This document shows, piece after piece, positions 1 through 49,146 of a stretch of DNA of 49,146 nucleotides. This DNA is from a virus. The first letter of the stretch is position 1; every line of letters starts with the position of its first letter. Location: positions 1 through 49,146 of the IMG/VR virus record IMGVR_UViG_3300014497_000003; one strand, given 5' to 3'. The position numbers and the translations under genes are program-made. The notes beneath the pieces are model-generated. The model did not search any database and had not been told where the DNA came from. It saw nothing but the letters and a program-made list of their open reading frames with translations.

Positions 1-123
1 TTCAGCGTTTTATATGTGTTGGTCATTGTTCAATTCTCAAAAGGTAGACTAAACTGGCTTGTAATTTGCACATAACAATCAGTTTCCTTGCAATGTTAGC
101 CATACCGAGCCGTCGCTTACCAA
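1..123. repeat. Terminal direct repeat (contig closure), left copy
   Basis: The first 123 bases are identical to the last 123 (49024-49146). The start codon of the tailspike gene lies in this segment (position 26 here, 49049 in the right copy), so the two ends join into one continuous genome of about 49,023 bp. A perfect overlap of this size is typical of an assembly of a circular or circularly permuted molecule. It could instead be a true short terminal redundancy; sequence alone does not separate these. Confidence 0.95.
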
Positions 124-1116
124 CGTTACCCATTTCCCAGCAGTGGCTGGAAGAATGGCAGTTGTATTTGCGCCGCCAGCTAATGGAACAATGTTCGAGG
201 TAGCAGATACGACGGTTTGAGCGGCGACGGTTTTAATCATAACCTCTCGCCCAGGGGCAGTACTTGCGGATGGAAGAGTTACCGTGATGGTTCCGGCGCC
301 ATTACAGATAATCCAGCTTTCATTTGCGGCCAGCGTGAAGCTCGAGGCTTTGTTGAATGCTAGGCGCTGAATGGCATCTGCCTTTGCAGAGCCCAAGTTA
401 GGAGTAACTAATGTAGGGCTAGTACCGAATACAAGCGCTCCGGTCCCGGTCTCGTCAGTTACGGCCGACAGTAAGTTTGCCGACGATGGAGTTCCCAGGA
501 ATGTAGCTACACCAGTACCGAGGCTCGACAACCCGGTTCCGCCGTTTGCTACAGGCGTAATCGCAGAAGCAGAGGTGACTAGGCCTTTTGCGTTAACGGT
601 TACTGAGCCGTAAGTACCAGCGGAAACACCGCTAGCGGCAAGGGTTAATGCTGCTGTCGCATTCGCGGAACCGTCGAAGCTGGCCGACCATGTGGCATCG
701 CCAGTGGCCGAAATAGTGCGCGGAGTCGTAAGTTTCGCCGAGCTACCAGCATAGGCCCCGGTATCAGTCAGGGCCATAGCGCTAATTGCTGTTCTAAAGG
801 CGGCTTGGTTAGCTGACACACCAAGGCTACGCACAAACGAAGTCAGTGTGTAGCTACCCATCGTTACCGGAGTAACAGCGCTAAAAAAGACCCCCTTATC
901 AATCGCGGCAGTTACCGCAGCAAGAGCAGAAACGTTAGGTGCAACAAGCGCCGCAGCGTCCGCTTCCATCTGCTGCCATGATTTACGATTTACGCCTCTG
1001 CGGTCGGGGTAGCTAGCCGCAGGACCATTTACCAAGAGATCAAAAACTGTAGCGTTATCGTCCAAGTCCCTTGGATCAATCGAAGGTACGGTATTCCCAG
1101 TATTATAAGTACTCAT
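79..1116 (-). CDS. Tail fibre protein with tailspike-type anchor
   Basis: 345-residue tail fibre. Residues about 10-55 (DLDDNATVFD ... YPDRRGVNRKSWQQME) match the N-terminal anchor of the tailspike at 47073-49049, so both should attach at the same tail site. The middle and end are Gly/Ser/Thr/Ala-rich with fibre-type repeats such as NGGTGLSSLGTG and ETGTGALVFGTSPTLVTP, common in prophage and phage fibres. The start is the ATG that overlaps the upstream stop as ATGA; a start 12 nt earlier is possible. Last gene of the tail block before the circle junction; the tailspike follows about 50 bp downstream across it. Likely role: host receptor contact. Confidence 0.8.
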   Translation of the reverse strand: MSTYNTGNTVPSIDPRDLDDNATVFDLLVNGPAASYPDRRGVNRKSWQQMEADAAALVAPNVSALAAVTAAIDKGVFFSAVTPVTMGSYTLTSFVRSLGVSANQAAFRTAISAMALTDTGAYAGSSAKLTTPRTISATGDATWSASFDGSANATAALTLAASGVSAGTYGSVTVNAKGLVTSASAITPVANGGTGLSSLGTGVATFLGTPSSANLLSAVTDETGTGALVFGTSPTLVTPNLGSAKADAIQRLAFNKASSFTLAANESWIICNGAGTITVTLPSASTAPGREVMIKTVAAQTVVSATSNIVPLAGGANTTAILPATAGKWVTLVSDGSVWLTLQGN

Positions 1117-1625
1117 GGCTGCGGCCAATCCTCATTGATTGCGGTGTCCATGGCTTCGATGTAAACTTGCCAAGGGTTTAAAGGCCATTCGCGATTCATC
1201 GCATAATCGAAAATAGATTGGTCGAGAATAAAGTCAGGCATCAAGCCCCAATCACTATCCAAAATAGGTCTCTCTCTTAATTCAAGCTCTGCGGAGATAG
1301 ACCAAAGCAAAGGACCAACTCTAGATGGACCGCTATAGATATCGGTAAATCTTGCGGTGTAATCTTGGTATCCGAGCGGTGTTTCTAACGGGCATTCAAA
1401 CCACTGAGAGCCATCGATTAGCTGATCGCGCCACCAAGCTTCGAAAGCTTGAGCTTGCACCGACGTGAATATCCAGCTAATGCTGGCCATTGTCGGAACA
1501 CTGGTGAAGCTCCTGCGCTGACGAGCCCGACCGCTAGCTAGTTCTGATCGTTTTAATGGCGATACGGTTTGATAGGTTCTGCCATTATGTAACCCTCGCG
1601 GTAATCCTGCTGGATAGTTAATCAT
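1113..1625 (-). CDS. Tail protein downstream of the tip protein, unknown function
   Basis: 170 residues, rich in Trp and aromatic residues (IDGSQWFECPLE, LLWSISAELELRERP). It starts 4 nt inside the end of the tip protein gene and ends 4 nt inside the fibre gene, so it is translationally coupled to both. Position and composition suggest a minor structural tail-tip component linking hub and fibre. No catalytic motif is visible, and I do not recognise a named family with certainty. Confidence 0.6.
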   Translation of the reverse strand: MINYPAGLPRGLHNGRTYQTVSPLKRSELASGRARQRRSFTSVPTMASISWIFTSVQAQAFEAWWRDQLIDGSQWFECPLETPLGYQDYTARFTDIYSGPSRVGPLLWSISAELELRERPILDSDWGLMPDFILDQSIFDYAMNREWPLNPWQVYIEAMDTAINEDWPQP

Positions 1626-4276
1626 GGCGCTGAATTATCATCATCGGAATAGACTAACTCATTATACGTCATCGCTTCCACGTTCGCAGAGTCAGTGCCA
1701 TTTGGGGAGATTGAGGTAATCAAGACCTTGTACCCGATGCCAAATAGCAGGTGTGGCGGTTCACGATCTAGCGTTGTATCTGGAGGGAAATCCAGTCCGG
1801 AGATAGACAAATGGAAGTCATCAACACGAGTTGCGATGTATGGGCCAGAGCTAGTTCCGTCTTCGCGGCGCACATACAGATAGTGCGGTCCAGCATCAGA
1901 CCAGTCGAAAGCTTCTGATGATTCAATTACGCCATTGTCGTATTCGACCATGAAAGCCGATTGAGCATAGCCAGGAACATCGTCAGCTACTTGCACATAA
2001 CTCAGATAACGACTATTCAGCGCATCAAGCTCAGTCGCCCAATTGTATTCCCAGCGACGATACTTCAAGGCGCGACGTTGACGCATACCGATACGCCATG
2101 CCTTCGTGCGGTTAGTGCAGCCTTCTGCCTTGATCTTTTGAATACGAGTTCCTGCATCACCGGGAAGTCTGCATTCAACCGTCTCGACCTGCCACGACAC
2201 GCCATCAATATATTCAACGTCAACGCCATCATAATCATCAGGACGAACAGCAGTGAAATCACGCTCAAGGCCGCGTGTCATGTTCTGCGGCGTATACATT
2301 GATTCGAATACGGCTCTAGGTTCATCACGAGCCGGACGCAACAAGCCTCGATCTACCGTGAGCTCACTAAACCCGCAAGACAGCGCGTCATTGATTACCC
2401 CCTTAGCTGTGCCGTTGGTGTTCGTTGCTTGGTCGTAGTGATCGCCACGAGCCTTCCAGATGGCGTCTAGACGATCAAGCTCCATAAGGTCAATGTCTGC
2501 ATCTGTGTACCCAACGTTTTTGGCGACGTAAGCGAAGAACGGTGCAATATCACGAGTTGCAATGGGAGCGGTCCATGATCCAGCAACTCGGGTGGGTAGC
2601 TTTCGTGTGGCCTCGACTGAAACCATAGCCTCAGACTGAGCAGAAAGCCGGTCTCCGCCGCGAGCATTTACGCTCATAACAGTTACATCTGCATAAGAGG
2701 TCGGAGCAGACAGCAGCGAGCGGGCACCATACCAAACAGTGTCATTATTGATCTCTGTTTCTCGCTCGCCCTGCTGAATAAAGCGTTTCTTGATCCGAGC
2801 TTCTGGACGCATAGGATATGGAAGATCTACGCGATTAGTGAAGCCTTGAGAGTCCAAGGACGATCCGTTATGGGTCTTATCAATGACTGTCCACGCACCT
2901 GCAATATCCATATCCCGGTATTCGAATGTATGAAAAGCACTGACCTGATAAACCTGACCTTCTCGACCAAGACCACAAAGACCGCTAGGCATGAATACAT
3001 CCCACTCAATCGCCGTAGCCAGTTCGCCAAACGGGCACATAGCAAACGGGCCACGATAGCCGCCTTCAAGATTTGATGGGTCCAGTGTGATAGAGGCTGA
3101 TGCGGTTTCAAGATACGTAAAACCTGGGAAGTCAGTATCTACAGCGCCAGTTGAATCAAGTCGCTGCACAGTGATTTGCGGCGTACTGAATACAGTGATG
3201 CGGAACCGCTGGCCACGAGGCGCAATACTGGCCGGAAGAGTACCAATAGTGAGCCCAGTAACCGGAGCGCCACCATCAAAGTTAAGCGTCATCTGCGCAG
3301 GAGTGGCGCCTACAGATGGCGTGAAGCTGTTAACCACATACAGGCCGGCGTTTGTTCCTGCAATCTCAATGGTATCGCCAACGCTTGGAGCAAGCATATC
3401 GAGCGCAAATCCACGCACGATATCGCGAACACCAGCACCGCCATCAACGAAATCGTACTGGTATGAGACAAGAATCCTGACGATCAAGCCAATTGTCCAG
3501 TCGCCAGGAAACGCACCGGCACCAGACGGGATTGTTACAGTGTAACCACTGAAAACTTGAGACGTCGCGACATAACCATTGGTTAATGGAGTCGAAACAG
3601 TCAGCTCAAGCCCTGATGACCCGTTAGAGCTAGATCCAACCTCTGTTACATCGTTCCACCACAGATGCGCTGGATCTGCTGACAAGTTTGCACCGGGTCC
3701 ATACACGTTAATTACAACATCAGCGCCAAGAGAAATTGCGGGAGTGTCGCCAATCAGGATCTTGTTGCCTGGAACTTCGTGCTCGCCTTTGCCAATGCAC
3801 AGAAGCATTTCGACATGCTGCTCACGAGGACCGGCAAAGTATCGGCGTGGAGGCAGCAAGTAGTCAGGGTAAACCTTACGAGTTCCTGCAATCTCTCGGA
3901 TTGGAGAGTTAAGTTTTACCTTGTTGCCCTTGATCGATGCTTCGTTAATGCCTTCGCCGTTTTGAGCGGTAGAACTAACCTTGGGAATCTTAGGGGTAAG
4001 AGTCTTGATAGCGACAAGAAACAGTGCTCCGAAGAACAGTTCTGTACCTTTTGGCTCAATGACGATATCGACAACATCAGTCGCGGCGAACGAACAGATA
4101 GCCCACTGCTCATGCGGAATAACCTCGCCATTCAGAGAAACGCTGATCGGGTGAACATCCATATCTGAATAGCTAGGCACATTCTTCGCCAGCCACTCGC
4201 GCACAGTCATTCCGCCTACCGCGAATTCTTCGCTAGGCTCGTCATTCAGTTTCGATCCGAATACTCTAATTGTCAC
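1622..4276 (-). CDS. Tail tip / host specificity protein J-like
   Basis: 884 residues. Residues 1-80 resemble a beta-grasp N-terminal part (MTIRVFGSKLNDEP...), followed by a hydrophobic LFFGALFLVAIKTL stretch and then the long hub region. The 'IREIAGTRKVYPDYL ... LLCIGKGEHEVPGNKILIGDTP' segment is characteristic of J-like central hub proteins, and the C-terminal half has fibronectin-like segments. Lambda J is about 1130 residues, so this is a shorter variety. In the family it forms the tail tip and contacts the receptor. It overlaps the NlpC/P60 gene by 11 nt, in the usual order (DUF1833-like, NlpC/P60, J). Confidence 0.85.
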   Translation of the reverse strand: MTIRVFGSKLNDEPSEEFAVGGMTVREWLAKNVPSYSDMDVHPISVSLNGEVIPHEQWAICSFAATDVVDIVIEPKGTELFFGALFLVAIKTLTPKIPKVSSTAQNGEGINEASIKGNKVKLNSPIREIAGTRKVYPDYLLPPRRYFAGPREQHVEMLLCIGKGEHEVPGNKILIGDTPAISLGADVVINVYGPGANLSADPAHLWWNDVTEVGSSSNGSSGLELTVSTPLTNGYVATSQVFSGYTVTIPSGAGAFPGDWTIGLIVRILVSYQYDFVDGGAGVRDIVRGFALDMLAPSVGDTIEIAGTNAGLYVVNSFTPSVGATPAQMTLNFDGGAPVTGLTIGTLPASIAPRGQRFRITVFSTPQITVQRLDSTGAVDTDFPGFTYLETASASITLDPSNLEGGYRGPFAMCPFGELATAIEWDVFMPSGLCGLGREGQVYQVSAFHTFEYRDMDIAGAWTVIDKTHNGSSLDSQGFTNRVDLPYPMRPEARIKKRFIQQGERETEINNDTVWYGARSLLSAPTSYADVTVMSVNARGGDRLSAQSEAMVSVEATRKLPTRVAGSWTAPIATRDIAPFFAYVAKNVGYTDADIDLMELDRLDAIWKARGDHYDQATNTNGTAKGVINDALSCGFSELTVDRGLLRPARDEPRAVFESMYTPQNMTRGLERDFTAVRPDDYDGVDVEYIDGVSWQVETVECRLPGDAGTRIQKIKAEGCTNRTKAWRIGMRQRRALKYRRWEYNWATELDALNSRYLSYVQVADDVPGYAQSAFMVEYDNGVIESSEAFDWSDAGPHYLYVRREDGTSSGPYIATRVDDFHLSISGLDFPPDTTLDREPPHLLFGIGYKVLITSISPNGTDSANVEAMTYNELVYSDDDNSAP

Positions 4277-4658
4277 GGTAGTAGATCACTCTTAGATATT
4301 GGGATTCGAAATCACTAACGCGCATCAGTCGAGCCCCCTTCTTCGGGTTAATCTCTAGCGCGTGCAATCCATTTTCTAGTTCAATTATAACAGCGACATG
4401 GATGCATAAAGGCCCGCGAAATACGGCTGCGATTGCTCCGTGTTCTGGCGGGCACTCTTCCATGCTGGCGGATTCTTGCTGGTAAGCGCGGGTGAATTCT
4501 TTTGGCTGGGTATTGCGGATTGATCCGAATGATGGGAGTAGGCGTTTTCCGCAGTGGGTATGCCTAACTTCGCGACAGAGACCCCAGCAATCAAACTTGT
4601 TAGGGCCTCGTGCGCCATCTTCGTATGTAGCTGACAGGTAATGCGTAATCCAACTCAT
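4266..4658 (-). CDS. NlpC/P60-family tail peptidase (lambda K-like)
   Basis: 130 residues. The NlpC/P60 fold is shown by FDCWGLCREV, where Cys24 is the predicted nucleophile, and by CIHVAVIIE, where His87 is the predicted general base. Family members at the tail tip cut peptidoglycan cross-links during DNA entry. The start is the ATG overlapping the preceding stop as ATGA; a longer reading frame exists upstream but would lie inside the previous gene. Catalytic residues appear intact. Confidence 0.85.
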   Translation of the reverse strand: MSWITHYLSATYEDGARGPNKFDCWGLCREVRHTHCGKRLLPSFGSIRNTQPKEFTRAYQQESASMEECPPEHGAIAAVFRGPLCIHVAVIIELENGLHALEINPKKGARLMRVSDFESQYLRVIYYRDN

Positions 4659-5143
4659 AAATAGGCTAGGCCAGGAGCGAACTCGGATGTATAAAGCGCC
4701 CGAGGCCACGCATAATTTAGGCAGTCGATGAACCCCGCCTCAATCTGCACAGTAGTCCCCGTAACATTCCCGCCAAGCACGGTCGCGTAAAACGGCTTCT
4801 CAGACGGTGTAGTAAGATCAGTATTCAGATACCGGCGAAACGTCAGCGTAATCCGAGCCTCTGCTTCCATTGCATTATCTATCAAACGCTGAGCCTGCCC
4901 CGTGACATTATCAATCGCGAAGTTAAGCGTCTGGTTACCTTGGTTGCTCTTCTTAGGCAGCGCAATAGAAATTGGAGCCGCCATGAATTCCTTGTACGTG
5001 ACGCCATCTAGCCCGAGAGTCATGTCCTCGTAACCCTTGACGATGTACAGCGACGAATCCCACGCAGGACAGGCAAGCTCAATGGTGTCAATGATTACCT
5101 CCGAGCCTGCCGATGCATATACGCGCTCAATTAGAGTACTCAA
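4655..5143 (-). CDS. DUF1833-family minor tail protein
   Basis: 162 residues opening with IERVYASAGSEVIIDTIELA, typical of the DUF1833 family found between tape measure and NlpC/P60 genes in lambda-like tail modules. It probably takes the place of lambda L/M at the tail tip. The start overlaps the tape measure stop (ATGA), and the end overlaps the peptidase start. No enzymatic motif is seen. Confidence 0.75.
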   Translation of the reverse strand: MSTLIERVYASAGSEVIIDTIELACPAWDSSLYIVKGYEDMTLGLDGVTYKEFMAAPISIALPKKSNQGNQTLNFAIDNVTGQAQRLIDNAMEAEARITLTFRRYLNTDLTTPSEKPFYATVLGGNVTGTTVQIEAGFIDCLNYAWPRALYTSEFAPGLAYL

Positions 5144-7656
5144 GTTCCTTGTCTCCGCGTGCCTGTAAGCGAGTTAATCATTCTACCTGTTTTACCATCG
5201 CCCATTCCGTCGCCGACTACTACATCAATGACCCAAGCTTTATCCGCATCGCTGAACTTGCTAGTTGTCGTAGCTGCTTGGCCTGAGTAGTTGTTGACAT
5301 TAACGATTGGAGCCGCTGCTTGCGATCCGCCTGATGCTGCATCCTTGTTACTAACTACGTCACCGCGACTGTTAGGCATCATGTATTGACGGCCGTTTGC
5401 CGCGTTGAAAATCTCGGGCGCGCCGGTTTCGTTTACTCGGTACATGCCATTTGCCTGCACTGGTCCGCCAAGAGCGCGACCGCCAGCAATGGCTAGTCCA
5501 GACGCCAGCATGTTAGTAGAAGTGATAGCAGCAGCAGCAGGAACTGCGTTAGCGCCGAACGATGCAAGGGATGCCATGGCAGCAGCGGGGGCCCATGCAG
5601 AAGCTACGATTGCAGCTTCACCCACAGAAGCCGCCGCAGAGGCAGCTGCGGTTGCCTGGCCCACGGTAGCCATAACGATCTGCTGCTTAACCCACTCAAT
5701 GCCAGCCTGAACGAACGAACCGATAACGGCATTCAGTACGGTGTTGGCGATATTACCAAGCGCATCTTGAAGGCTCATGGTTCCAGACAGGAGCCCGCCA
5801 AGAGCTTGTGTGCCAGCCGTTCCTAGCGCAGTAAGACCATCCATCAGTGCCTGATTACCAGCAGACTGAGCCGCGAAACGCTGTGTTTCGATCTCCATCA
5901 TGCGAGCGTTGTATTCGGTTTCTGCTTGCTCCTTGAGTGCGAGATAGTCAGTGTCGCTCAGCAACTTCATGTCGTTGACGGTTTGTAGGTCTTTCAGTTG
6001 CTGCGTATACCCCTGAGTAGCCGCCGCAGCAGGATCTACACGAGCAAGCGTATCCTTTGCCGTCTTGGCGTCATAGAAGGCGCCAGCAATGTCTCTGATA
6101 GATTGGATTTGCTCAGGAGTGGCGTATTTGTTTAGGCTTAGCTGAGCCTGGTCCTGTGCAAGCTCGCGTGCAGATTGGCCTACACTAGCAAGCTCAACGC
6201 CTAGCTTTGTGAACGCTTTCTGGTTTGCCTCAATGCCGGTCTTCTCTTCGTTGGCTGCTTTTTTTGCCTCTGCTTCTGCTTTCTTTGCAGCAGCAGCGGT
6301 TTCAGAGATGCCTTTCTTTTTTGATGCCGTAAGTGTCTTAGTTGCAGTATCTAGCTTGTAGATTTCCGCACCAAGCTCTGCAGCCTGTGCTTTCTCTGCC
6401 TCCGTAGCAGCGCTTCCAAGTTTTTGAATAGCTAGAAGCTTAGCCTTGGCTTCTCCAGACAGTTTTGCTGCATCAGCTTCTTCCTTGAGCTTATCAATTG
6501 CCTTTTGCGAGTCTGTCTTTGGTCCGTTCTGTGGGGCAGTGATCTTTAGTTTGTCACCTTCAGCTTTCTGTTCGGCAACCTTCCTGTTCTGGATTGCTTG
6601 AATCTCGTCGTTGATTCCGTCGATTCTTGTTTTGGTTGCTGCCGCCGTAGCTGTGAGACCAAACTTTATTTGAGTTGCATACTGCTGCTCAGCCGTTGCG
6701 CGCTCTGTTACAAGCTTGTTTAACTGCTGCTGGTCATCAAGCTGACCAGAAGATAGGCGAATACCTAGAGCTACGGCATCCAGAGCTTTAGCTAGTGCGC
6801 GAGAAGCCCCAGCAGCCTGGTCGATCTTGGATATCGCCACGCCCATAGAGTTGACGATTGCATTGCTTGCATCACCAACAGAGCGAGGAACGTTCTTGAA
6901 TTCAGCGTTAACCTTTCCAGTCTGCTCTTGAATGGCAGTCAATACGCGGTCAATCGTCAGCTTGCCGTCAAGCATCTGCTGACGAAGTTCATTGAACGGA
7001 ATACCAAGGCCGTCAGCGATTTTTCGACCAAGCTCTGGCATCTGCTCAATGATTGAGTTGAATTCTTCAGCGCGGAGAGTGCCGCCCGCTACTGACTGGC
7101 TGAACTGGCGAAGTGCAGCGCTGATCTCTTCTGCGCTTGAACCGCCAATCTTGCCAATCTTTTGCAGTGTGTCGGTCAGGCTAAGCACTTGATCACGAGT
7201 GACGCCAAGGCTAGTCAGGGATGCCGTCAGGCTTTCCCATAGCTTAATGGTTGTCGTTAAGTCAGAGCCACCAGCGGAAGAGATCTGGATCAGAGCTGCG
7301 TAGTTTGTCTTGGCGTCGGAAGAAGTAGCAGACAGGCGCTTAACTCGCGACTCAAGCAGCGTGAACTGCTCACTTAGCTTTTGCAAGTTAGCAAGCGCCT
7401 GCATGGATACGATACCCGCGATTGCGCCAGCCAGCGGAGTAATCGCCGTACCAAATTTAGACGACTCACTGCCGGCAGTAGACATGCTCTTGCCGAGAGT
7501 GTTCATGCTCTTGGATGAGTTAGCGGCAGCTTTGTCGGTCTTATTGAACCCAGTTTGTAGGCCATCTAGGCTCTTGTTGACATTCTGCGAGCCGGTTAAA
7601 ACTTGCGCCGTCTCGATTTCAACTTGGTATTGGATGGATCCGGCACTGATAGTCAT
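5140..7656 (-). CDS. Tail tape measure protein
   Basis: 838 residues. Residues about 75-235 form the tape-measure N-terminal domain (SGGSDLTTTIKLWESL, FSQSVAGGTLRAEEFNSI, EQMPELGRKIADGLGI). A central region (about 310-580) is Lys/Glu/Ala-rich coiled coil, followed by a Gly/Ala-rich hydrophobic segment (about 610-730) that would cross the host membrane on ejection. The C-terminal end (NVNNYSGQAATTTSKF) resembles lambda-type tape measures. At about 0.15 nm per residue the tail would be near 125 nm. It is the longest tail gene and is coupled at both ends to its neighbours. Confidence 0.9.
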   Translation of the reverse strand: MTISAGSIQYQVEIETAQVLTGSQNVNKSLDGLQTGFNKTDKAAANSSKSMNTLGKSMSTAGSESSKFGTAITPLAGAIAGIVSMQALANLQKLSEQFTLLESRVKRLSATSSDAKTNYAALIQISSAGGSDLTTTIKLWESLTASLTSLGVTRDQVLSLTDTLQKIGKIGGSSAEEISAALRQFSQSVAGGTLRAEEFNSIIEQMPELGRKIADGLGIPFNELRQQMLDGKLTIDRVLTAIQEQTGKVNAEFKNVPRSVGDASNAIVNSMGVAISKIDQAAGASRALAKALDAVALGIRLSSGQLDDQQQLNKLVTERATAEQQYATQIKFGLTATAAATKTRIDGINDEIQAIQNRKVAEQKAEGDKLKITAPQNGPKTDSQKAIDKLKEEADAAKLSGEAKAKLLAIQKLGSAATEAEKAQAAELGAEIYKLDTATKTLTASKKKGISETAAAAKKAEAEAKKAANEEKTGIEANQKAFTKLGVELASVGQSARELAQDQAQLSLNKYATPEQIQSIRDIAGAFYDAKTAKDTLARVDPAAAATQGYTQQLKDLQTVNDMKLLSDTDYLALKEQAETEYNARMMEIETQRFAAQSAGNQALMDGLTALGTAGTQALGGLLSGTMSLQDALGNIANTVLNAVIGSFVQAGIEWVKQQIVMATVGQATAAASAAASVGEAAIVASAWAPAAAMASLASFGANAVPAAAAITSTNMLASGLAIAGGRALGGPVQANGMYRVNETGAPEIFNAANGRQYMMPNSRGDVVSNKDAASGGSQAAAPIVNVNNYSGQAATTTSKFSDADKAWVIDVVVGDGMGDGKTGRMINSLTGTRRQGT

Positions 7657-8276
7657 TTCTTCACCTGATACTGACGCAATCTGTTAATTTCTGCTAGGCG
7701 CGACATTGCTTCATCGTGTTCTTCTGGAGGCGGCAGGGTGTCGGGCTTACCGAATTTTGATTGCATGGCGCCAGAGAACTCTGTCATGGTCATCTGCCAA
7801 GCCTCAGCGCTTGACAGGCCTAGATGCGCGACAGCTTGAGCAACGAACTCACGAGGCTTGAACTCTGGAACGTATTCCTGCTTCGGCTTCTCGATTAGCC
7901 TGCCTTCCGGCTTAAGGCCGATGATCCCGTGACGCATGAGAGAGCGAGCAATATGCACCATGTCTTGCGCTGGCATGGCGCCAGGAACAAAAGAGCCCCA
8001 CTTGCTACCCATATGGCCAAGCAGTGGCGTCACATCAGCTTCACAGCAAGCCACGAGAACGTCATAGGCCGTAGCCATAACCTCACGCTCCCACGCCCTG
8101 TACGCAGGAACAGGCCAAAATGGATTGAATTTTGGAGCAGAGAACAGAAGACTGAACTTTTCCACGATCTCAGATGGAGATCCTAGAGAATCCATTGCGG
8201 CGAGGGAAGGCCTGAAGAGCCAGTCGTGATCACCGAAACTGACACCCAGTTCGCCAACCGATGTGATCGCTCTCAT
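7653..8276 (-). CDS. Tail assembly chaperone-like protein (DUF6246-like)
   Basis: 207 residues beginning MRAITSVGELGVSFGDHDW with FRPSLAAMDSLGSPSEIV, resembling the DUF6246 proteins found just upstream of tape measure genes. Position predicts a tail assembly chaperone. I did not find a convincing programmed frameshift partner. The chosen ATG is preceded by GGAAGA on the minus strand; a frame extension of 12 codons upstream lacks a better site. An extended -10 (8303-8311) lies just upstream, so the whole tail-tip operon probably starts here. Confidence 0.65.
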   Translation of the reverse strand: MRAITSVGELGVSFGDHDWLFRPSLAAMDSLGSPSEIVEKFSLLFSAPKFNPFWPVPAYRAWEREVMATAYDVLVACCEADVTPLLGHMGSKWGSFVPGAMPAQDMVHIARSLMRHGIIGLKPEGRLIEKPKQEYVPEFKPREFVAQAVAHLGLSSAEAWQMTMTEFSGAMQSKFGKPDTLPPPEEHDEAMSRLAEINRLRQYQVKK

Positions 8277-8302
8277 TTTTTTCTTCCAAAATATTGAAGT
8301 AC

Positions 8303-8311
8303 ATAATATCA
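8303..8311 (-). promoter_or_regulatory. Extended -10 promoter for the tail assembly operon
   Basis: On the minus strand the sequence is TGATATTAT (TGn plus a 5/6 match to TATAAT), 27 bases before the ATG at 8276. No TTGACA-like -35 is present. The element is of the same type as those before the holin, capsid, connector and portal genes. Confidence 0.5.
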
Positions 8312-8346
8312 TGGCAAGAATTCATTTATTTTCAGGGGTTGGCTAA

Positions 8347-9258
8347 TTGAGATCTACAAAAAAAGAAGAATTTTTAGAAAAGGCACGATCCGTTCATGGT
8401 GGAAGGTATGGCTATTCGAACGTGACCAAGTCGAGTTATAGGGATATCGTTTCTATCTATTGCGATGTCCATGGTGAGTTTTCTCAGCGCGTAGCTTGCC
8501 ATTTGAGAGGTCGTGGATGCCCGTCTTGTGGACTGAAATCAAGATCAGATAAGAGACGCCTGGACACAAAATCATTTTGTGATAGGGCCATGGTTATTCA
8601 TGATGGATTTTATTTTTACGATTCCGTAGTTTACGAAAATATGTTCACGCCGGTTAAAATTATATGTCGTGAGCACGGATCATTTATGCAGTCGCCGTCT
8701 TCTCATTTTAACGGAAGCGGGTGCCCTACGTGCGGCACAAAAAAGGCAAGAGATCATCATCAGCACACGCTGGATGATTTCATCAGCAGGGCAAAAAATG
8801 TCCACGGGGAAAAGTACGAATATGGCAAGGCAATTTATATTGAAAGCAAGGAAAAATTATGCATAACGTGCCCGTCGCATGGTGATTTTTTTCAGATTGC
8901 CGCTTATCACCTGTCAGGAAATGGATGCCCATCTTGCAGTCGAACTGGATTCAATCCTGGAAAAAATGGATATCTTTACCTGTTAAAGTCTTCAGACGGC
9001 TCACTGTTAAAAATAGGAGTAAGCCATAATCTCAGACAGAGATTTAGTAGGCTGACTGCAAAAACTCCATTTTCATTCACGATTGAATTTACATCGTTCA
9101 TGAGTGGGCAAGACGCAGCAAGGCTAGAAAAAGAGATTCTTGGTAGATTCATGAGCGCTGGATTTACTGGGTTCGACGGAGCTACTGAGTGGCTTCGGTA
9201 TGACGACGAGATCATGAAATATTTCAAAGATCATGAGCTCAGCGTGTTGACGCACTGA
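8347..9258 (+). CDS. GIY-YIG homing-type endonuclease with three zinc-ribbon repeats
   Basis: 303 residues from a TTG start 10 bases after AGGGG. Three tandem DUF723-like repeats (about residues 8-62, 78-131, 142-198) each carry C-x3-HG-x-F and GCP(S/T)C. They are followed by a GIY-YIG nuclease core: GYLYLLKSSDGSLLKIGVS then RQRFSRL, and a Glu/Trp-rich end (FDGATEWL). It stands alone on the plus strand between two minus-strand tail genes. It is visibly more A+T-rich than they are, as expected of a mobile nuclease gene. It is a paralogue of the gene at 19552-20265 but lacks the conserved leader found there. Confidence 0.8.
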   Translation: MRSTKKEEFLEKARSVHGGRYGYSNVTKSSYRDIVSIYCDVHGEFSQRVACHLRGRGCPSCGLKSRSDKRRLDTKSFCDRAMVIHDGFYFYDSVVYENMFTPVKIICREHGSFMQSPSSHFNGSGCPTCGTKKARDHHQHTLDDFISRAKNVHGEKYEYGKAIYIESKEKLCITCPSHGDFFQIAAYHLSGNGCPSCSRTGFNPGKNGYLYLLKSSDGSLLKIGVSHNLRQRFSRLTAKTPFSFTIEFTSFMSGQDAARLEKEILGRFMSAGFTGFDGATEWLRYDDEIMKYFKDHELSVLTH

Positions 9259-9274
9259 ATAAAATAGATACACT
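9247..9274 (+). promoter_or_regulatory. Promoter for the 9306 gene
   Basis: TTGACG, 16-bp spacer, TACACT. It overlaps the end of the endonuclease gene and lies about 30 bp before the ATG at 9306, giving this small gene its own transcription unit. Confidence 0.6.
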
Positions 9275-9305
9275 ACGCTAACTCAAACGAATTTAAGGAT
9301 GTGAA

Positions 9306-9515
9306 ATGCTTACTCTGATGCTGGTGGTTGGCTTGTGTTCTGACGTTGGCTGCGATTACATTGACTTGACTAGCAGGGAGTCGGTAGTCAGTGATGCTGA
9401 CTGCTTCCAGAAGGCTGAGGCGTATAACGAGTACAACCGGTCTATTTCGGCAGATCCTCGCTTTGCCTGCATTGAACCAAGTAAGTACATATTGCTGGCT
9501 AAGAAGGAAATCTGA
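9306..9515 (+). CDS. Small cysteine-containing protein (moron-like)
   Basis: 69 residues with a short hydrophobic start (MLTLMLVVGLC) and four cysteines (Cys11, Cys16, Cys33, Cys54). AAGGATG precedes the ATG. It is a self-contained plus-strand unit, with promoter at 9247-9274 and terminator at 9528-9546, placed between minus-strand tail genes, the arrangement of a phage moron. The pattern of an early C-x4-C and a later DC loosely resembles DUF1482-type prophage proteins; this resemblance is weak. Function unknown; a cell-envelope location is possible. Confidence 0.55.
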   Translation: MLTLMLVVGLCSDVGCDYIDLTSRESVVSDADCFQKAEAYNEYNRSISADPRFACIEPSKYILLAKKEI

Positions 9516-9521
9516 AGCAAT

Positions 9522-9549
9522 AAAAAAGGCCCCGATTTAAGGGGCCTTT
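9522..9549. terminator. Bidirectional terminator between 9306 gene and major tail gene
   Basis: GGCCCC/GGGGCC stem (9528-9533 with 9541-9546). The minus-strand side is followed by six T, the plus-strand side by TTTGTG. It ends the minus-strand connector/major tail unit and the plus-strand 9306 unit. Confidence 0.75.
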
Positions 9550-9564
9550 GTGCATCTACAGAAT

Positions 9565-10293
9565 TTACGCCACTGTCACAACAGTAGTGTCGGACTTGGT
9601 AGGATCAGAAACAGAAGTAGCCGTGATTGTCGCAGTGCCAGCAGTCAAGCCGGAGACGCGACCAGAGCTGTTAACAGTTGCAACCAGTGGCGCGCTAGTG
9701 GTCCAAACTACGGCCTGATTGGCAGCGGCAGGCAAGATAGCCGAATCGATGTTGGTGACGTTTCCGATAGCCACACTGGCAGTAGCAGGTGTAGTTGTAA
9801 CGGATACGACGGCAATCGGAGTATCTTCAACGATTACGCTAGCCAGACCACCTGGGCGCGAGGTTGCGCTTGCAGTGATCGAGTAGGTAGCGATATCGTC
9901 GTAAGGGAACTCCTGGCTGAATTCGGTAAGAATGCAGAAGCCGATAACGGTGTTGATTGGGCCGGTAAGGCGCAACCAGATGTACGGTTGTGGGTCGGTA
10001 ACAAAGTGATCAAACAGCAATTGCTGGTTCGAGGTTGTGCCATCGTCACGCTTGGTAACGCCATCGATAGACACTTCGAAGGTTTTATAGGTGATCAGTG
10101 TGTCACGGAAGCCGCCTACGGAATCGTCTGCGGTAGCATCAACAGTGTCGGCGCTCATAGTCAGCGATTTGTTGCGAGCGGCACCCAGCGGAAGCCATGT
10201 CAGCGTCATCGGATCAACATCACCGCAAGCTAGAGCAAATTCTGCGAGAACGCTCTTACCTACGAATTTAGAACTTGCACAGTTAAGGGCCAT
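9565..10293 (-). CDS. Major tail tube protein with C-terminal Ig-like (BIG_2) domain
   Basis: 242 residues. The N-terminal ~155 residues (LTWLPLGAARNKSLTMSAD, FEVSIDGVTKRDDGTT, SQEFPYDDIATYSITAS) match lambda V-like tube proteins. Residues about 165-242 form a bacterial Ig-like domain (VWTTSAPLVATVNSSGRVSG, TATITATS). Such Ig domains decorate the tail surface in many siphoviruses. It is followed directly by a terminator. Confidence 0.85.
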   Translation of the reverse strand: MALNCASSKFVGKSVLAEFALACGDVDPMTLTWLPLGAARNKSLTMSADTVDATADDSVGGFRDTLITYKTFEVSIDGVTKRDDGTTSNQQLLFDHFVTDPQPYIWLRLTGPINTVIGFCILTEFSQEFPYDDIATYSITASATSRPGGLASVIVEDTPIAVVSVTTTPATASVAIGNVTNIDSAILPAAANQAVVWTTSAPLVATVNSSGRVSGLTAGTATITATSVSDPTKSDTTVVTVA

Positions 10294-10358
10294 TCTCGGC
10301 GCCTCCTATAAGGTTGTTGAGTATCGCCCACAACTGAGCGTATATTTCAAGCAATAGT

Positions 10359-10751
10359 TTAACACGTCAACTCAAAGTTAATCTCAGACCAGGGCCTGTT
10401 GGTTTCCGTGTAATAAGGCCCTTGAATGCTTCCGATTGCTCGAATCTGCATCATGCAGCTAGTTTCGAAGTTGGCGATTGCAGCATCAAATAGAGATTCA
10501 GCAAACAACTCAGCACCTTCTGTATCTCCAAGCGCACGACCATTAGCCCGACCTGTAACGATAACGCGAATATGCGGATACTGGATTTCTCCATTTGGAG
10601 AGCGTCCAGAGTCAGACCATACGGCGACGAATTTCTTTGTAGCGCTTCCTGTGCCGGCCTCTTCCCACATACCACGACTAATCGTATAGCCAGCCGTCGA
10701 AACGTAAGCCTCTAGCCAGTCTCGGAATAGGTTGATTGGTGTATGACTCAT
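10359..10751 (-). CDS. Tail terminator (lambda U-like)
   Basis: 130 residues. Position between the gp10-like connector and major tail protein, the start PINLFRDWLEAYV, and segments such as HIRVIVTGRANGRALGD and ETNRPWSEINFEL fit the tail terminator family that caps the tube. It overlaps the upstream gene by one base. Confidence 0.65.
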   Translation of the reverse strand: MSHTPINLFRDWLEAYVSTAGYTISRGMWEEAGTGSATKKFVAVWSDSGRSPNGEIQYPHIRVIVTGRANGRALGDTEGAELFAESLFDAAIANFETSCMMQIRAIGSIQGPYYTETNRPWSEINFELTC

Positions 10752-11164
10752 TAGACTTTCATCCCGCGTTGAATGATTGCATCGATTGCCGCTCGAGCAT
10801 CAGAATCTTCGAATGCCTTGCGCAGAAACTCAGGCTCACCGTCTTTATCCCAAAAATTACCACGAGACGGATCTGATTTTGATCGCGGGGTATTTGTTCC
10901 GAGAAGGGTGCCTTTTGCATCATGTACGGCAGCGGCATATGCAGCGGTGTATCCAATAGCCCCGACAACCCTAGTGCCGTAAGCAGTGATCTTTCTGTAT
11001 TGACTGTTTATAAGGTTGCTGGTGTCGATTGGTGTCATTGTTGCTGCAAAGGCTGACGCCTCAATAAGCACTTCCGTCAGCGTCTTCTCTGCTTTAGGCC
11101 CGGATATGTCGCCGAATATCTTGCGTAATTGCTGGCGTACTTCCTTAAGCCCCTTGACCGGCAT
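10751..11164 (-). CDS. HK97 gp10-like head-tail connector
   Basis: 137 residues. TPIDTSNLINSQYRK followed by GAIGYTAAYAAAVHDAKG is the characteristic pattern of the HK97 gp10 / minor tail family, expected between connector and tail terminator. The start overlaps the previous stop by one base. The C-terminal FLRKAFEDSDARAAID segment is also typical. Confidence 0.8.
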   Translation of the reverse strand: MPVKGLKEVRQQLRKIFGDISGPKAEKTLTEVLIEASAFAATMTPIDTSNLINSQYRKITAYGTRVVGAIGYTAAYAAAVHDAKGTLLGTNTPRSKSDPSRGNFWDKDGEPEFLRKAFEDSDARAAIDAIIQRGMKV

Positions 11165-11508
11165 CAGACAGTCTCCAGATCGTACTCATCCTCATAACCC
11201 ATAGCCGACATGCCATGACGAGCGATCTTGCGAATCTCTGCGGCTGATACTGCATCCCACGTTTGCGCGGTTGTGTCGCCGTATGCGATGCGGTCTAGGT
11301 AAGCTGGCCGAGTGTCGCCCGTGTAATAGATGTCCCGTGTTACGAATTCAGCGCCTTCAGTGTCGCGTGATTGGCGCGATACGCCTTCGTGACCACAAAG
11401 GATGGTGTATGGTGTTCCGTATGTTACGCCGCCGCCCCAATCGCCTTCTGCGAGCCTTGGGTACACGGTTGCAGTGTCGATCATGTACCACGCGGACATG
11501 AAGGCCAT
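11164..11508 (-). CDS. Head-tail joining protein, putative
   Basis: 114 residues (MAFMSAWYMIDTATVYPRLA...), with an acidic C-terminus. The start at 11508 overlaps the preceding stop as TAATG, with GGAAG upstream; a second in-frame ATG lies 9 bases later. Its place, second after the adaptor and before gp10-like, predicts a stopper/joining protein. The assignment is positional; the sequence has no motif I can name. Confidence 0.55.
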   Translation of the reverse strand: MAFMSAWYMIDTATVYPRLAEGDWGGGVTYGTPYTILCGHEGVSRQSRDTEGAEFVTRDIYYTGDTRPAYLDRIAYGDTTAQTWDAVSAAEIRKIARHGMSAMGYEDEYDLETV

Positions 11509-11897
11509 TAGCAGCACTTCCCGCCAGTCGATACCCATAGGCCGGCTGATGCGCCAGGTTCAGGAGGAATTACAGAGGCGGTACAACCAGAAGTGTCCAG
11601 CGCATTAAGAAGAGACCGCAGAGAGCGATACCTGTCAACAAAAGAGCCCCAGCGAAAAGACTGAGAAGCACCAGACGGAGCACTTTGCGAGCTAATCTGG
11701 CGATCCACATTGACATAGCCTGTAAGTCCAAGCAGGTACAGATAGATAAGAGCCTGAGTTGAGGCAGGATATCCAGCGCCATCAAGGCATGGCTGAATGA
11801 CCTCTACCGAATCAATCCAGAGTTGCAGCAAAAAATCTGGCGGGACAGGGATGCCGTACGCCAAAAAATATGCCTTGATGTCATCGATGCTTGGCAT
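11508..11897 (-). CDS. Head-tail adaptor protein, putative
   Basis: 129 residues (MPSIDDIKAYFLAYG...). It is helical, with WIDSVEVIQPCLDG and ALIYLYLLGLTGY, resembling adaptor (gp6-like / DUF7370-like) proteins that bind under the portal. The ATG at 11897 is used because AGGTGG lies 5 bases ahead; a GTG nine bases earlier is the alternative. It is the first gene of the connector-major tail unit, just after an extended -10. Confidence 0.6.
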   Translation of the reverse strand: MPSIDDIKAYFLAYGIPVPPDFLLQLWIDSVEVIQPCLDGAGYPASTQALIYLYLLGLTGYVNVDRQISSQSAPSGASQSFRWGSFVDRYRSLRSLLNALDTSGCTASVIPPEPGASAGLWVSTGGKCC

Positions 11898-11908
11898 TTT
11901 CGCCACCT

Positions 11909-11934
11909 GGAAAATAGTTTCCCATATTTTAGCA
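11909..11934 (-). promoter_or_regulatory. Extended -10 promoter and palindrome for the connector operon
   Basis: On the minus strand TGCTAAAAT (11934-11926) is an extended -10, identical to the one before the portal gene. The palindromic GGAAAATAGTTTCC at 11909-11922 covers the predicted start point; a near copy (GGAAAACTATTTCC) covers the -10 of the helicase promoter at 35077-35090. Confidence 0.45.
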
Positions 11935-11941
11935 CGGGCTA

Positions 11942-11970
11942 TTGACGTAGAATCTGCGAGGGAATAGCCT
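11942..11970 (+). promoter_or_regulatory. Promoter for the PhaZ cassette
   Basis: TTGACG, 17-bp spacer, TAGCCT on the plus strand, 33 bp before the small gene at 12004. It is divergent to the connector promoter. Confidence 0.5.
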
Positions 11971-12003
11971 ACGAATCACGCAATCAACCACAGGAAAAAC
12001 GAC

Positions 12004-12150
12004 ATGACCTTCACCGTACAGAAAGCCCGCAACACCTTCACCGTAACCAGCGGCGAAATGATCATCGGCAGTTTCAAGACTGAACAAGAAGCCAAAGCCG
12101 AAGCGGATCGAATGACAGCAGAATACGAGCGTGTACTGAGTTTCTTGTAG
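12004..12150 (+). CDS. 48-residue protein upstream of phaZ
   Basis: MTFTVQKARNTFTV..., 48 residues, predicted beta strands then a charged helix (TEQEAKAEADRMTAEYERV). AGGAAA precedes the ATG. It is first in the plus-strand cassette with phaZ 19 bases downstream. The shape (short beta hairpin, then a helix) is common among small phage and Pseudomonas proteins; no function is evident. Confidence 0.6.
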   Translation: MTFTVQKARNTFTVTSGEMIIGSFKTEQEAKAEADRMTAEYERVLSFL

Positions 12151-12169
12151 TCTCAACCAAAGGAATGCC

Positions 12170-12997
12170 ATGAGCTGCTTAACGGAAATAAAAACAACAC
12201 CATTCGTTTACCGCACAGTCATTATCGACGGACAGACAATCCGCACGGCTGTTCGTCCAGGCAAATCAACTCTTACGCCCCTGCTGTTTTTTAACGGTAT
12301 CGGCGCATCACTGGAACTTGTATTTCCACTTGTTGCCGCACTAGATCCGGATCTAGAGGTGATCGCCTTTGATGTGCCTGGCGTTGGTGGATCGGCAACA
12401 CCTCTGTTGCCTTACACCTTCAGCAGTCTTGCGCGACTCGTTACGAGAATGCTTGATGTGCTGGATTACGACGAGGTGACAGTTGCAGGCGTTTCATGGG
12501 GCGGATTCCTTGCTCAGCAGTTCGCCTACGATCATCCTAAGCGCTGCACAAAGCTGATTCTGGCTGCTACCTCTTCTGGCGTTACGATGGTTCCGCCGTC
12601 AATGAAGGTTCTGATGATGATGGCTAGCCCTGAGCGCTACACGAACCCTGAGCATATGGCTGCAATCGCGCCAGAGATTTACGGCGGCTCGTTTCGGAAT
12701 AATCCAGAGCTGTGCGCAAGTTACGCCAACAAAATGAAGGCGCCAACCTCGCAACTCGGGTACAAGCTACAAGGCATGGCAGTCTGGTGGTGGTCATCGG
12801 CATTCTGGCTGCATAAGATCAAGCAGCCGACTCTCGTTCTAGCTGGCAATGACGATCCGATCATTCCGCTGGTCAATATGGAATTCATCGCGCGACGCAT
12901 TCCTAACGCTGAAATGCACGTCATTGACGACGGGCATTTGTTTCTGGTGACTAAGGCTAAGGAGATTGCGCCGAAAATAATGAAATTTCTTGCTTGA
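12170..12997 (+). CDS. phaZ: Intracellular poly(3-hydroxyalkanoate) depolymerase (PhaZ-like)
   Basis: 275 residues, alpha/beta-hydrolase. The sequence closely follows the medium-chain-length PHA depolymerase of Pseudomonas: YRTV-x-IDGQTIRTAVRPGK, TPLL-x-FNGIGA-x-LELVFP, ALDPDLEVIAFDVPGVGGS, GVSWGG, LHKI-x-QPTLVLAG-x-DDP, IIDDGHLFL-like end. The predicted triad is Ser109 (GVSWGG), Asp228 or Asp229 (GNDDP) and His256 (DGHLF); all are present. The family hydrolyses stored polyester on PHA granules in the cytoplasm to 3-hydroxyacids. The C-terminal tail of about 10 residues seen in the bacterial enzyme is absent. It lies on the plus strand between minus-strand head and tail genes with its own promoter, as a moron. 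Release of stored carbon during infection is inference. Confidence 0.85.
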   Translation: MSCLTEIKTTPFVYRTVIIDGQTIRTAVRPGKSTLTPLLFFNGIGASLELVFPLVAALDPDLEVIAFDVPGVGGSATPLLPYTFSSLARLVTRMLDVLDYDEVTVAGVSWGGFLAQQFAYDHPKRCTKLILAATSSGVTMVPPSMKVLMMMASPERYTNPEHMAAIAPEIYGGSFRNNPELCASYANKMKAPTSQLGYKLQGMAVWWWSSAFWLHKIKQPTLVLAGNDDPIIPLVNMEFIARRIPNAEMHVIDDGHLFLVTKAKEIAPKIMKFLA

Positions 12998-13022
12998 CGG
13001 GATTGGATTGCGAGTCTAGTCT
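12994..13022 (+). promoter_or_regulatory. Promoter after phaZ
   Basis: TTGACG, 17-bp spacer, TAGTCT, overlapping the phaZ stop codon. With the terminator at 13121-13143 it defines a transcript of only about 115 nt. Confidence 0.5.
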
Positions 13023-13083
13023 CTGAGTTAAGCAAGACAAGCGCCCTGAACATCAGGCCCACAAACAAACCGAGGACACGACC

Positions 13084-13116
13084 ATGCTATGGCTCCTGCT
13101 GCTTATACTGATCTGA
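13084..13116 (+). CDS. Possible 10-residue hydrophobic peptide
   Basis: ATG to TGA encodes MLWLLLLILI, wholly hydrophobic. GAGG stands 8 bases before the ATG. It lies between its own promoter (12994-13022) and a strong terminator (13121-13143). It could be a leader or membrane-active peptide, or the transcript could be a small RNA. So short a frame may be chance; the support is the ribosome site plus the transcription signals. Confidence 0.3.
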   Translation: MLWLLLLILI

Positions 13117-13120
13117 TTCA

Positions 13121-13143
13121 AAGGCCCTTGACTGGGCCTTTTT
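13121..13143 (+). terminator. Terminator after the phaZ cassette
   Basis: AAGGCCC / GGGCCTT stem with a 6-base loop followed by T-run. It closes the short transcript from 12994. Confidence 0.75.
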
Positions 13144-13168
13144 ACTGCCAATAACTGAGGGTAAAGAA

Positions 13169-13531
13169 ATGTTCAAATGGCTAGCATCACTATTCAAGCG
13201 GAAACAACCAGAACATAAACCATCGATAAGTGAGCGGATGGCTGCTCGCGATATGTACGATGGCGCTTTTGCAGCTCCTTTGCGCACAAGCAAGGCACGC
13301 TCATCTTCGCCATCTCGTCACGCCACCTCTTCCCGTAGTCAGCCAGGTGACGTGTTGTCTAACCCGCTAAATCCAATGAATCCGATTGGCTTCAATAGTC
13401 CTGTCTACTACGATTCGACGCCGTCTTACTCGTCGAGTTCTTCATGTGACAGCAGTTCATATAACAGCGGTAGCAGCTATAGCTCTAGCGACAGCAGCAG
13501 CTCTTCATGTAGCAGTAGTGGTGGCGATTAA
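13169..13531 (+). CDS. Serine-rich low-complexity protein
   Basis: 120 residues. Residues 1-15 (MFKWLASLFKRKQPE) look like an amphipathic, membrane-associating start. The region to about 90 is polar, and the last 30 residues are almost all Ser, Tyr, Cys and Asp, ending CSSSGGD. GAGG lies 8 bases before the ATG, and a terminator follows 20 bases after the stop. Ser/Cys-tailed proteins of this kind occur in bacterial genomes without known function. Third element of the plus-strand insert. Confidence 0.6.
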   Translation: MFKWLASLFKRKQPEHKPSISERMAARDMYDGAFAAPLRTSKARSSSPSRHATSSRSQPGDVLSNPLNPMNPIGFNSPVYYDSTPSYSSSSSCDSSSYNSGSSYSSSDSSSSSCSSSGGD

Positions 13532-13550
13532 ATTTCGCGCACAAAACAAA

Positions 13551-13573
13551 GCCCTCCAAGTGAGGGCTTTTTT
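13551..13573 (+). terminator. Terminator after the serine-rich gene
   Basis: GCCCTC / GAGGGC stem (13551-13556, 13562-13567) followed by six T on the plus strand. The minus-strand side ends TTTGTTTTG, so it may also stop the small head genes reading the other way. Confidence 0.75.
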
Positions 13574-13574
13574 A

Positions 13575-13742
13575 TTACTTCCGTTTTACCTTTGGCTTAG
13601 GACTCGCAACCTCCAGCACCTTTACAGCCTCATCAGGCAGCGATACACACTTACCCTTAAGCCATTGCGGGCACGAGTCAGCCTCTACGATGTCGCCGGC
13701 CTCAAGGCCGTTCGTTGGGTATGTGACGCGAAATCGAGCCAT
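13575..13742 (-). CDS. Small head-region protein, 55 residues
   Basis: MARFRVTYPTNGLEAGDIVE..., predicted beta-rich with a Lys/Pro tail (SPKPKVKRK). The start shares one base with the preceding stop (TAATG). It is third in a chain of three tiny genes after the capsid gene. A structural or DNA-binding role is possible; no family is recognised. Confidence 0.6.
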   Translation of the reverse strand: MARFRVTYPTNGLEAGDIVEADSCPQWLKGKCVSLPDEAVKVLEVASPKPKVKRK

Positions 13743-13918
13743 TACTCTTTATCCTTTGGCGGGCGACCACGGCGAGGGGCTTCGATCTCTGCTGACTCTA
13801 CCTCGACTGCCTTGTTAACCAGAGTGACAGGCAGCGACTCATGCTTAACCCGTGCGCCAATCTCAAGCTCTACGCCGTCAACGAAGACGCCGCGCTCGGT
13901 AATCTCGAATTCTTTCAT
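13742..13918 (-). CDS. Small head-region protein with AT-hook-like tail, 58 residues
   Basis: MKEFEITERGVFVDGVELEIG..., ending EAPRRGRPPKDKE. RRGRPPK is an AT-hook-like minor-groove motif. It overlaps the preceding gene by 4 bases and the following by one. Function unknown; the tail could bind DNA. Confidence 0.6.
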   Translation of the reverse strand: MKEFEITERGVFVDGVELEIGARVKHESLPVTLVNKAVEVESAEIEAPRRGRPPKDKE

Positions 13919-14145
13919 GGGCGCACCGACTTATTAACATATTTTTCCGCTGTGCCTGGACGGAAAAGAACCAGATCAACGTTGCAGGTGGCAACTTCGT
14001 TGAAAGCCAAATCAGGATTCAGCGAGCGAATTCCGCGAACCTTTCGACCGTCCTGATCAGCAAGGTAAATAGTGCCGTCCTCTTCCTGCTTCAATGAAAG
14101 GTATACGCATTCTGGATCAATTTTGTATTCGAAATTCAAAGCCAT
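13915..14145 (-). CDS. Small protein after capsid terminator, 76 residues
   Basis: MALNFEYKIDPECVYLSLKQ..., beta-rich. GAGG lies 8 bases before the ATG. It is the first gene after the terminator that follows the capsid gene, so it is transcribed by readthrough or from its own weak promoter. Not recognised. Confidence 0.6.
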   Translation of the reverse strand: MALNFEYKIDPECVYLSLKQEEDGTIYLADQDGRKVRGIRSLNPDLAFNEVATCNVDLVLFRPGTAEKYVNKSVRP

Positions 14146-14160
14146 TTTTGTATCCTCAAT

Positions 14161-14183
14161 AAAAAGGGGCCAATCAAGGCCCC
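14161..14183 (-). terminator. Terminator downstream of the capsid gene
   Basis: On the minus strand GGGGCC / GGCCCC stem (14178-14183 with 14166-14171), then five T. It lies between the capsid stop and the next start. Confidence 0.8.
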
Positions 14184-14200
14184 TATTCTAACTCAGGCGG

Positions 14201-15211
14201 TTATGCGCCTTTAACGAACTGCGCATAGCCAGCGTTGCCAGCCATGTCGCGCTTGAACTGCGGCGCTACGGCGGTCATGATCTGGAAGCTGTACTCGTCG
14301 GTGAAGTTTTTACGTTCAATCGGCATGGTGGTAACAGGCATCGCAGTCAGGATTTCCAGCACTCGGCGCTCTTTCACAACGGCGAGGATTTCGTTCACTG
14401 GAACGGCAGTGGATGGAACGATGGAGACAACACCAGGGATTGCCATCAGGCGAGCCAGGATGGTGTTCTGCGGCGCTGCGGTCACGTAGTCGTTAACCGA
14501 TGCAGCGAACCAGTCACCGTAGTTCAGGTAGATGGTAGCGCCACCGTAGAAGTTCTTGGCTTGCAGGCCGAGAAGAACACGCTTGATCGCTTCAACCCAC
14601 TGAGCGCCAGTAGCGGTTACCAGATCGACGTTACCGAAGTTACCGGTAGCACGGCCTGGAGCAGTACGCAGACCGTAGATCTGGTTGCCGGCTACGTTGA
14701 ACTTGGTGTCGCCGTTGATCACGAGGTCTTCCAGCTTCTCAACGATACGGCGGTTGCCGTTGTCGCGCGTAGCGGCGTCCAGGTACTGCCAGCCACCATC
14801 TTGACGAGCAGCTTCAACATCGCGCCAGCCGAAGGTAAAGGTGGTGTCATAGATCGGCAGCGGGGTGCCTTCGTAATCAATGACTGGAGCGTCTGCTTTC
14901 GCACGGCTGCGGCCATCAATCGAGCTGTTCACTTCGCCTTGGTCACCGACCTTGGAGAAGTATTGCAGAACCTTGCCGATTGGCACGTTCTTTTGCAGGC
15001 TGGCCAAGTCAGTGAACACGCCAAGCTGCGCACGCTGCAAGGTGATCAGGTCGTTGTCGTAGGTAGCCCAAGCATCACGAGGGATGGTGTAGGCGTTACC
15101 AATCATCTCGCCTTCGCTATCTCGTGCGAGGCGCTCTTGACGGGCGTTGTGAGCGCGACGCTTGCCAATAACGGCAGCCTCTTGCTCTTTGTTAAAAGTC
15201 AGAATAGGCAT
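14201..15211 (-). CDS. Major capsid protein (DUF2184-like)
   Basis: 336 residues. The fold family is indicated by WATYDNDLITLQRAQLGVFT, an ITYEGTP-like DYEGTPLPIYDTTF segment, WRDVEAARQDG, and a conserved C-terminal part (VTTMPIERKNF, MTAVAPQFKRDM). This is typical of the DUF2184/PF09950-type capsid proteins that accompany DUF2213 proteases and DUF1073 portals. The gene is coupled to the decoration protein gene (shared base) and followed by a terminator. Its base composition is more G+C-rich and regular than the early genes, consistent with high expression. Confidence 0.85.
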   Translation of the reverse strand: MPILTFNKEQEAAVIGKRRAHNARQERLARDSEGEMIGNAYTIPRDAWATYDNDLITLQRAQLGVFTDLASLQKNVPIGKVLQYFSKVGDQGEVNSSIDGRSRAKADAPVIDYEGTPLPIYDTTFTFGWRDVEAARQDGGWQYLDAATRDNGNRRIVEKLEDLVINGDTKFNVAGNQIYGLRTAPGRATGNFGNVDLVTATGAQWVEAIKRVLLGLQAKNFYGGATIYLNYGDWFAASVNDYVTAAPQNTILARLMAIPGVVSIVPSTAVPVNEILAVVKERRVLEILTAMPVTTMPIERKNFTDEYSFQIMTAVAPQFKRDMAGNAGYAQFVKGA

Positions 15212-15648
15212 TATGCAGGCACCACGTAGGAGTTAGCGAGGATACGAACGTCACCAAGACCGTTTGCACTGATTGCGCGAGATGCGGCCTCGTCGAATAC
15301 GGCAACAGCTACTTCACCGGTTGCGGCTGCCTTGAACTGGCCGGCTACGATGCTGAGAACTGCGCCAGGGGCGTAGGTAGCAGCGGCAAAGCGAACGTTG
15401 AATTCGTACTGCGGAACAGGCTTGAATGCTTCGCCAGTCTCGCCGGACGGAACAGCGGTATCCACGGTTTCGCCGATGTATGCACGGTTGTGCATGATGA
15501 AGTAGTCAACCTTCGAGGTCGCGGCTAACTGGAACACGCCAGCAGTCACGGTAACAGCCAGGCCAGGCAGAATACTTGCGCCAGTCTTTGCGGTGCGCGA
15601 ATCAGGCTGTGCAAGATGCACAGGACCACGCCAGATAACGTTAGCCAT
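15211..15648 (-). CDS. Capsid decoration protein, putative
   Basis: 145 residues, Ala/Val/Gly-rich beta protein (LPGLAVTVTAGVFQLAA, AGQFKAAATGEVAVAVFDEA). This kind of protein lies directly between protease/scaffold and capsid in this head module and is found as a head decoration or stabilising protein. The assignment rests on position and composition. Confidence 0.65.
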   Translation of the reverse strand: MANVIWRGPVHLAQPDSRTAKTGASILPGLAVTVTAGVFQLAATSKVDYFIMHNRAYIGETVDTAVPSGETGEAFKPVPQYEFNVRFAAATYAPGAVLSIVAGQFKAAATGEVAVAVFDEAASRAISANGLGDVRILANSYVVPA

Positions 15649-16901
15649 TATTTGGCCTCCTGATCAGCTTGGTTCAAGCTATAGCCTTCGAACTCGTCTT
15701 TGCCGTTGGTAACTGGAGCGCCCGAAACGATGCCTGCTGCGGTTTGCACGCTAGCGAACATTGCGTCCAGAGCTTCACCGTTCAAGGCGTTTGCAACAAC
15801 TTCGCCGTGAACTTTGGCTACTGCGGCGCGCTTGTCTTTCAGGCCTGCTTCGGCGTTAGCCTTCAACGATTCCTGCAATGCATTGATGGTCACAGATTGA
15901 GCTTCCAGCTGAGCGTTGAACGCACCGCTAAGTTTCTCAGCCTGAGCATCAAGCATCGCTTGAAGTTCAACTTTGTCCATCTCTGAATCCTCGATAACAT
16001 TAGCCACGACTGGCTGTTTGGTTTTAGTACTGAAATATTCTACCATGGCTTTAAGGTGCGCCATGAGCGAGTTGGTTTTCACCTTGTAGCTAGTCTCAAC
16101 TACTACAGGTTTCGATTCTCCAGTAAGGATTGGATTGTCACCCTCATAGTGATAGTCGATGGTGTAAGTGCCTTCTGGCGTTACGTAGATCAGCGCACGA
16201 TCATCGAAGTCCTGCACGTATGCGTAACTGTCCGAAGTAGCAAACCGCTCTTTGACTGCCTCGCTCAGAATGGCAAGCTTCTCGCCGTATGAGTCGTCTA
16301 GGGCGTCTTCGTTGACGGCTGGAATCGCCGAGTTGATAACGAAGGTCTTGTTGACCATCATGCCAACGCCGTCTTCTGGAGTTGCAGCGCCAGTCTCACC
16401 AATGAGGATAGCGTCATGGTCGAATTGCATATTGCGCGCAATCCAGCCGTAGCCATCAGCGTTAGGAGTCATCTCACGATCAAGGAAAATTCCTGTCGAA
16501 GTATGGATTGGCTCTTGCTTGTCGATAGCCTCAAGCAATGCGCGCCCACTCTCTGAGTTCTTGGCGAACTCAACGTCAATCCACTTTTCAATGGCTACCC
16601 GATTGCCGACTCGCTGAACATTGCGATTCCAGGCGCCTACGTGATAAGCGTTGATCGCTTCAGGCTGTCGAGCGCTAACGTAATCACCATCGACCATTGG
16701 ATGCGACAGAGGCGCTAGAGTGCCTTCAAGCCCAGCATACGCCTTGTCGATCTCCTCCTTAGGATAGAGGCCGTTATTCATCACTACGCCATCAGGGAGC
16801 GTGAACGACGGCACGACGATATGCTCGCGACCGTTATGCTGCTCGCGACGGATTGAGGCAGCGTTAACCGCTACTCGGACGTTGACGCGGGTGTTTAACA
16901 T
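15648..16901 (-). CDS. Prohead protease-scaffold fusion (DUF2213)
   Basis: 417 residues. The N-terminal ~185 residues match DUF2213 (HIVVPSFTLPDGVVMNNGLY, LSHPMVDGDYVSA, IHTSTGIFLDREM, MQFDHDAILIGETGAATP). The C-terminal ~150 residues are Glu/Ala/Lys-rich coiled coil (MDKVELQAMLDAQAEKLS...) like a scaffold. An internal ATG before the coiled coil (MDKVELQ) could give a separate scaffold product. It begins 7 bases inside the upstream gene. Its job would be head shape control and cleavage of scaffold and capsid. Confidence 0.8.
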   Translation of the reverse strand: MLNTRVNVRVAVNAASIRREQHNGREHIVVPSFTLPDGVVMNNGLYPKEEIDKAYAGLEGTLAPLSHPMVDGDYVSARQPEAINAYHVGAWNRNVQRVGNRVAIEKWIDVEFAKNSESGRALLEAIDKQEPIHTSTGIFLDREMTPNADGYGWIARNMQFDHDAILIGETGAATPEDGVGMMVNKTFVINSAIPAVNEDALDDSYGEKLAILSEAVKERFATSDSYAYVQDFDDRALIYVTPEGTYTIDYHYEGDNPILTGESKPVVVETSYKVKTNSLMAHLKAMVEYFSTKTKQPVVANVIEDSEMDKVELQAMLDAQAEKLSGAFNAQLEAQSVTINALQESLKANAEAGLKDKRAAVAKVHGEVVANALNGEALDAMFASVQTAAGIVSGAPVTNGKDEFEGYSLNQADQEAK

Positions 16902-17104
16902 GTGATCACCGCCCCGCCAAAGGAGTCTTTAGGTAATAGCGCAGGACTTGCGATGTTCGGGCCGATGTAGCGATCAGGAGTTTTCTTCACGAAGCAGAGC
17001 TTCAGATGATCCTGAATAATTTGCCACTCTGATTCTGTAGGCATGCGACCGCCCGTGATCTCGTTGTAACCTTGCAGCCAATACGCAAACTGTTCTGTAT
17101 TCAC
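16895..17104 (-). CDS. Small conserved phage protein (TEQFxYWLQG type)
   Basis: 69 residues from a GTG start preceded by GGAGGG. The start VNTEQFAYWLQGYNEITGGR and WQIIQDHLKLCF define a small protein family very frequent in Pseudomonas and other phages near structural or early genes; its function is not known to me. It overlaps the protease gene by 7 bases and is first in the capsid unit. Confidence 0.7.
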   Translation of the reverse strand: MNTEQFAYWLQGYNEITGGRMPTESEWQIIQDHLKLCFVKKTPDRYIGPNIASPALLPKDSFGGAVITC

Positions 17105-17132
17105 AGGGCTAGCCCTCCAATAGATAGCCGAT

Positions 17133-17141
17133 AGTTTAACA
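17133..17141 (-). promoter_or_regulatory. Extended -10 promoter for the capsid operon
   Basis: TGTTAAACT on the minus strand, about 29 bases before the GTG at 17104, directly after the terminator at 17157-17186. No -35 consensus. Confidence 0.4.
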
Positions 17142-17156
17142 TGCCAAATTCCGGAC

Positions 17157-17186
17157 AAAAGAAAGCCCTCGGGTTAGGAGGGCTTT
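17157..17186. terminator. Bidirectional terminator
   Basis: AAAGCCCTC / GAGGGCTTT nine-bp stem (17162-17170, 17178-17186), loop of 7; on the minus strand followed by CTTTTG. It ends the 17203-18075 gene. Confidence 0.7.
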
Positions 17187-17202
17187 GGTGGATGGTTAGT
17201 GG

Positions 17203-18075
17203 TTATGGGCGACTGTGGAATTCGAACTGATTAGCAAGCCATCCGTTAGCGGCGCCTTTGTCGTCAAACAAAACACTGACTCGTCCGCAACCAAGAGTCT
17301 CGCCAACCGAAGTTACTGTGTATTGGCGGCCTTTTGTGAACTGATGATTATAGTCAACCTTGCAAGTCACAAGATCACCTTCCTTCCACTTGCGATAGTC
17401 TTCAATGCCAATCACGCGGCAATCATAATGCTGCATAGCCTTCTTGCTATCAGCCTGCATCATCAAACCTTCCGCATCCAGCAAATCAACATTCCGCTGA
17501 ATCTCGCGCTCGCAGTCTTCGATGATGGCTTGGCAGTGGATGATGGTATCCCGCCACTTGATCGGGCCGTCGATTTGGTCTGTCTTGGCCTCGATGAATT
17601 GCACGTCAACCTCTCCTTCTGAGCATTCGTCTGCGTAGATGTCCGTGTTTCCGGGGTAGACAGTCTCTTGATAGCCGCTTTCGTCTACTTCCTCCGCTTG
17701 TGGCTGGCTGATAATCCTATACTGCATCACATCGTCTTCTTGCTTTTGGTGATCCCACAGCAATGCGGCGCCGAAACATTCTCCAGTCTCGCCTCCACGG
17801 AACTTGTACTCTACGCGATCCATGTCAGCTACCGGCTGCTTACCACCCCGATGCCGCTTCCACTCGCCACCCTTCTGACGGTCGCGCTCGGCTTGCCATT
17901 GAGCGCGGGTTACGGTTACGCCTTCGGTTTCGTCTGCACGCTCGGATAGAAATATGCTTCCTGCTCGACCGCCGAAAAACACCTCGGTATCGCTGTCTGA
18001 TTGACAGCAGTAATCAGACACTCCGCCTTCAGGCCACGCGCTAATCTCTTTCGCCAACAATTCAACCAATTTCAT
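17203..18075 (-). CDS. Composite phage protein of unknown function
   Basis: 290 residues made of parts common in phage accessory proteins: MKLVELLAKEISAWPEG at the start, VTVTRAQWQAERDRQKGGEW (about 55-75), an acidic centre, a helical segment rich in Cys/Asp/Gln (about 180-215), and a C-terminal beta domain (YTVTSVGETLGCGRVSVLFD). GGAGGG precedes the ATG. It is transcribed from its own TTGACT promoter and ended by its own terminator, and so behaves as an early gene inside the late block. Confidence 0.65.
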   Translation of the reverse strand: MKLVELLAKEISAWPEGGVSDYCCQSDSDTEVFFGGRAGSIFLSERADETEGVTVTRAQWQAERDRQKGGEWKRHRGGKQPVADMDRVEYKFRGGETGECFGAALLWDHQKQEDDVMQYRIISQPQAEEVDESGYQETVYPGNTDIYADECSEGEVDVQFIEAKTDQIDGPIKWRDTIIHCQAIIEDCEREIQRNVDLLDAEGLMMQADSKKAMQHYDCRVIGIEDYRKWKEGDLVTCKVDYNHQFTKGRQYTVTSVGETLGCGRVSVLFDDKGAANGWLANQFEFHSRP

Positions 18076-18104
18076 TCGTCCAGCCCTCCATTTAAAGTAC
18101 GCAA

Positions 18105-18133
18105 ACCTTAGCCGTAACGCGGCATCAAGTCAA
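18105..18133 (-). promoter_or_regulatory. Promoter for the 17203-18075 gene
   Basis: On the minus strand TTGACT, 17-bp spacer, TAAGGT; the ATG follows about 30 bases later. It is divergent to the portal promoter. Confidence 0.55.
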
Positions 18134-18168
18134 TGCTAAAATAGGGGTAATTTACGAGGCCCTATTTT
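18134..18168 (+). promoter_or_regulatory. Portal promoter and inverted repeat
   Basis: TGCTAAAAT (18134-18142) is an extended -10. A perfect 9-bp inverted repeat, AAAATAGGG (18138-18146) and CCCTATTTT (18160-18168), runs from this -10 to the base before the portal ATG. GAGG, the ribosome site, lies between the arms. As DNA it is a candidate operator; as RNA from an upstream start it would place the ribosome site in a loop. Confidence 0.5.
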
Positions 18169-19539
18169 ATGACTGTGAAACGCACGCCTGCACTAGATTT
18201 GGCGCTGAACTCGGCATTGAGCGAGCGTCAGGCTGTGATGAGCCGCCAGTCTCTGCTGATGGGCGGGATTGACAATAAGCGTCCTGATGCATGGTGCAGC
18301 TACGGCTACAAGGATGCTCTCTGCTTCAATGACTACTATCGCCTTTTTGAGCGCGGCGGCATTGCTCACGGCGCGGTAATGACGCTGAATGAGAACTGCT
18401 GGTCGACTGATCCAGAGGTTATCGAAGGCGACGAGGAAGATCGCGCCGAGGCTCCGACCGCATGGGAAAAGCAATTCAAGAAGCTGGCCAAGCGCCTGAA
18501 GCTGTGGGAGAAGTTCCGTGATGCCGATATGCGCCGTTTGGTTGGGCGATACTCGTGCATCCTCCTGCAATTCAAGGATTCTAAAGACTGGGATCAGCCA
18601 GTAGGCACGGCATCAGAGAAGCAACTGATTAATCTAATCCCTGCATGGGAAGCGCAAATATGGGTGTCAGCTTGGTACGACGACCCTAAAGATGTGAACT
18701 TCGGCAAGCCAAAGACGTTCATCTACACCGAAAACGCGCTAAACACGAACAAAGATGGCGAGCCGGGACGGATCATCACTGTTCACCCTGATCGCGTCGT
18801 AGTCATTGGCGATATCCGCAACGGTATCCCCTTCCTGCAAGCCGGCTTCAACGACTGCGTGAATATGGAGAAGGTGCTGGGCGGTTCGGGCGAATCGTTC
18901 TTGAAGAACGCTAGCAGGCAATTGGCGATCAATTTCGATAAGGAAGTTGACCTAGACGCTATCGCTCGTGCGCACGGCGTGGCTACAGGCGAGCTGCAAG
19001 AGATCTTCGACGAAGTAACGCGCGGCATGAACCGTGGGCAGGATCAGACGGTAATCACCAAGGGCGCCACTGTAACGCCTCTGGTGGCTAACGTCCCCGA
19101 TCCAATCCCGGCGTTTGATGTATCCCTGCAATCCTTCTGCGCATCTATCCGCATCCCGTCCAAGATCATCGTCGGCAATCAGACTGGCGAGCGTGCATCT
19201 ACTGAAGACCAGAAGACGTTTAACAAGCGCTGCCAGGGTCGCCGGGTTAGCGTGTTGTCGTCTGACATCGAAGCGCTGGTAGATCATCTGATGCGCCTTG
19301 GCGTTCTGCTTACTGTTGAATCGTCTGTTTGCTGGGATGATTTGACCGAATCCAGCAAAGACGAAAAGATCAGCATTGTCGTCAAGATGGCAGACGTTAA
19401 CGCTAAGATGCTCTCTAGTGGCCAGCCAATCTTTACTGCTGAAGAGATGCGCGAGGTGGCGGGGCTGGAGAATGATGTAGAGCTTCCGCCTCTTCCAGAT
19501 GTGACTCCACCTCCAGATCCTACCGCAGTCGTACAATAA
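18169..19539 (+). CDS. Portal protein (DUF1073 family)
   Basis: 456 residues. Diagnostic segments are MGGIDNKRPDAWCSYGYKD, DADMRRLVGRYSCILLQFKD, MEKVLGGSGESFLKNASRQL, GNQTGERASTEDQKTFNKR, and the Pro-rich end. It forms the dodecameric DNA gate of the head. It is encoded on the plus strand, although terminase, MuF neighbour genes and capsid would normally run the same way; terminase and capsid here run on the minus strand. It has its own promoter and a following terminator. Confidence 0.85.
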   Translation: MTVKRTPALDLALNSALSERQAVMSRQSLLMGGIDNKRPDAWCSYGYKDALCFNDYYRLFERGGIAHGAVMTLNENCWSTDPEVIEGDEEDRAEAPTAWEKQFKKLAKRLKLWEKFRDADMRRLVGRYSCILLQFKDSKDWDQPVGTASEKQLINLIPAWEAQIWVSAWYDDPKDVNFGKPKTFIYTENALNTNKDGEPGRIITVHPDRVVVIGDIRNGIPFLQAGFNDCVNMEKVLGGSGESFLKNASRQLAINFDKEVDLDAIARAHGVATGELQEIFDEVTRGMNRGQDQTVITKGATVTPLVANVPDPIPAFDVSLQSFCASIRIPSKIIVGNQTGERASTEDQKTFNKRCQGRRVSVLSSDIEALVDHLMRLGVLLTVESSVCWDDLTESSKDEKISIVVKMADVNAKMLSSGQPIFTAEEMREVAGLENDVELPPLPDVTPPPDPTAVVQ

Positions 19540-19543
19540 GTAA

Positions 19544-19570
19544 AACGGGCCTTAATTGGCCCGTTCTTCT
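19544..19570. terminator. Bidirectional terminator between portal and GIY-YIG genes
   Basis: AACGGGCC / GGCCCGTT eight-bp stem (19544-19551, 19558-19565). It follows the portal stop on the plus strand and overlaps the end of the minus-strand endonuclease gene. Confidence 0.7.
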
Positions 19571-20265
19571 ATATATTCCGAAACCGAAATATTCTTCATT
19601 ATCCATTCCGTGCATCCGTCGAACCCTTCCATGTTTGCGCTTTCGAATCTCTTGTGAGCCTCAATCTCTATCTCGTGAGCCTTGGACCCATGCATTTGCA
19701 GCAACTTGCCGACAGTGAATTTAAATGGAGTTGCGCGTCTTAGCTGAGAGAATCTTTGCTTTGGATGATTTGTGATGCCTATCTTGTAAAACCATCCACA
19801 CTCAGATTCTAGGAGATATAAGAATCCATCAATCGTCCTATTGAATCCGTTCCTAACGCATGCCTGACACCGCTCCTTGGAATTAAGGAATTTGTCTAGA
19901 TTCTTTATGTACTCACCATGAGTCTCGCATATAAGAGCGATTCGACTGCTAGATTTTCTCGTGTCATCAATCCATCGTGAAAACTTTATTCCCTCTGAGC
20001 CGCAGGCATCCTTAACCTTTTGCTCTACCTGCTCTCTTGTTGGGTGTATCAGCTTTTCAAGATTGACTCTTGCACACCTGGGGCATCCGCGATTCATCAA
20101 GAAGTGATTAATGTCTGTTGTGATCCATATTCCATGATCAGCGCACTCTAGTACACACTTTGTTTTGCTGCCAAGCCAATCGCCATCAAAGCCATGAAAT
20201 ACATAGCCTCTTTCTGGCGAAATAGCTTTCATTCTGTCAAATTGCTGATTATAAGATAGACGCAT
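19552..20265 (-). CDS. GIY-YIG homing-type endonuclease with zinc-ribbon repeats
   Basis: 237 residues. Two zinc-ribbon repeats (about residues 36-65: CADHGIWITTDINHFLMNRG then CPRC; about 110-137: CETHGEYIKNLDKF then CQAC) precede the GIY-YIG core (GFLYLLESECGWFYKIGIT, KQRFSQLRRATPF) and a C-terminal FDGCTEWIM. It is a paralogue of the 8347-9258 gene with one repeat fewer. It is placed between portal and MuF, reading against both. Expression should depend on the structured leader at 20272-20356. Confidence 0.8.
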   Translation of the reverse strand: MRLSYNQQFDRMKAISPERGYVFHGFDGDWLGSKTKCVLECADHGIWITTDINHFLMNRGCPRCARVNLEKLIHPTREQVEQKVKDACGSEGIKFSRWIDDTRKSSSRIALICETHGEYIKNLDKFLNSKERCQACVRNGFNRTIDGFLYLLESECGWFYKIGITNHPKQRFSQLRRATPFKFTVGKLLQMHGSKAHEIEIEAHKRFESANMEGFDGCTEWIMKNISVSEYIEERAN

Positions 20266-20271
20266 GCCGCT

Positions 20272-20356
20272 CTCATCAAGAGGTCATCGAAAGGATATGC
20301 GACAGTCACTGATGAGGTGATTTTCGGGTGGCCGCCCTAGTCGCATTGCCATTGTA
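20272..20356 (-). promoter_or_regulatory. Conserved pseudoknot leader of the GIY-YIG gene (copy 3)
   Basis: On the minus strand: -10 TACAAT (20356-20351), then TGCGAC (20345-20340) pairing with GTCGCA (20303-20298). Inside are a GGG/CCC hairpin (20337-20335, 20328-20326) and a TCAC/GTGA hairpin whose loop CTCATCA (20316-20310) is complementary over all 7 bases to TGATGAG (20278-20272). That last strand lies 6 bases before the ATG at 20265. It is homologous to the leaders at 40835 and 43438. Confidence 0.75.
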
Positions 20357-20360
20357 CAAT
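20351..20360 (+). promoter_or_regulatory. Palindromic -10 ATTGTACAAT, shared by MuF and GIY-YIG units
   Basis: ATTGTACAAT is a perfect palindrome, giving TACAAT in both directions. On the plus strand it lies 27 bases before the MuF ATG. The same ten bases occur at 43438-43447 before the HNH leader. Confidence 0.4.
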
Positions 20361-20386
20361 ACAGCTACTGAAAAAGGTGCTTATAA

Positions 20387-21292
20387 ATGCCAGGTCAACC
20401 GATTCTGCCTAGAACGCTCGACGATCCCACCATGCAAGACAGTCGCGAGAGGAAATTCATCCGCGACTTTGACCGCCGTGTTGCTGCTGTTGGTAAGGAG
20501 GTTCTGCGGATTCTGCGCGAACAGAACTACACAGTCGTCACTGTAAACGCCATGCAGAACAATTCCACCAGCTACCAGTTCGAGCTTGACCAGGCTATCT
20601 TGCTTGGCATCAATAGCGAGATTGAGCGCATTGCAGAACTGATCTTGCTGGAAGGTGGAGAGCAGGAGCTGTGGAGCATGCGTGCGTATGTCGAGCCGGC
20701 ATACATTCAAGGCACGGCTGTTCAAGCGGCTAACCTGACTGTGCAGAGCGAGTTGTATGCACTGAGCAAGCCTTCGCTCGATGCAATCCTATTCAGCCCT
20801 CCATACCGTAAGCGCATTGGTCTTCTGCGTGCGCGTGAGTTCGAGCTTATGAAGGGATTCACTGCACAGGCTAAGACAGACCTAGCAGGCGCTCTTACTC
20901 GGGGAATGGTAGCCGGCCTTAACCCTAGGGACATTGCCAAAGACATTGCCGCTAGCACTGGAGTAAACCAGCGTCGAGGTGAGAGAATCGCACGCACCGA
21001 GGTTGGCAATGCCTTCCGTCAAGCAAGGATGGATGAGGCTGAGACTGCTAGTATTGATCTAGGCATCAAGACGCTTGAACTCCACTTGAGCGCATTGTCG
21101 CCAACCACCAGACCTAATCACCGCGCTCGTCACGGAACCTTGCACTCTGTAGCAGATCAGCGCGCATGGTGGGCTGAGTCAGGCCAAAGTATCAACTGCA
21201 AGTGCTCGACCGTATCTGTACTTGTTGACGACAAAGGAAACCCACTCTCCCCCGGAATCATCGAGCGAGCCAAGCGCAAACTTGACAAATGA
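20387..21292 (+). CDS. MuF-like minor head protein (SPP1 gp7 family)
   Basis: 301 residues. The Phage_Mu_F domain is at about 155-285: GMVAGLNPRDIAKDIAAS, RRGERIARTEVGNAFRQARM, PNHRARHG, and INCKCSTVSVLVD with paired Cys near the end. Members bind the portal and enter the head with the DNA. On the plus strand with the portal but separated from it by the inverted endonuclease gene; a hairpin element and a terminator follow. Confidence 0.85.
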   Translation: MPGQPILPRTLDDPTMQDSRERKFIRDFDRRVAAVGKEVLRILREQNYTVVTVNAMQNNSTSYQFELDQAILLGINSEIERIAELILLEGGEQELWSMRAYVEPAYIQGTAVQAANLTVQSELYALSKPSLDAILFSPPYRKRIGLLRAREFELMKGFTAQAKTDLAGALTRGMVAGLNPRDIAKDIAASTGVNQRRGERIARTEVGNAFRQARMDEAETASIDLGIKTLELHLSALSPTTRPNHRARHGTLHSVADQRAWWAESGQSINCKCSTVSVLVDDKGNPLSPGIIERAKRKLDK

Positions 21293-21293
21293 A

Positions 21294-21355
21294 AAAACAC
21301 CAAATCTTAAATGTCCACGGTTTATGGATCGTGGACAGATGGGAAATGGTGTTTT
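21294..21355 (+). ncRNA. Nested stem-loop after the MuF stop
   Basis: Outer stem AAAACACCA (21294-21302) with TGGTGTTTT (21347-21355), 9 bp; inner stem GTCCACG (21313-21319) with CGTGGAC (21330-21336), 7 bp. It starts one base after the stop codon. It may be a 3' protective or termination structure; a second, ordinary terminator follows at 21369. Confidence 0.5.
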
Positions 21356-21368
21356 AGATAAAGTCAAG

Positions 21369-21390
21369 GCCCTTGTTTAGAGGGCTTTTT
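21369..21390 (+). terminator. Terminator of the MuF unit
   Basis: GCCCT / AGGGC stem followed by TTTTTGTTTT on the plus strand. Confidence 0.75.
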
Positions 21391-21393
21391 GTT

Positions 21394-21558
21394 TTACTGC
21401 CAGATCTGGATGATTAGTCCGATAAATATTCCAAGAAATGAAAAGCATCCAACTGTTGCCATGATCGTGTATAGAGCCGACTCCTTCTTATTGTGCGGCG
21501 ACAAAAAGAAGCATAGCATCAGAACCATGAATGAAGTTGCCGCAATCTGCCAACCCAT
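21394..21558 (-). CDS. Small two-helix membrane protein, 54 residues
   Basis: MGWQIAATSFMVLMLCFFLS, a short polar turn (PHNKKESALY), then a second hydrophobic segment ending GIFIGLIIQIWQ. Two transmembrane helices in a hairpin. The start shares its A with the previous stop (TGATG), and GGAGG lies upstream. The topology is holin- or antiholin-like, but the gene is not in a lysis cassette; function unknown. Confidence 0.6.
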   Translation of the reverse strand: MGWQIAATSFMVLMLCFFLSPHNKKESALYTIMATVGCFSFLGIFIGLIIQIWQ

Positions 21559-22112
21559 CAAACCACCTCCCGCTTAAACCCAGCATCAACCAGTTTCGCC
21601 GCAGTTACTCGGCAATCAATCCCGACGACATCCATGATTTCGCGGATTGCGGTTTCGCGTTGTTCAGCGGCTAGTTGTTCTGCGGTGTTTGATGGACGAA
21701 GACATCCCTCGGTAATAGTCCCGGTGAAGTTTTCATCGACAACACAGATGACGCAGACAGGTCCAGTAGCGCCGCAAAAGATCGCATGTCCGCCAACTTC
21801 TACCTTTGTTCCAGCTTCAAACCAGTCAGAAGTTTCAGAACCCGCAAGCAGAACGCTTTCGGAAAGCTCGCACACAGTGCCGACTGGCGGCAACCCATCT
21901 TGCGGGCCTGACCATGTAGCTGGCTTTGGTCGCGCAGTAAGTTCACCGGGCTCACTGTATTCCTCAAGAAGGTATCCGATACTGCGCCACTTACCCTCTG
22001 AATAGGTATGAGCAATACCGACGGAGCCAATAACGTCAAACTTGAAAAACTTACCGGTTCGATTAAAATGCGTAGCCCCTTCCGGCGCCAAACTCCAATC
22101 AACCTTACTCAT
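21558..22112 (-). CDS. Phage accessory protein with GLPPVGTVCE domain
   Basis: 184 residues. N-terminal SLAPEGATHFNRTGKFF module, then the WSGPQDGLPPVGTVCELSE domain (about 68-150) and a helical end with EQLAAEQRETAIREIM. The same GLPPVGTVCE...RTPEQIAAEEREKAI arrangement occurs in 32814-33284, so the two are paralogues in that part. Role unknown. Translationally coupled to the gene before and the membrane protein after. Confidence 0.65.
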   Translation of the reverse strand: MSKVDWSLAPEGATHFNRTGKFFKFDVIGSVGIAHTYSEGKWRSIGYLLEEYSEPGELTARPKPATWSGPQDGLPPVGTVCELSESVLLAGSETSDWFEAGTKVEVGGHAIFCGATGPVCVICVVDENFTGTITEGCLRPSNTAEQLAAEQRETAIREIMDVVGIDCRVTAAKLVDAGFKREVV

Positions 22113-22408
22113 AACTTAACCCCGTCCGCGTCGAATTGTGGGTGGTGTTTCTTCAGCTCAGCGATGAATTCTGCTGCTGGCTTATCAAAGTATTCAGCGT
22201 CGAATGACTCGCTTTCGAAGTAAGCCTGCATCTTCGGATAGTAAATCCACTGCCAATCGTCGGCATCGCTGATCTCTGCCGGCGAAATTCGAATCTGAAC
22301 GCCGAAAGAATTCACCTCAGCGTGCACAGATACCCTTCCTTCCGCATTCACGTCACACGCAAGATTCATGATCTCGCTAACCACTTCTCGTTCTTTAACC
22401 GTCGCCAT
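22109..22408 (-). CDS. Unknown phage protein, 99 residues
   Basis: Acidic alpha/beta protein (MATVKEREVVSEIMNLACDV..., AYFESESFDAEYFDK). GGAGG stands ahead of the ATG. First gene of a three-gene unit read from the TTGACG promoter at 22439-22467. Confidence 0.6.
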   Translation of the reverse strand: MATVKEREVVSEIMNLACDVNAEGRVSVHAEVNSFGVQIRISPAEISDADDWQWIYYPKMQAYFESESFDAEYFDKPAAEFIAELKKHHPQFDADGVKL

Positions 22409-22438
22409 CTTTACCGCCTCCGTTTCAGTTGTGAGCTG

Positions 22439-22467
22439 ATTATTGAATTTATTCGGCTCGCCGTCAA
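22439..22467 (-). promoter_or_regulatory. Promoter for the 22408-21394 unit
   Basis: On the minus strand TTGACG (22467-22462), 17-bp spacer, AATAAT (22444-22439). The upstream palindrome at 22466-22487 overlaps the first bases of the -35. Confidence 0.6.
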
Positions 22468-22487
22468 CTGTTTTCCGGAGAACAGTT
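22466..22487. repeat. Dispersed palindrome, site a
   Basis: Core CTGTTTTCCGGAGAACAG with one mismatch between half-sites, flanked by AA and TT. It abuts a TTGACG -35, a typical place for repressor or activator binding. Confidence 0.6.
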
Positions 22488-22491
22488 ATTT

Positions 22492-22522
22492 CGCACGGTA
22501 ACAGGCTGGGTGATACCGTGCG
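22492..22522 (-). terminator. Stem-loop after the large terminase gene
   Basis: CGCACGGTA / TACCGTGCG perfect 9-bp stem with a 13-base loop, ten bases after the terminase stop. No T-run follows, so it may pause or protect rather than terminate on its own. Confidence 0.5.
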
Positions 22523-22531
22523 GGGATGGTG

Positions 22532-24190
22532 TTAGCCTCTCCTTAAACGTGCTGGGAGAAAAACTCCACCCGATGGCGCCTGCTCAATCAGCATCTCGGC
22601 CACGGCATCGAACATAGGATCGAGTTGGTCGTCATGCTTATGCGAGTCGTCAGCGCTGAAGTCCGCTACTTCCGCCAGGAACGGCAGAACCCAGTCAGTC
22701 TTGGCGATCAGCTTGCCGTTGCTGTCTTGCGTGCGAAGGATCGGATAGCCATCTTCGTTCAGGATTGCAGGCACGAACACACGCCCATTCTTGACATAGC
22801 TCTGGATATCCAGGCAGCGCGACACTTTATTGTTGTCAGGACCGCGAGGAATGGCCTTGATCGGGATATGCTTCTTATTGGTCAGCGTCTGAATCAATCC
22901 TGTGCCGCTGGCCTTGTCCTCAATCGCCATATGCCTGATGTGCCCGCCATCCCACGACGACCATTCAGCCCAAGCGTTCTGCGCAGTCGTGATCAGTTCG
23001 TCAGCGTCCCACTTGCCGCGCCTAACATCGATCAGATAGGCGTTGTTATCGACGCCAAGACCCCATAGCTCGAACACCGAGTAGTCGTTCTGCTCGCCTT
23101 TCTTCTGCGCTGTATCCGCGTATACGGCTCGCCACTGCATTTGCGGCAACTGCTCGTATCGTTGCAGCCATGCAGAGTCAAGAAGTCCACCAGTAAGCGC
23201 TTGAGGACGCTGCATGTACTGAGACATGAACGTGTACTCATCCCGCTCCCAAAGCGACATAAGGTCGTTAACGTGCTCCATTTCCGGCCAATATGACCAG
23301 TAACGAACGCCGCCTTTCTCGACTGAATCAGTGTCCTTGACCGTATCCCAGCACATTTGCCGATATGGTTCTGGCAGTGTGGCGATGTAATCCTCTGTAA
23401 CCAGCGCAGGGATAGCTATATTCTTGAACTCGACACCCATGCCTCCAGCCATCATGAAGCCGGTAGCGTCCATCGTGTGGAGGCGCTGCTGGATGGAAAC
23501 GATAGGCGTCGGGTGTTCTTTGGACTTGTCGCCACGACGAGAGCGAAACGTACCAGTGAGTCGCGCATTGCTGGCGTCACGCTTCGTATTCGAAAGCATG
23601 TCGTCAGGCTTGTTCAGGTCATCAAATAGCAAGCAGCCGGAGAACTCATGCCCAAAGTAGCCAGCGCGACCACCTGTAATCTGCCCGCCAGCTGACTTGC
23701 TGATGGTCTGCCCGACTGATCGCCCCTTGTCGTCGATCAGCTCCCACTCTTCAGCCTGGTTGACGCCAAATACCGATGGCCACAGTTCTTGGTATTCCTT
23801 GGACGCAATAATGTCCCGCGTGCGCCTGGAGTTTCGTCGTACAAGCGAGTCAGCGTAGGATACGTTGAGATTGCGGAAGCGGCGAAGTTTCTTGGACTGC
23901 ACCTTTGTGTTGATGTAGGCCGGCAGATGGATAGAGAAGAATTCCGTCTTCGTGCCGCCCGGTGGAATGTTGACGATCAGATTTCCAGGCTTGAGCTTGC
24001 CGTTAATCAGGTCGTCAATCGACGCCGCCATCATCTTGTGATGCCAGTTCACCAGCAGGCGATCACCCTGAAGCAGCTCAAACCAAATGCGAGTGAAGTT
24101 CAGGAATGACTTCTCGGACTTCTGCTTGAGTATCAGCCTGTCCGCGAAGTTCATATCCTCCCAATCAAGCAGCTTATTAGTCGAGATCAT
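22532..24190 (-). CDS. terL: Terminase large subunit
   Basis: 552 residues. The ATPase part has a Walker-A-like VNIPPGGTKTEFFS (about residues 73-86) and Walker B GCLLFDDLNKP (about 186-196). The C-terminal nuclease part begins AVYADTAQKKGEQNDYSVFE (first acidic residue) with MAIEDKASGTGLIQTL later and DQLDPMFDAVAEML near the end. It cuts and pumps DNA into the prohead. It starts inside the small subunit gene (14-base overlap). Confidence 0.9.
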   Translation of the reverse strand: MISTNKLLDWEDMNFADRLILKQKSEKSFLNFTRIWFELLQGDRLLVNWHHKMMAASIDDLINGKLKPGNLIVNIPPGGTKTEFFSIHLPAYINTKVQSKKLRRFRNLNVSYADSLVRRNSRRTRDIIASKEYQELWPSVFGVNQAEEWELIDDKGRSVGQTISKSAGGQITGGRAGYFGHEFSGCLLFDDLNKPDDMLSNTKRDASNARLTGTFRSRRGDKSKEHPTPIVSIQQRLHTMDATGFMMAGGMGVEFKNIAIPALVTEDYIATLPEPYRQMCWDTVKDTDSVEKGGVRYWSYWPEMEHVNDLMSLWERDEYTFMSQYMQRPQALTGGLLDSAWLQRYEQLPQMQWRAVYADTAQKKGEQNDYSVFELWGLGVDNNAYLIDVRRGKWDADELITTAQNAWAEWSSWDGGHIRHMAIEDKASGTGLIQTLTNKKHIPIKAIPRGPDNNKVSRCLDIQSYVKNGRVFVPAILNEDGYPILRTQDSNGKLIAKTDWVLPFLAEVADFSADDSHKHDDQLDPMFDAVAEMLIEQAPSGGVFLPARLRRG

Positions 24191-24671
24191 CGAGCTTGCT
24201 CCCCAGCTCTAGTTCGGCCTGCTTGTAGTCTGCGGGGGAATAGTTGACGTGCGTTACGGTGCCTGAGTTGCTGACTTCGGACTTCTCAACCAACCCAATA
24301 TCCCGCGCAATCAGCGTAGGGTTCATCAGTCCAGCAACCGCATTCTCGAACTTGTACTGTTTCATGCGGTCTTCGATCTCATCGCAGACTAGATCGAATT
24401 CTTCGCTGATACGGTAGTTCTGCCAGGTGTGACGATGAATGCCTAGGTGCAGGCATAGGCCGACGATGGTAACGGCGCGTGGTTTCTTCAGCTCGGCAGT
24501 AAAGATCTGACCTTGAGCGCAGAAGTGCTTCTCTTCAATCAGCGGGTTATGATCAGCCCACTCAAGATAACCCAGGCAAGCCTCACGCAAATCATCAGGT
24601 GTCTCAAACATTCTTGAGCGCCCGACAGTAGAGGTCTTATCCCCTGTATGTACGATTGGTCTATTAGCCAT
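24177..24671 (-). CDS. terS: Terminase small subunit
   Basis: 164 residues. FETPDDLREACLGYLEWAD, TIVGLCLHLGIHRHTWQNYR (HTH-like DNA-binding part) and KFENAVAGLMNPTLIARDIG are typical of GP3-like DNA packaging proteins. It recognises the packaging site. Its ribosome site GGAGG lies within the stem of the hairpin at 24673-24693. Confidence 0.85.
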   Translation of the reverse strand: MANRPIVHTGDKTSTVGRSRMFETPDDLREACLGYLEWADHNPLIEEKHFCAQGQIFTAELKKPRAVTIVGLCLHLGIHRHTWQNYRISEEFDLVCDEIEDRMKQYKFENAVAGLMNPTLIARDIGLVEKSEVSNSGTVTHVNYSPADYKQAELELGSKLDDLD

Positions 24672-24672
24672 T

Positions 24673-24693
24673 AAAAAGCCTCCATTTAGAGGC
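24673..24693 (-). terminator. Terminator-like hairpin over the terS ribosome site
   Basis: Minus strand: GCCTC, 6-base loop, then GAGGC, then five T directly before the ATG. The GGAGG ribosome site straddles the loop and right arm, so the hairpin could both end holin transcripts and block terS translation. Confidence 0.6.
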
Positions 24694-24703
24694 CTAGTCT
24701 ACA

Positions 24704-25030
24704 TCATTCGCTAGCTTTCTTTTCCGCGAATCTGGCAGCGAAGGCTTTAACCTGGTCGATGCCGAAGACTGCGACGGCGCCACCGATTGCGAAACACCAT
24801 CCATTAGACAGGCCGAATGCCTCGACTGCTGAGCCGGCCATGAAGGTAATGATGCCGCCTGCACTAACCTCCCAAAATGAGGTCCAGAATGTTCGCTCAC
24901 TATTACGAAACGCCATTACGGTACTTAACGCGACGTTCATTGCCGCTGCTTTGAGTGGCTCTGGTACGGCAGCCCACAGTTGAGCTATTACGTTTGGATC
25001 GCCGGTAGGATCGCTCATTGGCTTCTTCAT
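24704..25030 (-). CDS. Holin (lambda-family, Phage_holin_3-like)
   Basis: 108 residues, or 104 from the internal ATG at 25018, which has GAAGAAG upstream. DPNVIAQLWAAVPEPLKAA, then hydrophobic helices (EVSAGGIITFMAGSAVEAFG; GWCFAIGGAVAVFGIDQV) and a charged end (KAFAARFAEKKASE). It makes the membrane hole that frees the endolysin. It stands first in the terminase unit, 18 kb from the endolysin and spanins, an unusual split lysis set. Confidence 0.75.
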   Translation of the reverse strand: MKKPMSDPTGDPNVIAQLWAAVPEPLKAAAMNVALSTVMAFRNSERTFWTSFWEVSAGGIITFMAGSAVEAFGLSNGWCFAIGGAVAVFGIDQVKAFAARFAEKKASE

Positions 25031-25072
25031 CGTTGATGGGTCTGATTAGTGGAATGTAATCCATTTGAACCA

Positions 25073-25081
25073 ATTGTATCA
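25073..25081 (-). promoter_or_regulatory. Extended -10 promoter for the holin-terminase operon
   Basis: TGATACAAT on the minus strand, about 43 bases before the holin ATG. No -35 consensus. Two palindromes lie just upstream. Confidence 0.45.
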
Positions 25082-25100
25082 GTTTCGGTTCCATGGCTTT

Positions 25101-25138
25101 GTGATATCACTTTTTCAGTTGTTCGGAATTGCCGAACA
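25101..25138. promoter_or_regulatory. Two palindromes upstream of the holin promoter
   Basis: GTGATATCAC (25101-25110) is a perfect 10-bp palindrome. TGTTCGG (25120-25126) and CCGAACA (25132-25138) form a 7-bp inverted repeat with a 5-bp spacer. They lie at about -35 to -75 of the late promoter, where an activator could bind. No homing-in on a known regulator is possible from the bases alone. Confidence 0.4.
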
Positions 25139-25145
25139 TGTGACA

Positions 25146-25277
25146 TAAAAACGCCCCGATTTGAGCATAACTGAAGTCATAGGCTTGGGGCGTGTATTGC
25201 TTCGACCGGGAACTCCCAGTCCATTTAATCCGGAAGCTAACAGGATTTCAGGTCCTGCGCTGGCATTGTCGCCGGAT
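25146..25277 (-). ncRNA. Candidate structured small RNA
   Basis: Read on the minus strand from a predicted start near 25277: ATCCGG (25277-25272) pairs with CCGGAT (25233-25228), enclosing hairpin CAGGA-7-TCCTG (25257-25241). Next is GACUGGG-AGUU-CCCGGUC (25221-25204), 7 bp with one G-U that would be C-A on the other strand, favouring minus-strand transcription. It ends in ACGCCCC/GGGGCGT (25193-25187, 25157-25151) plus T-run. No open reading frame of note. A tRNA was considered and rejected. Confidence 0.5.
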
Positions 25278-25302
25278 GCATAAATGATAACACATGCATA
25301 AA
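25275..25302 (-). promoter_or_regulatory. Promoter and operator-like repeats of the small RNA
   Basis: Minus strand TGTTATCAT is an extended -10 (25292-25284) whose start point falls on the first base of the RNA's first stem. ATGCATAAA occurs twice in direct order (25276-25284 and 25294-25302), each containing the palindrome ATGCAT, on both sides of the -10. Confidence 0.45.
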
Positions 25303-25339
25303 ATCGCACATATTCTGCCTGTTTTGCGTAAAAACGTGC

Positions 25340-25372
25340 AAAAAAATGCCAGTCGGACGGTTCACGACTGGC
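25340..25372 (-). terminator. Terminator of the early minus-strand operon
   Basis: GCCAGTCG / CGACTGGC perfect 8-bp stem followed by A then seven T on the minus strand. It ends the run of small genes that starts at 33284. Confidence 0.85.
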
Positions 25373-25413
25373 AAAAAGTGTAACAGCGATGGGAGGGGAG
25401 TCACCGCTGGCAA

Positions 25414-25632
25414 TCAGTATGCCATAGGTCTGTACATCGGTGCGCATTTAATTCGTAGCTCAAGCTCATGCTCGCGATCAGCATTGGAATGAATGAACTG
25501 CCTCAGCTTCTCGCAAGCCTCATCATCCATCTTCAGCCCAGCGCGGAACCGCTCATACCTTGCATACCCAAGCTCGCACATGGTCATCATAGCCATTGTG
25601 TTGATTTGGTCTAGGTCGTTGATTGTGGTCAT
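25414..25632 (-). CDS. Unknown early protein, 72 residues
   Basis: Helical, Met-rich start (INTMAMMTMCELGYARYERF) and charged end (ADREHELELRIKC). Overlaps its upstream neighbour by 4 bases; last gene before the operon terminator. Not recognised. Confidence 0.6.
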   Translation of the reverse strand: MTTINDLDQINTMAMMTMCELGYARYERFRAGLKMDDEACEKLRQFIHSNADREHELELRIKCAPMYRPMAY

Positions 25633-25817
25633 TCTGGTCTAGCCTCGCACGGAGGGTTAATGATCCCTTGAGCCATCTGGTACTGGCCGTAACTGTTGTA
25701 TTCCTTTTGATGATCATTATAGATCGGCTTGCATTCATGCCACCACCATTCACCGTCTCCATCTTGAGCTAGCCAGTTAGCCCAGTCTGGAGCATCGCAC
25801 CAATTAGGCTTATTCAC
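25629..25817 (-). CDS. Trp-rich unknown early protein, 62 residues
   Basis: MNKPNWCDAPDWANWLAQDGDGEWWWHEC..., with seven Trp in the first 30 residues. The pattern 'W..AP.WA.W..QD..G.W.W.E..P' is common among small Pseudomonas phage proteins. Function unknown. Coupled by 4-base overlaps on both sides. Confidence 0.65.
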   Translation of the reverse strand: MNKPNWCDAPDWANWLAQDGDGEWWWHECKPIYNDHQKEYNSYGQYQMAQGIINPPCEARPE

Positions 25818-26008
25818 TTCTTAGCCCTCCACCAATACCAAGCGTCTGCAATATAGCGATACGGCCAGCAGATAGTCCAGACAGCCCACGCAGCAAGCCA
25901 TTCATACCAAGGATCTAGATGGCCCATGGAATTGATCTTGTAATTGAATACAAGCGGCCAGTACGAGAAGAAGCCGACTGCCAGGTAGATTGCGATTAGG
26001 GTTGTCAT
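25814..26008 (-). CDS. Membrane protein, 64 residues
   Basis: Hydrophobic helix at residues 3-20 (TLIAIYLAVGFFSYWPLVF) and a second at about 37-55 (WLAAWAVWTICWPYRYIA), very aromatic, ending WRAKK. Two-pass inner-membrane protein predicted. Unknown role. Confidence 0.6.
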   Translation of the reverse strand: MTTLIAIYLAVGFFSYWPLVFNYKINSMGHLDPWYEWLAAWAVWTICWPYRYIADAWYWWRAKK

Positions 26009-26223
26009 TTCCGAATTCCCAGTGAGCGTTCATTTGCCATCGACTGCAACCACTCCAACTCATGCCCTTCAATCAGCGTCGTATGCTTGGCGATCTTCTG
26101 CGTGCTGGTTATGGCTGTCTGGCTGCCTACCAATTCCCAATCGCCGGATTCGTAGACCAGGAATTGTCCTGGTTTGAACGACTCTGGCGCTCCCTGCTTC
26201 CATTTTACAATTACGTTGATCAT
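26005..26223 (-). CDS. Unknown early protein, 72 residues
   Basis: MINVIVKWKQGAPESFKPGQ..., a beta-rich start and a helical end with HELEWLQSMANERSLGI. Overlaps neighbours by 4 bases. Not recognised. Confidence 0.6.
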   Translation of the reverse strand: MINVIVKWKQGAPESFKPGQFLVYESGDWELVGSQTAITSTQKIAKHTTLIEGHELEWLQSMANERSLGIRK

Positions 26224-26387
26224 AAACTCCCTCCAGCCATCATATAAAAACCATAAGCAAACGCAGCCATTACGACAGCGGCAGTAAGCCAGATAAGAGC
26301 AGTGATTCGGACGCCGATCAGCAGCGAACTGAACACGAATAGCGCCACCATTACGATCAAGATCAGTAATATTCCAAGGTAAAACAT
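26220..26387 (-). CDS. Membrane protein, 55 residues
   Basis: MFYLGILLILIVMVALFVFS plus a second hydrophobic segment (ALIWLTAAVVMAAFAYGFYM): two transmembrane helices. GGAGGGGAGA lies 4-12 bases before the ATG; a longer frame upstream lacks such a site. First gene after the promoter at 26416-26444. Confidence 0.6.
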   Translation of the reverse strand: MFYLGILLILIVMVALFVFSSLLIGVRITALIWLTAAVVMAAFAYGFYMMAGGSL

Positions 26388-26415
26388 GATTCTCCCCTCC
26401 TGTGTGATTTCTTGT

Positions 26416-26444
26416 AGGTTAGACCGCGTGGTTAGCGCGGTCAA
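26416..26444 (-). promoter_or_regulatory. Promoter with a built-in inverted repeat
   Basis: Minus strand TTGACC (26444-26439), 17-bp spacer, TAACCT (26421-26416). GACCGCG and CGCGGTC (26442-26436, 26428-26422) form a perfect 7-bp inverted repeat over the -35 and spacer, a good operator candidate. Confidence 0.5.
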
Positions 26445-26450
26445 GCTAAA

Positions 26451-27935
26451 TCAGCGAAAGAATTTACCATTTACGCAGTGAATCAATGTGCGTTTCCCGT
26501 TCGCGTATGTGATGTCATGCGTATGCGTCCATCCGCTAGGCGATCCGACGTTATAGCCCATATCCATCTTGCCACTAAGACCTACAGAGTGAGCCCCGTC
26601 GATTATCTCGGCGCCGTGACTGTGACCCTTTGTAACCTTAGCCCCCATGTTCGCAAACCCCTTTGTAGAGCCTCGTGCGCCGTTTGGCCCTGCGTGGCCA
26701 TGCCAACCGAACTCGATTCCGTGCTTTTTGAACGACTCGCCAGGCTTAAGCCAGTGAACGGTAGAGCTATTCGACATCATGCGGTCCATCCAGTAGCGAA
26801 AAGGGTCGCAACTGCTGCCTTCCTGAATGGCTCTGAGCATTGCGCTCTTTGTCTCGTGGTAGACGATGGCGTTCTCTAAGTCGTGCGCGTGCTCTGCCTT
26901 CTCCAACCACTGCCCGAAGTGGTCATGGTGGTTGCTCGACACCATCACTACTTTCGGAGCCCAGGTAGATATGCGGTCAAGCACCTTTGCCGTCGTCTCC
27001 AGCTCACGCAAGACGCTAGACGTATTGGTCACGTGGCGGCGGAACTTCTCAAAGTAGCGGTTATGATGGCCGGCAGATCCGAAGTTGAGAACGTCATGCT
27101 GAACGATAGCGCGAGGTTTGATACGCCCCGCAAGCTCAGAAGTCGCGTCCAGCACACGCTTATCTGCCAGCTCTGCGTGTGTGTCACCCATCGCCAGAAC
27201 TTCTGCGTCTGGAGCGTCCTCAATGCCCTTTGGCGTATATCGCATATCCAAGTCGATGAACGATCCGTCCTTGACTGGGCAGATGTGCCGCATGTAGTTG
27301 CTGCTGCCGTCAACCTCAACGACAACCGCGCCCATCGTGTGATGGAAGGAGCCGCGAGCACCTGCGTTAGTGTCGCTGTACTGCTCGATAGTGCAGGCGC
27401 CTGTAGTCATAACCAGCTTTGCATGCTCCCCAACGTGCGTAGGAACCGACTTAAGCGCGATCTTGGTGTGCCCTATGATTGCCGAGTCAGAACCGCTAAC
27501 TGTGAGCCACCCTTGAAGCGGGTTTATGGCTGTTGGCTGGATCTTGATGTCAGCCAGAACAACCAAACCTTTGGAAATCTTGGTGCGCTCATGAGTGATG
27601 AACGGGGTTACGCGAGAATCCCACCACTCGTCATTTTCTACTTCATTCTTCCGCGTAGGGTTTTTGTAGCGGATAGGGATAACGATTAGCTGAGCATCGT
27701 TCGCCTCACAGTACACAGCTAGGGACTTCATGAATCCAGAGTGAGCCTTGGTCGCATTCACTGCCGACGTAATAACGAAAGTCTTTCCATCTGCAACAGC
27801 GTGCGCATCGTTCGCGCTATCTTCCGGCTTCAACCGCGCCTTCCATCTACGCACAGTCCGCTCATTAATCCCGAGATGATCCGCCGTCTGTTGATTCGTG
27901 TACCCCTGACTCATGCACCACTGAAGCTCTTGCAT
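26451..27935 (-). CDS. HTH plus metallophosphoesterase protein (T5 A1-like)
   Basis: 494 residues. Residues about 1-33 form an HTH (WCMSQGYTNQQTADHLGINE, RTVRRWKARL). The remaining part carries calcineurin-like phosphoesterase signatures in order: VLAMGDTHAEL (about 257), HDVLNF (about 290), MVSSNHHDHFGQW (about 335; Asn-His-Asp variant), FGWHGHAGPNG and VTKGHSHGAEI (C-terminal metal site). Phage T5 A1 and similar early proteins share this kind of nuclease fold and are linked to host DNA destruction; the link here is inference. ATG at 27935 is chosen because GAGGG lies 7 bases before it; an ATG six bases earlier also exists. Confidence 0.65.
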   Translation of the reverse strand: MQELQWCMSQGYTNQQTADHLGINERTVRRWKARLKPEDSANDAHAVADGKTFVITSAVNATKAHSGFMKSLAVYCEANDAQLIVIPIRYKNPTRKNEVENDEWWDSRVTPFITHERTKISKGLVVLADIKIQPTAINPLQGWLTVSGSDSAIIGHTKIALKSVPTHVGEHAKLVMTTGACTIEQYSDTNAGARGSFHHTMGAVVVEVDGSSNYMRHICPVKDGSFIDLDMRYTPKGIEDAPDAEVLAMGDTHAELADKRVLDATSELAGRIKPRAIVQHDVLNFGSAGHHNRYFEKFRRHVTNTSSVLRELETTAKVLDRISTWAPKVVMVSSNHHDHFGQWLEKAEHAHDLENAIVYHETKSAMLRAIQEGSSCDPFRYWMDRMMSNSSTVHWLKPGESFKKHGIEFGWHGHAGPNGARGSTKGFANMGAKVTKGHSHGAEIIDGAHSVGLSGKMDMGYNVGSPSGWTHTHDITYANGKRTLIHCVNGKFFR

Positions 27936-27975
27936 TTTCATCCCTCAACCGATCTTGTGTAAATCCATTATGCAA

Positions 27976-27999
27976 TAAAAAGGCCCTGTTTCGGGCCTT
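27976..27999 (-). terminator. Terminator between DUF6378-like and A1-like genes
   Basis: Minus strand AAGGCCC / GGGCCTT stem followed by TTTTTA. Confidence 0.75.
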
Positions 28000-28032
28000 G
28001 ATTGAATTTTTATCGCTGCTCGTTGTATTCGG

Positions 28033-28428
28033 TCATTGTCCAGTTCTCGCAGGAGTTTTCAGCAGAGACTCAAGATCGATAGGCTCCATAGTATCGGAGT
28101 TGATAACGATATCCTTATCCCATGCGGCGCAGCTCAGGGTCATTGTGTTGATGATCTCTTCACTCAACGCCTCAGCCTTAAGCGCCGAGTAAGCAACGCC
28201 GTCTAGCGCCGAATCATGGTGATACTTGCTCGGGTTCTGCCACTGCCGCACATCTTTCAATGTCTGAAGCAGCAACCATCCCTCAGCCTCGGATAGATCG
28301 CGCCCTGTGATGGCGTTGAAGGCCGTTACAGTGGCACCCATTGAGCGCTCGCCTGTAGGTTTGTCGTACTGCTTGCCACGCTCAGCCTGAACGTCGATTG
28401 CGGCCTGTAGGAATTCGGTAGATTTCAT
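28033..28428 (-). CDS. DUF6378-like phage protein
   Basis: 131 residues: ERGKQYDKPTGERSMGATVTA, EGWLLLQTLKDVRQWQNPSK and YHHDSALDGVAYSALKAEAL. This is the widespread 'ergK/DUF6378' phage protein with conserved His and Asp residues, possibly metal-binding; its role is unknown. A terminator follows. Confidence 0.7.
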   Translation of the reverse strand: MKSTEFLQAAIDVQAERGKQYDKPTGERSMGATVTAFNAITGRDLSEAEGWLLLQTLKDVRQWQNPSKYHHDSALDGVAYSALKAEALSEEIINTMTLSCAAWDKDIVINSDTMEPIDLESLLKTPARTGQ

Positions 28429-28577
28429 TGCTCATTCCCCTCTACCGCGTGCCGAATATCAAGCAAGGTATCAAGCGCAATCAATGTAGCTAATCCGGCA
28501 GATGGGTGGTATGCAAATCCGATGAGAAATGCGCACGCCACAATCATGATCCGCTCAATAACATTCAAAATCTTCAT
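28425..28577 (-). CDS. Small membrane protein, 50 residues
   Basis: MKILNVIERIMIVACAFLIG..., one or two hydrophobic helices (MIVACAFLIGFAYHPSAGLA, LATLIALDTLLDI). GGAGG lies 8 bases before the ATG. Coupled to its neighbours by 4-base overlaps. Not recognised. Confidence 0.6.
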   Translation of the reverse strand: MKILNVIERIMIVACAFLIGFAYHPSAGLATLIALDTLLDIRHAVEGNEQ

Positions 28578-28759
28578 TCCCCAACCTCCAAATCATCTAA
28601 GCAGACACCTGCTTCAGTCTCAGCTACCTCAAGCAGCCTACGTTCTTCCCTCACACCCAAATTGCAATCCCGCAACCGATTCTCAGTGATCCCCGTTCTC
28701 AGGCTAATAATCGGATAGGTCCATCCGCGATTTAGCATTTCCATTATGACTTCACGCAT
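28574..28759 (-). CDS. Putative small HTH protein, 61 residues
   Basis: MREVIMEMLNRGWTYPIISL-RTGITENRLRDCNLG fits a helix-turn-helix (I-x-x-RTGI-x-x-NRL). Acidic end (DDLEVGE). Could be a small early regulator. Confidence 0.55.
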   Translation of the reverse strand: MREVIMEMLNRGWTYPIISLRTGITENRLRDCNLGVREERRLLEVAETEAGVCLDDLEVGE

Positions 28760-29006
28760 GTAGTTCTTCCTTATGGGTTACGTCGAGCGGATCACACTGG
28801 GGCTTGATAGGCAAGAGATGAGTCTTCAAGCAAAGAGCCTGATCTGCCGTGCCGCCGTGCTGATCCGTGATTGAGTCGCCTTTAACCAGTGCTTGGTTGT
28901 CTGGCTCAATGGATATTACCTCAACCATCTTGCCGATATTGATCTGAGTGCCGGCGTAACGAGAGCCAACGATCAGCGCCAACATCCCAGGCTGCAACTC
29001 GCTCAT
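28752..29006 (-). CDS. Small beta-barrel-like phage protein, 84 residues
   Basis: MSELQPGMLALIVGSRYAGT, IGKMVEVISIEP and a Cys/Leu/Pro end. Resembles small 'G-x-A-x-I-V....N.GK.V.V' phage proteins of unknown function. ATG overlaps the previous stop (ATGA). Confidence 0.6.
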   Translation of the reverse strand: MSELQPGMLALIVGSRYAGTQINIGKMVEVISIEPDNQALVKGDSITDQHGGTADQALCLKTHLLPIKPQCDPLDVTHKEELHA

Positions 29007-29233
29007 GTCCAAAGCCCCTGCGCAACCAGGTTCTCGTGAACCTCGCCAAGATCGGTGGCGAATTCCAGCTTAGTGCAGAAATTGGCGCACGCATTCCAGT
29101 ATTCGTGGCGCGCATTGGTCAGTGCTTCTTTGGCGATGTGGGTAGCTGTTGGGTGTTCGATATCCGCCGAGACGAAAGCCATATGCGCGGCTTCGAGTGC
29201 GATGCGTGCTTGGGTGACTGTGATTGTGCTCAT
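29003..29233 (-). CDS. Unknown early protein, 76 residues
   Basis: Helical, Ala-rich (ARIALEAAHMAFVSADIEHP, EALTNARHEYWNACANFC). Coupled at both ends. Not recognised. Confidence 0.6.
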   Translation of the reverse strand: MSTITVTQARIALEAAHMAFVSADIEHPTATHIAKEALTNARHEYWNACANFCTKLEFATDLGEVHENLVAQGLWT

Positions 29234-29487
29234 GATTGACGCTCCAGTTCTGACCAGATCATATCGTTGATTTCTTCTTGATTGTCGTCTGCGTATTGCT
29301 CAGCAGCTTCCTTGGATAGCTGCTGATCTTCGTCGTCGAATACTGCCACAACGTCGTAATCCAATTCTGAATAACCGTAGCAGTCTGCGTCGCTATCAGC
29401 TCGTGTACCCATTGGCGCCTGCACGAATACATGCTTGATCTTTACGTCAATCGCATTGCCACGCAGGAAAACCGTTAACTCTGACAT
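29230..29487 (-). CDS. Acidic early protein, 85 residues
   Basis: MSELTVFLRGNAIDVKIKHV..., strongly acidic C-terminal half (FDDEDQQLSKEAAEQYADDN). Coupled to 29003 gene. The partner gene 29491-29715 has a similar layout (beta start, acidic helical end with 'W..L.R'), so the two may be distant paralogues. Acidic DNA mimicry is conceivable but unproven. Confidence 0.6.
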   Translation of the reverse strand: MSELTVFLRGNAIDVKIKHVFVQAPMGTRADSDADCYGYSELDYDVVAVFDDEDQQLSKEAAEQYADDNQEEINDMIWSELERQS

Positions 29488-29490
29488 TCC

Positions 29491-29715
29491 CTATCTCCCT
29501 ATCTGCGCCCAAATAGCGCGTTCGATGTCACTTTGGAACTGTTCGGCGATTAAGTCAAGCAATTCTTTTGAAATTGTTTCGCCTATTTCGTCTGTGCCTT
29601 CTGCGAGGCTCCACTCAACCTCGTCAAAGCCGTTTGCGTATTGAGTGGCTAGGTCTACGTGGACATAGTGGATATTGACGGCTAGAGATAGCCCGCAGAC
29701 GCTTACAGGCAGCAT
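29491..29715 (-). CDS. Acidic early protein, 74 residues
   Basis: MLPVSVCGLSLAVNIHYVHV..., acidic helical end (EIGETISKELLDLIAEQFQS, DIERAIWAQIGR). The start shares a base with the previous stop (TAATG). Its ribosome site GGAG is the right half of palindrome site b. Confidence 0.6.
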   Translation of the reverse strand: MLPVSVCGLSLAVNIHYVHVDLATQYANGFDEVEWSLAEGTDEIGETISKELLDLIAEQFQSDIERAIWAQIGR

Positions 29716-30011
29716 TAATGGTTCTCCGGAGAACTGATAGCGGCTCTGAGGATATCTAGTACCTTCTGCTGTCCGTGTGCGCTCAGACCTGTGTACGTCC
29801 AGCCCATTCCATTCCATACCTTGCCTTGATCGGCTCGGTATTCAGCGTCCTTCAATGCTGCGCGCAGAGATTCGTTTTCGGCCTTGAGCTTATCTGTGTA
29901 CTCCATCCACTCCTGGCGCTCTACTGAGCGATACAGCGTCAAATCCCTAATCTGCTCAAGTAGCAGGTTTACGTCGGCGTGATACTCGCCAGTCAACCGT
30001 GAATCACTCAT
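29715..30011 (-). CDS. Coiled-coil early protein with LTGEYHADV start
   Basis: 98 residues: MSDSRLTGEYHADVNLLLEQ, then a Glu/Lys/Leu coiled coil (KLKAENESLRAALKDAEYRA). The motif LTGEYHADV is repeated in 32134-32307 and echoed in 44737-45018. GGAGGGG stands before the ATG at 30011. Function unknown. Confidence 0.6.
   Translation of the reverse strand: MSDSRLTGEYHADVNLLLEQIRDLTLYRSVERQEWMEYTDKLKAENESLRAALKDAEYRADQGKVWNGMGWTYTGLSAHGQQKVLDILRAAISSPENH
29718..29737. repeat. Dispersed palindrome, site b
   Basis: GTTCTCCGGAGAAC (29721-29734), perfect over 14 bp, at the junction of two overlapping genes; flanks GG/TG deviate from the consensus. Confidence 0.55.
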
Positions 30012-30084
30012 ACACCCCTCCAATAACTAATTTTCACCTTAACGGCAGGCATTAAATACAAGTAGGCGAACCATGTGCAAGCAA

Positions 30085-30429
30085 TTATTGGCATGGGGCG
30101 GCTCCGATTTCTGATGCTGCGAAAACTATTGCCATTCTAGTGGCCGAAAATTCGTCAGAGTCAGCGTGATTGTATTCAATGTTCGCTCCATGCATTGGGC
30201 CTGTCGAATACCCGACCATCGTTGCCGGTGGATCTGAGCGCTTGAATATGGTTACCCACATGCCAAGCTTAACCGCCAGTCTAAGCGCATCCCCGTCGTC
30301 CACTAATGGTTCCCACCGCCTCAGAATAGCCCCATCCTTAGCCAGGTAGTTCGCGCCATCCGAGTCAGTCCACAGGTCACACTCAATCGCTCTGGCTGCG
30401 TTTTTTAGGGTTGTGGTTGAGATGGTCAT
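30085..30429 (-). CDS. Conserved phage protein of unknown function, 114 residues
   Basis: ARAIECDLWTDSDGANYLAK and RRWEPLVDDGDALRLAVKLG form the 'WNPL.DDGDAL.LAV.L' pattern typical of small conserved phage proteins. Overlaps the upstream gene by 4 bases. Role unknown. Confidence 0.65.
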   Translation of the reverse strand: MTISTTTLKNAARAIECDLWTDSDGANYLAKDGAILRRWEPLVDDGDALRLAVKLGMWVTIFKRSDPPATMVGYSTGPMHGANIEYNHADSDEFSATRMAIVFAASEIGAAPCQ

Positions 30430-30632
30430 TTGGCGTCCTCAATCATTGAGCAAAGACTGTTGTTCGTCTGGACGATAGCGCTCTCAATCAGAAGATCTGG
30501 ATACCGTGTGCTGTCTAGCTCTGACTGGCTGATCGGGTGGCACGCTCTGTACGCTGCGTCACCGTCTCTAACAATTGCCGAGATCTGATAGACCCCGCAA
30601 TGCTTTCTGCATTCCCACACAGGATATTTCAT
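30426..30632 (-). CDS. Unknown early protein, 68 residues
   Basis: MKYPVWECRKHCGVYQISAI..., with four Cys. ATG at 30632 has GGAGGGG directly ahead; a longer frame reaches into the terminator upstream and is rejected. Confidence 0.6.
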   Translation of the reverse strand: MKYPVWECRKHCGVYQISAIVRDGDAAYRACHPISQSELDSTRYPDLLIESAIVQTNNSLCSMIEDAK

Positions 30633-30650
30633 AACCCCTCCAAAAATAAT

Positions 30651-30680
30651 CCAAAAAGAAAGGCTCACATTAGGAGCCTT
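30651..30680 (-). terminator. Internal terminator of the early operon
   Basis: Minus strand AAGGCTC / GAGCCTT stem followed by TCTTTTTGG. Weak T-run; probably partial. Confidence 0.55.
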
Positions 30681-30698
30681 TTGGTGGTTTTGCAATGG

Positions 30699-30785
30699 TT
30701 ATCTGTAAATATAAAGAGTTACTGCCATTCCGCAGAAATACGCAGCCATTACCAACAAAAATGCATGATCGCCGCTTATCATCAT
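30699..30785 (-). CDS. Single-helix membrane peptide, 28 residues
   Basis: MMISGDHAFLLVMAAYFCGM then AVTLYIYR: one transmembrane helix. The ATG overlaps the preceding stop (ATGA), arguing for translation by coupling. Too short for most gene finders. Confidence 0.45.
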   Translation of the reverse strand: MMISGDHAFLLVMAAYFCGMAVTLYIYR

Positions 30786-31033
30786 TTCAGTATTTCCCGC
30801 GCCAACCGCTGAATGTCGGCCCACAATTGCGATGAGGGCGATTCGTCGTATTGGCTTAGCATCTTAGCTAGGCGTATTCCGGCTGGTTTGTGGGTGTCTT
30901 CTGTAGCGTAGAACTGTGTTGGCGGCAAGAGATAGCTTTCATAACAAGGGATCTCGGTAACAACTTCCCGCCCAGCTATCGCTGCGGCTACTAAATGTGT
31001 CGGTAGCTGGCATGGCATTGGTGTTCCGATCAT
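30782..31033 (-). CDS. Unknown early protein, 83 residues
   Basis: MIGTPMPCQLPTHLVAAAIA..., hydrophilic end (SQLWADIQRLAREILK). Coupled by 4-base overlap. Not recognised. Confidence 0.6.
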   Translation of the reverse strand: MIGTPMPCQLPTHLVAAAIAGREVVTEIPCYESYLLPPTQFYATEDTHKPAGIRLAKMLSQYDESPSSQLWADIQRLAREILK

Positions 31034-31230
31034 TTCTCTTCATCCTTAGCGGGGTTCGCCCCTTGCTGATTATTGGAGTACTCCATAAGCCACTTATACT
31101 GCGGCGACTGAGGATCAATTACGTCCTCGAGGTTTTGTGCTCCGTCATTGGTAATCATAGAAATAATCGCCATTCGCTGGCTATGATCAATCACAGCCAT
31201 CAACTCCATCTGATTAGGAGGCGCGCTCAT
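31030..31230 (-). CDS. Unknown early protein, 66 residues
   Basis: Helical, polar (MSAPPNQMELMAVIDHSQRM..., NNQQGANPAKDEEK). Coupled on both sides. Not recognised. Confidence 0.6.
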   Translation of the reverse strand: MSAPPNQMELMAVIDHSQRMAIISMITNDGAQNLEDVIDPQSPQYKWLMEYSNNQQGANPAKDEEK

Positions 31231-31523
31231 TTCAGAAGCTCCATTACTTTCCAGTAAAGGTCGCGGTCAGGCTTATCCTGGTATTCCTGGCTCAAATCTT
31301 CCATGGCTTCGAACCACTTTCGGAATAGATTCAGCTCTTCCTTGCTGAATGTCATCTCATGGCAGCGGGTGAAGGTGTCGAGGCGGGCGTCTAGCTCTTC
31401 GCATTTAGCCACGATATCGTCTGTTGCATGAGCGCCATCGTATGGATAGTACTCGCCATTAGCAAAATAGATGCCCTCAGGCACCGGCCAAATCTCTTCA
31501 AACTTTGCGCGAATGTTGTTCAT
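31227..31523 (-). CDS. Unknown early protein, 98 residues
   Basis: Starts MNNIRAKFEEIWPVPEGIYF with 'YYPYDGAHATDDI', followed by charged helices. The opening 'F.....PVP.G..F....Y.P..G....' resembles small phage proteins that occur in arrays. Role unknown. About 60 noncoding bases lie between it and the next gene. Confidence 0.6.
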   Translation of the reverse strand: MNNIRAKFEEIWPVPEGIYFANGEYYPYDGAHATDDIVAKCEELDARLDTFTRCHEMTFSKEELNLFRKWFEAMEDLSQEYQDKPDRDLYWKVMELLK

Positions 31524-31583
31524 TCTTCCTCCAATCCCAATATATGGGATCTTGGCGATTATTTGGTCAGGATTGTATACAAG

Positions 31584-31853
31584 TTATTGAATTGTTGTGG
31601 CTTTTGCAATCGCATCTTGTATCACTTTCCATGCGTGATCTGGAATCTGGCCGTTGTCGTTTTCGATGTTCTGTAGTGCGTGGAGTAGATCAGGCGCAGC
31701 GGCGATCAATACGGCATCGCCAACTGAGAATCCGCAAACCTTATCCATATACAAACGTGTTGGGCCAATGAGGAACGCTGCGCCGCTTGGATTTGTTGCC
31801 GGAGATCCTTGCGGGCTATACCAATACCACGGCCCTTTAGTATACTGACTCAT
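31584..31853 (-). CDS. Conserved phage protein (DALLIAAAPDLL type), 89 residues
   Basis: MSQYTKGPWYWYSPQGS... and VGDAVLIAAAPDLLHALQNI, which is the very common 'ANA.LIAAAPDLL.AL' phage motif ending in a helix with a regular I-E-x-A pattern. Unknown function. Confidence 0.7.
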   Translation of the reverse strand: MSQYTKGPWYWYSPQGSPATNPSGAAFLIGPTRLYMDKVCGFSVGDAVLIAAAPDLLHALQNIENDNGQIPDHAWKVIQDAIAKATTIQ

Positions 31854-32137
31854 ACCTTTCCTCCACTCGCCAGCTCAATCGCCCTATGCGCCATCTCAAA
31901 CGCCTCCTTGATCGGTATTGCGTCGGGACCGGAGTTGGTTATGGCTTGTAGGGCGGATAGGAGGTCGGATTCGTATGCGCGGGAAGCCATCCAGCCCCAA
32001 TAGGCGCCATTTACGCGAGTAGAGCGATACTCATCATCCGATCCGACCTCAAACATCATCTCGATTGAGAAATCGCTATAGCCTTCTGAAGAAAGCTGCT
32101 TAGCCATCGCCGCCTCAAATTCTTCCCTGCTGCTCAT
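31850..32137 (-). CDS. Conserved phage protein (EFE..M...G.....GWMASRA type), 95 residues
   Basis: MSSREEFEAAMAKQL... with YWGWMASRAYESDLLSALQA: common short phage protein of unknown role, a relative of the 32488-32769 product (EFEAAMAK / QFEDFAKA ... WMASR / WQASR). Coupled to its neighbours. Confidence 0.65.
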   Translation of the reverse strand: MSSREEFEAAMAKQLSSEGYSDFSIEMMFEVGSDDEYRSTRVNGAYWGWMASRAYESDLLSALQAITNSGPDAIPIKEAFEMAHRAIELASGGKV

Positions 32138-32307
32138 TTCGTCTGCTCCTGCAATTTCTTAATGATCACGTCTCGACCCTGCTTCTGCCGGCCAAGCTTC
32201 CGGATCGAGCCTTTTAGTGAAATGTTGTCAGCTTCAGCCTTAGCTAGAGCCATCATCAGCATGGTTACGTCGGCATGGTATTCGCCGGTAAGCTCGATCT
32301 TATTCAT
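32134..32307 (-). CDS. Small helical protein with LTGEYHADV motif, 57 residues
   Basis: MNKIELTGEYHADVTMLMMA then a basic helical end (SIRKLGRQKQGRDVIIKKLQ). The N-terminal nine residues are identical to those of the 29715-30011 protein. ATGA overlap with the next gene. Not listed by length-limited gene calling. Confidence 0.55.
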   Translation of the reverse strand: MNKIELTGEYHADVTMLMMALAKAEADNISLKGSIRKLGRQKQGRDVIIKKLQEQTK

Positions 32308-32317
32308 TCTCTATCCC

Positions 32318-32491
32318 TCAATAAAAATCAACAAAAAGCTCGCCCTTCTTTCCAAGCTCGCTCGTCTTCTCAAACTCCGACACCAGCGCCCCCACAATAG
32401 GCTTATGGTCGTCGAAGCCTGTAGCGAGTGGTAGGTCGCCGTGTTTTTCGTAGATGGCGATTAGGAGGGGGAGTAGGTCGGTAAGCATCAT
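32318..32491 (-). CDS. Unknown early protein, 57 residues
   Basis: MMLTDLLPLLIAIYEKHGDL... and GALVSEFEKTSELGKKGEL. The ATG overlaps the preceding stop by four bases. A common small phage protein shape; function unknown. Confidence 0.55.
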   Translation of the reverse strand: MMLTDLLPLLIAIYEKHGDLPLATGFDDHKPIVGALVSEFEKTSELGKKGELFVDFY

Positions 32492-32769
32492 CGCGCAGTA
32501 ATTCCTTGGTCAGCCAGTGCTTCGGTGATTTGCTCAATAGTGAATAGGTTGGTTGATATGTAAAGCCCCGGCTCGTCCTCTTCAACGTAACCAGGCCAGA
32601 ACGGATCTGGCAGCGTTACCACCAGAGATTCGCGTGATGCCTGCCACGCTTCCCACATGTGCTGCGTACGCGGAAATCTAAACGTTGCGTAATTATCAGG
32701 GTATTTCGAAAGCTCCAAATTCACATGATTTGCTTTCGCAAAGTCCTCAAACTGCTGCCTGCTATCCAT
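32488..32769 (-). CDS. Conserved phage protein, 93 residues
   Basis: MDSRQQFEDFAKANHVNLEL... and QHMWEAWQASRESLVVTLP, the usual 'W.AW.ASR' pattern of a widespread phage family without assigned role. GGAGGGGTGTG precedes the ATG at 32769. Confidence 0.7.
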   Translation of the reverse strand: MDSRQQFEDFAKANHVNLELSKYPDNYATFRFPRTQHMWEAWQASRESLVVTLPDPFWPGYVEEDEPGLYISTNLFTIEQITEALADQGITAR

Positions 32770-32793
32770 CACACCCCTCCAAACTCTCAATTT

Positions 32794-32815
32794 AACTGTT
32801 CTCTGGAAAACACTT
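32794..32815. repeat. Dispersed palindrome, site c
   Basis: Core CTGTTCTCTGGAAAACAC, an imperfect copy of the consensus, in the 45-base gap between two early genes, overlapping the stop of 32814-33284. Confidence 0.5.
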
Positions 32816-33284
32816 ACTTGCGGTAGCCGAGTATGTCGTATACATAAGCCGCCCATGCTCGAAGCTGGTCATTGTCGTGGTCGTGAACCATTTCCTCAAT
32901 CGCCTTTTCTCGTTCTTCCGCCGCGATCTGCTCGGGAGTGCGGATTGGGCGGAAGAATGCCATGCGCAGGCATGTCTCCGAGGATTCATGGCCATCACGG
33001 CGGAACCATGTCTCCTCTCCGCTATGTCCGAGGATTTCAACCTTCACCCAGCCATCATGATTAGGATGCCATTCGCATACCGTCCCAACTGGTGGCAGGC
33101 CTTTACCATTCCACTTAGCCTTATGCACCTCTTGGAATCCAAACGTCCAGCTTGAGCGTCCGTCAAAATTGTATCCGCGCTCGTTAATGGCAAGCGACAC
33201 ACCATGGAACTCAACGATAGCCCGATCATTGAATGCCTTCTCCAAAATTGCTGCATGTGCCTTATCGCGAATTTCCAGTTTCAT
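32814..33284 (-). CDS. Accessory protein with GLPPVGTVCE domain, 156 residues
   Basis: N-terminal 50 residues unlike the paralogue; residues about 58-130 carry WNGKGLPPVGTVCEWHPNHD, then FFRPIRTPEQIAAEEREKAI. It is paralogous in this part to the 21558-22112 product. First gene of the early minus-strand operon, behind the promoter at 33320-33348. Unknown role. Confidence 0.65.
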   Translation of the reverse strand: MKLEIRDKAHAAILEKAFNDRAIVEFHGVSLAINERGYNFDGRSSWTFGFQEVHKAKWNGKGLPPVGTVCEWHPNHDGWVKVEILGHSGEETWFRRDGHESSETCLRMAFFRPIRTPEQIAAEEREKAIEEMVHDHDNDQLRAWAAYVYDILGYRK

Positions 33285-33319
33285 TTCCTTCCCCTACCAA
33301 ATGCTCTGAATGTGAAAAC

Positions 33320-33348
33320 AATTTACGGTGCTGCTGGGTTGGCGTCAA
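33320..33348 (-). promoter_or_regulatory. Promoter of the early minus-strand operon
   Basis: TTGACG (33348-33343), 17-bp spacer, TAAATT (33325-33320), about 36 bases before the first ATG at 33284. Confidence 0.6.
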
Positions 33349-33398
33349 GCACATTCGCAGGAAATTGCAGCTCTTGCTTTTCTGCCAGGATCGCCATT

Positions 33399-33615
33399 GG
33401 TCACAACTCCCTCCGTCTAAAGACTGGAGGTAGGTGTGTGACCACTAAGGAAACGGTCACACCGTGGTCACAACTACTTTTTAAATCTGAAAATACATCA
33501 ATGATAACAGGTGTTTGCGTGGTCACATCAATGTGACCGGAGCCTGTGACCACTGTGACCATGGTCACAAATATGGGTGTGACCAAGACCCTCAATTGTG
33601 ACCACTTTTGTGACC
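33399..33615. repeat. Iteron array, putative replication origin
   Basis: Twelve copies of TGTGACC (either strand) in 217 bp; GTGACC/GGTCAC hexamers begin at 33399, 33438, 33455, 33466, 33521, 33533, 33546, 33555, 33563, 33579, 33598 and 33610. Consensus TGTGACCAc. An A+T-rich stretch (33474-33510) lies in the centre. The array sits just downstream of the RepA-like helicase gene. Chance expectation for such a 7-mer here is well below one. Confidence 0.7.
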
Positions 33616-33628
33616 GTTCGATAGCATG

Positions 33629-34849
33629 CTAATAAACTTCGCATCGAGTGATTTTTCCGTTCAAATCCTTTGAAATCCACTCATCTGCTAGCAACTTCTT
33701 GATTCCTCGGTCCCACGCCATTTTTGTGTTGCTGTCACGCTTATCAGTGCCCATCTTCGAAAAGAACGAGTCACGCAGCGGCGTGTAGAAAACCCAGTCG
33801 TCACCAGTTCGCGCCATTTCGTGCGCTATAAGGTTGTTGATCATCTGAGGACTACCAGAAAGATCGTCCCTCGACGGCTGGCCGCTATCGTTACTCAGGG
33901 TCAGCGTAAGACTTCCCATCTCAACCCCCTTGCTATCCTTGCGCCCGATCTCAACCACGTTCAGCTTGAACGTCATGTCGTCGAACGGATCAGAGTCTTT
34001 AGCCTTGGTGCATGACAGCTTTGTTACCTTCTTGGCTGGACTGACCACTTTGAATTCAAAGTCGCAGGCAGCTCGCAATGCGCTGGAACCTCGAGCGCCT
34101 TTGTCCGCATCCTTGCCGCTGTGGTGAACTACCAGTACTGTCGCCCCGGTAGACGCCCGAATGTTGTCGCAGGCACGAACAAATGCACCCATATCGGTAG
34201 CTGAGTTTTCTTCGCCCTCAAACGAGCGGGCCAGGGTGTCAACTACTATTAGTTTGATTGGTTCATTGATTGCCTTCGCAGCAGCTAGGCACAAGTCAAC
34301 AAATATTTGGCACTCGAGCGGCTTGTTAATGGTTACTGCCGTGCCAAGGATCGCAAGGTTGTTTAGTTTCTTCCCGTGCCGAATCTCCCAAGCCTTTTTC
34401 CGCAAGTGCAGGCCGGTAGCACCCTCAGCACCAACATAGATAACATGGCCTGGATTATCGGTGTCGTTACCGTGCCACTTCAACCCGGAAGCAACGCATG
34501 CGCTAAGATCCATCCCAACGAATGACTTGTAAGAGCCCGAAGGACCATAAACAACGCCAAATGCATCAACCGGCAAGACTTGGTAGATAAGCCACTGCTG
34601 GCTGGCGATCCGATCAAGCGCGGCGTCTGAGTCGTACGATAGCCACTTGAGCAGCGGGTTTTCTTCTTTGTTAGCCTCGTACTCCGCTAGCTCGTGTTGA
34701 TATAATTCGTGTGCAAGTGTTTCAGCCTTGACCGCATCAGTGATTTGGTCGATTACTTCAGGCGTCCAGTCTTCTAACTCGCCGAGCCTTTTTACCTCTC
34801 TTTGCGCATCCTCATACCGAAGCAGCGCCTGTTCGACGGCTTCGTTCAT
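33629..34849 (-). CDS. RepA-like replicative helicase / AAA ATPase
   Basis: 406 residues. Walker A VVYGPSGSYKSFVGMDLSA (about 98-116), Walker B IKLIVVDTLARSF (about 200), and VLVVHHSGKDADKGARGSSA (about 240) are typical of the RepA/AAA_25 hexameric ATPases. The end (about 330-406) resembles a small winged-helix domain. It should unwind DNA at the neighbouring iteron origin. ATG at 34849 overlaps the AlpA-like stop (ATGA) with GGAG upstream. Confidence 0.8.
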   Translation of the reverse strand: MNEAVEQALLRYEDAQREVKRLGELEDWTPEVIDQITDAVKAETLAHELYQHELAEYEANKEENPLLKWLSYDSDAALDRIASQQWLIYQVLPVDAFGVVYGPSGSYKSFVGMDLSACVASGLKWHGNDTDNPGHVIYVGAEGATGLHLRKKAWEIRHGKKLNNLAILGTAVTINKPLECQIFVDLCLAAAKAINEPIKLIVVDTLARSFEGEENSATDMGAFVRACDNIRASTGATVLVVHHSGKDADKGARGSSALRAACDFEFKVVSPAKKVTKLSCTKAKDSDPFDDMTFKLNVVEIGRKDSKGVEMGSLTLTLSNDSGQPSRDDLSGSPQMINNLIAHEMARTGDDWVFYTPLRDSFFSKMGTDKRDSNTKMAWDRGIKKLLADEWISKDLNGKITRCEVY

Positions 34850-35004
34850 AGAGTCAGCTCCCACGCCTCAATGTCAGACACCCTCCATTTGTTGCAGCCT
34901 AGCCAGACCGGCTGAGGAAAACCACGGTTATCAATCCAGCGGTAGATAGTGCGATCAGAAACCCCAAAGCGCCCAGCGACATCCCCAATTTTCAAATACT
35001 GCAT
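34846..35004 (-). CDS. AlpA/excisionase-like HTH protein
   Basis: 52 residues: MQYLKIGDVAGRFGVSDRTI then YRWIDNRGFPQPVWLG and WRVSDIEAW, the winged-helix signature of AlpA/Xis-like proteins. GGAGAG lies before the chosen ATG; an upstream ATG at 35031 is less well placed. Coupled to the helicase gene, so probably a replication or transcription regulator rather than an excisionase, since no integrase is present. Confidence 0.75.
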   Translation of the reverse strand: MQYLKIGDVAGRFGVSDRTIYRWIDNRGFPQPVWLGCNKWRVSDIEAWELTL

Positions 35005-35055
35005 TCCGTCTCTCCGGTCGTTGTGCGTCATAGGGTGTCAAGCTTACACCATTCT

Positions 35056-35090
35056 TTGACATGAAAAACATATTGCGGAAAACTATTTCC
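35056..35090 (+). promoter_or_regulatory. Promoter and palindrome for the replication operon
   Basis: TTGACA (35056-35061), 17-bp spacer, AAAACT (35079-35084). GGAAAACTATTTCC (35077-35090) covers the -10 and is nearly the same as the palindrome at 11909-11922. Confidence 0.5.
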
Positions 35091-35125
35091 CATGCAACCA
35101 TTAAAGCCTCAAAAAAGGAGTGGGT

Positions 35126-36931
35126 ATGACAGAGCTAAAGCTGCGTCCTGGGTATCAGGAAGAGGTATTCGGCAAGACGGTTGATTATTTCAGGTCTAGG
35201 GATGGCGCTATTCCGGCTTTTCTGGATGTCACTGTTGGTGGCGGCAAGACGGCATTGGCTGCATTCTTGGCGCGTCACGTAGCCAGTAAGGGAGGGCGCG
35301 TTCTTATCCTTGCGCGTCAGGGGGAGTTGATTCTTCAGGATGGCGCATTTGCTGAGGCTGTCGGATTGCAGGTTAGCTACTTCAGCGCATCGCTCGGTAG
35401 CAAGAATGCACACCATAACGTGGTTGCCGCCACCGAGGGAACAATCTCTAGAGCGCTCGAGACTACGTTTGCGTCTACGGCGTTCGACCTGATCCTAGTT
35501 GACGAATCGCACCAGGTTGACCACGAAGACGAGGCGACCATGATGATGCGGACGCTTCTGCATTTCCAAGAGTTGAATCCGAAGGTGCGCATACTTGGCC
35601 TCACTGGTTCGCCGTATCGGGGCACTGAGTCGATTGTAGGAGACTTCTGGGGATCTTGCATTGCTCGAGTCAGCACGGAGTCGCTTATAGATGAAGGTTG
35701 GTTGGTGCAGCCCCATTTCGGCTGGCCCGAGCATCTTGAGGATTCGTTTGACTTCTCAAGCATTGAGCAGCCCACAAGCGGCCAGGACTGGAGCGAGGAA
35801 CAGCTTGACCACTTCCGTGAAGGCGACCCGACTAAGACCCAGCGCATCATGGTTGAGGTTGTTCACCGTACGTCGGAAGGCTTGGGCGTCTTGATCTTCT
35901 CGCAGACACGCAAGCACGCCAGGGAGATCGCCGAAGCATTGCCGCCTGGATCGTGGGCTATCGTGACCGACGACACGCCGGAAGGCGAGCGCTCTGAAAT
36001 CCTTGCTCGAGCGCGATCAGGGGAATTGAAGTTCACGATCAACCTTGCGCTTCTGTCTACCGGTATCGACGTTAGCTATTGGCAGTACATCGTCTACCTG
36101 CGCCCTGTAGGCTCACTGGTGCTGCTTATTCAGTCGATAGGTCGCGTACTACGCCTGCACATCGAATCAGGCGTAGACATGAACTCAATAAGCCGAGAGG
36201 AGCGCCTAAACGAGATCGCGGCCAGTCGCAAGCCTAATGCCATGGTGTTTGACTATGCCGGCGTCATGGAGAAGCTTGGTCCGCTGTACGAGAACCCTAT
36301 CCTGGCTCAGGCGCAGTTTGAGAAGGCGAAACGCGAGGGCAGCGTCATATATTGCCCTAAATGCAGTTGCGAGAATTCGGACAAGGCCAGGCGCTGCATC
36401 GGTACGTCAAGCATGGGCGTGCGATGCGATTTCTTCTGGATCAAGCAGGACTGCCGCAAATGTGGCGCGCATAACGACGTGACTGCTCGAGATTGCCGCG
36501 TGTGTGGCGAGCAATTGCTAGATCCGAATGAGAAGTTATTGCACAAAGCATACACAGACCAAGAGCTAGTCCCGGTCGAGAAATGGGAATTCGACAAAAC
36601 AAAGAACGGCGGCATATTGGTGCGCTACATCCTAGAAGGTGACAAGCCCGATCATGGCTGGCCGATTGAGTTCTACGCTCCGTGCGGCAGCCAGACTGCT
36701 AAGCGGGTTTGGTATAACAACTTCGTCAAGCTTCACGTTCGCTGCTCAACCTGGCAGTCGAAAATTTATGTGATGCGGTCGGTTGACGCGATCTTGGGCA
36801 TGAAGGCTGCGTTTAGTAAGCCGACTCACATTGCCTATCGCATCAACGAGAAGGGCCGCCATGTAATCGGTCGGCGCAAGTTCAACAACGGCGAGACGCT
36901 GGATCAGAAAGGGGCCACGGTTAATGATTGA
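35126..36931 (+). CDS. Superfamily 2 DNA helicase with zinc-finger tail
   Basis: 601 residues. Motif I TVGGGKTALAAFLA (about 36-49), DEAH-like LVDESHQVDHED (about 125), motif III LGLTGSPYRG, motif VI region LIQSIGRVLRLH (about 338-349). Two Cys4 clusters follow (YCPKCSCENSDKARRCIG, about 408; CRKCGAHNDVTARDCRVCG, about 438). Such phage helicases serve replication or recombination. AAGGAG lies 5 bases before the ATG at 35126; a GTG six bases earlier is in frame. Overlaps the nuclease gene by 8 bases. Confidence 0.85.
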   Translation: MTELKLRPGYQEEVFGKTVDYFRSRDGAIPAFLDVTVGGGKTALAAFLARHVASKGGRVLILARQGELILQDGAFAEAVGLQVSYFSASLGSKNAHHNVVAATEGTISRALETTFASTAFDLILVDESHQVDHEDEATMMMRTLLHFQELNPKVRILGLTGSPYRGTESIVGDFWGSCIARVSTESLIDEGWLVQPHFGWPEHLEDSFDFSSIEQPTSGQDWSEEQLDHFREGDPTKTQRIMVEVVHRTSEGLGVLIFSQTRKHAREIAEALPPGSWAIVTDDTPEGERSEILARARSGELKFTINLALLSTGIDVSYWQYIVYLRPVGSLVLLIQSIGRVLRLHIESGVDMNSISREERLNEIAASRKPNAMVFDYAGVMEKLGPLYENPILAQAQFEKAKREGSVIYCPKCSCENSDKARRCIGTSSMGVRCDFFWIKQDCRKCGAHNDVTARDCRVCGEQLLDPNEKLLHKAYTDQELVPVEKWEFDKTKNGGILVRYILEGDKPDHGWPIEFYAPCGSQTAKRVWYNNFVKLHVRCSTWQSKIYVMRSVDAILGMKAAFSKPTHIAYRINEKGRHVIGRRKFNNGETLDQKGATVND

Positions 36932-37340
36932 ACGCATCGAGCAGAAGGGCGGCTACTACCTGTACCGCCCGACGATTAACCCCGCCAAGTGCAGGCCAGA
37001 GACTCCGGAGCAAATCGACTTCGTTGCATGGGTTCGCTACAACCACCCGGAACATGCTGCCATGATGGTGCATGTCGCTAACGAAGGGGATCAAAGCCCG
37101 CAGTACCGCCAGCAGCTCTATAAGATGGGCTTACTCAAAGGTGCGTCTGATCTGCTGTTCTTTATCGGGCCAGGGTGCGCCATTGAGATGAAGCAGTGCA
37201 AGTGGTCGGCCTCGACTAAGCCTGAGCAGCGCACGTTTCTGGAGAATTGGCACAAGTCGGGGAAGTTCGCAGCAATTTGCCATGGCGCCGAAGCTGCTAA
37301 GGAAGCCTTCCTTTGTTACAAAATGTTATTTGACGCATAG
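36924..37340 (+). CDS. VRR-NUC domain nuclease
   Basis: 138 residues. PETPEQIDFVAWVRYNHPEH, VANEGDQSPQYRQQLYKMGL, KGASDLLFFIGPGCAIEMKQ (catalytic D...E-x-K) and TKPEQRTFLENWHKSG define the VRR-NUC fold. Helicase plus VRR-NUC pairs occur together in many phages and probably process replication or recombination intermediates. The FCHG-AEAA end is complete. Confidence 0.85.
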   Translation: MIERIEQKGGYYLYRPTINPAKCRPETPEQIDFVAWVRYNHPEHAAMMVHVANEGDQSPQYRQQLYKMGLLKGASDLLFFIGPGCAIEMKQCKWSASTKPEQRTFLENWHKSGKFAAICHGAEAAKEAFLCYKMLFDA

Positions 37341-37360
37341 CTACGTAAGCCTATGCTTAC
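37330..37360 (+). promoter_or_regulatory. Promoter with inverted repeat before the 37426 gene
   Basis: TTGACG (37330-37335), 16-bp spacer, TATGCT (37352-37357). GTAAGC-CTAT-GCTTAC (37345-37360), a perfect 6-bp inverted repeat, covers the -10. Confidence 0.5.
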
Positions 37361-37425
37361 AACAAGCCAAGGCAAAACGTAACTTGGCCCCAACCCAAAG
37401 GTACTTAATATTGAGGTGACACATC

Positions 37426-37995
37426 ATGACTACTCAAAAAAGCAAGCAAGCACTGGTACTCCAGCAGATCGCCGAGCAAGGGGATAAGCTGGACAATGTA
37501 GCCGGAGCTTTTATGAAGCTAGTCAAGGAAGAAAACATAGACACCCTGGAGAAGTTCAACCCGTGGCTGATGATCGGCTATGAAGAGAACGGCTGGTCCA
37601 ATGTGATTGGCCGTCCTGTTCCTGGCTCTACGCTGATTCCGGCACCCAGGGCAGTGAAGCAGTACGCATCGATGTTTCGGGCTGCCTTCAAGTACGAGAT
37701 GAAGGTTATGGAGTTCGAGTCGGTGCGGCAGATGGTTGATGCGGTGGCTGAGAAGCGGAAGGAGCTGACTAAAGAGGCTTCGACTCTGGAGCTATCCAAC
37801 CCTGAACTTAAGGGGATCACAGTCAAGAAGATTGATCGCAAGAATGGAGCCTTGTTTCACGACGCCATCTGGTTTTTTGATAATCTACCTGAGGACGTTC
37901 GTGATGAGTTTGCTCACGGCCTTCGAAAGCTGATGATCAAGCTGGAAACGAAGATTCCCAAGGAAATCCGCAAACAGGCATCAGAAGCCGCTTAA
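37426..37995 (+). CDS. Unknown replication-region protein, 189 residues
   Basis: Lys/Glu-rich helical protein; central WLMIGYEENGWSNVIGRPVP and PAPRAVKQYASMFRAAFKYE. GAGG lies 9 bases before the ATG. Alone in its transcription unit, with promoter upstream and a strong terminator downstream, between VRR-NUC and RecE-like genes. A DNA-binding role is possible. I do not recognise a family. Confidence 0.6.
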   Translation: MTTQKSKQALVLQQIAEQGDKLDNVAGAFMKLVKEENIDTLEKFNPWLMIGYEENGWSNVIGRPVPGSTLIPAPRAVKQYASMFRAAFKYEMKVMEFESVRQMVDAVAEKRKELTKEASTLELSNPELKGITVKKIDRKNGALFHDAIWFFDNLPEDVRDEFAHGLRKLMIKLETKIPKEIRKQASEAA

Positions 37996-38013
37996 CAGTT
38001 CTCCGGAAAACAG
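37996..38013. repeat. Dispersed palindrome, site d
   Basis: CAGTTCTCCGGAAAACAG, the perfect-centre CCGG form, one base after the stop of the 37426-37995 gene and directly before a terminator. Confidence 0.6.
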
Positions 38014-38014
38014 A

Positions 38015-38044
38015 AAGGCCAGCTAGAAATAGTTGGCCTTTTTT
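38015..38044 (+). terminator. Terminator after the 37426-37995 gene
   Basis: AAGGCCAGCTA / TAGTTGGCCTT 11-bp stem with one G-U, GAAA tetraloop (38026-38029), then six T. Confidence 0.85.
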
Positions 38045-38045
38045 G

Positions 38046-38074
38046 TTGACTGGAGGAAAGTGGCGGGCTAATCT
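38046..38074 (+). promoter_or_regulatory. Promoter of the recombination operon
   Basis: TTGACT, 17-bp spacer, TAATCT, starting just after the terminator; ATG at 38103. Confidence 0.65.
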
Positions 38075-38102
38075 CTGCAAACACGAACAGGAGGGGCTAC
38101 AA

Positions 38103-38342
38103 ATGAATAACGCTGACATAAACGAGATTCTGGCATTTGCATGCGCTGCGTCAGAATCTGGTTTTCAACGTGTGCAGATCGATCCCAAGGATGCTATTGA
38201 GATTATCGATCAGAGGAATGAATTGCTTGAGGCGCTTGAGAGGCTAGTTAAGAATGCGCAAAAACAGTCATGGTCCGATCACTACCCGGCAGATATGGAT
38301 AAGGCATATGCAGCAATCGCAAAAGCACGAGGCCAAGCATGA
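38103..38342 (+). CDS. Unknown small protein, 79 residues
   Basis: MNNADINEILAFACAASESG..., helical with ELLEALERLVKNAQKQSWSD. GGAGGGG precedes the ATG. First gene after the promoter. Resembles generic short helical early phage proteins. Confidence 0.65.
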   Translation: MNNADINEILAFACAASESGFQRVQIDPKDAIEIIDQRNELLEALERLVKNAQKQSWSDHYPADMDKAYAAIAKARGQA

Positions 38343-38464
38343 CCTACCGCGACGCACTATGGACAGCAATCATCGGCGAGTCTGATAAGTTTGGGCATCG
38401 GATTACCAAAGCGAAACGGAAGAAATATATGCACTTGGTTGAGTGCTGGAGGAAGGCGCAATGA
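38339..38464 (+). CDS. Small basic protein, 41 residues
   Basis: MTYRDALWTAIIGESDKFGH then a basic end (RITKAKRKKYMHLVECWRKA). It overlaps its neighbours by 4 bases each (ATGA both times), which supports translation despite the size. Function unknown. Confidence 0.55.
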   Translation: MTYRDALWTAIIGESDKFGHRITKAKRKKYMHLVECWRKAQ

Positions 38465-39348
38465 CGATTATGCAGGATGATTGGATTGGAACAGAGGAAG
38501 AGCCGGCGCCTAAGGAGCGACCACGAATCTCTCTAGGTCTGCACGAAGGCCTGAGCAACTCCGACTACCACGCAGACGAAGCGGTTGGCAGTACAGGACT
38601 CAAGCGCATCCTCGTCAGCCCTGCGCACTTCCGATACCCGAACCCGTTCAACGCTACTAGGGCGAAAGAGATCGGTAGCGCCATTCACTGCCGAATTCTT
38701 GAGTCGGATCGCTGGGAGACGGATTACAAGGTGGTTGAATGTGATGCTCGGACGTCGGCGCTGTACAAGGCTGCGTGCAAGGATCATCCGAAAGAGCGCG
38801 TGCTGACTTCGGCGGAATACGAGAATGTGCTTGGGATGCAGAAAGGAGTTCTGCGCAATCGTCACTGCCGGCAACTGATCGAGGCGCCAGGTCGTTACGA
38901 GCTGAGCCTGTTCACGGCTGATCCGATCACTGGTGTTCCGGTTAAGGTCCGCTACGACAAGCTGACTGATGCGGGTATGCCGGTCGACCTGAAGAAGTGC
39001 CAGAAAGCAGGACGTGACGACTTCTCGCGCACGATCAACAATTATGGTTATCACATCAGCGCAGCGCTCTACATGGATGCATGGGAGTGGCAATTTGGCG
39101 AGAAGCTTGACGTTATGCGATGGATCGCAGTCGAGGAGCAATCCCCGCACGCAGCCATGCGTTACAAACCGGATGCTGATGCACTGATGATTGCTCGGGC
39201 TTTGTATCGTGAGGCGCTGGAGTTGTACGCCCACTGTCTAGACAGGGATGAGTGGCCGAGTTACGAGGATGAAGAGGAGGAGATTGGTCTTCCAAATTAC
39301 GCTGTAAGCAGCTATGAAGAATCGCTTGAAGTAAACCTGGAGGATTGA
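38461..39348 (+). CDS. RecE-like exonuclease (PD-(D/E)XK, exonuclease VIII type)
   Basis: 295 residues. The DUF3799 signature is complete: LGLHEGLSNSDYHADEAVGS, TGLKRILVSPAHFRY, KEIGSAIHCRILE, PVKVRYDKLTDAGMPVDLKK (catalytic D and K) and SAALYMDAWEWQFG. It digests one strand of double-stranded DNA ends to make single-stranded tails for annealing. The ATG with GGAGG 8 bases ahead is preferred over a GTG 18 bases upstream. Its expected annealing partner may be the 39869-40432 product. Confidence 0.85.
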   Translation: MTIMQDDWIGTEEEPAPKERPRISLGLHEGLSNSDYHADEAVGSTGLKRILVSPAHFRYPNPFNATRAKEIGSAIHCRILESDRWETDYKVVECDARTSALYKAACKDHPKERVLTSAEYENVLGMQKGVLRNRHCRQLIEAPGRYELSLFTADPITGVPVKVRYDKLTDAGMPVDLKKCQKAGRDDFSRTINNYGYHISAALYMDAWEWQFGEKLDVMRWIAVEEQSPHAAMRYKPDADALMIARALYREALELYAHCLDRDEWPSYEDEEEEIGLPNYAVSSYEESLEVNLED

Positions 39349-39866
39349 TGGGAAAGCCATTGCCAAGCATAGAGACTGTCCGAGATCTTTTGCGCTACAT
39401 TCCTGAAACTGGAAAGTTCTACTGGAACAAACGGAGATGCGGCACGGTTTTCGGAAAGGAAGCCGGATCTCCATGCAAGAAAGGATATTCAAGAGTCAAG
39501 ATCAATGGATCTCTCTATGCTTGTCATCGGCTAGCTTGGATGCTAACGCATGGAATCGATCCAGGAGAAAATCAAATTGATCATATAGATCTTGACCCAT
39601 CAAACAACAGGGCAGATAATCTGCGCATTGCTAGCCACGGTCAAAATCAAGCCAACGGCAAAGCATATTCAAGCAGCCAGCATGGAACAAGAGGCGCTTA
39701 CTGGCACAAGCAGCACAGAAAATTCATTGCTGCCATACAGGTTAACAAAAAGCGCATACATCTTGGGCTATTCAAGACGCTTGATGAGGCGTGTAACGCT
39801 TATGATGCGGCTGCGATTAAGCATTTCGGCGAATTCGCCAACCTAAATAATGCAAAGGAGAAGTAG
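39348..39866 (+). CDS. HNH endonuclease with AP2 domain
   Basis: 172 residues. HNH part: CHRLAWMLTHGIDPGENQID, HIDLDPSNNRADNLRIASHG; AP2 part (about 112-160): GTRGAYWHKQHRKFIAAIQV, KKRIHLGLFKTLDEACNAYD. This domain pair is typical of free-standing phage homing endonucleases. It is inserted between the exonuclease gene and its downstream partner; ATG overlaps the previous stop (TGATG) and uses that gene's GGAGG. Has no pseudoknot leader. Confidence 0.85.
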   Translation: MGKPLPSIETVRDLLRYIPETGKFYWNKRRCGTVFGKEAGSPCKKGYSRVKINGSLYACHRLAWMLTHGIDPGENQIDHIDLDPSNNRADNLRIASHGQNQANGKAYSSSQHGTRGAYWHKQHRKFIAAIQVNKKRIHLGLFKTLDEACNAYDAAAIKHFGEFANLNNAKEK

Positions 39867-39868
39867 TA

Positions 39869-40432
39869 ATGAGTGATGTAGGAAGCTTGCGAGACACGAT
39901 CGTACCTAAGAGCGACCAACTTAATAGCGACACGCTATTGGCTGGCCCGATTACCGTAACGATCACTGACGTTCGGCGAGGCACATCTGACCAGCCAATA
40001 GACATCCATATCACTGACGGCCACCAGCCATGGAAGCCATGCAAGTCAATGCGTCGAGCGCTGATCAGTGCATGGGGTGAAAACGGAAAAGACTGGATTG
40101 GTAAGTCGATGACTCTTTACTGTGATCCGTCCGTAAAGTTTGGCGGTGTTGCTGTAGGCGGAATTCGAGTGAGTCACATGTCTCACCTTCAATCCGACCT
40201 GTCGCTTTCGCTGACATCGACTCGCGGTAAACGCACGCCTCACCTAATCAAGAAGCTCGAGGTTGTCATGTACCCGGCAGATAAGTTTGAGACGAATCTA
40301 CCAGCCTGGCATGCAGCAATCGCAGCTGGAAAAGCAACCGCAGAAAATGTGATTGCAAAAGTTCAGCAGTCTGGTAAATTGACGGCTGAGCAAATTGAAC
40401 TGATCAAAAATCCACAAGAGGCGGCACAATGA
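39869..40432 (+). CDS. Conserved recombination-region protein, 187 residues
   Basis: KSDQLNSDTLLAGPITVTIT, SKSMRRALISAWGENGKDW-like centre, GVAVGGIRVSHMSH, and a helical end. Proteins like this lie between RecE-like exonuclease and SSB genes in many Pseudomonas phages and are annotated as unknown. Position suggests a DNA-binding or annealing function. GGAGAAG precedes the ATG; SSB gene overlaps its end by 4 bases. Confidence 0.65.
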   Translation: MSDVGSLRDTIVPKSDQLNSDTLLAGPITVTITDVRRGTSDQPIDIHITDGHQPWKPCKSMRRALISAWGENGKDWIGKSMTLYCDPSVKFGGVAVGGIRVSHMSHLQSDLSLSLTSTRGKRTPHLIKKLEVVMYPADKFETNLPAWHAAIAAGKATAENVIAKVQQSGKLTAEQIELIKNPQEAAQ

Positions 40433-40815
40433 ATATTTTTTCGGCAACTGGCAATCTTGGCAAAGACTGCCGCAAGGGTAATGCCGGCGATACAGCAGTA
40501 GTGAATTTCAGCATTGGCGTTAAGTCTGGCTTCGGCACGAAGGAGCAGACATTGTGGATTGACTGCGCCTTGTTTGGCCGGCAAGCTGAATCCAAGCTCG
40601 CAGACTACCTTGTAAAAGGTCAGCAGGTTGCTGTATCTGGTGAGCTTGGTACTCGTGAACATGAGAATAAGGTCTACTTAACGCTTCGAGTCAATTCGAT
40701 TGACTTGGTAGGCGGCAAAAAAGATAGCTCGTCCAGTCCAGCCCCTCAACAGTCTCGCCCGCAACCTCAGGCACCGGCACAAGACGACTTTGACGCGGAC
40801 TCAATCCCGTTTTAG
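40429..40815 (+). CDS. ssb: Single-stranded DNA-binding protein
   Basis: 128 residues. OB-fold (FSATGNLGKDCRKGNAGDTA, VVNFSIGVKSG, LWIDCALFGRQAESKLADYL, GQQVAVSGELGTREHENKVY), a Ser/Pro/Gln linker and the acidic tip DDFDADSIPF that binds partner proteins. Protects single strands in replication and recombination. Coupled to the previous gene. Confidence 0.9.
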   Translation: MNIFSATGNLGKDCRKGNAGDTAVVNFSIGVKSGFGTKEQTLWIDCALFGRQAESKLADYLVKGQQVAVSGELGTREHENKVYLTLRVNSIDLVGGKKDSSSSPAPQQSRPQPQAPAQDDFDADSIPF

Positions 40816-40834
40816 CCTGAAAAAGCACTCGTGA

Positions 40835-40917
40835 TATAATTGGATTTGCGGCTAGGCTGATCCCCGAACAGCGACTCATCATCGCTTGCCGCATACATCC
40901 GATAACCACATGATGAG
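40835..40917 (+). promoter_or_regulatory. Conserved pseudoknot leader of an HNH gene (copy 1)
   Basis: -10 TATAAT (40835-40840); TGCGGC (40847-40852) pairs with GCCGCA (40888-40893). Inside lie a short GG/CC hairpin with a conserved CCGAA and hairpin AGCGA/TCGCT (40870-40874, 40882-40886) with loop CTCATCA (40875-40881). The loop pairs over 7 bases with TGATGAG (40911-40917), 17 bases after the closing stem. That strand ends 10 bases before ATG 40928 and would serve as ribosome site. Confidence 0.75.
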
Positions 40918-40927
40918 TGCGTATCAA

Positions 40928-41587
40928 ATGAAAACCTGCTACAGCTGTCACCTCGAAAAACCACTATCAGAATTTCATAAAGATACGTCAAGAAAAGACG
41001 GATCTCAGCGTGCATGCAAGCCTTGCGTTTCAGCTATATCCGCAAAGAGAAGAGAAGCTAACAAGGAAAAGCTAAGAGCTCAGTGGGCGGCGTGGAGAGA
41101 TGCTAACAGGGAGCGAATTGCCGCGAATGGGAAAAGGTATAACCTTGAGAACAAGGATAAGGTTACCGAGTACCGAAAAAAATACTATGTAGAAAACAAG
41201 GAGAGCATCCTAGCAGTTGGCGCAAAGTACAGAGCCGACAATCCTGAAGCCCAGAAGGCTAGAAACGCAAGATGGGCAAAGGCTAATCCAGAGAAATGCG
41301 CAGCTAAAACCAGAAGGCGCCGAGCCCTAAAGATGGCGGCTGAAGGAACCCATACTAGGCAAGACATCGACAAGCTATTCCTTCTCCAAAAAGGAAAATG
41401 CGCGTCTTGCACTATCAAGCTGATCAAGTCAGGAAAAAACATATATCACGTCGACCACATAATGCCGCTGACAAAAGGCGGCGGTGATGGGCCTGACAAT
41501 CTCCAGCTTCTTTGCCCCGGCTGCAACATAAAGAAAAACGCAAAAGATCCGCTTGACTGGGCAAATGAAAACGGTAAACTCCTCTGA
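40928..41587 (+). CDS. HNH endonuclease (zinc-ribbon type)
   Basis: 219 residues. N-terminal Cys4 ribbon (MKTCYSCHLEKPLSEFHKDT, ACKPC), a long basic helical linker (about 45-145), then HNH: GKCASCTIKLIKSGKNIYHV, DHIMPLTKGGGDGPDNLQLL, CPGCNIKKNAKDPLDWA. Close paralogue of 43534-44172, especially at both ends. Start ATG 40928 matches the start of that paralogue; earlier ATGs at 40910/40913 overlap the pseudoknot strand and are less likely. Confidence 0.85.
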   Translation: MKTCYSCHLEKPLSEFHKDTSRKDGSQRACKPCVSAISAKRREANKEKLRAQWAAWRDANRERIAANGKRYNLENKDKVTEYRKKYYVENKESILAVGAKYRADNPEAQKARNARWAKANPEKCAAKTRRRRALKMAAEGTHTRQDIDKLFLLQKGKCASCTIKLIKSGKNIYHVDHIMPLTKGGGDGPDNLQLLCPGCNIKKNAKDPLDWANENGKLL

Positions 41588-41589
41588 AA

Positions 41590-41613
41590 CAAGCCCCGCT
41601 AACCACGGGGCAA
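41590..41613 (+). terminator. Hairpin after the HNH gene
   Basis: GCCCCG / CGGGGC 6-bp stem just after the stop, without a T-run; possible 3' protective structure or weak terminator. Confidence 0.4.
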
Positions 41614-41632
41614 TCCACTAAGGAGGAAGTAG

Positions 41633-42037
41633 ATGTCTTGGGCGTTCGAGCTGTACAAAGAAATCGGAAGGCCAGCAGTCGAAGTCGTTCGTGAGCTATT
41701 AATGGAAAACAGCGTGACAGCAACGGCTCAGATCGTCGGCACTTCGCACAACACGCTAAAGAAGTGGGTGGTCGAGCGTTCCATCCCATTCACTCCAAGA
41801 ATGGCACCTAAAGAACCAGCACCGCGCAAACCTAAGCGTCCAGACTCGCGCTCGCGATTCATTGAACTAGACGGACGCACCCAGTCAATCACTCAATGGG
41901 CAAAAGAACTAGGCGTCACTCGCTGCAAAATCTCCAAGCGGCTCGCAAAAGGAATGACTCCACGTCAGGCATTGCAGACAGGTTCTGAGCGTCACAAATT
42001 TCCAGCAAACAACGTTAAGGGTAAAGCTCGTGGCTAG
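41633..42037 (+). CDS. HTH DNA-binding protein, 134 residues
   Basis: Two HTH-like regions: TATAQIVGTSHNTLKKWVVE (about 28-48) and ITQWAKELGVTRCKISKRLA then GMTPRQAL (about 85-118). The linker is Pro/Lys/Arg-rich. The second region resembles the DNA-binding ends of homing endonucleases. AAGGAGGAAGT precedes the ATG. Possibly a late-gene or replication regulator. Confidence 0.65.
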   Translation: MSWAFELYKEIGRPAVEVVRELLMENSVTATAQIVGTSHNTLKKWVVERSIPFTPRMAPKEPAPRKPKRPDSRSRFIELDGRTQSITQWAKELGVTRCKISKRLAKGMTPRQALQTGSERHKFPANNVKGKARG

Positions 42038-42569
42038 GTCGGTTATCAAAGAAGTCGAGCAGGAATACGGCGAACCGTTTTGGGATGTAGTCGCGGCATA
42101 TGCGGCTGACGGTAACTCAATGACTATGACGGCTAAGATCCTCGGCTATAAGGACGGCTCAACCCTCTGGTATCTGCTGCGATACCACAATAAGGATGTC
42201 AAGTTCCCGAAGATGGGGTACTGCAACGCTGTACAGAATCCAGATCCTATGACGACTGCCGACAAGCAGCGGATTAGTGATGTCAAGCGCTCACAAAATA
42301 GGAGCGCGGCAGGCGAATACGAGAGGAAGACCGGAGAGTCAGCCGAGGATGCTATCAAGCGTATGGCACCATTCAGCACAGTCATTGACACTGCTAGAGC
42401 TATAGGATGGAAGAACGCCTCATGCATGCGGGCTTGGATGAAGATTCGCGGGATAGAGATCGAGTTCAAGAAGTACAACCCAGTTCCGCCGCGCACTCGG
42501 TCAGGCTGGGCGGATATTAATCTTGGTGGCCGGAAGAAAGTCCGCGAACAATCTCCTGCAAGCCTTTGA
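42030..42569 (+). CDS. Putative HTH regulator, 179 residues
   Basis: YGEPFWDVVAAYAADGNSMT-MTAKILGYKDGSTLWYLLRYH fits a HTH, and a second similar segment is near the end (AIGWKNASCMRAWMKIRGIE). Basic throughout. It overlaps the 41633 gene by 8 bases and ends 53 bases inside the convergent spanin gene. As the last gene of the replication operon it is a candidate late activator. Confidence 0.6.
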   Translation: MARSVIKEVEQEYGEPFWDVVAAYAADGNSMTMTAKILGYKDGSTLWYLLRYHNKDVKFPKMGYCNAVQNPDPMTTADKQRISDVKRSQNRSAAGEYERKTGESAEDAIKRMAPFSTVIDTARAIGWKNASCMRAWMKIRGIEIEFKKYNPVPPRTRSGWADINLGGRKKVREQSPASL

Positions 42570-42957
42570 TCTGAGCCTCCTTCACTTCGAGGTTTCGTCG
42601 AAGGGCGAGATAACTTGATTCAGCAGTTCTATCGAGGACTGCTCCTTTACTAGCATCCACTCCGGAACCACTGGCAACTGGCACACAGGTGGCTGCGATG
42701 CGCAGCCGCTTAGAACCATTAGCAAGCTCGCTAGCAAGCAGATCTGTTTTAGCCTTTGCATCTGATAATTCCTTGCTGGCCTTCGCGTCAGCTTGAGTTA
42801 CTACGATTGACTGCTCTAATGTAGCCTGCGCCTTCTCCTGAGCTTGTTTCAGCTCAATCCTCGACACACTCGCATCATGCCAAAGGAAAACTACGAACGC
42901 GCCGCACGCGAGCCCCGAGAGGAATCGCCACGGCAGCGCGGTTAGCCATATCGGCAT
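42517..42957 (-). CDS. i-spanin (Rz-like)
   Basis: 146 residues. One N-terminal transmembrane helix (LPWRFLSGLACGAFVVFLWH), then a periplasmic coiled coil (IELKQAQEKAQATLEQSIVV ... AKASKELSDAKAKTDLLASE). This is the Rz layout: inner-membrane anchor plus periplasmic helix that joins the o-spanin to fuse the membranes at lysis. Start shares a base with the endolysin stop (TAATG), and GGAG from palindrome site e is the ribosome site. Confidence 0.85.
   Translation of the reverse strand: MPIWLTALPWRFLSGLACGAFVVFLWHDASVSRIELKQAQEKAQATLEQSIVVTQADAKASKELSDAKAKTDLLASELANGSKRLRIAATCVPVASGSGVDASKGAVLDRTAESSYLALRRNLEVKEAQIKGLQEIVRGLSSGHQD
42582..42761 (-). CDS. o-spanin (Rz1-like lipoprotein), embedded in the Rz gene
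   Basis: 59 residues in the +1 frame within the i-spanin gene: MQRLKQICLLASLLMVLSGC then ASQPPVCQLPVVPEW. Lys/Arg start, hydrophobic stretch, lipobox LSGC with Cys20 as the lipidated residue, then a Pro-rich part as in lambda Rz1. AGGA lies 8 bases before the ATG. The embedded arrangement is that of lambda Rz/Rz1. Short and wholly overlapping, so easily missed. Confidence 0.85.
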   Translation of the reverse strand: MQRLKQICLLASLLMVLSGCASQPPVCQLPVVPEWMLVKEQSSIELLNQVISPFDETSK

Positions 42958-43409
42958 TAGTGTTCTCCGGAGAATAGTTTGAACTTGGCAAGCAGTGTTC
43001 CCATCTCATGCTCATGCTGGCCATAACCTGAACCAGGCAGAGACGCCCAACGCGACTTGCACTTGATCAGCGCGTCATGAATGTTCCCGCTCTCAATATC
43101 CCCTAGCGCCTTGCATTCCTTGATCAGCTGGATCGCGATCTTGTCTTGGCTAGCCGGTGAGAAGTCAGGAAGCTTTAACAGGACTTTATAGGCATCATAG
43201 AAGCGAGCTAGGATCTGATATCGACCGGCAGCGGTTGATTTGATACCAAGGTTTGGCAGATAGACCAGCTTTCGAGGGTGGTCCTTGTAGCCGCTGAATA
43301 GTTCGCCTCCAACGATGACGTCATAACCTCTATCCTTGGTTGGCTGTCGACCGTTATCCGTACCTTCGCTGTACGCCAGGGTGTCGAGGAAAGCCTGCAA
43401 ATTGCTCAT
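42957..43409 (-). CDS. Endolysin, lambda R-type transglycosylase
   Basis: 150 residues, closely following lambda R (158): FLDTLAYSEGTDNGRQPTKD with catalytic Glu15, RGYDVIVGGELFSGYKDHPR, STAAGRYQIL, DFSPASQDKIAIQLIKE, WASLPGSGYGQHEH. It cuts peptidoglycan glycan strands. No signal peptide, so it needs the holin, which is 18 kb away. ATG 43409 gives the family's normal start; an upstream extension would run into the HNH leader. Confidence 0.9.
   Translation of the reverse strand: MSNLQAFLDTLAYSEGTDNGRQPTKDRGYDVIVGGELFSGYKDHPRKLVYLPNLGIKSTAAGRYQILARFYDAYKVLLKLPDFSPASQDKIAIQLIKECKALGDIESGNIHDALIKCKSRWASLPGSGYGQHEHEMGTLLAKFKLFSGEH
42959..42978. repeat. Dispersed palindrome, site e
   Basis: TGTTCTCCGGAGAATAG at the endolysin/spanin junction. 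The central TTCTCCGGAGAA is perfect; outer bases deviate. Confidence 0.55.
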
Positions 43410-43437
43410 GACATCACCAAGTATTTTATGATTCTGT

Positions 43438-43524
43438 ATTGTACAATAGGTGTGCGGATAGGACGGCCATCCGAAAGCCACCTTGTCAGTGGTTTCCGCA
43501 AATCCTTCGACAGCTACTGACAGG
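43438..43524 (+). promoter_or_regulatory. Conserved pseudoknot leader of an HNH gene (copy 2)
   Basis: Palindromic ATTGTACAAT (43438-43447) with -10 TACAAT; TGCGGA (43453-43458) pairs with TCCGCA (43495-43500); GGA/TCC hairpin (43461-43463, 43470-43472); AGCCAC/GTGGTT hairpin (43476-43481, 43489-43494) with loop CTTGTCA (43482-43488). The loop pairs with TGACAGG (43518-43524), one G-U included, 17 bases after the closing stem. AGG of this strand precedes the TTG start at 43534. Confidence 0.75.
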
Positions 43525-43533
43525 TACGCGCCA

Positions 43534-44172
43534 TTGAAATTGTGCACCAGATGTAATCTCGTACAACCAAAAACAGAATTCCACAAAAAAACAGCATCAA
43601 AGGATGGTCTTGCATGTCACTGCAAATCTTGTCTTTCTGCATATTTAAAAAAATATCATATGGAGAACAAATATAAAATCTCAGAACGGCAGAAAAAGTA
43701 CAACAAAGAGAATTACGATAAGTTGGCTAAGAGAAGAGAAGGAAATCCCTCCTATCGTGAGTATCAGAGAAAATACAGTCAGTTAAATCAGAACAGTCCG
43801 AAGAGGAAGGCTTGGAAGGAATTAAACAAGGAAAATATTGCAAAATACCGCGCCGAATACAATGCAAAAAACCCACAATATAGATATATCGCACGCTCAA
43901 GAAGGCGAGCAAAAATCGCACAAGCAGAAGGCAATCATTCGCTTGCTGACGTTATCTTGATTTTTTCACGCCAGCGGGGATTGTGCGCGACATGTGAGAA
44001 AAAGCTTTTCAAATCTGGCGCAAAGAAATATCACGTTGACCATGTGATTCCTCTAGCTAGAGGCGGAAGCAATTGGCCTAGCAATCTCCAGTGCCTGTGC
44101 CCGACCTGCAACATGCGAAAGGGTGCTAAAGATCCGCTAGATTGGGCAAAAGAAAATGGAAAACTTTTGTGA
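43534..44172 (+). CDS. HNH endonuclease (zinc-ribbon type), TTG start
   Basis: 212 residues. Cys4 ribbon (LCTRCNLVQPKTEFHKKTAS, CHCKSC), basic helical linker, HNH: GLCATCEKKLFKSGAKKYHV, DHVIPLARGGSNWPSNLQCL, CPTCNMRKGAKDPLDWAKEN. Paralogue of 40928-41587. No ATG lies near the start of the homology; TTG at 43534 aligns with the paralogue's ATG. A+T-rich. It sits between the minus-strand endolysin and the plus-strand 44235 gene. Confidence 0.8.
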   Translation: MKLCTRCNLVQPKTEFHKKTASKDGLACHCKSCLSAYLKKYHMENKYKISERQKKYNKENYDKLAKRREGNPSYREYQRKYSQLNQNSPKRKAWKELNKENIAKYRAEYNAKNPQYRYIARSRRRAKIAQAEGNHSLADVILIFSRQRGLCATCEKKLFKSGAKKYHVDHVIPLARGGSNWPSNLQCLCPTCNMRKGAKDPLDWAKENGKLL

Positions 44173-44179
44173 AAAAGTC

Positions 44180-44208
44180 TTGACCTAATTTCTTTTGGCG
44201 CCTACCAT
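44180..44208 (+). promoter_or_regulatory. Promoter of the right-end plus-strand operon
   Basis: TTGACC, 17-bp spacer, TACCAT; 26 bases before the ATG at 44235. Confidence 0.6.
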
Positions 44209-44234
44209 TCGTACAAGCCAACAGGAGCAACCAA

Positions 44235-44489
44235 ATGCATACCAAACAACAAAACGAGTTCGTTCGTAGCATTCACAAAGCTATCTCCTTCGCCGACGAC
44301 AAATTCCAGCGTTCACGTACCAGCGAATACAAGCACATCTTCGGAATGCTGCGTGGCGCCTTGTTGGTCGGCGGCATCAGTTACGAAATGTACTCATCTC
44401 TCTACAGCCACGTATGGGAATGTAAATTTGACTCTGACGCGGTAGACATGGAAGATCCAGAGCAGGCTGAATTGAGTATGGAGGATTAA
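44235..44489 (+). CDS. Unknown protein, 84 residues
   Basis: MHTKQQNEFVRSIHKAISFA..., helical with an acidic end (VDMEDPEQAELSMED). AGGAG lies before the ATG. First gene of the right-end operon. Not recognised. Confidence 0.65.
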   Translation: MHTKQQNEFVRSIHKAISFADDKFQRSRTSEYKHIFGMLRGALLVGGISYEMYSSLYSHVWECKFDSDAVDMEDPEQAELSMED

Positions 44490-44491
44490 TC

Positions 44492-44665
44492 ATGAAAACA
44501 ATTACAACAGTCGCAATCGTGGTTCTGCTGTGTGCTGGGTTCGTTGTCTCTAACAGAATGAGTTACCAAGACGGGCTAGACGATCAAGCCTTTCGCTGCC
44601 AAATGATTTCTGAAGGCGTATGGCCCAACGTAGACGGATACTTCGAAAAGGTGTGCAAGTCGTGA
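44492..44665 (+). CDS. Small membrane-anchored or exported protein, 57 residues
   Basis: MKTITTVAIVVLLCAGFVVS followed by a polar part with two Cys (FRCQMISEGVWPNVDGYFEK, VCKS). One N-terminal helix, signal anchor or signal peptide. GGAGG precedes the ATG. Unknown role; an envelope function is possible. Confidence 0.55.
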   Translation: MKTITTVAIVVLLCAGFVVSNRMSYQDGLDDQAFRCQMISEGVWPNVDGYFEKVCKS

Positions 44666-44736
44666 TCTGGCTTGCAGACTATCTCGTCTTTCTGGCGCTG
44701 ACATGCCGCCTGTTTCATAATTGCAGGGAATTTTAA
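44662..44736 (+). CDS. Possible 24-residue membrane peptide
   Basis: GTG start overlapping the preceding stop (GTGA); product (M)IWLADYLVFLALTCRLFHN plus CREF. The stop directly abuts the next ATG. Support is only the coupling and hydrophobicity. Confidence 0.3.
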   Translation: MIWLADYLVFLALTCRLFHNCREF

Positions 44737-45018
44737 ATGGATGACATCAAGCTAATCGGTGTATATAGCGCGGATGTTGACGCACTTCAGGCCGGAATAA
44801 ATGCTCTTCGCCACCAGCTGATAGCTTCAGATCCCGCTGGAAGTTTCAACAAGCATATGGAATACATGCGTGAGCACTCAATAATTAGTCAGCGAAATGC
44901 TCGTTATGAGTCTCTGTTGCGCCAAGTCATCCCGTGCCTAGCCATGTCAACCAACACTACGGCGCAGACGTACATCCGCCATATTATCGAAGCGCTACCA
45001 GAGGGAACAATCGAATGA
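44737..45018 (+). CDS. Unknown protein with IGVYSADV start, 93 residues
   Basis: MDDIKLIGVYSADVDALQAG... is similar in layout to the LTGEYHADV proteins at 29715 and 32134. Helical. Ends in an ATGA overlap with the next gene. Confidence 0.6.
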   Translation: MDDIKLIGVYSADVDALQAGINALRHQLIASDPAGSFNKHMEYMREHSIISQRNARYESLLRQVIPCLAMSTNTTAQTYIRHIIEALPEGTIE

Positions 45019-45356
45019 GCAGTATTGATAAGGAAGACATAGTTCGAGCTTTAGTGAAAGAACTTGAAGTCCCAGAAGAAAATGCAAAGTTCATGCTCAA
45101 TGAATTTCTAGAAGCCCAATCCGAACTGGCTGCGCTGCGGGAAGAGCTGGAAACATCAAGGATCGCACACCATGAAACGGCCAAGGTTGCTGATGCTCTG
45201 CAACAGCGCCTGACGGCTGCAGAGCAGCGGAATGCGAGACACGAAAGCACACTGCGCCACTTTGCGAGCTGTGCAGATGTCCGCCAAGTCGGGATATCAG
45301 CCATGGACTATGTGGCCGCGTTGACCAAACCCACCGAATCTGGAGCAAGCGAATGA
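45015..45356 (+). CDS. Coiled-coil protein, 113 residues
   Basis: MSSIDKEDIVRALVKELEVP, then a long Glu/Leu/Ala coiled coil (FLEAQSELAALREELETSRI, ADALQQRLTAAEQRNARHES). Overlaps both neighbours by 4 bases. The phrase QRNARHESTLRHF echoes SQRNARYESLLRQV of the previous gene, so part was duplicated. Confidence 0.6.
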   Translation: MSSIDKEDIVRALVKELEVPEENAKFMLNEFLEAQSELAALREELETSRIAHHETAKVADALQQRLTAAEQRNARHESTLRHFASCADVRQVGISAMDYVAALTKPTESGASE

Positions 45357-45865
45357 GCAGTAAAATTGATGGTGTACCGCGTGAGTTGCTGGAGCGACTG
45401 ACGAATATGCAGCCGATTGAGCGGGACGACCCTAACGGTTCCGGCTGCAACCTTTGCCCTGAATGCTTCGGCGATGGCAAGTGGAACTGGAAGGCCGGCA
45501 AAGTCGTTTCGATTGATCCGATTGACCACTACGAAAAGTGCGCAATCGAAGAACTGCGTGCAATCCTCGCCGCCCCTGTCGTCGAGCACCAGCCTGATTA
45601 CTTCCAGATCAAGACGCCTAAAGTGACAGTTAACGGTGTAGCTACAGAATGGTGGCCAGCTTTGCTCTGGTACACGAAGGAAGAATTGAAGACCATTGGC
45701 GAATATGAGGTTGTTGGAAAACTTTATCGAGCCCCGCCAGAACTCGCCGAACTGCAAGCCACAATCGTCCAGCAGGCGCAATGGATTGCAGATCTTGAAC
45801 GTGTACGAGATGAGCATGTTGCTGCTAGCGCATATCTCGACAAGGTCAAGGAGCTGAACGGTTGA
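45353..45865 (+). CDS. Zinc-ribbon and coiled-coil protein, 170 residues
   Basis: A CNLCPECFGDGKW motif (about 32-44) suggests a small metal site. Helical end ELAELQATIVQQAQWIADLE is coiled coil. MSSKIDGVPRELLERL start is common among phage accessory proteins. Role unknown. Confidence 0.6.
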   Translation: MSSKIDGVPRELLERLTNMQPIERDDPNGSGCNLCPECFGDGKWNWKAGKVVSIDPIDHYEKCAIEELRAILAAPVVEHQPDYFQIKTPKVTVNGVATEWWPALLWYTKEELKTIGEYEVVGKLYRAPPELAELQATIVQQAQWIADLERVRDEHVAASAYLDKVKELNG

Positions 45866-46185
45866 CAGCCCTAGAACTCTACAACCAAAAACTACCAGTA
45901 AAGGCAATCGCACGAAAGATCGGATTCAGCGAAGGCCACACGAGGAGACTTCTAAAGGCTCAAGGATACAAACCGAACAGGATTGGCGGAACTAGGATTA
46001 CATACGAGCAGGCATTTCAAGCAGCAGAGATGGTTCTACAGGGTTACTCTTGGCGAATGATCACTGAGAAACTTGGCCCAAGCTGGAAAGCATTAAAGAG
46101 AGCGATAAAATATTATGCAGCACAAGAGTCTATCGAATCGTTACTACCTAGAGGGCAAAGTTGCCTATCTGGAGGGAAGGAATGA
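45862..46185 (+). CDS. HTH protein, TTG start, 107 residues
   Basis: (M)TALELYNQKLPVKAIARKIG-FSEGHTRRLLKAQGYK fits a homeodomain-like HTH; a second helix pair follows (MVLQGYSWRMITEKLGPSWK). TTG overlaps the previous stop (TTGA) with GGAG 8 bases ahead. Probably a small DNA-binding regulator. Confidence 0.6.
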   Translation: MTALELYNQKLPVKAIARKIGFSEGHTRRLLKAQGYKPNRIGGTRITYEQAFQAAEMVLQGYSWRMITEKLGPSWKALKRAIKYYAAQESIESLLPRGQSCLSGGKE

Positions 46186-46303
46186 CTGTCCATACCAAAA
46201 TGGAGAACAAAAGAACTACTGGCTTGCAGGAATTGTGGAGATGCGCGAAGAACTTAGAGTTCTCAGAGAAAGTTTGCAGTTGCAAGCACGAGATCAGCGG
46301 TAG
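46115..46303 (+). CDS. Ribosome modulation factor-like protein, 62 residues
   Basis: Residues about 12-46 (YLEGKVAYLEGRNDCPYQNG, EQKNYWLAGIVEMREE) follow the RMF pattern G..AGxxG....CPY......W..GW..A. In bacteria RMF drives 70S ribosomes into inactive dimers in stationary phase. The reading frame overlaps the 45862 gene by 71 bases and the 46182 gene by 122 bases, both in other frames. No clear ribosome site. Probably real because of the motif, but the overlap lowers confidence. Confidence 0.5.
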   Translation: MQHKSLSNRYYLEGKVAYLEGRNDCPYQNGEQKNYWLAGIVEMREELRVLRESLQLQARDQR

Positions 46304-46388
46304 CGGTGGCGTGTTTCTAAGGAGTTACGGGGTAATCTACTGTAACGAATGTTCGGGATTGCAGGAAATACGGAAGCCAATCAAATGA
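46182..46388 (+). CDS. Cysteine-rich small protein, 68 residues
   Basis: MTVHTKMENKRTTGLQELWR..., with KVCSCKHEISGSGG and YCNECSGLQEI forming two Cys pairs that could bind zinc. GGAGGGAAGGA precedes the ATG, which overlaps the previous stop. This is the best-supported frame across 46182-46388. Confidence 0.6.
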   Translation: MTVHTKMENKRTTGLQELWRCAKNLEFSEKVCSCKHEISGSGGVFLRSYGVIYCNECSGLQEIRKPIK

Positions 46389-46585
46389 GCAAGTGGATAG
46401 ACAAAGAAGACTCAATGCCAGAGCAGGAAGACGCGGATGTGACCATCAATGTTCTTCTGTACCTATCACCAGATATGCTGGTTTCTGGCTTCTACAGTCA
46501 AGAAGATAACGAATGGTACGACTTCGACGGAGATCTAGTTGATGACGTTACACATTGGATGCCGCTGCCGGAGTTTACGTTATGA
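46385..46585 (+). CDS. DUF551-like protein, 66 residues
   Basis: MSKWIDKEDSMPEQEDADVT..., LVSGFYSQEDNEWYDFDG and DDVTHWMPLPEFTL match the DUF551 pattern W...D..P......V.V, G.Y....W, VTHWMPLPE. Widespread in phages and prophages; function unknown. ATGA overlaps on both sides. Confidence 0.75.
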   Translation: MSKWIDKEDSMPEQEDADVTINVLLYLSPDMLVSGFYSQEDNEWYDFDGDLVDDVTHWMPLPEFTL

Positions 46586-46776
46586 GCCAACGAATCAAAC
46601 TGAAATTCTTCCCGTTTCCTGACATGGTTTCGGATCTTGTAGTTAACCTGGCTGAGTCTGGATTCAATATCGAGATGAGTCCGTGCGAAGGCGGCGACTT
46701 TAGCGTTTTGATTGCTGAGCGTTGTTATGAAGGTGAAGAGCCGATGGTACTACCGACTGGGCCGACAATTCACTAG
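46582..46776 (+). CDS. Unknown protein, 64 residues
   Basis: MSQRIKLKFFPFPDMVSDLV..., compact alpha/beta; ATGA coupling with the DUF551 gene. Not recognised. Confidence 0.6.
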   Translation: MSQRIKLKFFPFPDMVSDLVVNLAESGFNIEMSPCEGGDFSVLIAERCYEGEEPMVLPTGPTIH

Positions 46777-46785
46777 GAGATCTAT

Positions 46786-47019
46786 ATGGCAACACTACAC
46801 GATGAGCTGGTGCGAGTTCTTTGCGACGACCACTCAATCAGAGAGCCAGGGAGAATTGCAAAGCTTGTAATGAGCGTAATTAATCCATTTCTTACTGATA
46901 AGATTTGCAGCGATGAGGATGCGGCAGAAGTGTTTAAAGGGATTCGTGATGGATCTTGCATAGATGCCAAGGAGGCATATAAAATGCTTTTGTTGAAAAC
47001 AGAAAACCGTTTTGGCTGA
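46786..47019 (+). CDS. Unknown protein, 77 residues
   Basis: MATLHDELVRVLCDDHSIRE..., helical. AGGAGA precedes the ATG. Last gene of the right-end operon; a terminator follows after 15 bases. Confidence 0.65.
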   Translation: MATLHDELVRVLCDDHSIREPGRIAKLVMSVINPFLTDKICSDEDAAEVFKGIRDGSCIDAKEAYKMLLLKTENRFG

Positions 47020-47032
47020 TTAATCTGAAAAG

Positions 47033-47064
47033 AAACCCCGCCTTATGAGCGGGGTTTTTATTTT
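47033..47064. terminator. Bidirectional terminator at the convergent ends
   Basis: AAACCCCGC / GCGGGGTTT stem (47033-47041, 47049-47057) with T-runs on both sides. It ends the plus-strand right operon and the minus-strand tailspike unit. Confidence 0.85.
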
Positions 47065-47072
47065 CACAGGGT

Positions 47073-49049
47073 TTAAATGCCGCCGTCTTCTCCGTACACT
47101 AGCACTGAAAGGTTTGTGAAGTCGGTAAGCGTTCCGGCTGGGTTCCTAGTCTTAAAACTTAGACTTCCTACCGATTCTGAGAACAATTCCGGAAATACTG
47201 AAGACTCAGCCATTCCTACTGAATAGGAGTTTTTTGCCAGCTTAAGGTTCTTCGCGTAGAGAATAGTGTAATACCCAACAGAGTTTCTGGTTACCGACAA
47301 CACGTTAGTGCTGATACCGTCAATCGCACCGGTAGTGCCGTTGAATCGCACCGCTACGCCGATATTCCGAGGGGTAGACAGCGCACCAGGGAGATCAGGG
47401 ATTTCAGCGGTATTCCCATATATATTCAGCCCAACATCCATAACATAGAAGGTGTCAACTGGCGAAGGGACTTGCACATACTTTCGCGTTGAGCTAGGGA
47501 CGTATGTTCCGAACCCACCGAATCCGTTGCCATGCACGCGAATCATTGTCCGCCAATTTAAGTTGTTCTTGTACAGGGCTATACAAGCGCTGGTGAAGCG
47601 AGTGCTGCTAACTCGGTTGAAAGTACATCCTGTAACGTTATGTATGCCGCCTGATGCAGAATCATAAATGCCAATATCGAAATCGCCAGCGTTATTCTCG
47701 AAATAGACACCCTCAACCGTAAGGCCGGCAATACCATCTACAGGGTTACCGTCAACCTTAAGGGCTCCGTAAAACTGGATATTATCTCCGTTCCCTTCAA
47801 ACGATCCGCCTCTAATTAGCAGAGTTGTTGGATTTTTGAAAGATAGACCATGGATTTCATTAAGCCAGAAGTTGCAGCTGTTGAAGGCGAAGTCGTTCGG
47901 CCTTGACACAAAGTTAAAGTAACCAGTTGCGCCGTAAATATTTTTCGCAAAAAGACAAGTGTTGAATACGACAGTAAAGTTGTCCTCTGCCTTCAGGCCA
48001 GTTTCGAACCCTTCGACGGCAATATTATTAAACTCTGCATGAGAGGTTTGCATCAGCAAAAGACCAGTGCCTACTTTGCTTGCGCCTGGCTGGAGCAAAG
48101 AAAAGTTCTCGAAAAGTACCTGTGAAACTCCGCCAGATATTACCTTCAGACAGGATTGGCCAGCGCCACCAGCCCACGACAATATAGAAGCGCCCCTGCC
48201 ATCACCGCGAATTCCTGTTCGATAAGCGATTGACTGAGTACCGCCAGTACTACCTGCTCCAGTGTTTGTCACTAGAAGGCCGGTTCCGCTGATTACATAA
48301 AGCCCAGCAGGCACATAAACACGAAGTCCTTTAGGGTTTGCAAAGTTGATAGCCGCTTGAATGGCGGAAGTATCGTCAGTAACACCGTCGCCCTTTGCGC
48401 CGAAAATCTTTACATTGATCTCGCCAGAGAAAGCGAGTTTGGCGCGACCAGAGCCTGCGCCAAAAATGGTCCCGCCGTTTGCAGTTTCAGCGCTAAGCGC
48501 ATCCCAGTAGAACGGCCCTGCGTTACCGCCGTCCCCTGGAGTGCTATACCCGAGAGTAAAAACTGGAAGAGACCACGGCTGAGGCAGTGCCAGGAGATCG
48601 GCAACGCTGTTAACCATACGAGATGCGCCGGCTACCAATGACACGCCAAGAGACGTGCTGGTGCTTGCTAGATCGCTACGAATAACATTGTCGCCAGCCA
48701 GTGTAAATTTAGGCTGGTCAATTACCCAATTGTTGACTGTTGTGTAAGGGAGAGCTAGAGCCGGTCCAGCGCGATAGTAGTTGCCATCCTTTGTGAAGAC
48801 CTCGTTCGGTTGCGTAATAGTCAGTGGACCATCAGCATCATAATCCCCAAGGAATACAGGGCCGCTTGCAATCAAGAAGTCATCGAAAGCTTGCTCCATG
48901 CCCGCCCAAGTTTCACGCCGCTTATTGAAGCGATCATAAAACGATGGCGATGGCGAGTTCATCGCCTCGTCAAAATTCGAAGCGTTATCGTATAAGTCCT
49001 TTGCAGAGTTAGACCCCAAAGGATTCAGCGTTTTATATGTGTTGGTCAT
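47073..49049 (-). CDS. Tailspike with pectate-lyase-type beta helix
   Basis: 658 residues. Anchor at about 17-60 (DLYDNASNFDEAMNSPSPSF, RRETWAGMEQAF) shared with the fibre at 79-1116; a short tailspike domain at 65-120 (VFLGDYDADGPLTITQ, NNWVIDQPKFTLAGD); beta-helix entry INVKIFGAKGDGVTDDTSAI at about 211-230; then right-handed helix repeats (LLIRGGSFEGNGDNI, VEGVYFENNAGDFDI). Such proteins usually cut or bind surface polysaccharide. The start codon lies in the terminal repeat, so the gene continues directly from the fibre gene across the junction. Confidence 0.85.
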   Translation of the reverse strand: MTNTYKTLNPLGSNSAKDLYDNASNFDEAMNSPSPSFYDRFNKRRETWAGMEQAFDDFLIASGPVFLGDYDADGPLTITQPNEVFTKDGNYYRAGPALALPYTTVNNWVIDQPKFTLAGDNVIRSDLASTSTSLGVSLVAGASRMVNSVADLLALPQPWSLPVFTLGYSTPGDGGNAGPFYWDALSAETANGGTIFGAGSGRAKLAFSGEINVKIFGAKGDGVTDDTSAIQAAINFANPKGLRVYVPAGLYVISGTGLLVTNTGAGSTGGTQSIAYRTGIRGDGRGASILSWAGGAGQSCLKVISGGVSQVLFENFSLLQPGASKVGTGLLLMQTSHAEFNNIAVEGFETGLKAEDNFTVVFNTCLFAKNIYGATGYFNFVSRPNDFAFNSCNFWLNEIHGLSFKNPTTLLIRGGSFEGNGDNIQFYGALKVDGNPVDGIAGLTVEGVYFENNAGDFDIGIYDSASGGIHNVTGCTFNRVSSTRFTSACIALYKNNLNWRTMIRVHGNGFGGFGTYVPSSTRKYVQVPSPVDTFYVMDVGLNIYGNTAEIPDLPGALSTPRNIGVAVRFNGTTGAIDGISTNVLSVTRNSVGYYTILYAKNLKLAKNSYSVGMAESSVFPELFSESVGSLSFKTRNPAGTLTDFTNLSVLVYGEDGGI

Positions 49050-49146
49050 TGTTCAATTCTCAAAAGGTAGACTAAACTGGCTTGTAATTTGCACATAACA
49101 ATCAGTTTCCTTGCAATGTTAGCCATACCGAGCCGTCGCTTACCAA
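49024..49146. repeat. Terminal direct repeat, right copy
   Basis: Identical to 1-123; holds the tailspike start codon and the end of the fibre gene. Confidence 0.95.

Follow-up and report, generated by a model that had tools for sequence, protein, structure and literature searches.

A phage-type phaZ, predicted to encode an intracellular mcl-PHA depolymerase, as cargo of unrelated bacteriophages

Known auxiliary metabolic genes (AMGs) of phages relate to photosynthesis, nucleotides and sulphur, among others, and the psbA-type AMGs of cyanophages exemplify a host-derived metabolic gene that phages have kept and exchanged. The gene described here, phaZ, differs from these in its pathway and in that what is probably one phage PhaZ lineage spans siphoviruses and jumbo phages. 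PhaZ frees (R)-3-hydroxyalkanoic acids from medium-chain-length PHA (mcl-PHA); acting on these, the acyl-CoA synthetase and beta-oxidation of the host yield acetyl-CoA and reducing power. The PhaZ of Pseudomonas putida KT2440, a TIGR02240 protein, is the intracellular mcl-PHA depolymerase of the phaC1-phaZ-phaC2 operon. Its catalytic triad is Ser102/Asp221/His248, and both an FNGIG loop and the lid hinge YYWQLF are essential to it, deletion of the hinge killing the enzyme (PMC12504323). The PHA content of P. putida is 5% of dry weight with multicopy phaZ, 21% in the parent and 41% in the deletion mutant (PMC3918157).

PHA-synthesis AMGs of phages (phaC, phbB, fadJ, acs and others) have been described from PHA-producing mixed cultures (PMC12013262). 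These too are phage-carried genes of PHA metabolism, but they are synthetic, whereas the phaZ studied here would degrade the store; the words phaZ and depolymerase are absent from that report. The phage esterase/lipase family phrog_789 and the esterases of mycobacteriophages are also alpha/beta hydrolases, with identities of at most about 33% over part of our protein, and are not PhaZ. The PHB depolymerase PhaZ of Bacillus thuringiensis (PDB 8ynv) has the same fold at 20% identity and belongs to the short-chain PHB substrate class. No true PhaZ was found in 50,697 GenBank phage records (best match about 27% identity over most of the length), and no report of a phage PhaZ was found in the literature covered, which excluded most subscription papers and all bioRxiv preprints. 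The preliminary description of this DNA had remarked that such a role was not described as common; the GenBank and literature searches agree, yet the gene is common in IMG/VR (see below). AMGs as such are already known; what appears new, as far as we have searched, is a phage-lineage depolymerase of a host storage polymer common to unrelated phages.

The window, by which we mean the whole stretch of DNA analyzed, is an IMG/VR virus record of 49,146 bases (IMGVR_UViG_3300014497_000003). Its phaZ (12170..12997, plus strand) follows a Shine-Dalgarno sequence, AAGGA, at 12160..12164 on the same strand and is predicted to encode an intracellular mcl-PHA depolymerase of 275 amino acids. Over its full length the protein scores 411.5 bits against TIGR02240, whose curated equivalog cut-off is 250.6. 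The runner-up families, PcaD and PcaDC, reach about 112-121 bits, far under their own cut-offs, and these scores rule out another alpha/beta hydrolase such as PcaD or a lipase. Best matches to other hydrolases, which had been named beforehand as grounds for rejecting the assignment, were thus not what we found. The protein is like KT2440 PhaZ in its length, alpha/beta-hydrolase fold, triad and FNGIG loop. Its GxSxG nucleophile elbow reads G-V-S-W-G at residues 107-111, and aligning the two proteins at the FNGIG loop (KT2440 residues 34-38, kept at 41-45 in the window protein) equates Ser109, Asp229 and His256 with KT2440 Ser102, Asp221 and His248. The catalytic Ser-Asp-His set reported earlier is therefore in place, its plus-strand codons lying at 12494-12496, 12854-12856 and 12935-12937. 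Ser109 is invariant across the 48 viral and 93 bacterial PhaZ sequences aligned, as are Asp229 and His256 wherever ungapped.

AlphaFold2 gives a confident model (pLDDT 90.3) of an alpha/beta-hydrolase with a helical lid, and a Foldseek search with this model returns alpha/beta hydrolases, namely esterases and the Bacillus PhaZ 8ynv. The fold alone cannot name the substrate, as Foldseek does not separate PhaZ from other esterases, and our search found no solved TIGR02240 structure for comparison. Twelve phage phaZ copies of the window's group diverge chiefly at silent sites (66 pairs; median dN/dS 0.067, median dS 0.47), and the window phaZ is under strong purifying selection. Two group-1 copies appear damaged: that of contig L014 (4546-5361) lacks four residues across the invariant D68-P70-G71 stretch and that of L015 (2076-2714) has a premature stop, which may reflect assembly errors or decay.

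The phage proteins also depart from the host enzyme. Most carry the residue changes N47S, A113F, G143P, K144S, I158T, S161E and D227N relative to host PhaZ, and the C-terminal tail of the latter (15-20 amino acids) is mostly lost or replaced in phage PhaZs and is missing from the window protein. The window protein differs from KT2440 PhaZ in the phage-type residues N47S, A113F, G143P, K144S, S161E and D227N, in its absent tail and in its altered lid and hinge. Of the 40 lid positions conserved in host enzymes, 15 carry a different, fixed residue in the window's group, whose hinge reads YKLQGM where P. putida PhaZ has YYWQLF. Because the hinge is essential in P. putida, its alteration here means that substrate preference could have shifted. 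We accordingly considered a PhaZ-derived esterase that cleaves some lipid, signal or defence-related ester instead of PHA, for which the missing tail would speak, as would the concentration of change in the lid and hinge, the substrate gates and the most altered part of the protein in this group. The TIGR02240 score, however, is far above the equivalog cut-off, and no other family approaches its own threshold; the hinge of other phage branches (GYYYQ) is close to the host GYYWQ; and the triad, the FNGIG loop and 42-47% of the positions conserved in host enzymes do not vary in any of the phage PhaZs. We judge a change of substrate improbable and retain mcl-PHA depolymerase as the predicted function.

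The record encodes terminase, portal, capsid, major tail, tape measure and tail-tip genes. On the plus strand, phaZ lies between minus-strand tail genes and minus-strand head genes. On the tail side the slot that holds it is bordered by a phrog_786 gene (11508..11906, minus strand), which is conserved in phages, and on the head side by the gene for the major capsid or virion structural protein (14201..15211, minus strand; phrog_771). A promoter-like site, TTGACG-N17-TAGCCT, precedes the cassette at 11942..11970 (plus strand) and is kept in 8 of 10 aligned sequences despite variable flanks. Directly upstream of phaZ is a conserved small ORF of 48 amino acids with no PHROG match (12004..12150, plus strand), homologues of which are present also in relatives without phaZ. 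A second promoter-like site on the plus strand, TTGACG-N17-TAGTCT (12994..13022), overlaps the phaZ stop and precedes the next cargo gene, a plus-strand ORF of 120 amino acids with a serine-rich tail (13169..13531; phrog_13684). Between the two genes is a predicted plus-strand intrinsic terminator at 13120..13141 (-14.0 kcal/mol, z -3.05), with an 8-bp stem, AAAGGCCC/GGGCCTTT, and a T run up to 13144. A predicted bidirectional terminator (13548..13570, z -4.31) closes the plus-strand cassette and separates it from the late genes on the minus strand.

Five copies of the pattern TTGAC-N18-TARNCT are present in the window (11942-11970, 12994-13022, 26416-26444, 38046-38074 and 40790-40818), where 0.15 would be expected; only three of them are independent, since the pattern was derived from the other two. 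The five copies possibly represent a phage-wide promoter family. A generic sigma-70 scan gave nothing convincing (1 site against 4.1 expected). As judged from its sequence, then, the phaZ cassette has its own putative promoter site and two predicted terminators. This part of the preliminary description stands, but the cassette had also been placed within a minus-strand block, and the surroundings are not wholly minus-strand: the portal gene (18169-19539; phrog_146) and a Mu-F-like gene (20387-21292) are both on the plus strand.

A search with the capsid protein identified 38 related loci. Among those that span the slot between the capsid gene and the phrog_786 gene, 11 have phaZ and about 20 lack it, and some of the relatives without phaZ have capsids 99-100% identical to that of the window. 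The presence or absence of phaZ at a single slot, together with near-identical capsids in phages that lack it, indicates that phaZ is optional cargo. Where phaZ is absent, the slot holds endonucleases related to a T5orf172-domain protein that the window also encodes, proteins that on our own reading of the sequences are virion-decoration-like or SPFH-like, or small ORFs. The slot, between 11906 and 14145 of the window, is a cargo hotspot, with other occupants seen, for example, in loci L205, L214, L195 and L221. As expected of an AMG, phaZ is homologous to a host gene, as its likeness to chromosomal PhaZ attests, and dispensable for the virion, about 20 relatives being without it; it also resides in a true phage genome, as the record has genes for capsid, terminase and tail as well and PhaC is missing from related records.

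We identified 51 IMG/VR contigs with a PhaZ relative. Seven representatives of the phage PhaZs, including that of the window, all exceed the TIGR02240 cut-off, at 290 to 477 bits. The PhaZ-like protein of L132 (139.8 bits) is clearly under it and that of L131 (6456-7265; 248.2 bits) just under, so that 49 contigs are counted as having close members. The L131 contig has a phage primase, and its protein is perhaps a more distant phage branch of PhaZ. By shared ORFs, the phaZ contigs form about fifteen groups between which few or no further genes are shared, and the carriers range from 49-kb siphoviruses through records of 104-116 kb to jumbo phages of 229, 280, 284 and 307 kb. In most groups tested the neighbours of phaZ are phage genes, including those for RIIA, a phage RNA polymerase beta subunit, integrase, terminase, primase, thymidylate synthase, DNA ligase and tail fibre J. 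Flanking genes were used as evidence of viral origin because the terminase model PF03237, which matched only 5 of 31 records, proved too narrow as a virus test. Integrase was found in 4 of 25 phaZ records and not in the window, which suggests that phaZ is carried by temperate and probably also by virulent phages. In L110, a phage that also encodes an integrase, the genes flanking phaZ (8804-9964 and 10933-11868) are for a reverse transcriptase (PF00078) and for a C5 cytosine methylase, and in a 116-kb phage contig (L018) an SPFH/Band_7 protein (7992-8855) is encoded about 1.1 kb upstream of phaZ.

The PHA synthase PhaC is absent from all 31 phaZ-carrying viral records tested, and no companion PHA gene was found among the ten neighbouring proteins. 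By contrast, the chromosomal phaZ of P. aeruginosa PA7 sits between two class II synthases. The window gene likewise differs from that of KT2440 in occupying a phage cargo slot without phaC and in its lower GC content. The earlier proposal that the phage carries, as cargo, an intracellular PhaZ of the Pseudomonas type is borne out by agreement among TIGR02240 score, triad, fold model, synteny, selection and PhaC absence.

A maximum-likelihood tree groups 28 of 29 phage PhaZs in a single clade (98/92) next to the PhaZs of Pseudomonas chromosomes (97/93); the one exception, from L129, falls among long branches. When the longest branches were removed from a larger tree, 41 phage and 90 bacterial PhaZs were split by one branch with support of 99. 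The phylogeny that had been suggested as a check places the phage PhaZs on one side of a well-supported branch and all sampled chromosomal Pseudomonas copies on the other. Among the best 80 genome matches listed, the window PhaZ is 66-69% identical to chromosomal PhaZs, essentially all from Pseudomonas, and the highest identity between any phage PhaZ and a sampled chromosomal copy is 73.4%. In 259 of 398 Pseudomonadaceae genomes there was precisely one PhaZ match, whose identity to the phage query did not exceed 72%; a single match at this level in each positive genome indicates that none of the 398 contains a phage-type copy, and prophage phaZ was rejected for this set. Repeated recent capture from Pseudomonas was also not supported, given the single virus/bacteria split and the identity maximum. 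A search by capsid for prophage relatives, run without a positive control, found none in 25 genomes. The GC content of phaZ tracks that of its own phage (r = 0.94, 18 loci), and GC3 of the window phaZ is 0.545 against 0.81-0.92 in host genes.

From these sequence comparisons, the phage PhaZs probably constitute one old phage lineage that has been traded between unrelated phages, which we regard as likely rather than proven because the root of the tree was set by long-branch outgroups and the bacterial side was taken from the best matches listed. The latter would also leave room for the phage clade to be in reality chromosomal PhaZ from bacteria outside the sample, taken up several times by phages. 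Against such a source, those 80 matches all fall at one level of identity and come essentially from one genus, the 398 Pseudomonadaceae genomes reach no more than 72% to another phage member, and phaZ GC follows each phage; we find it an unlikely origin, of little weight beside a single phage lineage. Cellular contamination or a chance passenger, that is, a misassigned bacterial phaZ or captured DNA without function, might be suspected, as IMG/VR contigs are metagenomic and two phaZ copies look broken. The same slot between phage head and tail genes recurs in many contigs, however, and the lack of PhaC in 31 records, the phage-only side of the tree, the phage-like GC and the low dN/dS all oppose it. 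Host contamination is ruled out by PhaC absence, tree split and synteny, and this explanation as a whole is scarcely credible beside that of a maintained phage gene.

The host is most likely Pseudomonas, since PhaZ of TIGR02240 grade occurs mainly in Pseudomonadaceae and the nearest matches of the tail-tip protein belong to Pseudomonas phages (49-51% identity to PS-1 and JBD44). In a class sample of 185 genomes only 2, including the Pseudomonas centre genome, score above the TIGR02240 threshold. The host signal of the capsid is less clear, with phages of Citrobacter, Klebsiella and Mannheimia at about 50%.

We consider it probable that the window phaZ is a phage-lineage mcl-PHA depolymerase and an independently transcribed cargo AMG that mobilizes host PHA granules in infection; enzyme activity, expression in infection, PHA mobilization and benefit to the phage are what we infer from sequence. 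After infection the phage PhaZ would attack the polyester of host granules and free (R)-3-hydroxyalkanoic acids, from which host acyl-CoA synthetase and beta-oxidation would generate acetyl-CoA, NADH and ATP to supply virion production; the host cytoplasm would also be cleared of granules. Extra phaZ copies lower PHA in P. putida, so one supplied by the phage and driven by its own promoter could deplete the reserve while infection proceeds. Several observations weigh against this explanation: the lid and hinge are altered in this phage group, two phaZ copies look damaged, about two thirds of close relatives lack phaZ, and hosts already possess a PhaZ of their own. A second phaZ might sustain or raise activity after shutdown of host expression, or evade host control, and the lost tail and changed lid hint at escape from such control.

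It may instead be that the enzyme acts on PHA for a physical or regulatory benefit, with clearance of granules or release of granule-bound proteins, such as the phasin PhaF, easing replication or lysis. Granules can occupy much of a PHA-rich cell, and carriers as diverse as these, jumbo phages included, fit a physical need as well as a nutritional one. The same reaction yields fuel, though, and sequence cannot separate the two benefits; we rate a chiefly physical or regulatory role as rather unlikely, and favour the mobilization of granules as fuel. With phage-type phaZ in about fifteen unrelated phage groups, use of the host carbon reserve looks like a widespread, undescribed phage strategy. 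The chances seem to us about even that, more broadly, a phage-evolved PhaZ branch, mostly tailless and distinct from sampled chromosomal PhaZ, circulates among unrelated phages, jumbo phages included, that infect PHA-storing Pseudomonas, and takes over granule breakdown from the host enzyme, mobilization of storage polymers being a general phage strategy. The finding is relevant to the way in which phages pay for infecting slow or starved cells, to polymer loss during bioplastic fermentation and to the release of carbon by bacteria, and it adds a diverse set of predicted PhaZ enzymes, possibly useful for polyester recycling.

Two other features of the window were observed. The head module is oddly split, with the portal and Mu-F-like proteins encoded on the plus strand and terminase and capsid on the minus strand; the portal stretch has the same orientation when aligned to several relatives. 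In addition, a minus-strand ORF at 28033-28428 encodes a 131-amino-acid protein with a partial match to phrog_474, a family labelled phosphofructokinase, which is likely to be a fragment or a mislabelled family.

Follow-up and report, generated by a model that had tools for sequence, protein, structure and literature searches.

In the 49,146-nucleotide stretch of viral DNA analysed here (IMG/VR record IMGVR_UViG_3300014497_000003, positions 1 to 49,146; hereafter the window), the minus strand between the early and the late genes probably encodes a modular, stand-alone counter-defence RNA, the 3′ piece of which would mimic the antitoxin RNA of Abi_2 toxins. The predicted non-coding RNA is about 130 nt long (25147-25277, minus strand), is defined by its promoter, its terminator, its module boundaries and a census of arrays in related phages, and runs from module A through module D to an abiF-type hairpin. 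The window encodes a small RNA that is more than a lone sRNA. Two host RNA types linked to Abi_2 are matched by the array, and this match, together with the modular build, is the new element. Judged from the sequences, the RNA would be of a known kind, the phage antitoxin-RNA mimic, in which an orphan abiF-type RNA appears in a new form, as one bead of a shuffled array.

The gene-free slot and its RNA

A first-pass annotation made from the letters had placed no gene between the early-operon terminator and the late holin promoter, and none was found on checking the minus strand between that terminator and the holin gene. The terminator of the early (upstream) operon (25340-25372, minus strand) has a stem GCCAGTCG/CGACTGGC (25348-25372), a loop TGAACCGTC and a T-run, and forms the upstream border of the RNA slot; most relatives have the same loop on different, compensated stems. 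The near-invariance of this minus-strand loop (GTGAACCGTCC) in relatives goes beyond what a terminator needs. Downstream, on the same strand as the RNA, the first late gene encodes a holin (Phage_holin_3_1, 24704-25030) and is followed by the genes for TerS (24177-24671) and TerL (22532-24190), all assigned by Pfam. On the other side, the small early genes in front of the array are themselves directly preceded by a gene for a 496-aa protein (26451-27941, minus strand) with about 34-41% identity to T5-A1-like DNA transfer proteins. The closest phage by terminase is Pectobacterium phage ZF40 (63% identity). When the region and long arrays were compared with annotated phages by near and distant BLAST, only module A (in Pseudomonas phage MR14) and apparent chance matches were returned. 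The presence of module A in MR14, together with array parts on a Pseudomonas plasmid, gives a hint of Pseudomonas hosts.

An extended -10 element, TGTTATCAT (25284-25292, minus strand), puts the predicted +1 at A25277, the first base of an ATCCGG/CCGGAT stem, exactly as the first-pass annotation had read it. This element was found in 30 of 30 collected arrays at a constant spacing to the first module, in a search that itself required GTGnTATCATT, and further arrays outside that pattern also have -10-like boxes; AGAATATNNGC upstream of the -10 is likewise conserved among arrays. A simple sigma-70 scan missed the promoter for want of a good -35. Conservation in related phages supports the proposed small RNA, including a promoter and a terminator of its own. 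Twin ATGCATAAA repeats, which had been taken for operators, are both present in the window. Of the 30 arrays, 16 have an exact upstream copy and one, that of the window, has an exact downstream copy, so the operator role is unsupported.

The position at the early/late boundary had also suggested a switch RNA, that is, a regulatory sRNA that would act by base-pairing on the phage's own change from early to late expression. We found no support for this and regard it as highly improbable: the unit is self-contained and its modules are freely swapped, close relatives differ in modules where the flanking genes are the same, the twin repeats are not conserved, and an unsystematic look at the alignments brought no conserved unpaired antisense stretch to notice.

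All the predicted hairpins were recovered, namely a 5-bp hairpin inside the first stem (CAGGA/UCCUG, 7-nt loop), a 7-bp hairpin with one U-G pair on the minus strand (GACUGGG/CCCGGUC), and a final GC stem (ACGCCCC/GGGGCGU) followed by a T-run. Among the checks proposed with them were folding of 25277-25146 and a search for compensating changes in related phages. In the first, the 132-nt minus strand folded modestly better than its shuffles (z -1.69) and the plus strand equally so (z -1.57), and folding energy alone is therefore no proof of an RNA; the 3′ hairpin folded by itself did better (z -2.94). In the second, covariation appeared in both module A and the 3′ hairpin, and this comparative evidence is what decisively argues for a structured RNA.

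Module A (25228-25277, minus strand) comprises a 6-bp outer stem, an invariant GACAAUGCCAGCG, an AGC/GCU pairing and then a hairpin with a 5-bp stem and a 7-nt loop (CCUGAAA). Among 16 distinct copies, 98.2% of cells are paired and 29 both-side changes occur; seven of the 14 pairs change on both sides, and the score of 0.367 (0.103 in shuffles) was reached by none of 500 shuffles. The 3′ hairpin has 33 both-side changes, again with 0 of 500 shuffles. Module D (25204-25221, minus strand), the 7-bp hairpin GACUGGG-AGUU-CCCGGUC, has a fold z of -2.3 and recurs in many arrays with loops of 4-8 nt. Module A recurs in unrelated phages, some copies lying beside tRNA-like genes, and in MR14, and module D often comes after it in those other phages. 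None of 390 Pseudomonadales genomes contains module A, a point against the counter-defence reading; many 16-mer matches to it were dismissed as chance.

The geometry of module A, with its 5-bp stem and 7-nt loop CCUGAAA or CUUGAAA, could be taken to mean that the RNA is only a tRNA-like decoy, in which module A passes for an anticodon arm that attracts anticodon nucleases and the abiF hairpin is secondary. CUUGAAA equals the anticodon loop of tRNA-Ser(UGA), and the proximity of module A to tRNA-like genes in some other phages would fit as well. Most copies, however, have CCUGAAA, with C at position 33, and no tRNA was called in the window, either by ARAGORN or in Rfam scans (tRNA/tmRNA). We therefore consider a tRNA-like decoy alone to be quite improbable.

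The 3′ hairpin and antitoxin RNAs of Abi_2 toxins

The last module, an abiF-type (Abi_2 antitoxin-like) hairpin that doubles as the intrinsic terminator (25147-25198, minus strand; R1 model and RF03085), appears as a close match to the antitoxin RNAs of Abi_2 (AbiD/AbiF, HEPN) abortive-infection toxins. In Rfam, RF03085 (abiF RNA) matches 25192-25151 over its full length at 28.2 bits (E 0.0041), below the curated gathering threshold of 37 bits. RNAs that lie beside Abi_2 in bacteria also fall below it (L150, L151, L152, L154 and L155, at 28.8-36.9 bits); the threshold thus shuts out genuine ones, and we use the name abiF-like. We built a covariance model, R1, from nine bacterial RNAs only, all beside or near Abi_2 genes, and searched it against 542 kb of phage DNA. 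It found the window hairpin at 57.9 bits (E 2.6e-16 in 542 kb), 27 other phage hairpins at 46-65 bits and a degenerate internal copy in L035 at 23.9 bits, with nothing else above 15 bits. The full-length RF03085 alignment, R1 and the invariant columns all recover the abiF structure and its conserved core (CCAAGCC...GCUCAAAU), and this core is that of the RNAs beside Abi_2 genes. The RNA had been called a candidate novel small RNA in the first-pass annotation; its 3′ hairpin belongs to the known abiF type, and the modular array is the part that is new. CGC-subtype abiF RNAs were absent from the viral contigs by the pattern used.

Members of the abiF family (RF03085), such as RCd22 of C. difficile and AbiFr of PbAbiF, share with the phage hairpin an outer stem, an unpaired A, a 3-bp AGC/GCU inner stem, a variable hairpin and an unpaired CAAAU(C) strand before the outer stem closes. 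The phage hairpin differs from them in being a single motif at the end of a longer, modular RNA, in a phage that lacks an Abi_2 gene, and in scoring below the Rfam threshold. The two motifs of RCd22 and its dependence on both stems contrast with the single motif of the phage RNA and count against the mimic reading.

Within 25 phage copies the core AAGCCTAT...GCTCAAAT is invariant, and the outer and inner stems and the loop vary, the stems with compensation. The core persists in six copies that have no proper T-run (L052, L059, L061, L070, L076 and L035), and it is therefore no feature of the terminator. This bears on the view that the region is an ordinary late-operon leader, with a constitutive promoter and a terminator like lambda pR'-6S-tR', in which the hairpin serves only as a terminator. 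Stable RNAs do lie between regulatory and lysis genes on the late-gene strand, as in the lambdoid late leader (pR'-6S RNA-tR') and the tRNA genes of Stx phages; the position and strand of the window RNA suit the lysis and packaging genes downstream, a T-run follows the hairpin, and a plain terminator hairpin fills the slot of some relatives. A terminator, however, needs no invariant AAGCCTAT/GCTCAAAT core common to Abi_2-linked RNAs of other phyla, and the reading of the hairpin as a simple terminator is weakened by this shared core and by its retention where the T-run is missing. Moreover, a second Abi_2-linked RNA occupies the same place in other arrays, and the modules vary freely. The lambdoid leader and the Stx phage tRNA genes, unlike the window array, have no antitoxin-like hairpin, and we know of no module shuffling in them. 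A leader and nothing else is thus unlikely, and a leader role could coexist with the counter-defence role.

A scan of bacterial genomes with the phage motif gave 15 loci, and at five of them the motif directly precedes the start of an Abi_2 gene, full or partial (four with Pfam E values of 1e-22 to 1e-58, the fifth, L139, by a genome search). At a sixth locus, L127, an apparently truncated Abi_2 was judged by eye. One of the Abi_2 proteins at these loci was identified by PADLOC as AbiD (1e-72). Among 390 genomes of one order (Pseudomonadales), RF03085 occurred in 13 and Abi_2 in 50. Several of the bacterial motif loci are part of a type I restriction operon or close to one. At L129, L130, L132, L133, L134, L138 and L141, where no Abi_2 was seen, the abiF-type RNA stands directly before genes for type I restriction-modification, and L132 has two abiF-type motifs in tandem. 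Orphan motifs are thus also found in type I restriction operons of bacteria with no Abi_2 beside them, and orphan status does not by itself mark an element as counter-defence.

In the phages the toxin gene appears to be absent. The window gave no Abi_2 at E<=10, and 34 phage records that have the motif or the array, many of them fragments, gave none either; both bacterial genomes searched alongside these records do have Abi_2. A type III toxin-antitoxin system joins the RNA and the toxin gene in one operon, and with the toxin gene absent the window RNA is at most the antitoxin half of such a system. The adjoining abiF/Abi_2 gene that goes with abiF RNA is missing both from the window and from the 34 phage records. 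What was found corresponds to the pseudo-ToxI kind, a phage RNA homologous to a bacterial antitoxin RNA with the toxin gene absent.

Orphan Abi_2-type RNAs were also seen in or beside tRNA genes of unrelated phages: in L061 (6395-6447, minus strand) inside a cluster of 20 called tRNA/tmRNA genes, one of them a tmRNA; in L052 (1717-1769) just before two tRNAs; and in L200 (1247-1297) just after a tRNA-Thr.

Module shuffling and a second Abi_2-linked RNA

In about 35 related phages the slot keeps the promoter region and the border terminator, and the strings of modules between them differ. The modules A0, A, B, I, J1, K, J2, F, C, D, E1a, E, G and H are gained and lost in a fixed order, and the array is closed at its 3′ end by the abiF hairpin (about 20), the second Abi_2-linked RNA (4), a plain terminator (8) or other elements; the window has A-D-abiF. 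The slot is also a hot spot for accessory genes between the early and late genes, with small protein genes in or adjoining it in L007 (about 4170-4430), L013, L003, L038 and L012. Elsewhere in related phages, near-threshold matches to int-alpA RNA (Rfam RF02996) were seen in L003 (1378-1444) and L027 (8758-8824), at 31.7 and 33.2 bits.

Pieces J1 and K of such arrays occur on a Pseudomonas silesiensis megaplasmid as well. On plasmid pPL1 (L166, NZ_CP143488.1), the J1/K modules, together with B- and J2-like stretches, lie at 5780-6450. They are flanked on one side by a gene for an HNH protein with a match to type IV restriction models (PADLOC 5e-17) and on the other by a gene similar to the N-terminal part of that protein.

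In four related phages the array ends in ACACGGCCCC...GGGGTTTTTT instead of the abiF hairpin. BLAST of one such array against the 390 genomes led to an element of this type adjoining an Abi_2 gene (L161), at which Rfam gave no match. The flanks of other Abi_2 genes were then found to hold, in many cases, this second RNA just downstream, convergent and with promoter-like sequence. A model, R2, built from seven bacterial copies only, recognised the phage arrays L042 (E 4.5e-11), L031 (2.7e-10), L014 (5.3e-8) and L041 (2.7e-6). In bacteria the AACACGGCCCC...GGGGTTTTTTATTGCC RNA, with promoter-like sequence upstream, lies at 1501-1562 of L161 and also in L167, L172, L176, L178, L184, L189 and L191; by its sequence and location it looks like an undescribed partner RNA of Abi_2. 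The occurrence of two Abi_2-linked RNA kinds at the same 3′ end of the cassette points to selection to deal with Abi_2 proteins, and would otherwise be hard to explain.

Seven of eight viral contigs with the pattern of the second RNA are without Abi_2, and the eighth, L202, holds both the RNA and Abi_2. Complete AbiF systems have been found in prophages (PMC12373285), and this, with L202, could be taken as a sign that the window RNA is left over from an AbiF defence system once carried by a phage, the toxin gene of which was lost. Against this, none of the 34 array or motif phages has Abi_2, many divergent phages have kept the motif through compensatory changes, and it alternates with the second RNA type. 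The covariation suggests that the RNA is under selection without any toxin, and we give a remnant very little credence.

Proposed function and comparison with known systems

In the counter-defence reading, the array would be transcribed during infection and perhaps in other states too. Infection would free the AbiD/AbiF toxin, a HEPN ribonuclease, from the host antitoxin, and the phage hairpin would be a replacement antitoxin supplied in trans, its fixed AAGC...GCUCAAAU core binding the toxin so that it stays inactive. An abiF RNA neutralises AbiF in trans by direct binding and depends on its stem structure (PMC12373285), and PbAbiF binds one RNA per monomer (PMC12737573). According to the same review, the nuclease is inhibited by AbiFr nucleotides that lie in a single-stranded bulge (PMC12737573); the unpaired CAAAU strand, invariant in the phage copies, is taken to be the match of this bulge. 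The same hairpin would end the transcript, so that the late genes would not be read from the array promoter by default. The first-pass annotation had offered a decoy as its other suggestion, and this comes close to our best reading, since the 3′ hairpin would be an antitoxin-RNA mimic.

Modules A and D and the other modules of the relatives would be separate structured domains, most simply understood to mimic the RNA partners of, or act as decoys for, further host defence proteins that bind or cut RNA. We tentatively extend this to the slot as a whole, which could be an exchangeable cassette of promoter and terminator around fixed-order modules, each mimicking or baiting another RNA-dependent defence of the host; this wider reading is somewhat doubtful, two modules being identified, as Abi_2-linked RNA kinds, next to about a dozen others. 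If it holds, phages would adjust the range of defences they counter through the gain and loss of RNA beads, not of proteins, and each of these other modules would be a handle on a possibly unknown RNA-dependent defence. Cas13 is regarded as descended from AbiF, and the AbiF antitoxin RNA as a forerunner of crRNA (PMC12737573).

The nearest precedent is phage PhiTE, mutants of which escape ToxIN by making pseudo-ToxI RNA (PMC5449768). In both cases a phage-encoded RNA resembles the antitoxin of a host toxin and the toxin gene is absent; in PhiTE, however, the target has the ToxN fold, not HEPN, and the RNA consists of tandem repeats of one unit, in contrast to the mixed modules here. The escape of PhiTE was shown experimentally, whereas counter-defence is here inferred from sequence. 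If phages do answer AbiF with RNA alone, as a module of a shuffled array, antitoxin-RNA mimicry would reach beyond this one mutant and be a natural strategy in wide use. Phages also use RNA anti-CRISPRs (PMC10651486). These Racr RNAs (solitary repeat units) are, like the window RNA, small phage RNAs, often right after a promoter, that copy the RNA part of a host defence; they mimic CRISPR repeats and misassemble Cas proteins, whereas the proposed target of the phage array is the AbiD/AbiF toxin.

An abiF RNA has been annotated in a lytic phage, cyanophage S-CREM1 (PMC9964418). The portion of that report cited here gives it as a single Rfam annotation, without an antitoxin-mimic proposal or a modular array, and counts three bacteriophage genomes for abiF in Rfam (PMC9964418).

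A region of lactococcal phage sk1 protects phage 712 from AbiF, according to the title of the cited paper. No abiF-type RNA was found in sk1 or 712. In sk1 (L198), a second tRNA-like gene lies in the middle region (27645-27717) and is missing from 712; it is possibly linked to the protection of 712 from AbiF.

Follow-up and report, generated by a model that had tools for sequence, protein, structure and literature searches.

The three RNA leaders that we located in the window, a complete IMG/VR virus record of 49,146 bases in which tape-measure, portal and terminase genes are present, are probably divergent members of the int-alpA family (RF02996) that work in cis as bistable switches of translation. 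The RNA family is already named; its anatomy and proposed function appear to be new. The leaders (40847-40917 and 43453-43524 on the plus strand, 20345-20272 on the minus strand) had a common layout, in which a -10-like hexamer was followed by the stem P1, a UA step, a short P2, GAA(A) and P3 with a 7-nt loop. On the 3' side P1 is closed, and a short linker leads to a complement of the P3 loop a few bases 5' of the start codon. The features are given here as read from the sequence unless other support is named; the covariance model R1 and the family-wide tests are described below.

43442..43447, plus strand: copy 2, -10-like hexamer TACAAT
43453..43500, plus strand: copy 2, int-alpA-like three-way junction (R1 61.4 bits, as a training member)
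43453-43458/43495-43500, plus strand: copy 2, P1, with the UA step at 43459-43460
43461-43463/43470-43472, plus strand: copy 2, P2, with loop CGGCCA at 43464-43469 and GAA at 43473-43475
43476-43481/43489-43494, plus strand: copy 2, P3, with loop CTTGTCA at 43482-43488
43509..43513, plus strand: copy 2, strand A (putative decoy) GACAG, partner of the P3 loop (sequence; family-wide A-site test)
43518..43524, plus strand: copy 2, strand B TGACAGG, partner of the P3 loop, overlapping the ribosome site (sequence; family-wide B-site test)
43534..44172, plus strand: copy 2, HNH endonuclease gene with a TTG start (PF14279 6e-12, PF01844 1.6e-11)
40835..40840, plus strand: copy 1, -10-like hexamer TATAAT
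40847..40893, plus strand: copy 1, junction (int-alpA 22.8 bits, E 0.012; R1 49.8 bits)
40847-40852/40888-40893, plus strand: copy 1, P1; P2 at 40855-40856/40864-40865
40870-40874/40882-40886, plus strand: copy 1, P3, with loop CTCATCA at 40875-40881
40901..40903, plus strand: copy 1, strand A, degenerate (GAT)
40911..40917, plus strand: copy 1, strand B TGATGAG, partner of the P3 loop CTCATCA
40928..41587, plus strand: copy 1, HNH endonuclease gene (PF01844 4.8e-11)
20351..20356, minus strand: copy 3, -10-like hexamer TACAAT
20298..20345, minus strand: copy 3, junction (Rfam int-alpA 35.8 bits, E 2.8e-6)
20345-20340/20303-20298, minus strand: copy 3, P1, plus the pair 20346:20297 (A20346-T20297)
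20320-20317/20309-20306, minus strand: copy 3, P3, with loop CTCATCA at 20316-20310
20284..20288, minus strand: copy 3, strand A GATGA (sequence; family-wide A-site test)
20272..20278, minus strand: copy 3, strand B TGATGAG at the ribosome site (sequence; family-wide B-site test)
19552..20265, minus strand: copy 3, gene for a homing endonuclease with CapR and MUG113/T5orf172 (GIY-YIG superfamily; PF21817 4.9e-15, PF13455 1.8e-9, PF10544 2.1e-7)

The first-pass annotation had placed three leaders at these sites, each with P1, P2, P3 and a P3 loop of 7 nt whose complement lies before the start codon, and all of this was recovered. The stems that it drew were present in every copy, except that P2 is down to 2 bp in copy 1 and P1 gains a seventh pair in copy 3, at a position that covaries across the family. 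Its pairing of the loop with the ribosome-site strand also held, but a nearer second partner had been overlooked (GACAG in copy 2, GATGA in copy 3 and the degenerate GAT in copy 1; in L201, a close relative of copy 1, strand A is an intact GATGA). With two partners competing for the P3 loop, the leader resembles a switch more than a simple block of the ribosome site. Pfam agreed that the downstream genes are two HNH and one GIY-YIG superfamily members. A weak R1 match of 12.2 bits opposite copy 1 (40829-40893, minus strand) is P1 read backwards and was taken as chance.

We analyzed the conservation of the fold beyond the window. A blastn search with the copy 2 region gave one match (5e-10), which covered the leader only and lay 5' of an annotated HNH gene in Pseudomonas phage PfAn1. 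Short patterns of the P2 region identified more than 100 viral stretches among the matches listed, a large part of them with the same layout, and a 70-sequence alignment, A1, was used to build the covariance model R1. Pair counts in A1 are biased because P1 and P3 pairing was required when the sequences were chosen. R1 scored the window copies, all of them in its training set, at 61.4 (copy 2), 58.6 and 49.8 (copy 1) bits; the PfAn1 match and the int-alpA scores of copies 3 and 1 given below do not depend on that choice of sequences. When only the P2 sequence was fixed, P1 was Watson-Crick at 6/6 positions in 79 of 146 non-redundant matches as compared to 3.1% with swapped partners (kinship ignored), in P1 sequences as different as AAAGGC/GCCTTT and GTTAGC/GCTAAC; under the same condition the mean P3 stem was 4.8 bp, against 2.1 bp in shuffled sequences. 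The outer pair -1:+1, which was never selected for, covaried with a mutual information of 0.95 bits, and pair 25:50 was G.U in some sequences and A.C in others, two similar wobble pairs replacing each other. A conserved aptamer-like core with covarying helices, as looked for in riboswitches, was thus found. The blastn leader match, R1, the P1 test and the Rfam score of copy 3 rule out a chance resemblance. The TGCG at the start of P1, considered as a sequence signal, was a product of the initial search pattern, and P1 varied freely when it was left unfixed; several early pattern matches (L002, L009, L041, L146 and similar ones) were chance. The idea of a conserved pseudoknotted leader was borne out, since covariation extends far past the three copies, and the covariance-model search that had been suggested as a check found further covarying copies in other phages.

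Rfam describes int-alpA as type 'Gene; sRNA', with a model of 71 positions and a gathering cut-off of 35.8 bits. Copy 3 scored exactly at the gathering value (35.8 bits, E 2.8e-6) with permissive filters and was unlisted under default filters. Copy 1 reached 22.8 bits, below the cut-off, copy 2 gave no direct int-alpA match at E<=10 in the search with the Rfam model, and Rfam scans of the window alone returned no family. The better-scoring relative L003 reached 44.9 bits, and L468, L464, L465, L466, L412, L046, L087, L089, L105 and L110 also passed gathering. Copy 2 shares its P2 type with L105 (40.1 bits). R1 joins the window copies to the Rfam-positive sequences, as L003, L046, L087, L089, L105 and L110 are training members or matches of R1. 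The first-pass annotation had taken the leader for an unnamed family and had set comparison with Rfam as a check on novelty; the family proved to be RF02996, and the int-alpA matches of the relatives rule out a new, unnamed one.

When copies 1 and 3 and L468 were aligned to the Rfam model, we found the order P1, UA, P2, GAAA, P3, linker and 3' A strand in agreement. Shared between the window leaders and int-alpA are the P1/P2/P3 junction, the conserved UA and (C)GAAAA, a linker rich in U and the 3' A-strand (the consensus ends in ...aAgGG). They differ in that Rfam treats int-alpA as an sRNA whereas the window copies stand as leaders 5' of homing endonuclease genes, and two of them, copies 1 and 2, score below the cut-off. 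The int/alpA gene context, as inferred from the family name, is not that of the window copies, which precede homing endonucleases. Strand B, the P4 hairpin and the alternative pairing fall outside the 71 positions of the Rfam model. The original description of int-alpA is reportedly that of Weinberg et al. in 2017. We found no function assigned to int-alpA in the literature; it has been named among putative small RNAs, without further study (PMC12370729).

The two partners of the P3 loop were assessed in a set of 102 relatives for which loop pairings were not a selection criterion. The loop scored 14.2 against strand A, which starts 3-18 nt past P1, as compared to 5.7 +/- 0.46 with swapped partners, and 12.6 against strand B, in the Shine-Dalgarno region, as compared to 8.1 +/- 0.40 (n=102 non-redundant, kinship ignored in both). 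Both sites occurred in 94/102, against 25 +/- 4 with swapped partners (kinship ignored), and in 87 of the 102 they shared at least three loop bases; judged by sequence, the two loop pairings would compete as mutually exclusive structures. Mean predicted duplex energies were -7.4 kcal/mol for A and -7.1 kcal/mol for B, with A stronger in 54 relatives and B in 34, and strand A was the better conserved partner (99/102). A P4 hairpin bracketing the Shine-Dalgarno was enriched (10.26 vs 8.18 +/- 0.21). Family-wide, the best -10 match peaked 10-13 nt 5' of P1, and the distance from the end of P1 to the start codon was mostly 31-40 nt. We also examined 40 int-alpA members picked by Rfam's own model from Pseudomonadota genomes, of which 40/40 carried strand A and 37/40 strand B. 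Mean scores were 15.3 vs 10.1 +/- 0.6 for A and 14.2 vs 11.3 +/- 0.5 for B with swapped partners (kinship ignored); the margin is smaller because the loops are alike, so that swapped partners also often carry both sites (24/40). The best start codon lay mostly a few bases 3' of B. Since the Rfam-picked members carry A, B and mostly an ORF after B, int-alpA is best read as a 5' leader.

The Rfam typing would instead make int-alpA a trans-acting small RNA whose proximity to ORFs is incidental. Two further observations agree with such a role: a terminator-like hairpin lies right after A, between A and B, in five relatives (L149, L174, L202, L219 and L043), and L470 has two tandem copies without an ORF. 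We consider a trans-acting RNA very unlikely, since the ORF starts at a narrow distance past P1, the loop tracks each gene's Shine-Dalgarno region, in the Rfam-selected members as well, and most copies have no visible terminator while an ORF follows strand B in nearly all members. We read int-alpA as a cis-acting and apparently bistable translation switch, not an sRNA. The hairpin between A and B is superfluous for a pure translation switch and counts against that reading; because this hairpin and its U-run sit between A and B, some members may also act on transcription. The hairpins with U-runs are at L149:364, L202:311, L219:1019, L174:2421 and L043:9141-9210, and these copies precede a phrog_6737-like gene family. 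The tandem copies of L470 (G856:C35:148-335, a Planctomycetota genome) are 120 nt apart with no clear ORF, and after one of them come three ACAGGT repeats, every one a complement of the loop.

In the mechanism that we propose, transcription would begin at about the first base of P1, as the position of the -10 indicates, and P1, P2 and P3 would form a three-way junction around the conserved UA/GAA(A) core. The P3 loop would serve as an internal anti-Shine-Dalgarno. Its pairing with decoy A, a few nt after P1, would leave the ribosome site free and the gene on, while pairing with strand B, the Shine-Dalgarno, which in many relatives lies inside the loop of the P4 hairpin, would hide the ribosome site and turn the gene off. 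Because the A and B pairings share loop bases and are of near-equal strength, a small push on the junction, by a ligand, a protein or self-association via P2, would be enough to decide the state. Mobile or tightly dosed phage genes, homing endonucleases among them, would carry the leader as an off-the-shelf control element. Sequence comparison supports the fold, both of the competing pairings, P4, the position of the promoter and the association with genes; that the A state is on, the B state off and the state set by an external factor is what we infer from them. The variety of genes argues against feedback by one protein family and against a pathway metabolite, and the host range favors a widely available or intrinsic signal. 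Against a switch stand the degenerate strand A of copy 1 and the copies without an obvious ORF (L470, L500).

Alternatively, the leader could act without switching, as a static brake or insulator whose fixed structure keeps the translation of mobile genes low and uniform. The hairpins that hide the ribosome sites of I-TevI, segB and mobE in T4-like phages (PMC2988022) are a precedent for a phage homing endonuclease whose ribosome site is concealed by RNA structure, and the leader accompanies mobile genes inserted in many contexts. The T4-type hairpins are simple and tied to early or late transcript start, whereas int-alpA leaders have a conserved junction and two loop pairings, predicted to be exclusive, across phages and genes. 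A fixed structure would not need strand A, yet A is better conserved than B and balanced with it, and the conserved junction core would be left unexplained; we regard this reading as rather unlikely. If the nascent RNA folded to A (on) and then relaxed to B (off), the leader would be a kinetic timer giving a burst of translation. The order of the sites, A always before B, and their near-equal strength suit a timer, but B is not consistently the stronger and neither the UA/GAA core nor the P2 loop pattern is accounted for, so that we give a timer little credence. Short helices that pair with the ribosome site would also suit an RNA thermometer; but the design recurs, with similar helix length, in a thermophile virus (Deep-sea thermophilic phage D6E) as well as in prophages of E. 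coli and phages of Vibrio, which are mesophilic, and this makes a thermometer exceedingly improbable.

If the leader is a switch, the P2 loops bear on what might set it. The loop tetramers are mostly self-complementary (GGCC, CGCG, GCGC, CCGG, AGCT, GATC) or are GACG. A palindromic 4-mer was present in 25/45 distinct phage P2 loops as compared to 11.2 +/- 2.6 in shuffled loops, and GACG in 26/40 canonical int-alpA members. Adjacent P2 loop bases covaried only among themselves, as GC or AU; with no correlated column elsewhere in the aligned core, pairing of the P2 loop with another region of the same RNA was rejected. The self-complementary loops hint that homodimers may be permitted. GACG loops have been implicated in retroviral RNA dimerization (PMC516450), and the palindromes and GACG tetraloops of retroviral dimer-linkage loops resemble the P2 loops of int-alpA (GACG in the canonical members above; GGCC, CGCG, GCGC, AGCU and GAUC in many others). 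Unlike the retroviral loops, those of int-alpA are known by loop sequence, and their dimerization may not occur. It is conceivable, though we think it unlikely, that int-alpA senses its own concentration, a P2-loop kissing dimer shifting the P3 loop between the decoy and the ribosome site. If true, translation of a selfish nuclease would follow transcript or genome copy number during infection.

We classified 134 downstream ORFs by blastp clusters, Pfam and PHROGs, and ~45% fell in clusters matching HNH, GIY-YIG, T5orf172 or DUF723. The remaining ones were O-like replication initiators, DUF1376, primase-like, Rha, tail chaperone, scaffold and unknown genes; for ten genes that follow canonical int-alpA copies, Pfam was uninformative. 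The view that the leader travels with unrelated nucleases was confirmed (HNH_3, HNH, T5orf172/MUG113, GIY-YIG, DUF723). As a leader specific to homing endonucleases it did not stand, since other kinds of gene make up over half of those downstream; many homing endonuclease genes also lack it. In L431 and L444, which hold relatives of the endonuclease of L013, a different leader with core CGCAAG lies ~100 nt ahead of the start of the homing endonuclease gene. Its P3 loop (CTTATAC/CTTATTC) likewise has a pairing partner in the ribosome site, so that this may be another class of RNA built for the same output.

The family was found in phages and in bacterial genomes of several phyla. Carriers include Klebsiella phage 6991, Salmonella phages LPST49 and BIS08P22, Vibrio phages 1.087.A and VchM-138, phage D6E, Enterobacter phage Tyrion, Pseudomonas phage IME307 and Rhizobium phage X2_25. 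R1 matched 16/399 Pseudomonadota genomes and 28/294 genomes in the phylum of a Pirellulales genome (Planctomycetota); in the phylum of a Clostridia genome, only the centre genome itself matched among 399. The RNA is common, as the Rfam int-alpA cut-off was passed in 46/299 sampled Pseudomonadota genomes, and similar copies were present in 44/5426 E. coli genomes. In L409 (E. coli CFSAN064035, ~1498-1582) and L412 (Salmonella phage BIS08P22) the copy lies between a Rha/KilA-N gene and small near-terminase genes, and P22-like prophages and phages with a leader copy are a convenient laboratory test system. A WOR-3 MAG (L133) has two copies ~1 kb apart on opposite strands (137-207 and 1175-1240), each before a homing-endonuclease-like ORF.

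In the translational riboswitches preQ1-II and SAM-II, a pseudoknot occludes the Shine-Dalgarno. The int-alpA leaders likewise have a compact junction or pseudoknot whose pairing would compete with ribosome binding, but no riboswitch family in Rfam matches them and their downstream genes share no pathway. A family named as an 'sRNA' is thereby recast as a testable candidate orphan translation switch, which may account for how phage genes, free-standing homing endonucleases included, restrain their expression. Because the leader is present in E. coli prophages and in a P22-like Salmonella phage, laboratory strains offer a place to look for the proposed switch and for what triggers it.
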